Position numbers and translations under genes: made by a program. Below the pieces are notes generated by a model that worked only from the letters and a program-made list of their open reading frames with translations, was not told the DNA's origin and did not search any database. Positions 1 to 9,757 of a DNA stretch of 9,757 nucleotides are shown here, piece by piece. How positions within the stretch are numbered: the stretch's first letter is position 1; each line of letters begins with the position of its first letter. The DNA lies in contig JAGLYR010000170.1 of the NCBI GenBank assembly GCA_023132135.1, positions 1-9,757 of the forward strand, written 5' to 3'. The stretch comes from Candidatus Eiseniibacteriota bacterium (GTDB lineage: Bacteria > Arandabacterota > Arandabacteria > JAGLYR01).

Positions 1-34
1 TAAACGGGACTATGCTCTGACCAGCAGTTTACTC

Positions 35-63
35 TTCCAATGCGCAAGGGAATGTGGTATCAT
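35..63 (+). promoter_or_regulatory. Candidate extended -10 promoter for the beta-helix gene
   Basis: A TATCAT hexamer at 58-63 matches the sigma-70 -10 consensus at five of six positions and is preceded by TGG at 55-57, giving an extended -10. A poor -35 (TTCCAA, 35-40) lies exactly 17 bp upstream. The start codon is 50 bp downstream. Support comes from a near copy of the surrounding 12 bases (53-64) upstream of the next gene at 1889-1900. The -35 is weak and the lineage's promoter consensus is not known to me, so this is a tentative call. Confidence 0.35.
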
Positions 64-112
64 AGAGTACGAGCACGTTTGAAGATCGGTATCTCTGAAC
101 GGAGGATCAACG

Positions 113-1774
113 ATGCGACGGATGATTCTGCTGACGGTGGCGTTTGCCATCGTGTCCCTGCCCGCCCACGCTACCGTTTTCAATGTTCCGACCCCGTATC
201 CGACAATCCAGAAGGCTGTGGATGCTGCGTCCGCGGGCGACACAGTCCTCGTGGCTCCGGGGACGTACAACGACTGTACCCATCATCCCCCGGCGGAGCC
301 GGGCAGCGGCCTCGCCTGCGTGATCATGAAATCCGGCGTCACCCTCCTGGGTTCCGGAGAGGATGTGACCACGATTGACGCTCAGTTCAACGGGATGGGC
401 ATCTATTCCAGAGAAATCACCGATGTTGTGATTGAAGGCTTTACCATCATGAAGTGTATTGACAAGAACTGGCCCGACTACGGGCCGGCCGTCCACAGCT
501 GGCAATCCTCGTTGACAGTCCGCGACTGCACGATCGGCCCCAACGGGGACGGCGGCATCAACGCCCGGCAGTCTTCGGATCTGACTGTCACAGACTGCGT
601 GTTCACCCACAATGACGCCAAGTCGGGCGGAGGGCTGCATCTGGAGCAGAGTACGGGCAGCGCGCAGAGCTGCCAGTTTGACGGCAACGCGGCCCCCATT
701 GGCGGAGCGGTCTACCTCCGCTACTCGACAGCCACCATCGAGGGCTGTGAGCTCACCGGCAACAGCACGGCCGGTGGCGTCGGCAGCGGCGGCGCCATTC
801 TTTGCGAGAACTCCACGCCGACCATTCGCCACTGCACCATCTCGGGCAACACGGCCAGCATCAATGGTGGTGGAATCTGCGCAATCGAGAGCGGGGGTCA
901 GATTACGGCCTGCACGCTCCGGGACAATGAAGTCACCGGCGACTTCGGTCAGGGCGGCGGCATCTGCTTCCTCCAGTTCTCCACCACGACGGTGGAATCC
1001 TGCACGGTGGTGAGAAACACAACCACGGGGGACGATAGTGACGGCGGAGGCTTCTTCTGCCGGGCGTCCGATGTCACCATCACAAACTGCACCGTGGCTC
1101 ACAACTCCATTGCGCCCCCCTTCAAGGGCGGCGGTGTCGGAGGCGGCATCGCCTGCTACAGCGCCAACCCCATCATTGAGAAGACCATAGTCGCCTTCAG
1201 CGGCATCGGAGCGGGCGTGGCATGTCTCAACGCGGGAGCGGAACCTTTCATCTCCTGCTGCGATGTGTTCGGGAATGCCGGGGGCGATGCCCTGTGCGGG
1301 GGCAACATCGGGACGGGCAATTTTTCAGCCAGCCCTGTCTTCTGCGACACCCTGGTCTACGACTACAACCTGCAGGATTCCTCTCCCTGCGCGCCGGGGA
1401 ATCATCCATCGGGGCCCGAGATCTGCGGTGGCGCCCTCATCGGCGCGAATCCCGTGGCCTGCTTCGGCGCCGTGGAAACCGAGGGCGTCCGGATCACCCG
1501 GGATCCTCTCATCTCCACCGCCCCTAACCCATTCAACCAGTCAACGACCATCGAATTCGGGCTGACAGAGCCCGCGAGAGTGACCCTTCGCGTCTATAAT
1601 GTGACGGGCCGGGAAGTCGCCTCGCTGAACGACCGCCTGATGGCGGTGGGAACCCACCGGGTCACGTGGGACGGCACCACCGATTCCGGGGAACGCGCCG
1701 CCAGTGGAATCTACTTCTATCGTCTGACGGTGGGCGACCGGTCCCACACCGGTCGAATGGTCATGGTCAATTAG
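113..1774 (+). CDS. Secreted Cys-rich right-handed parallel beta-helix protein with FlgD-like/T9SS C-terminal domain
   Basis: The 553-residue protein starts at an ATG seven bases after GGAGG (101-105). Residues 1-20 form a signal peptide (charged start, hydrophobic core, likely cleavage after AHA). Residues 21-60 hold the typical opening of right-handed beta-helix proteins (PTIQKAVDAA, GDTVLVAPGTY). About 75-400 are beta-helix coils of 23-30 residues, repeating GGG-hydrophobic and x-C-T-hydrophobic-x-x-N motifs. Cys recur at fixed coil positions (139, 162, 187, 212, 241, 267, 297, 326), with a second ladder after the GGG motifs (231, 256, 285, 316, 348, 371). Residues about 466-553 form an FlgD-like Ig/T9SS type A sorting module with PNPFN, VYNVTGREV and SGIYFYRL. 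Such proteins are exported and often bind or cleave polysaccharide. I see no acidic cluster proving lyase activity, so the substrate is unknown. It is closed by its own terminator. Confidence 0.9.
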   Translation: MRRMILLTVAFAIVSLPAHATVFNVPTPYPTIQKAVDAASAGDTVLVAPGTYNDCTHHPPAEPGSGLACVIMKSGVTLLGSGEDVTTIDAQFNGMGIYSREITDVVIEGFTIMKCIDKNWPDYGPAVHSWQSSLTVRDCTIGPNGDGGINARQSSDLTVTDCVFTHNDAKSGGGLHLEQSTGSAQSCQFDGNAAPIGGAVYLRYSTATIEGCELTGNSTAGGVGSGGAILCENSTPTIRHCTISGNTASINGGGICAIESGGQITACTLRDNEVTGDFGQGGGICFLQFSTTTVESCTVVRNTTTGDDSDGGGFFCRASDVTITNCTVAHNSIAPPFKGGGVGGGIACYSANPIIEKTIVAFSGIGAGVACLNAGAEPFISCCDVFGNAGGDALCGGNIGTGNFSASPVFCDTLVYDYNLQDSSPCAPGNHPSGPEICGGALIGANPVACFGAVETEGVRITRDPLISTAPNPFNQSTTIEFGLTEPARVTLRVYNVTGREVASLNDRLMAVGTHRVTWDGTTDSGERAASGIYFYRLTVGDRSHTGRMVMVN

Positions 1775-1776
1775 AG

Positions 1777-1790
1777 CTGCTGCGCAGCAG
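1777..1790. repeat. 14-bp perfect palindrome CTGCTGCGCAGCAG
   Basis: This perfect palindrome begins two bases after the stop codon of the beta-helix gene. A partial copy, CTGCGC-R-GCAGAT, recurs at 1844-1856 on the far side of the terminator (compare 1780-1792; 12 of 13 bases agree). It could be a small extra hairpin helping transcript ending or a protein site. No function can be assigned. Confidence 0.5.
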
Positions 1791-1802
1791 ATACGTTTCT
1801 CG

Positions 1803-1830
1803 AACGGCGGGCGACCTGCCCGCCGTTTTT
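1803..1830 (+). terminator. Rho-independent terminator after the beta-helix gene
   Basis: AACGGCGGGC (1803-1812) pairs perfectly with GCCCGCCGTT (1818-1827) across a five-base GACCT loop. A T-run ends at 1830, followed by CTT. This is a textbook intrinsic terminator 28 bases after the stop codon. It separates the two plus-strand genes into different transcription units and implies a new promoter for the C25 gene. Confidence 0.9.
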
Positions 1831-1870
1831 CTTGTTCGGTCGCCTGCGCGGCAGATTCCCCGATTTCCAT

Positions 1871-1899
1871 TTTGCATCTCCCCCTGTCTGTGGTAGCAT
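1871..1899 (+). promoter_or_regulatory. Candidate promoter for the C25 peptidase-like gene
   Basis: TTTGCA (1871-1876, four of six matches to the -35 consensus) is followed after 17 bp by TAGCAT (1894-1899, four of six), with TGG directly before it as in an extended -10. The local 12-mer at 1889-1900 (TGTGGTAGCATA) differs in one base from that at 53-64 upstream of the beta-helix gene. It lies after a strong terminator and 113 bp before the chosen start codon, where a promoter is needed. An alternative -10, CATACT, sits at 1897-1902. Confidence 0.4.
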
Positions 1900-1999
1900 A
1901 CTGAGTTGCTTGCAACTTCCGGCTTCGGCCAAGAGAACTCATGTTCGCATCCGTTCGGTGGACTATCGACCGGAACGCGGACTATGTGCGGACTATGTA

Positions 2000-2005
2000 A
2001 GGAGG
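2000..2005 (+). promoter_or_regulatory. Shine-Dalgarno site fixing the C25 gene start
   Basis: A perfect AGGAGG lies six bases before the ATG at 2012. The frame stays open upstream as far as an ATG at 1832, but that start would put 60 non-signal residues ahead of a clean signal peptide and would begin just after the terminator. The ribosome site and signal peptide together settle the start at 2012. Confidence 0.88.
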
Positions 2006-2011
2006 AATAGC

Positions 2012-5000
2012 ATGCGCAGGCACCCAGCCCTCATGATCCTCGTTCTTCTCGGCCTCTCACTGGCGATGCCCCCGGTCCTCGCCGCCTCGGCAGCAGAAGG
2101 CGAGGCGATCCACGTCAGGCTCGAGGGGCAACAGGTCGTGATGACATACACAGGGACGGATGGGATCGCCGGCGAGCTCCCCGTGGTGAGCCGTCTGGTC
2201 CCCGTCCCCGCCGGAGTCGAGACGCTGGTGCCCGGGAAAACCCGGTGCGAAACTGGTGGGACCATTTCCCAATTGGACCAGCCGCCTGCGGGGATTGTGA
2301 CTGTGGGATCGGCCATGAGCTTCCGGGGCAACCGCTGGATCCCAGTGACCCTGCGGCCTCACGGGCTGGACGCCGACACGGGGGAGATCATCCGGTACGA
2401 CCGGGTGGAAATCGTCCTTTCCCCCGCGGGCCAGGTGCCTTTCAAGGGTTCTCTTGCCGGCCCGGTGGACGCGACACCCAGCCAGGCACTCTACTGCGCC
2501 ATTCATCAGGACGGGACCACGGGCTACCTGATTATTACCGCACCCCAGTACGCGGACGCCCTGGATCCGCTGTCCGAATGGAAACGCCTGAAGGGCTACG
2601 ATGTCACCGTGGCGACCACGGACGAAACAGGCGTGGGCCTCACCAGCATCAAGAACTACATCCGCAACGCCTACGAGACGTGGGACAACCCCCCGCTCTA
2701 TGTCCTCCTGGTGGGAGATGTGGACGATATTCCCACCGACTACTTCGGGGGCGACGTGACCGATCATGTGTACGTCCTGGCGGACGACGAGGACTACCTG
2801 CCGGATCTTTTCATCGGCAGGTTCTCGGTGGAGGACACCTACCAAGCTGAGACTATGGTTGCCAAGACAGTGAACTACGAGCGCCACCCGTACACGGACG
2901 AGGGAACCGACTGGTTCAGCCGGGCGCTGATGGTAGCCGGCGACTACGGGTCCGCCACTCCGGTCCAGACCAGCCGGTTCTGCGCGGAGAGTCTCTTCGA
3001 TGCCGGGTTCACCAGCGTGGACAGCGTCTACGCCTTCGAGGACGGATCCGGCCAGTGGGACGGGGTCGTGCCCATCACGACCGCTGTGAACTCCGGTCTG
3101 ACCGTGATCAACTACCGCGGCTGGGCCTTTGGAACGGGAGGCTGGCAACCGCCGGAGTTCCAGACCGTGAACATCGGGGGACTTTCCAACGGCTGGAAGC
3201 TGCCGGTAGTTTTCAGCTGCGTGTGCCACACGGGAAACTTCGGCGCCGACGCGGAGGCGTTCGGCGAGGCATGGGTCCGTTCCGGAAGCCCTACGGAACC
3301 CCGCGGGGCCGTGGCTTTTGTCGGAAATGGGGACCCGTGGTCCTACACGAGGTGGAATGACCGGATGGCCATGGGACTCTACGAATCCATGCGCGTCGAC
3401 AACCTGAGACGGGTCGGTCCCATCATGACCGGCGCAAAGATCCGCATGATCGAGCAGTTCCCGTCCGAGCTCTGGTTTGCGGATAGCGCCGATCAGTCCG
3501 TGGAGTTCTACTTCTACATCTATAACCTCCAGGGCGATCCCGAGCTCAACATCTGGACCGCCGCGCCTCAGGAAATCGAGGTAGTGCACCCTTCCTCCGT
3601 TCCTGTGGGGACGGGCTTCATCGAGATCACCGTAGAGGATGCCAAGACGAAGTCGCCCATTCCCGGCGCCCGCATCGGCATTGTCCAGGGCAATCAGGTG
3701 CTGGGCTCCGCGCACACCGATTCCCGCGGAGTCGCGCTGGTCCCCGCCATCCCGGACAACAGCGTAGACTCCCTGAACATCACGGTCACCGGGATGAATC
3801 TCGCGCCGTACGAAGGTGTCGCAGCGGTAACCGTCCCCGAGGCTTTCCTCGCCTATGCGGATCACGATCTGGACGACGACGATCAGGATGCGAGCGACGG
3901 GAATGATGACGGTGTGCTGAATCCCGGCGAGACGGTGGAGATCGAACTCACACTCCGGAACACGGGGACCACCACAGCTACTTCCGTGACGGCCGCGATC
4001 GATTCCATCTGGGGCGCCCAAGTGCTGGCCGCAGCGGCGTCTTTCGGCGACATCGCGGCGGGAAGCGAAGGAACATCTTCCTCTCCCCTGGTCCTTTCCG
4101 TGGATACGTCAGCCGAGGACGGATTCGTCATCCGGGTGGGCCTCGATGTCTCCTTCGGGGCTTCGAGTCACTCGGTGTCGTACTTCACTCTCCAGGTGTC
4201 CGCCCCCGATCCCCTGTATCTCGGCGCCGTGGCTTCGGCCGACAGTATCCTCGATGCGGGGGAAACGGCGAACATGACCGTGAGGCTTGCCAACACCGGC
4301 TCGGCCGACGCCTCCGGAGTGGAGGCAACTCTCCGCACGTCTACTCCATGGATTACGATCACCGACTCCGTGGGAACATTCGGCACCTTCGCGGTGGGAG
4401 ACACGGTGGAGAACACTACTGACGTCTTCGAGGTGGTGGTGAGCGGGGAGGCGGCGACGGGCCAGGCCGCCGGTTTCGAGATGGAGTTGACCACGGATGA
4501 AGGCGGAATCTCGACCGTGACGTTCGCTATCATCGTCGGGCGGGTGGATCACTGCGCCCCCATGGGCCCGGATGCATACGGCTACTATTGCTACGACAAC
4601 ACGGATGTGGACTACGACGCGAGCCCCGTGTTCGACTGGATTCCCTGCTCGCCCGCCTACGGCGGTCTGGGCGAGAATCTGTACCTGCGGAACGACCGTC
4701 TGAAGGCCATAGGACTGCCCTTCGACTTCGTCTTCTACGGCGTGTCCTACGACAGCATCCTTGTGTCCGACAACGGCTGGTTCTCCTTCGATCTGGACTG
4801 GTACCGGGATTTCAACAACTGGCACCTGCCCGACTCCTACGGCAACTTCGCAATGGTGGCTCCTTTCTGGGAGAACCTCAATCCGAGACGGAGAATCAAC
4901 GATATCCGTGTGGCGGACGGGGCTTACACGTGGGCGGACACCGCCGGGCACAGGTTTGTAGTGGAGTGGAGCCGGATTCCCTACTGGGATGAGATGGACA

Positions 5001-5542
5001 ACGACGATCTGCAGACCTTTGAGGTGATTCTCTACGACCAGGAGTACCTCGATACGGTCGATGGAGAGATCGTCTTCCAGTACAAGCGGATCGTGGACAT
5101 CGACCTGACGTACCAGCAGGCTACGGTGGGGATCGAGGACCACACGGAGACCGTGGGACTTGAGTACGTGTTCTCGGGAGTCTATCCCGGTGAATCCGCG
5201 GCCCTCTCCAACGGTCTCGCAGTCAAGTTCACCACCCGCGCGCCGTCGCGAATCGACACGGGCAAGGAAGTGGCGCTCGCCGAACGACCGGGCCTCGCCA
5301 GCTGGCCCAATCCTTTCAACCCGTCCACCGTCGTGCGGTACTCGCTGCCGCGTGAGGAACATGTCACGATCAGCATCTACGATATTCTCGGCCGTCAGGT
5401 GGCCGAGCTAGCGAACGGCGTCCGGCCGGCTGGACCTCAGGAGATCCGCTGGGATGCAACGGGTTTTGCATCCGGGGTGTACTTCTGTCGGCTCAAGACG
5501 CAGGAGGATGCGGAGACCATCAAGATCATGTTGCTGAAGTAG
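2012..5542 (+). CDS. Gingipain-like (peptidase family C25) multidomain secreted protein with T9SS-type C-terminal domain
   Basis: The 1176-residue protein starts with a signal peptide (1 to about 25). Residues about 30-140 resemble the C25 propeptide, and about 170-515 the C25 catalytic fold (GYLIITAPQY at 171-180, YVLLVGDVDDIP at 230-241, LPDLFIGRFSV, INYRGW at 366-371, FSCVCHTGNFG at 401-411, GAVAFVGNGD). Cys405 aligns by eye with gingipain R Cys244, but the catalytic His position holds Trp371. About 520-612 is a carboxypeptidase-regulatory/Ig-like domain. An Asp-rich, probably Ca-binding linker (618-640) follows, then two CARDB-like beta domains (about 630-730 and 735-843, each with an NPGE/DAGE then hydrophobic-RNTG pattern). 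About 845-1077 is a beta-sandwich with the VSDNGWFSF motif seen in exported FCB peptidases. About 1095-1176 is the FlgD-like sorting module (WPNPFNPST, IYDILGRQV, SGVYF). It is probably an extracellular or surface cysteine peptidase, or a binding protein if the missing His is real. Confidence 0.9.
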   Translation: MRRHPALMILVLLGLSLAMPPVLAASAAEGEAIHVRLEGQQVVMTYTGTDGIAGELPVVSRLVPVPAGVETLVPGKTRCETGGTISQLDQPPAGIVTVGSAMSFRGNRWIPVTLRPHGLDADTGEIIRYDRVEIVLSPAGQVPFKGSLAGPVDATPSQALYCAIHQDGTTGYLIITAPQYADALDPLSEWKRLKGYDVTVATTDETGVGLTSIKNYIRNAYETWDNPPLYVLLVGDVDDIPTDYFGGDVTDHVYVLADDEDYLPDLFIGRFSVEDTYQAETMVAKTVNYERHPYTDEGTDWFSRALMVAGDYGSATPVQTSRFCAESLFDAGFTSVDSVYAFEDGSGQWDGVVPITTAVNSGLTVINYRGWAFGTGGWQPPEFQTVNIGGLSNGWKLPVVFSCVCHTGNFGADAEAFGEAWVRSGSPTEPRGAVAFVGNGDPWSYTRWNDRMAMGLYESMRVDNLRRVGPIMTGAKIRMIEQFPSELWFADSADQSVEFYFYIYNLQGDPELNIWTAAPQEIEVVHPSSVPVGTGFIEITVEDAKTKSPIPGARIGIVQGNQVLGSAHTDSRGVALVPAIPDNSVDSLNITVTGMNLAPYEGVAAVTVPEAFLAYADHDLDDDDQDASDGNDDGVLNPGETVEIELTLRNTGTTTATSVTAAIDSIWGAQVLAAAASFGDIAAGSEGTSSSPLVLSVDTSAEDGFVIRVGLDVSFGASSHSVSYFTLQVSAPDPLYLGAVASADSILDAGETANMTVRLANTGSADASGVEATLRTSTPWITITDSVGTFGTFAVGDTVENTTDVFEVVVSGEAATGQAAGFEMELTTDEGGISTVTFAIIVGRVDHCAPMGPDAYGYYCYDNTDVDYDASPVFDWIPCSPAYGGLGENLYLRNDRLKAIGLPFDFVFYGVSYDSILVSDNGWFSFDLDWYRDFNNWHLPDSYGNFAMVAPFWENLNPRRRINDIRVADGAYTWADTAGHRFVVEWSRIPYWDEMDNDDLQTFEVILYDQEYLDTVDGEIVFQYKRIVDIDLTYQQATVGIEDHTETVGLEYVFSGVYPGESAALSNGLAVKFTTRAPSRIDTGKEVALAERPGLASWPNPFNPSTVVRYSLPREEHVTISIYDILGRQVAELANGVRPAGPQEIRWDATGFASGVYFCRLKTQEDAETIKIMLLK

Positions 5543-5570
5543 GCTCGGAACCGGTGCTACGTGCAAGGAC

Positions 5571-5584
5571 GGGGCACTGGCCCC
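5571..5584. other. Small GC hairpin between convergent genes
   Basis: GGGGC (5571-5575) pairs with GCCCC (5580-5584) around an ACTG loop. No T-run follows on either strand, so it is not a standard intrinsic terminator. It is the only tight stem-loop I could find in the 115-bp gap that must end transcription from both sides. Confidence 0.3.
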
Positions 5585-5590
5585 AACCCC

Positions 5591-5618
5591 GTGACAGGTG
5601 ACGGGTGACAGGCGACTA
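5591..5618. repeat. Tandem heptamer repeat GTGACRG
   Basis: Three back-to-back heptamers, GTGACAG (5591-5597), GTGACGG (5598-5604) and GTGACAG (5605-5611), are followed by a degenerate fourth unit, GCGACTA (5612-5618). The array lies in the noncoding gap between convergent genes, not inside a gene. Short heptamer arrays in intergenic DNA are known in several bacterial lineages. No function can be read from this copy. Confidence 0.65.
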
Positions 5619-5657
5619 GGATTGGGGAATACTGCTGTCCGCCGCTTGCGCTCCCCA

Positions 5658-8084
5658 TCAATCACTATTTCTGACTACCCTGAATCCCACAACGTCATCC
5701 GGTGAATTCGGCCACCGGGGACCGCGGCAGGCCGAACGGCAATCCCGCGCGTGATAGTACCATGAACCGCCGCGGACAACGCGCTGGCCGCTCGTCTCCG
5801 TCCCCACCGGATCGATGACGATCGCTTCTTCATCGTACGGCCCGTAGTAGTCCCAGCACCATTCCCACACGTTCCCGTGCGTGTCGTAGGCACCCGATGC
5901 GTTCGCCTGCTTCAACCCGACTTCGTGTGTGCTGGAGTCCGCATTGCCGCAGTACCAGCCAGCCAGGTCCAGGGAAGCATCCAAACCGCAGGCCTCCTCC
6001 GTGATATCGCCCGTGAAGAAGGCTGTCCGGGTCCCGGCCCGGCACAGGTACTCCCACTCGGCTTCGGTGGGAAGCCGCCACCCGCCGACCTCGGTATCCC
6101 AGGTAACATCCGACCCGCTCACAGTGTAGGCACGCGGATAGCCATTGGCGTCGGACAGGGCATTGCAGTATTCAATCGCATCCAGCCAGTCCACCCGTTC
6201 CACCGGACGCTGGCTCCCCGCGAAACGCGAGGGGTTAGCGCCCATCCGGAGCTCGTACTCGCTCTGGGTTACCTCGTGGGCCGACACCACGATGTCCCGG
6301 GTCAGAACCACCGTGTGGAGAACCTCGTCGGAATTCCGCCCGGCCTCGCTCGCCGGACTCCCCATCTCAAAGATGATGACTCCCACGAGCGGGCCTGTGA
6401 CCGTTTCGGTCCCGGAAGCGTTGCCCACAGCGTCCTCGAAGTAGAAACTGTACTCGTGCGTTCCGGGTTCCAGTCCCATAGCCTGATACTCAAACACCGC
6501 ACCTGCCCAATACGTTGTGTCGATCGCCGTCATGTCAAACGGAGCACCGTCGATCATCACCTGATAGGTCACCGGAGGTTCCCCATCTGCATGGCTGTAG
6601 TTGACGCTATACACAACGGTGGACTCGGGGGTTGCCGCGTGGGGGGAGTGGCTGAGATCTCTCAGGTAGACGCCGGACGGCGTCGTAGCAATAGCCACTC
6701 TTGAGATCCCGGACCACAGTGGAACCTCGTCGCCAACCTTAAGAGCAAAGTAGTACTGAGTCTCGAAAACGAGTCCAGTAACGAGGAACGTTTCGGGTTC
6801 CCCCGGCAACGACGGCACGGGTTCCCCCGTGCACTGAATTGCGGAGTCCCAATTGCCGGTCGTAATTGACTCGGTATGGTACCGAATATCGTACGACGCA
6901 GCCTGACCTACGAATCCGTCGTCGCCGGACGCGGCCCACACGAGTTCCATAGACGAAGCTGTGTTCGGCGTCGCCGACAAATTGAAGACTGTCCCGGGAG
7001 CCGTCACATCCTCGAACGCCCTTGGGCCGCGAAAGATGATGATTTCTCCCTCTTGGTCCGCGATCACCACGAGGCCGTTGTTCCCGAGGGCCACATCGTG
7101 GGCATCGGGAGTGAGGACCGATCCCATCAGAACGGGCGCCCGCGGACTGCGGACATCGATCACGTGAAGTCCACCATCGTCGGCCGCAACAAAGGCCATC
7201 CCGTCGCGGACTTTGATGGCATCGCTGTCTCCGTTCAGAGCCAGCGAGCCCACAATCACCGGCGTCTCGTCCTCGTTCACCTCGAGGATCTGAAGCCCCC
7301 CGCTGCCGTCGGAGATGTACGCGTACCCGTCGACCACTTCAATATCCCGGGCGTTTCCAGGAGTATCGCAGTACGCCACCTTCTCCAGCTGGCCGGGGAC
7401 CAGAACCCGCGCATCCATCACGGTCAGGCCCATCTCATCGTCCGCGATGTAGGCGAAACCGTCAACGACCTCCACAGCCTTGGCATAGCCGCGCGAGTAG
7501 AGGAAAACACCGAAGTAGTCGAGCTTGCCCGGCGCGACGGGGACAGACCGGAAGACCCTGAGCCCCTTCCAGCTCTCTGCCAGGTACACGTAGTAAGGTT
7601 CGCTGGGATCATCCGTCTCAATGATGAACATCCCTTTACCATCGACGGCCGTACTCCCGGCCTCAAAGGCCACAACGCTGTCGGGATTGGTCACGTTGTA
7701 GGTCGTGATCCCCTCGGTTCCCTCGACCACCAGAGCGATATGCAGATAGCTGCCATCTGGCTGAGGGGCCGCAATGACCTTCACCGCGTCGGCCCGTTTC
7801 CTGGTGTCGTGGGTGGACCTGAGGACCGGATGCGCGGGGTCGGAAATGTCCACCACGTGGAGTCCCGCCTGCCCGCCGGCCACGTAGGCGAAGTCGCCCA
7901 GTACATCGACGCCCGTGTTATCGCTGGGCAGCTTGAGCCTCCCGACGATCTCGAACGGAGATGTGGGCGGGCTGTAGAGATCCTGTTTTCCGCAGTTGAC
8001 TATCAGCAACGTCAGCGACAGGACCCCAAGTGTTGCGACCAAGGCCAAGCCCCTCACCAGGGGCACCCTGCCCCCCCCCTCCAT
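5658..8084 (-). CDS. Lipoprotein with LVIVD beta-propeller, fibronectin-III-like domains and C-terminal SUMF1/FGE-sulfatase domain
   Basis: The 808-residue protein starts at an ATG six bases after AAGGAG. An in-frame start at 8162 would overlap the upstream gene's end and put 26 charged residues before the signal. Residues 1-30 form a lipoprotein signal ending at Cys31 (LLIVNC); Asn just before the Cys is atypical. About 49-354 hold seven LVIVD-like blades (for example DGFAYIADDEMGLTVMD, DGYAYISDGSGGLQILEV), suggesting a seven-bladed surface propeller. About 360-470 is a fibronectin-III domain, and about 475-570 another Ig-like domain. About 570-808 is FGE-sulfatase: FEMGSPASE, HEVTQSEYE, NPSRF, WRLPTEAEWEY, GNVWEWCWDYYG, VVRGGSW, VGFRVVRNSD. 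By eye against human SUMF1, Cys784 matches Cys341, but the Cys336 position is Tyr779. Oxygen-dependent formylglycine synthesis is therefore unlikely. It is probably the last gene of a three-gene operon, 61 bp after its neighbour. Confidence 0.88.
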   Translation of the reverse strand: MEGGGRVPLVRGLALVATLGVLSLTLLIVNCGKQDLYSPPTSPFEIVGRLKLPSDNTGVDVLGDFAYVAGGQAGLHVVDISDPAHPVLRSTHDTRKRADAVKVIAAPQPDGSYLHIALVVEGTEGITTYNVTNPDSVVAFEAGSTAVDGKGMFIIETDDPSEPYYVYLAESWKGLRVFRSVPVAPGKLDYFGVFLYSRGYAKAVEVVDGFAYIADDEMGLTVMDARVLVPGQLEKVAYCDTPGNARDIEVVDGYAYISDGSGGLQILEVNEDETPVIVGSLALNGDSDAIKVRDGMAFVAADDGGLHVIDVRSPRAPVLMGSVLTPDAHDVALGNNGLVVIADQEGEIIIFRGPRAFEDVTAPGTVFNLSATPNTASSMELVWAASGDDGFVGQAASYDIRYHTESITTGNWDSAIQCTGEPVPSLPGEPETFLVTGLVFETQYYFALKVGDEVPLWSGISRVAIATTPSGVYLRDLSHSPHAATPESTVVYSVNYSHADGEPPVTYQVMIDGAPFDMTAIDTTYWAGAVFEYQAMGLEPGTHEYSFYFEDAVGNASGTETVTGPLVGVIIFEMGSPASEAGRNSDEVLHTVVLTRDIVVSAHEVTQSEYELRMGANPSRFAGSQRPVERVDWLDAIEYCNALSDANGYPRAYTVSGSDVTWDTEVGGWRLPTEAEWEYLCRAGTRTAFFTGDITEEACGLDASLDLAGWYCGNADSSTHEVGLKQANASGAYDTHGNVWEWCWDYYGPYDEEAIVIDPVGTETSGQRVVRGGSWYYHARDCRSACRGPRWPNSPDDVVGFRVVRNSD
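8071..8079 (-). repeat. Homopolymeric G9 tract in codons 2-5 of the SUMF1 lipoprotein
   Basis: On the coding (minus) strand nine consecutive G follow ATG-GA. Losing one G gives a stop nine codons after the ATG (…TGC CCC TGG TGA); gaining one destroys the signal peptide and lipobox frame. G or C tracts of this length near the start of surface-protein genes are typical slippage sites for phase variation. Variation itself cannot be seen in one sequence. Confidence 0.6.
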
Positions 8085-8090
8085 TCTCTT

Positions 8091-8096
8091 CTCCTT
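8091..8096 (-). promoter_or_regulatory. Shine-Dalgarno site fixing the SUMF1 lipoprotein start
   Basis: On the minus strand AAGGAG (8096 down to 8091) is followed by a six-base spacer, AAGAGA, and ATG at 8084. This supports the 808-residue form, which begins directly with the lipoprotein signal, over the 26-residue longer reading. Confidence 0.8.
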
Positions 8097-8145
8097 CCTC
8101 GATGATGTCCTCAAGACTCCTCCCAGCCTCGGTGAACCGGTCCTT

Positions 8146-9072
8146 CTAGCGGCCCTTGCCAAGATCCTCTTCAGGGATATAGATCTTCGCCGTCGCGCGT
8201 ATCCCAGACCCGTCTACAAGCTGCAGTTCGTAGGTGTGCAATCCCTCCGGTACCTCGAGCCAGAAGCACTTTCTCTGACCTGGCAAAATGTCGGGGTACT
8301 CCAGGTAAGAAGCCGTCGCCATCTTCCTCACGTGATACCGGTGAACCCTGAGCTGCTCCTCGCCCTGGAACACTCCAATCCCGTACGATTGGCTCCCGCT
8401 CATCGAGGTGTCGAAGTCAAGGCGCGTGCATACCTTCACCTTCGTCGGTCCCACGATCTGGAACCGGAGAGGTTCATCACTCGCGAAGCCGTAGTGCTCG
8501 CTCAAGGCGCCACTCTCGAACTGAAGTGTGTAAACAGAGCTGTACTCCAAAGGAGTGAGGGAAACCATGGGGGTCTCGCGAACCTTGACCTTCCGAAAAA
8601 CGCGCGCGGCCACTTTCCGTTCTCGCTCAACGACAAAGACTTGATATGTATGCTTCCCACTCGGGATATCCACGTAGACCCGCCGAATCTGGCCCACTCG
8701 GCCGTCAGTCTTCCCACACAGGTGTGCTGCATCACTCGGCTCGGTGGAAATTGCCTTCCGCAAGAGCTCCGCTCCGTCCTCGATCACCCGAACGGTGAAA
8801 CCCGCGCGCGCTGGGTCCTTTTCATCGTAGATGTAACGGGTGACAATCTTGACGCGCCTCGGCCCACTCAAGGTGAACTCCAAGGCCGAGCGGTCCTCCA
8901 ACCGGTGGTAGGTCAACTCTTTATCGTCTATGGCGATGCAGATTTTCCCGGGGGAGTTCTCCGGTTCCAGCGAACGCCACTTGTAGGCAGCTTGGGCTGG
9001 ACCCGCCATCAACCCGGCAAGGACCGTGACCCACAGCACGCAGCGGAACCCCCTACAATCCGCAAATCTCAA
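8146..9072 (-). CDS. Secreted protein made of two tandem copies of an unrecognised ~138-residue beta-rich domain
   Basis: I do not recognise the family. With the TTG start at 9072 it has 308 residues. Residues 1-28 look like a signal peptide (Arg-rich start, core CVLWVTVLAGLMAG, cleavage after AQA). The mature part is an internal duplication at exactly 138 residues without gaps: LEFTLSGPRRVKIVTR (64-79) matches LRFQIVGPTKVKVCTR (202-217) at 8 of 16 positions, and VYVDIPSGKHTYQVFVV (132-148) matches FWLEVPEGLHTYELQLV (270-286). Shared marks are GPxxVKxxTR and hydrophobic-P-x-G-x-HTY. The pattern suggests paired beta-sandwiches. There is no lipobox, membrane anchor or sorting module, so it is probably periplasmic. 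The start is uncertain: TTG 9072 has GAGGA five bases upstream, and CTG 9084 follows an AGAGGTGA site by seven bases. An ATG at 9204 is rejected because it overlaps the upstream gene by 113 bp. The tight link to the PgsW-like gene suggests a shared role. Confidence 0.8.
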   Translation of the reverse strand: MRFADCRGFRCVLWVTVLAGLMAGPAQAAYKWRSLEPENSPGKICIAIDDKELTYHRLEDRSALEFTLSGPRRVKIVTRYIYDEKDPARAGFTVRVIEDGAELLRKAISTEPSDAAHLCGKTDGRVGQIRRVYVDIPSGKHTYQVFVVERERKVAARVFRKVKVRETPMVSLTPLEYSSVYTLQFESGALSEHYGFASDEPLRFQIVGPTKVKVCTRLDFDTSMSGSQSYGIGVFQGEEQLRVHRYHVRKMATASYLEYPDILPGQRKCFWLEVPEGLHTYELQLVDGSGIRATAKIYIPEEDLGKGR

Positions 9073-9091
9073 ACGCTTCCTCAGTGACTTC

Positions 9092-9099
9092 TCACCTCT
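9092..9099 (-). promoter_or_regulatory. Ribosome site overlapping the PgsW-like stop codon
   Basis: AGAGGTGA (9099 down to 9092 on the minus strand) includes the TGA stop of the PgsW-like gene and resembles the extended Shine-Dalgarno AGGAGGTGA. Ribosomes ending on the upstream gene would sit on the next gene's initiation region, which suggests translational coupling. It lies seven bases before a CTG and 19 before the TTG start. Confidence 0.5.
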
Positions 9100-9757
9100 T
9101 CCTGTTTCGCTCCCCAGGGGCAACCCGCCGGCGGACCTCCGGGAGCAACGCCAGGCAACATATGCCCAGATAGACAATAAGAAGCACCACAGCCAAATCG
9201 ACACGGTATGCTATCTTCAGGAACACGTCTCCCAACCCCACTTCGGGCATTTCGACCGGTTCGATCGCAAGACCATGCTCCCGGGCAATCGACTGGACGC
9301 GGGAGAGATGTACCACAGGGATCCCAGAGTCCGCCATCCGCATCATCGTCCCCTTGCGCGGAAAGTTCATAAGCGGCAGATCCATGAGTAGCCCGGAGTT
9401 CAAGAACGGTTTGTTCTCCGCGCTCCCCAGGCTAGCGATCCCGCCCCCGACGTTAATGTAGGTTTTGATCCTCTGCCCACCAGACTGGTCGTGGTAGATC
9501 CCCATCCGCTGGGCAATGCTTTCCTCCAATGATCCCGTCCGGATCGCACGTACACCGTTACGCTCGATTGCCTCCCAGATCTTCTCCCGCCCTCTGGGCG
9601 GCAGGCCCCTGCCCATGTCGTTTTCCCCACCCGGAGAGGCGGCGACCGAGCGGGTACTGAAAACCCCCTCCGCCAGAAGCAGGGCCTCCATGTCCAGCCA
9701 TGTGAAGTCCGGATCGGTGGCCCCGTACCCGGAAGCACTCACCGAGGTGATGGGAAT
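9092..9757 (-). CDS. pgsW: Poly-gamma-glutamate system protein, PgsW-like (partial, 5' end beyond window)
   Basis: The frame is open through the right edge, so only the C-terminal 221 residues are present. The GTG at 9742 is an internal Val codon, not a start. Seen here: SASGYGATDPDFTWLDME (7-24), a Gly-rich INVGGGIASLG (101-111), a stretch around MDLPLMNFPRKGTMMRM (125-141), and a C-terminal membrane helix about 185-207 (VDLAVVLLIVYLGI) followed by a basic tail. From memory, the GATDPDFTWLDME segment and the C-terminal helix match the 'poly-gamma-glutamate system protein' family that accompanies pgsB and pgsC in some Gram-negative-type bacteria. Its exact role is unknown; it is presumed to help make or export the polymer at the inner membrane. 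The gene's end overlaps the ribosome site of the next gene, so it is probably in one operon with it. The family name rests on recall without a search. Confidence 0.65.
   Translation of the reverse strand: MPITSVSASGYGATDPDFTWLDMEALLLAEGVFSTRSVAASPGGENDMGRGLPPRGREKIWEAIERNGVRAIRTGSLEESIAQRMGIYHDQSGGQRIKTYINVGGGIASLGSAENKPFLNSGLLMDLPLMNFPRKGTMMRMADSGIPVVHLSRVQSIAREHGLAIEPVEMPEVGLGDVFLKIAYRVDLAVVLLIVYLGICCLALLPEVRRRVAPGERNRKR

What the first reader, a model, noticed from the sequence alone, without database searches (positions are those of the whole stretch)
5658..9757. PgsW-like / duplicated-domain / propeller-SUMF1 cluster as a possible new envelope module
Three same-strand, closely spaced genes encode a PgsW-like membrane protein, a secreted protein built from a duplicated unknown domain, and a large lipoprotein with a propeller and a SUMF1 domain. 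The first two appear translationally coupled. Inference: the unknown proteins act with poly-gamma-glutamate synthesis or export, for example as periplasmic and surface partners. This pairing is not part of the textbook pgsBCA(E) set.
Basis: partly seen in the sequence, partly recalled or inferred. Interest (0 to 1): 0.6.

Follow-up and report, generated by a model that had tools for sequence, protein, structure and literature searches.

The report
Possible poly-glutamate outer-membrane export module
The three genes are the tail of a conserved gene set that joins the enzymes making poly-gamma-glutamate to a periplasmic polymer-binding-like protein, an outer-membrane pore and a surface lipoprotein, so they are a good candidate for the unknown way in which double-membrane bacteria push this polymer out of the cell.

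Summary
The window is a whole contig that ends inside pgsW. A second contig of the same genome (C81) carries the rest of pgsW and, just upstream, pgsC and pgsB. The duplicated-domain protein ("X") is a true tandem repeat (half against half, HHalign E 6e-30).

In 386 genomes X occurs in 31, of which 26 have pgsW (about 3 expected); in 21 of the 26 it lies directly after pgsW. Among 80 named pgsW loci (candidate phyla and Bacteroidota), X follows pgsW in 71 of 71 with enough contig. Next comes an undescribed beta-barrel protein ("Y", 61/62), then an LVIVD-propeller protein (36/50).

Predicted structures: X is two jelly-roll sandwiches resembling carbohydrate-binding modules; Y is a 14-strand outer-membrane barrel closest to CymA and OmpG. 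In the window's genome Y has moved elsewhere and carries an X-like domain fused in front; the window's lipoprotein is the propeller gene with added fn3 and SUMF1 domains.

Best reading: a dedicated outer-membrane export route for poly-gamma-glutamate (or a related gamma-glutamyl polymer), working like Bcs/Pga/Alg systems without being a member. Linkage and folds are shown; transport and polymer identity are inferred.

The parts
9092..9757 (-). pgsW, C-terminal 221 residues (gene cut by contig end; 5' part on contig C81:1-351)
   Evidence: TIGR04332 E 2.8e-47; complementary N-terminal match on C81
8146..9072 (-). protein X: secreted tandem jelly-roll protein, follows pgsW
   Evidence: start; linkage to pgsW; structure, mean pLDDT 92.5
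8989..9072 (-). predicted signal peptide of X
   Evidence: sequence (hydrophobic stretch ending AQA/AYKW); helix 10-27 of the model
8578..8988 (-). X, first jelly-roll repeat (about 137 residues)
   Evidence: repeat alignment; fold match to CBM36 and related modules, Z about 10
8149..8577 (-). X, second jelly-roll repeat (about 140 residues)
   Evidence: repeat alignment; same strand order as repeat 1 in the model
5658..8084 (-). lipoprotein: LVIVD propeller + fn3 + SUMF1/FGE-like domain; counterpart of the ~340-aa propeller lipoprotein that ends the module elsewhere
   Evidence: Pfam; start and lipobox-like VNCGK; propeller gene in the module
7110..7913 (-). LVIVD repeats of the propeller
   Evidence: PF08309 matches
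6741..6989 (-). fibronectin type III-like domain (below Pfam cut-off)
   Evidence: PF00041 E 2.6e-4, under the gathering score
5670..6371 (-). SUMF1/FGE-like domain
   Evidence: PF03781 E 5e-38

Best explanation
The window holds the 3' part of a poly-gamma-glutamate (PGA) operon of a diderm bacterium. PgsB and PgsC (with PgsW, all in the inner membrane) polymerise glutamate and pass the chain to the periplasm. Protein X, two jelly-roll sandwiches in tandem, binds and guides the chain in the periplasm, as BcsB's carbohydrate-binding-like domains do for cellulose. Protein Y, a 14-strand barrel, is the exit pore in the outer membrane; in this genome it is encoded elsewhere, with an X-like domain fused at its periplasmic N-terminus. 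The propeller lipoprotein sits at the outer membrane as an accessory subunit. Shown: gene linkage, tandem repeat, family assignments, predicted folds, X-Y fusions. Inferred: that the polymer is PGA, that Y conducts it, that X binds it, and where the lipoprotein sits.
For: pgsB, pgsC and the 5' half of pgsW on C81. X in 31 of 386 genomes, 26 with pgsW against 3.2 expected (hypergeometric 2e-25); Y in 27 of 386 by the first profile, 26 with pgsW (3e-29). These span 19 families by my count. Order pgsB-pgsC-pgsW-X-Y in named loci of KSB1, Bacteroidales, Cloacimonadota, Marinimicrobia, Chlorobi, Calditrichaeota and others: X 71/71, Y 61/62, propeller 36/50, pgsBC 66/67 of loci with enough contig. 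X-like domain fused to Y in the own genome and in four others. X model: CBM-like jelly rolls, best Z 10.2, 108 residues, rmsd 2.6; also cellulose-synthase BcsB at Z 8.2-8.5. Y model: 14 strands, barrel part pLDDT mostly above 90, CymA Z 23.9 over 284 residues, OmpG Z 20; Foldseek also lists the PgaA porin (4y25, rank 9) and PelBC. Inward-facing barrel residues carry a net positive charge in 51 of 54 sequences, fitting a polyanion. LVIVD repeats occur at only two places in this genome.
Against: No biochemical evidence that any member makes or exports PGA. 12 of 40 pgsW genomes have neither X nor Y, so they are not needed for pgsBCW as such. In the window's genome Y is unlinked (C295). In five genomes X is not next to pgsW, and five genomes have weak X-like hits without pgsW. 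CymA and OmpG conduct small or mid-size solutes; a shared barrel fold shows no function. The pore-charge result has no control set. The 80 named loci were chosen by PgsW similarity to module-bearing loci, so their percentages are biased upward; the 386-genome sample is the less biased one.
Confidence: 0.58

Rival explanations
1. X and Y serve the pgs product but do not export it: for example they anchor or modify a PGA layer at the outer membrane, with the propeller and, in some genomes, an HGSNAT-type acyltransferase as decorating or attaching factors, while the polymer leaves by another way.
For: X has a binding-module-like fold. An HGSNAT-like acyltransferase follows the propeller in 12 named loci and precedes pgsB in one, is in G106's module and lies on C81 of this genome. 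FadL-like and porin-like barrels need not be polymer exits.
Against: Y is the most constant partner after X and is a wide 14-strand barrel; no other outer-membrane channel gene is found in the module.
Confidence: 0.2
2. The module makes and secretes a different polymer or a gamma-glutamylated conjugate rather than a free PGA capsule; PgsBCW are only amide-ligase relatives.
For: The equivalent capBCA locus of Francisella has a disputed role in capsule formation (review PMC4688374); pgsA (PF09587) is not in the operon here, only at C37; X resembles carbohydrate-binding modules.
Against: PgsB and PgsC score far above the equivalog cut-offs for PGA synthesis (426.8 against 222.7 bits and 112.2 against 96.45 bits).
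Confidence: 0.17
3. Plain neighbours: X, Y and the propeller are unrelated secreted proteins that happen to sit beside pgs genes.
For: The C25 peptidase and beta-helix genes in the window probably are such neighbours: this genome has 27 matches to the C25 family.
Against: Order conserved across many phyla and 19 families with chance 1e-25; X-Y fusions.
Confidence: 0.03

Closest known systems
Bacillus pgsBCA(E) / capBCADE poly-gamma-glutamate operons
   Same: PgsB ligase and PgsC membrane protein, adjacent and in that order
   Different: PgsA/CapA (PF09587) is absent from the operon and found only at C37; PgsW, X, Y and propeller take its place; the host is very probably diderm (Y is an outer-membrane barrel by fold)
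Francisella capBCA
   Same: its CapA is annotated as 'poly-gamma-glutamate system protein' (paper PMC5362203), the name of TIGR04332; whether it matches that model was not tested here
   Different: known as a three-gene locus with disputed capsule role (PMC4688374); presence of X and Y there was not tested
Synthase-dependent exopolysaccharide secretion (Bcs cellulose, Pga, Alg, Pel)
   Same: inner-membrane synthase + periplasmic jelly-roll protein + outer-membrane barrel; X matches BcsB domains, Y matches the PgaA porin and PelBC among many barrels
   Different: Mur-ligase-type PgsB instead of a glycosyltransferase; polyamide instead of polysaccharide; 14-strand monomeric-looking barrel without a recognised TPR part; no sequence homology seen
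CymA / OmpG monomeric outer-membrane channels
   Same: 14-strand barrel, Z 23.9 and 20
   Different: 6-7% identity; Y has its own conserved motifs (Y/D-D-N-I-L-x-Y-S-D, F-T-E-Y-D, D-P-x-H-x-G-R) and a gene context of its own
T9SS lipoprotein GldK/PorK (SUMF1-fold)
   Same: the lipoprotein's SUMF1-like domain matches TIGR03525 at E 1.9e-14
   Different: far below the equivalog cut-off (53.8 against 350 bits); joined to an LVIVD propeller

Membership tests
PgsB (TIGR04012) | equivalog model score over cut-off | tested here: met
   C81:796-1971, 426.8 bits against 222.7
PgsC (TIGR04011 / PF14102) | equivalog model score over cut-off | tested here: met
   C81:332-799, 112.2 bits against 96.45; Pfam 107.4 against 27
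PgsW (TIGR04332) | model score over cut-off and position after pgsC | tested here: met
   161 bits against 100 for the C-terminal half; N-terminal half on C81 next to pgsC
Textbook pgsBCA operon | pgsA/capA (PF09587) in the operon | tested here: not met
   PF09587 found only at C37, unlinked
Textbook pgsBCA operon | pgsE present | not tested
   -
Synthase-dependent exopolysaccharide secretion (Bcs/Pga/Alg/Pel) | outer-membrane beta-barrel encoded in the system | tested here: met
   Y follows X in 61/62 loci; predicted 14-strand barrel; in the own genome it is at C295
Synthase-dependent exopolysaccharide secretion (Bcs/Pga/Alg/Pel) | inner-membrane glycosyltransferase synthase | tested here: not met
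   the synthase position is held by Mur-ligase-like PgsB and PgsC
Synthase-dependent exopolysaccharide secretion (Bcs/Pga/Alg/Pel) | periplasmic TPR scaffold | tested here: not met
   no TPR family among Pfam hits of X or Y members; other genes of the genome were not searched for one
Carbohydrate-binding-module jelly-roll superfamily (protein X) | fold | tested here: met
   first repeat against CBM36, CBM6 and CBM51 structures, Z 8-10, rmsd 2.5-4; the second repeat was tested only through tandem alignments
Carbohydrate-binding-module jelly-roll superfamily (protein X) | sequence match to a CBM family | tested here: not met
   no CBM family over cut-off in 53 members
LVIVD propeller (PF08309) | repeat matches over cut-off | tested here: met
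   98.2 bits against 20.2, 4 stretches
Formylglycine-generating enzyme (PF03781, catalytic) | two active-site cysteines in the C-terminal part | tested here: inconclusive
   profile match E 5e-38; the segment reads GGSWYYHARDCRSACR, unlike the catalytic pattern as I recall it, so probably non-catalytic

The most novel reading that the evidence does not exclude
A dedicated, widespread secretion machine that takes poly-gamma-glutamate through the outer membrane of diderm bacteria (PgsBCW, tandem jelly-roll protein X, 14-strand barrel Y, propeller lipoprotein), a polyamide counterpart of the Bcs/Pga/Alg exopolysaccharide secretion systems, which would imply that many uncultured phyla wear a poly-glutamate coat.
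Probability: 0.5. Interest if true: 0.82.

Novelty: new variant of a known kind. Interest (0 to 1): 0.68.

Why it matters
Poly-gamma-glutamate is known almost wholly from Gram-positive bacteria and haloarchaea; one review lists a single Gram-negative producer, Fusobacterium nucleatum (PMC3815933), and I found no paper on how the polymer would cross an outer membrane. The module names a periplasmic candidate and a pore candidate, shows their coupling by order and by gene fusion, and predicts which genes to delete. It also suggests that Marinimicrobia, Cloacimonadota, KSB1, many uncultured Bacteroidales and others can make such a polymer, a nitrogen-rich one with ecological meaning in marine and anoxic waters. 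It gives two unnamed protein families a testable role.

Tried and rejected
(1) MtxA as a relative of X: PF22433 matched the window protein at E 0.0012-0.002, below cut-off, and only 3 of 53 family members; MtxA lies among signal-transduction genes (PMC4439547). Dropped. (2) C25 peptidase as part of the module: it follows the propeller in some relatives, but this genome has 27 C25 matches, so its presence in the window carries little weight. (3) SUMF1 domain as the key of the third gene: the conserved gene in relatives is a propeller of about 340 residues without it; five FGE matches in the genome. (4) A propeller profile to prove that the window's lipoprotein is the orthologue: the giant LVIVD proteins on C167 score higher because they hold more repeats, so orthology rests on position and on the CGK lipobox-like start. 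(5) First genome-contig query with 13 PgsW sequences had no stretch conserved enough; three sequences worked. (7) Sequence search of X, Y and PgsW against PDB: nothing significant. (8) Plasmid records: no X homologue. (9) Fold search: no close single match for all of X; only its first repeat is well tested.
Full report
What is in the window. The window is a complete 9757-base contig, C80, of a 3.4-Mb draft genome in 345 contigs. On the minus strand, read from the contig end, are the C-terminal half of PgsW (TIGR04332), a secreted protein here called X, and a lipoprotein with LVIVD propeller, fn3-like and SUMF1-like domains. On the plus strand are a beta-helix protein and a C25 peptidase, both with T9SS-type C-terminal tails.

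The missing upstream part. Contig C81 of the same genome carries, on the minus strand at its very start, the N-terminal part of PgsW (profile 4-105), preceded by pgsC and pgsB. The two PgsW pieces do not overlap, are the only PgsW matches in the genome, and leave about 35 residues missing; the contigs share no overlapping sequence. That they are one gene is therefore strongly inferred, not read. The operon is pgsB-pgsC-pgsW-X-lipoprotein.

X is a true duplication. Pairwise, the two halves score 85 against 27 +/- 5 in shuffles. With 53 relatives the two half-profiles align over 133 columns at E 6e-30. The start codon is probably TTG 9072, 19 nt after the pgsW stop; the longer 352-residue reading overlaps pgsW. 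No Pfam or NCBIfam family reaches its cut-off.

X and Y go with pgsW. In 386 genomes from 328 genera, PgsW occurs in 40, X in 27 by the first profile and 31 by the deeper one, and 26 of the 31 have PgsW; by chance 3.2 would be expected. All X matches below E 1e-20 are in PgsW genomes. In 21 of the 26, X lies directly after pgsW (positions). While reading neighbours I found a second unnamed family, Y, after X. Y's first profile hits 27 of 386 genomes, 26 with PgsW. Twelve PgsW genomes have neither, so pgsBCW can stand alone, as the neighbourhoods show.

Named loci. A scan of one genome per species with PgsW gave 80 named loci from KSB1, Bacteroidales, Cloacimonadota, Marinimicrobia, Chlorobi, Melioribacter, Calditrichaeota, Fermentibacteria, Armatimonadetes and unclassified bacteria. 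Counting only loci with enough contig, pgsB and pgsC precede in 66/67, X follows in 71/71, Y in 61/62 and the propeller in 36/50. Gaps are often -3 or -22 bases, as in translationally coupled operons. These loci were picked by likeness to module-bearing PgsW, so the fractions are upper estimates. An HGSNAT-like acyltransferase follows the propeller in twelve named loci and precedes pgsB in one; it is also in G106's module, and the same family lies on C81 in this genome.

The window as an altered copy. Here no Y stands between X and the propeller. The genome's only Y is on C295, and its N-terminus is an X-like domain (E 7e-9 with the first profile, 1e-13 with the deeper one). Similar X-Y fusions sit right after X in G065, G076, G217 and G346. 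Fusion of the two families independently supports a working link. The third gene keeps the propeller, with the VNCGK lipobox-like start seen as CGK in relatives, and has gained fn3 and SUMF1-like parts. LVIVD repeats occur at just two places in this genome, so finding them here is unlikely to be chance; C25 peptidases, with 27 matches, carry no such weight.

Predicted structures. X (mean pLDDT 92.5) is two beta-sandwiches of the jelly-roll type; the first matches CBM36, CBM6 and CBM51 modules at Z 8-10, and the BcsB subunit of cellulose synthase at Z 8.2-8.5. A shared jelly roll does not prove polymer binding. The C295 X-Y fusion (mean pLDDT 81.5, barrel part mostly above 90) has 14 membrane strands ending at the last residue; it matches CymA at Z 23.9 over 284 residues and OmpG at Z 20, and Foldseek also lists the PgaA porin and PelBC. 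Inward-facing residues, assigned by strand alternation, are net positive in 51 of 54 sequences; there is no control set, so this is weak support for a polyanion pore.

Mechanism. PgsB/PgsC make the chain at the inner membrane (established for the Bacillus enzymes). I infer that PgsW belongs to the inner-membrane complex, X binds and guides the chain across the periplasm, Y lets it out, and the lipoprotein is an outer-membrane accessory. It works like Bcs/Pga/Alg secretion, but it is not a member: it has no glycosyltransferase synthase, no recognised TPR scaffold in X or Y, and no sequence homology.

Known or new. No paper found names X or Y or describes outer-membrane export of PGA (open-licence papers only). 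TIGR04332 appears in the literature only as an annotation name for Francisella CapA, whose locus has a disputed role in capsule formation. The known Gram-negative PGA producer listed in a review is Fusobacterium nucleatum. The parts are of known kinds and the combination seems undescribed, hence 'new variant of a known kind'.

Main doubts. The polymer has not been measured in any of these organisms. PGA could leave another way. The species of the window was not determined. Gene co-location shows a shared pathway, not the step.

Noticed in passing
L104:8423-10042 (own genome, contig C295): Beta-barrel protein Y with an X-like domain fused at its N-terminus, away from the pgs operon and next to another C25 peptidase gene.
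   Followed up: yes
L003:5421-6521 (own genome, contig C81); L125:14376-15512 and twelve other named loci: HGSNAT-like membrane acyltransferase linked to the pgs module, a possible polymer-modifying enzyme.
   Followed up: partly
L003:2450-4966 (own genome, contig C81): Large PAS/GAF hybrid sensor kinase directly upstream of pgsB on the same strand, possibly a regulator.
   Followed up: no
own genome, contig C167 (L204-L233): Two giant neighbouring reading frames of about 1700 and 1440 residues packed with LVIVD repeats, the only other LVIVD genes in the genome.
   Followed up: no
window 2018-5542 (+) and 113-1774 (+): C25 (gingipain-type) peptidase and a right-handed beta-helix protein, both with T9SS-type C-terminal tails; 27 C25 matches in the whole genome.
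   Followed up: partly
L012:9823-10659 (G010) and G297 C39: A lone X-like protein far from pgsW; in G010 it lies between an NtrC-type regulator and seryl-tRNA synthetase. It may have a role of its own.
   Followed up: partly
L242, L244, L245, L247, L249 and other PgsW loci without X or Y: pgsB-pgsC-pgsW standing alone in 12 of 40 PgsW genomes; it would be worth knowing how these envelopes differ.
   Followed up: partly
L251:6873-8571 (G327): pgsW is split into two reading frames, with a TAG stop counted in one match; broken gene or assembly error.
   Followed up: no
L112 (G106): Same gene set in another order: barrel, propeller and acyltransferase come before the pgsW-X pair on the same strand.
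   Followed up: partly
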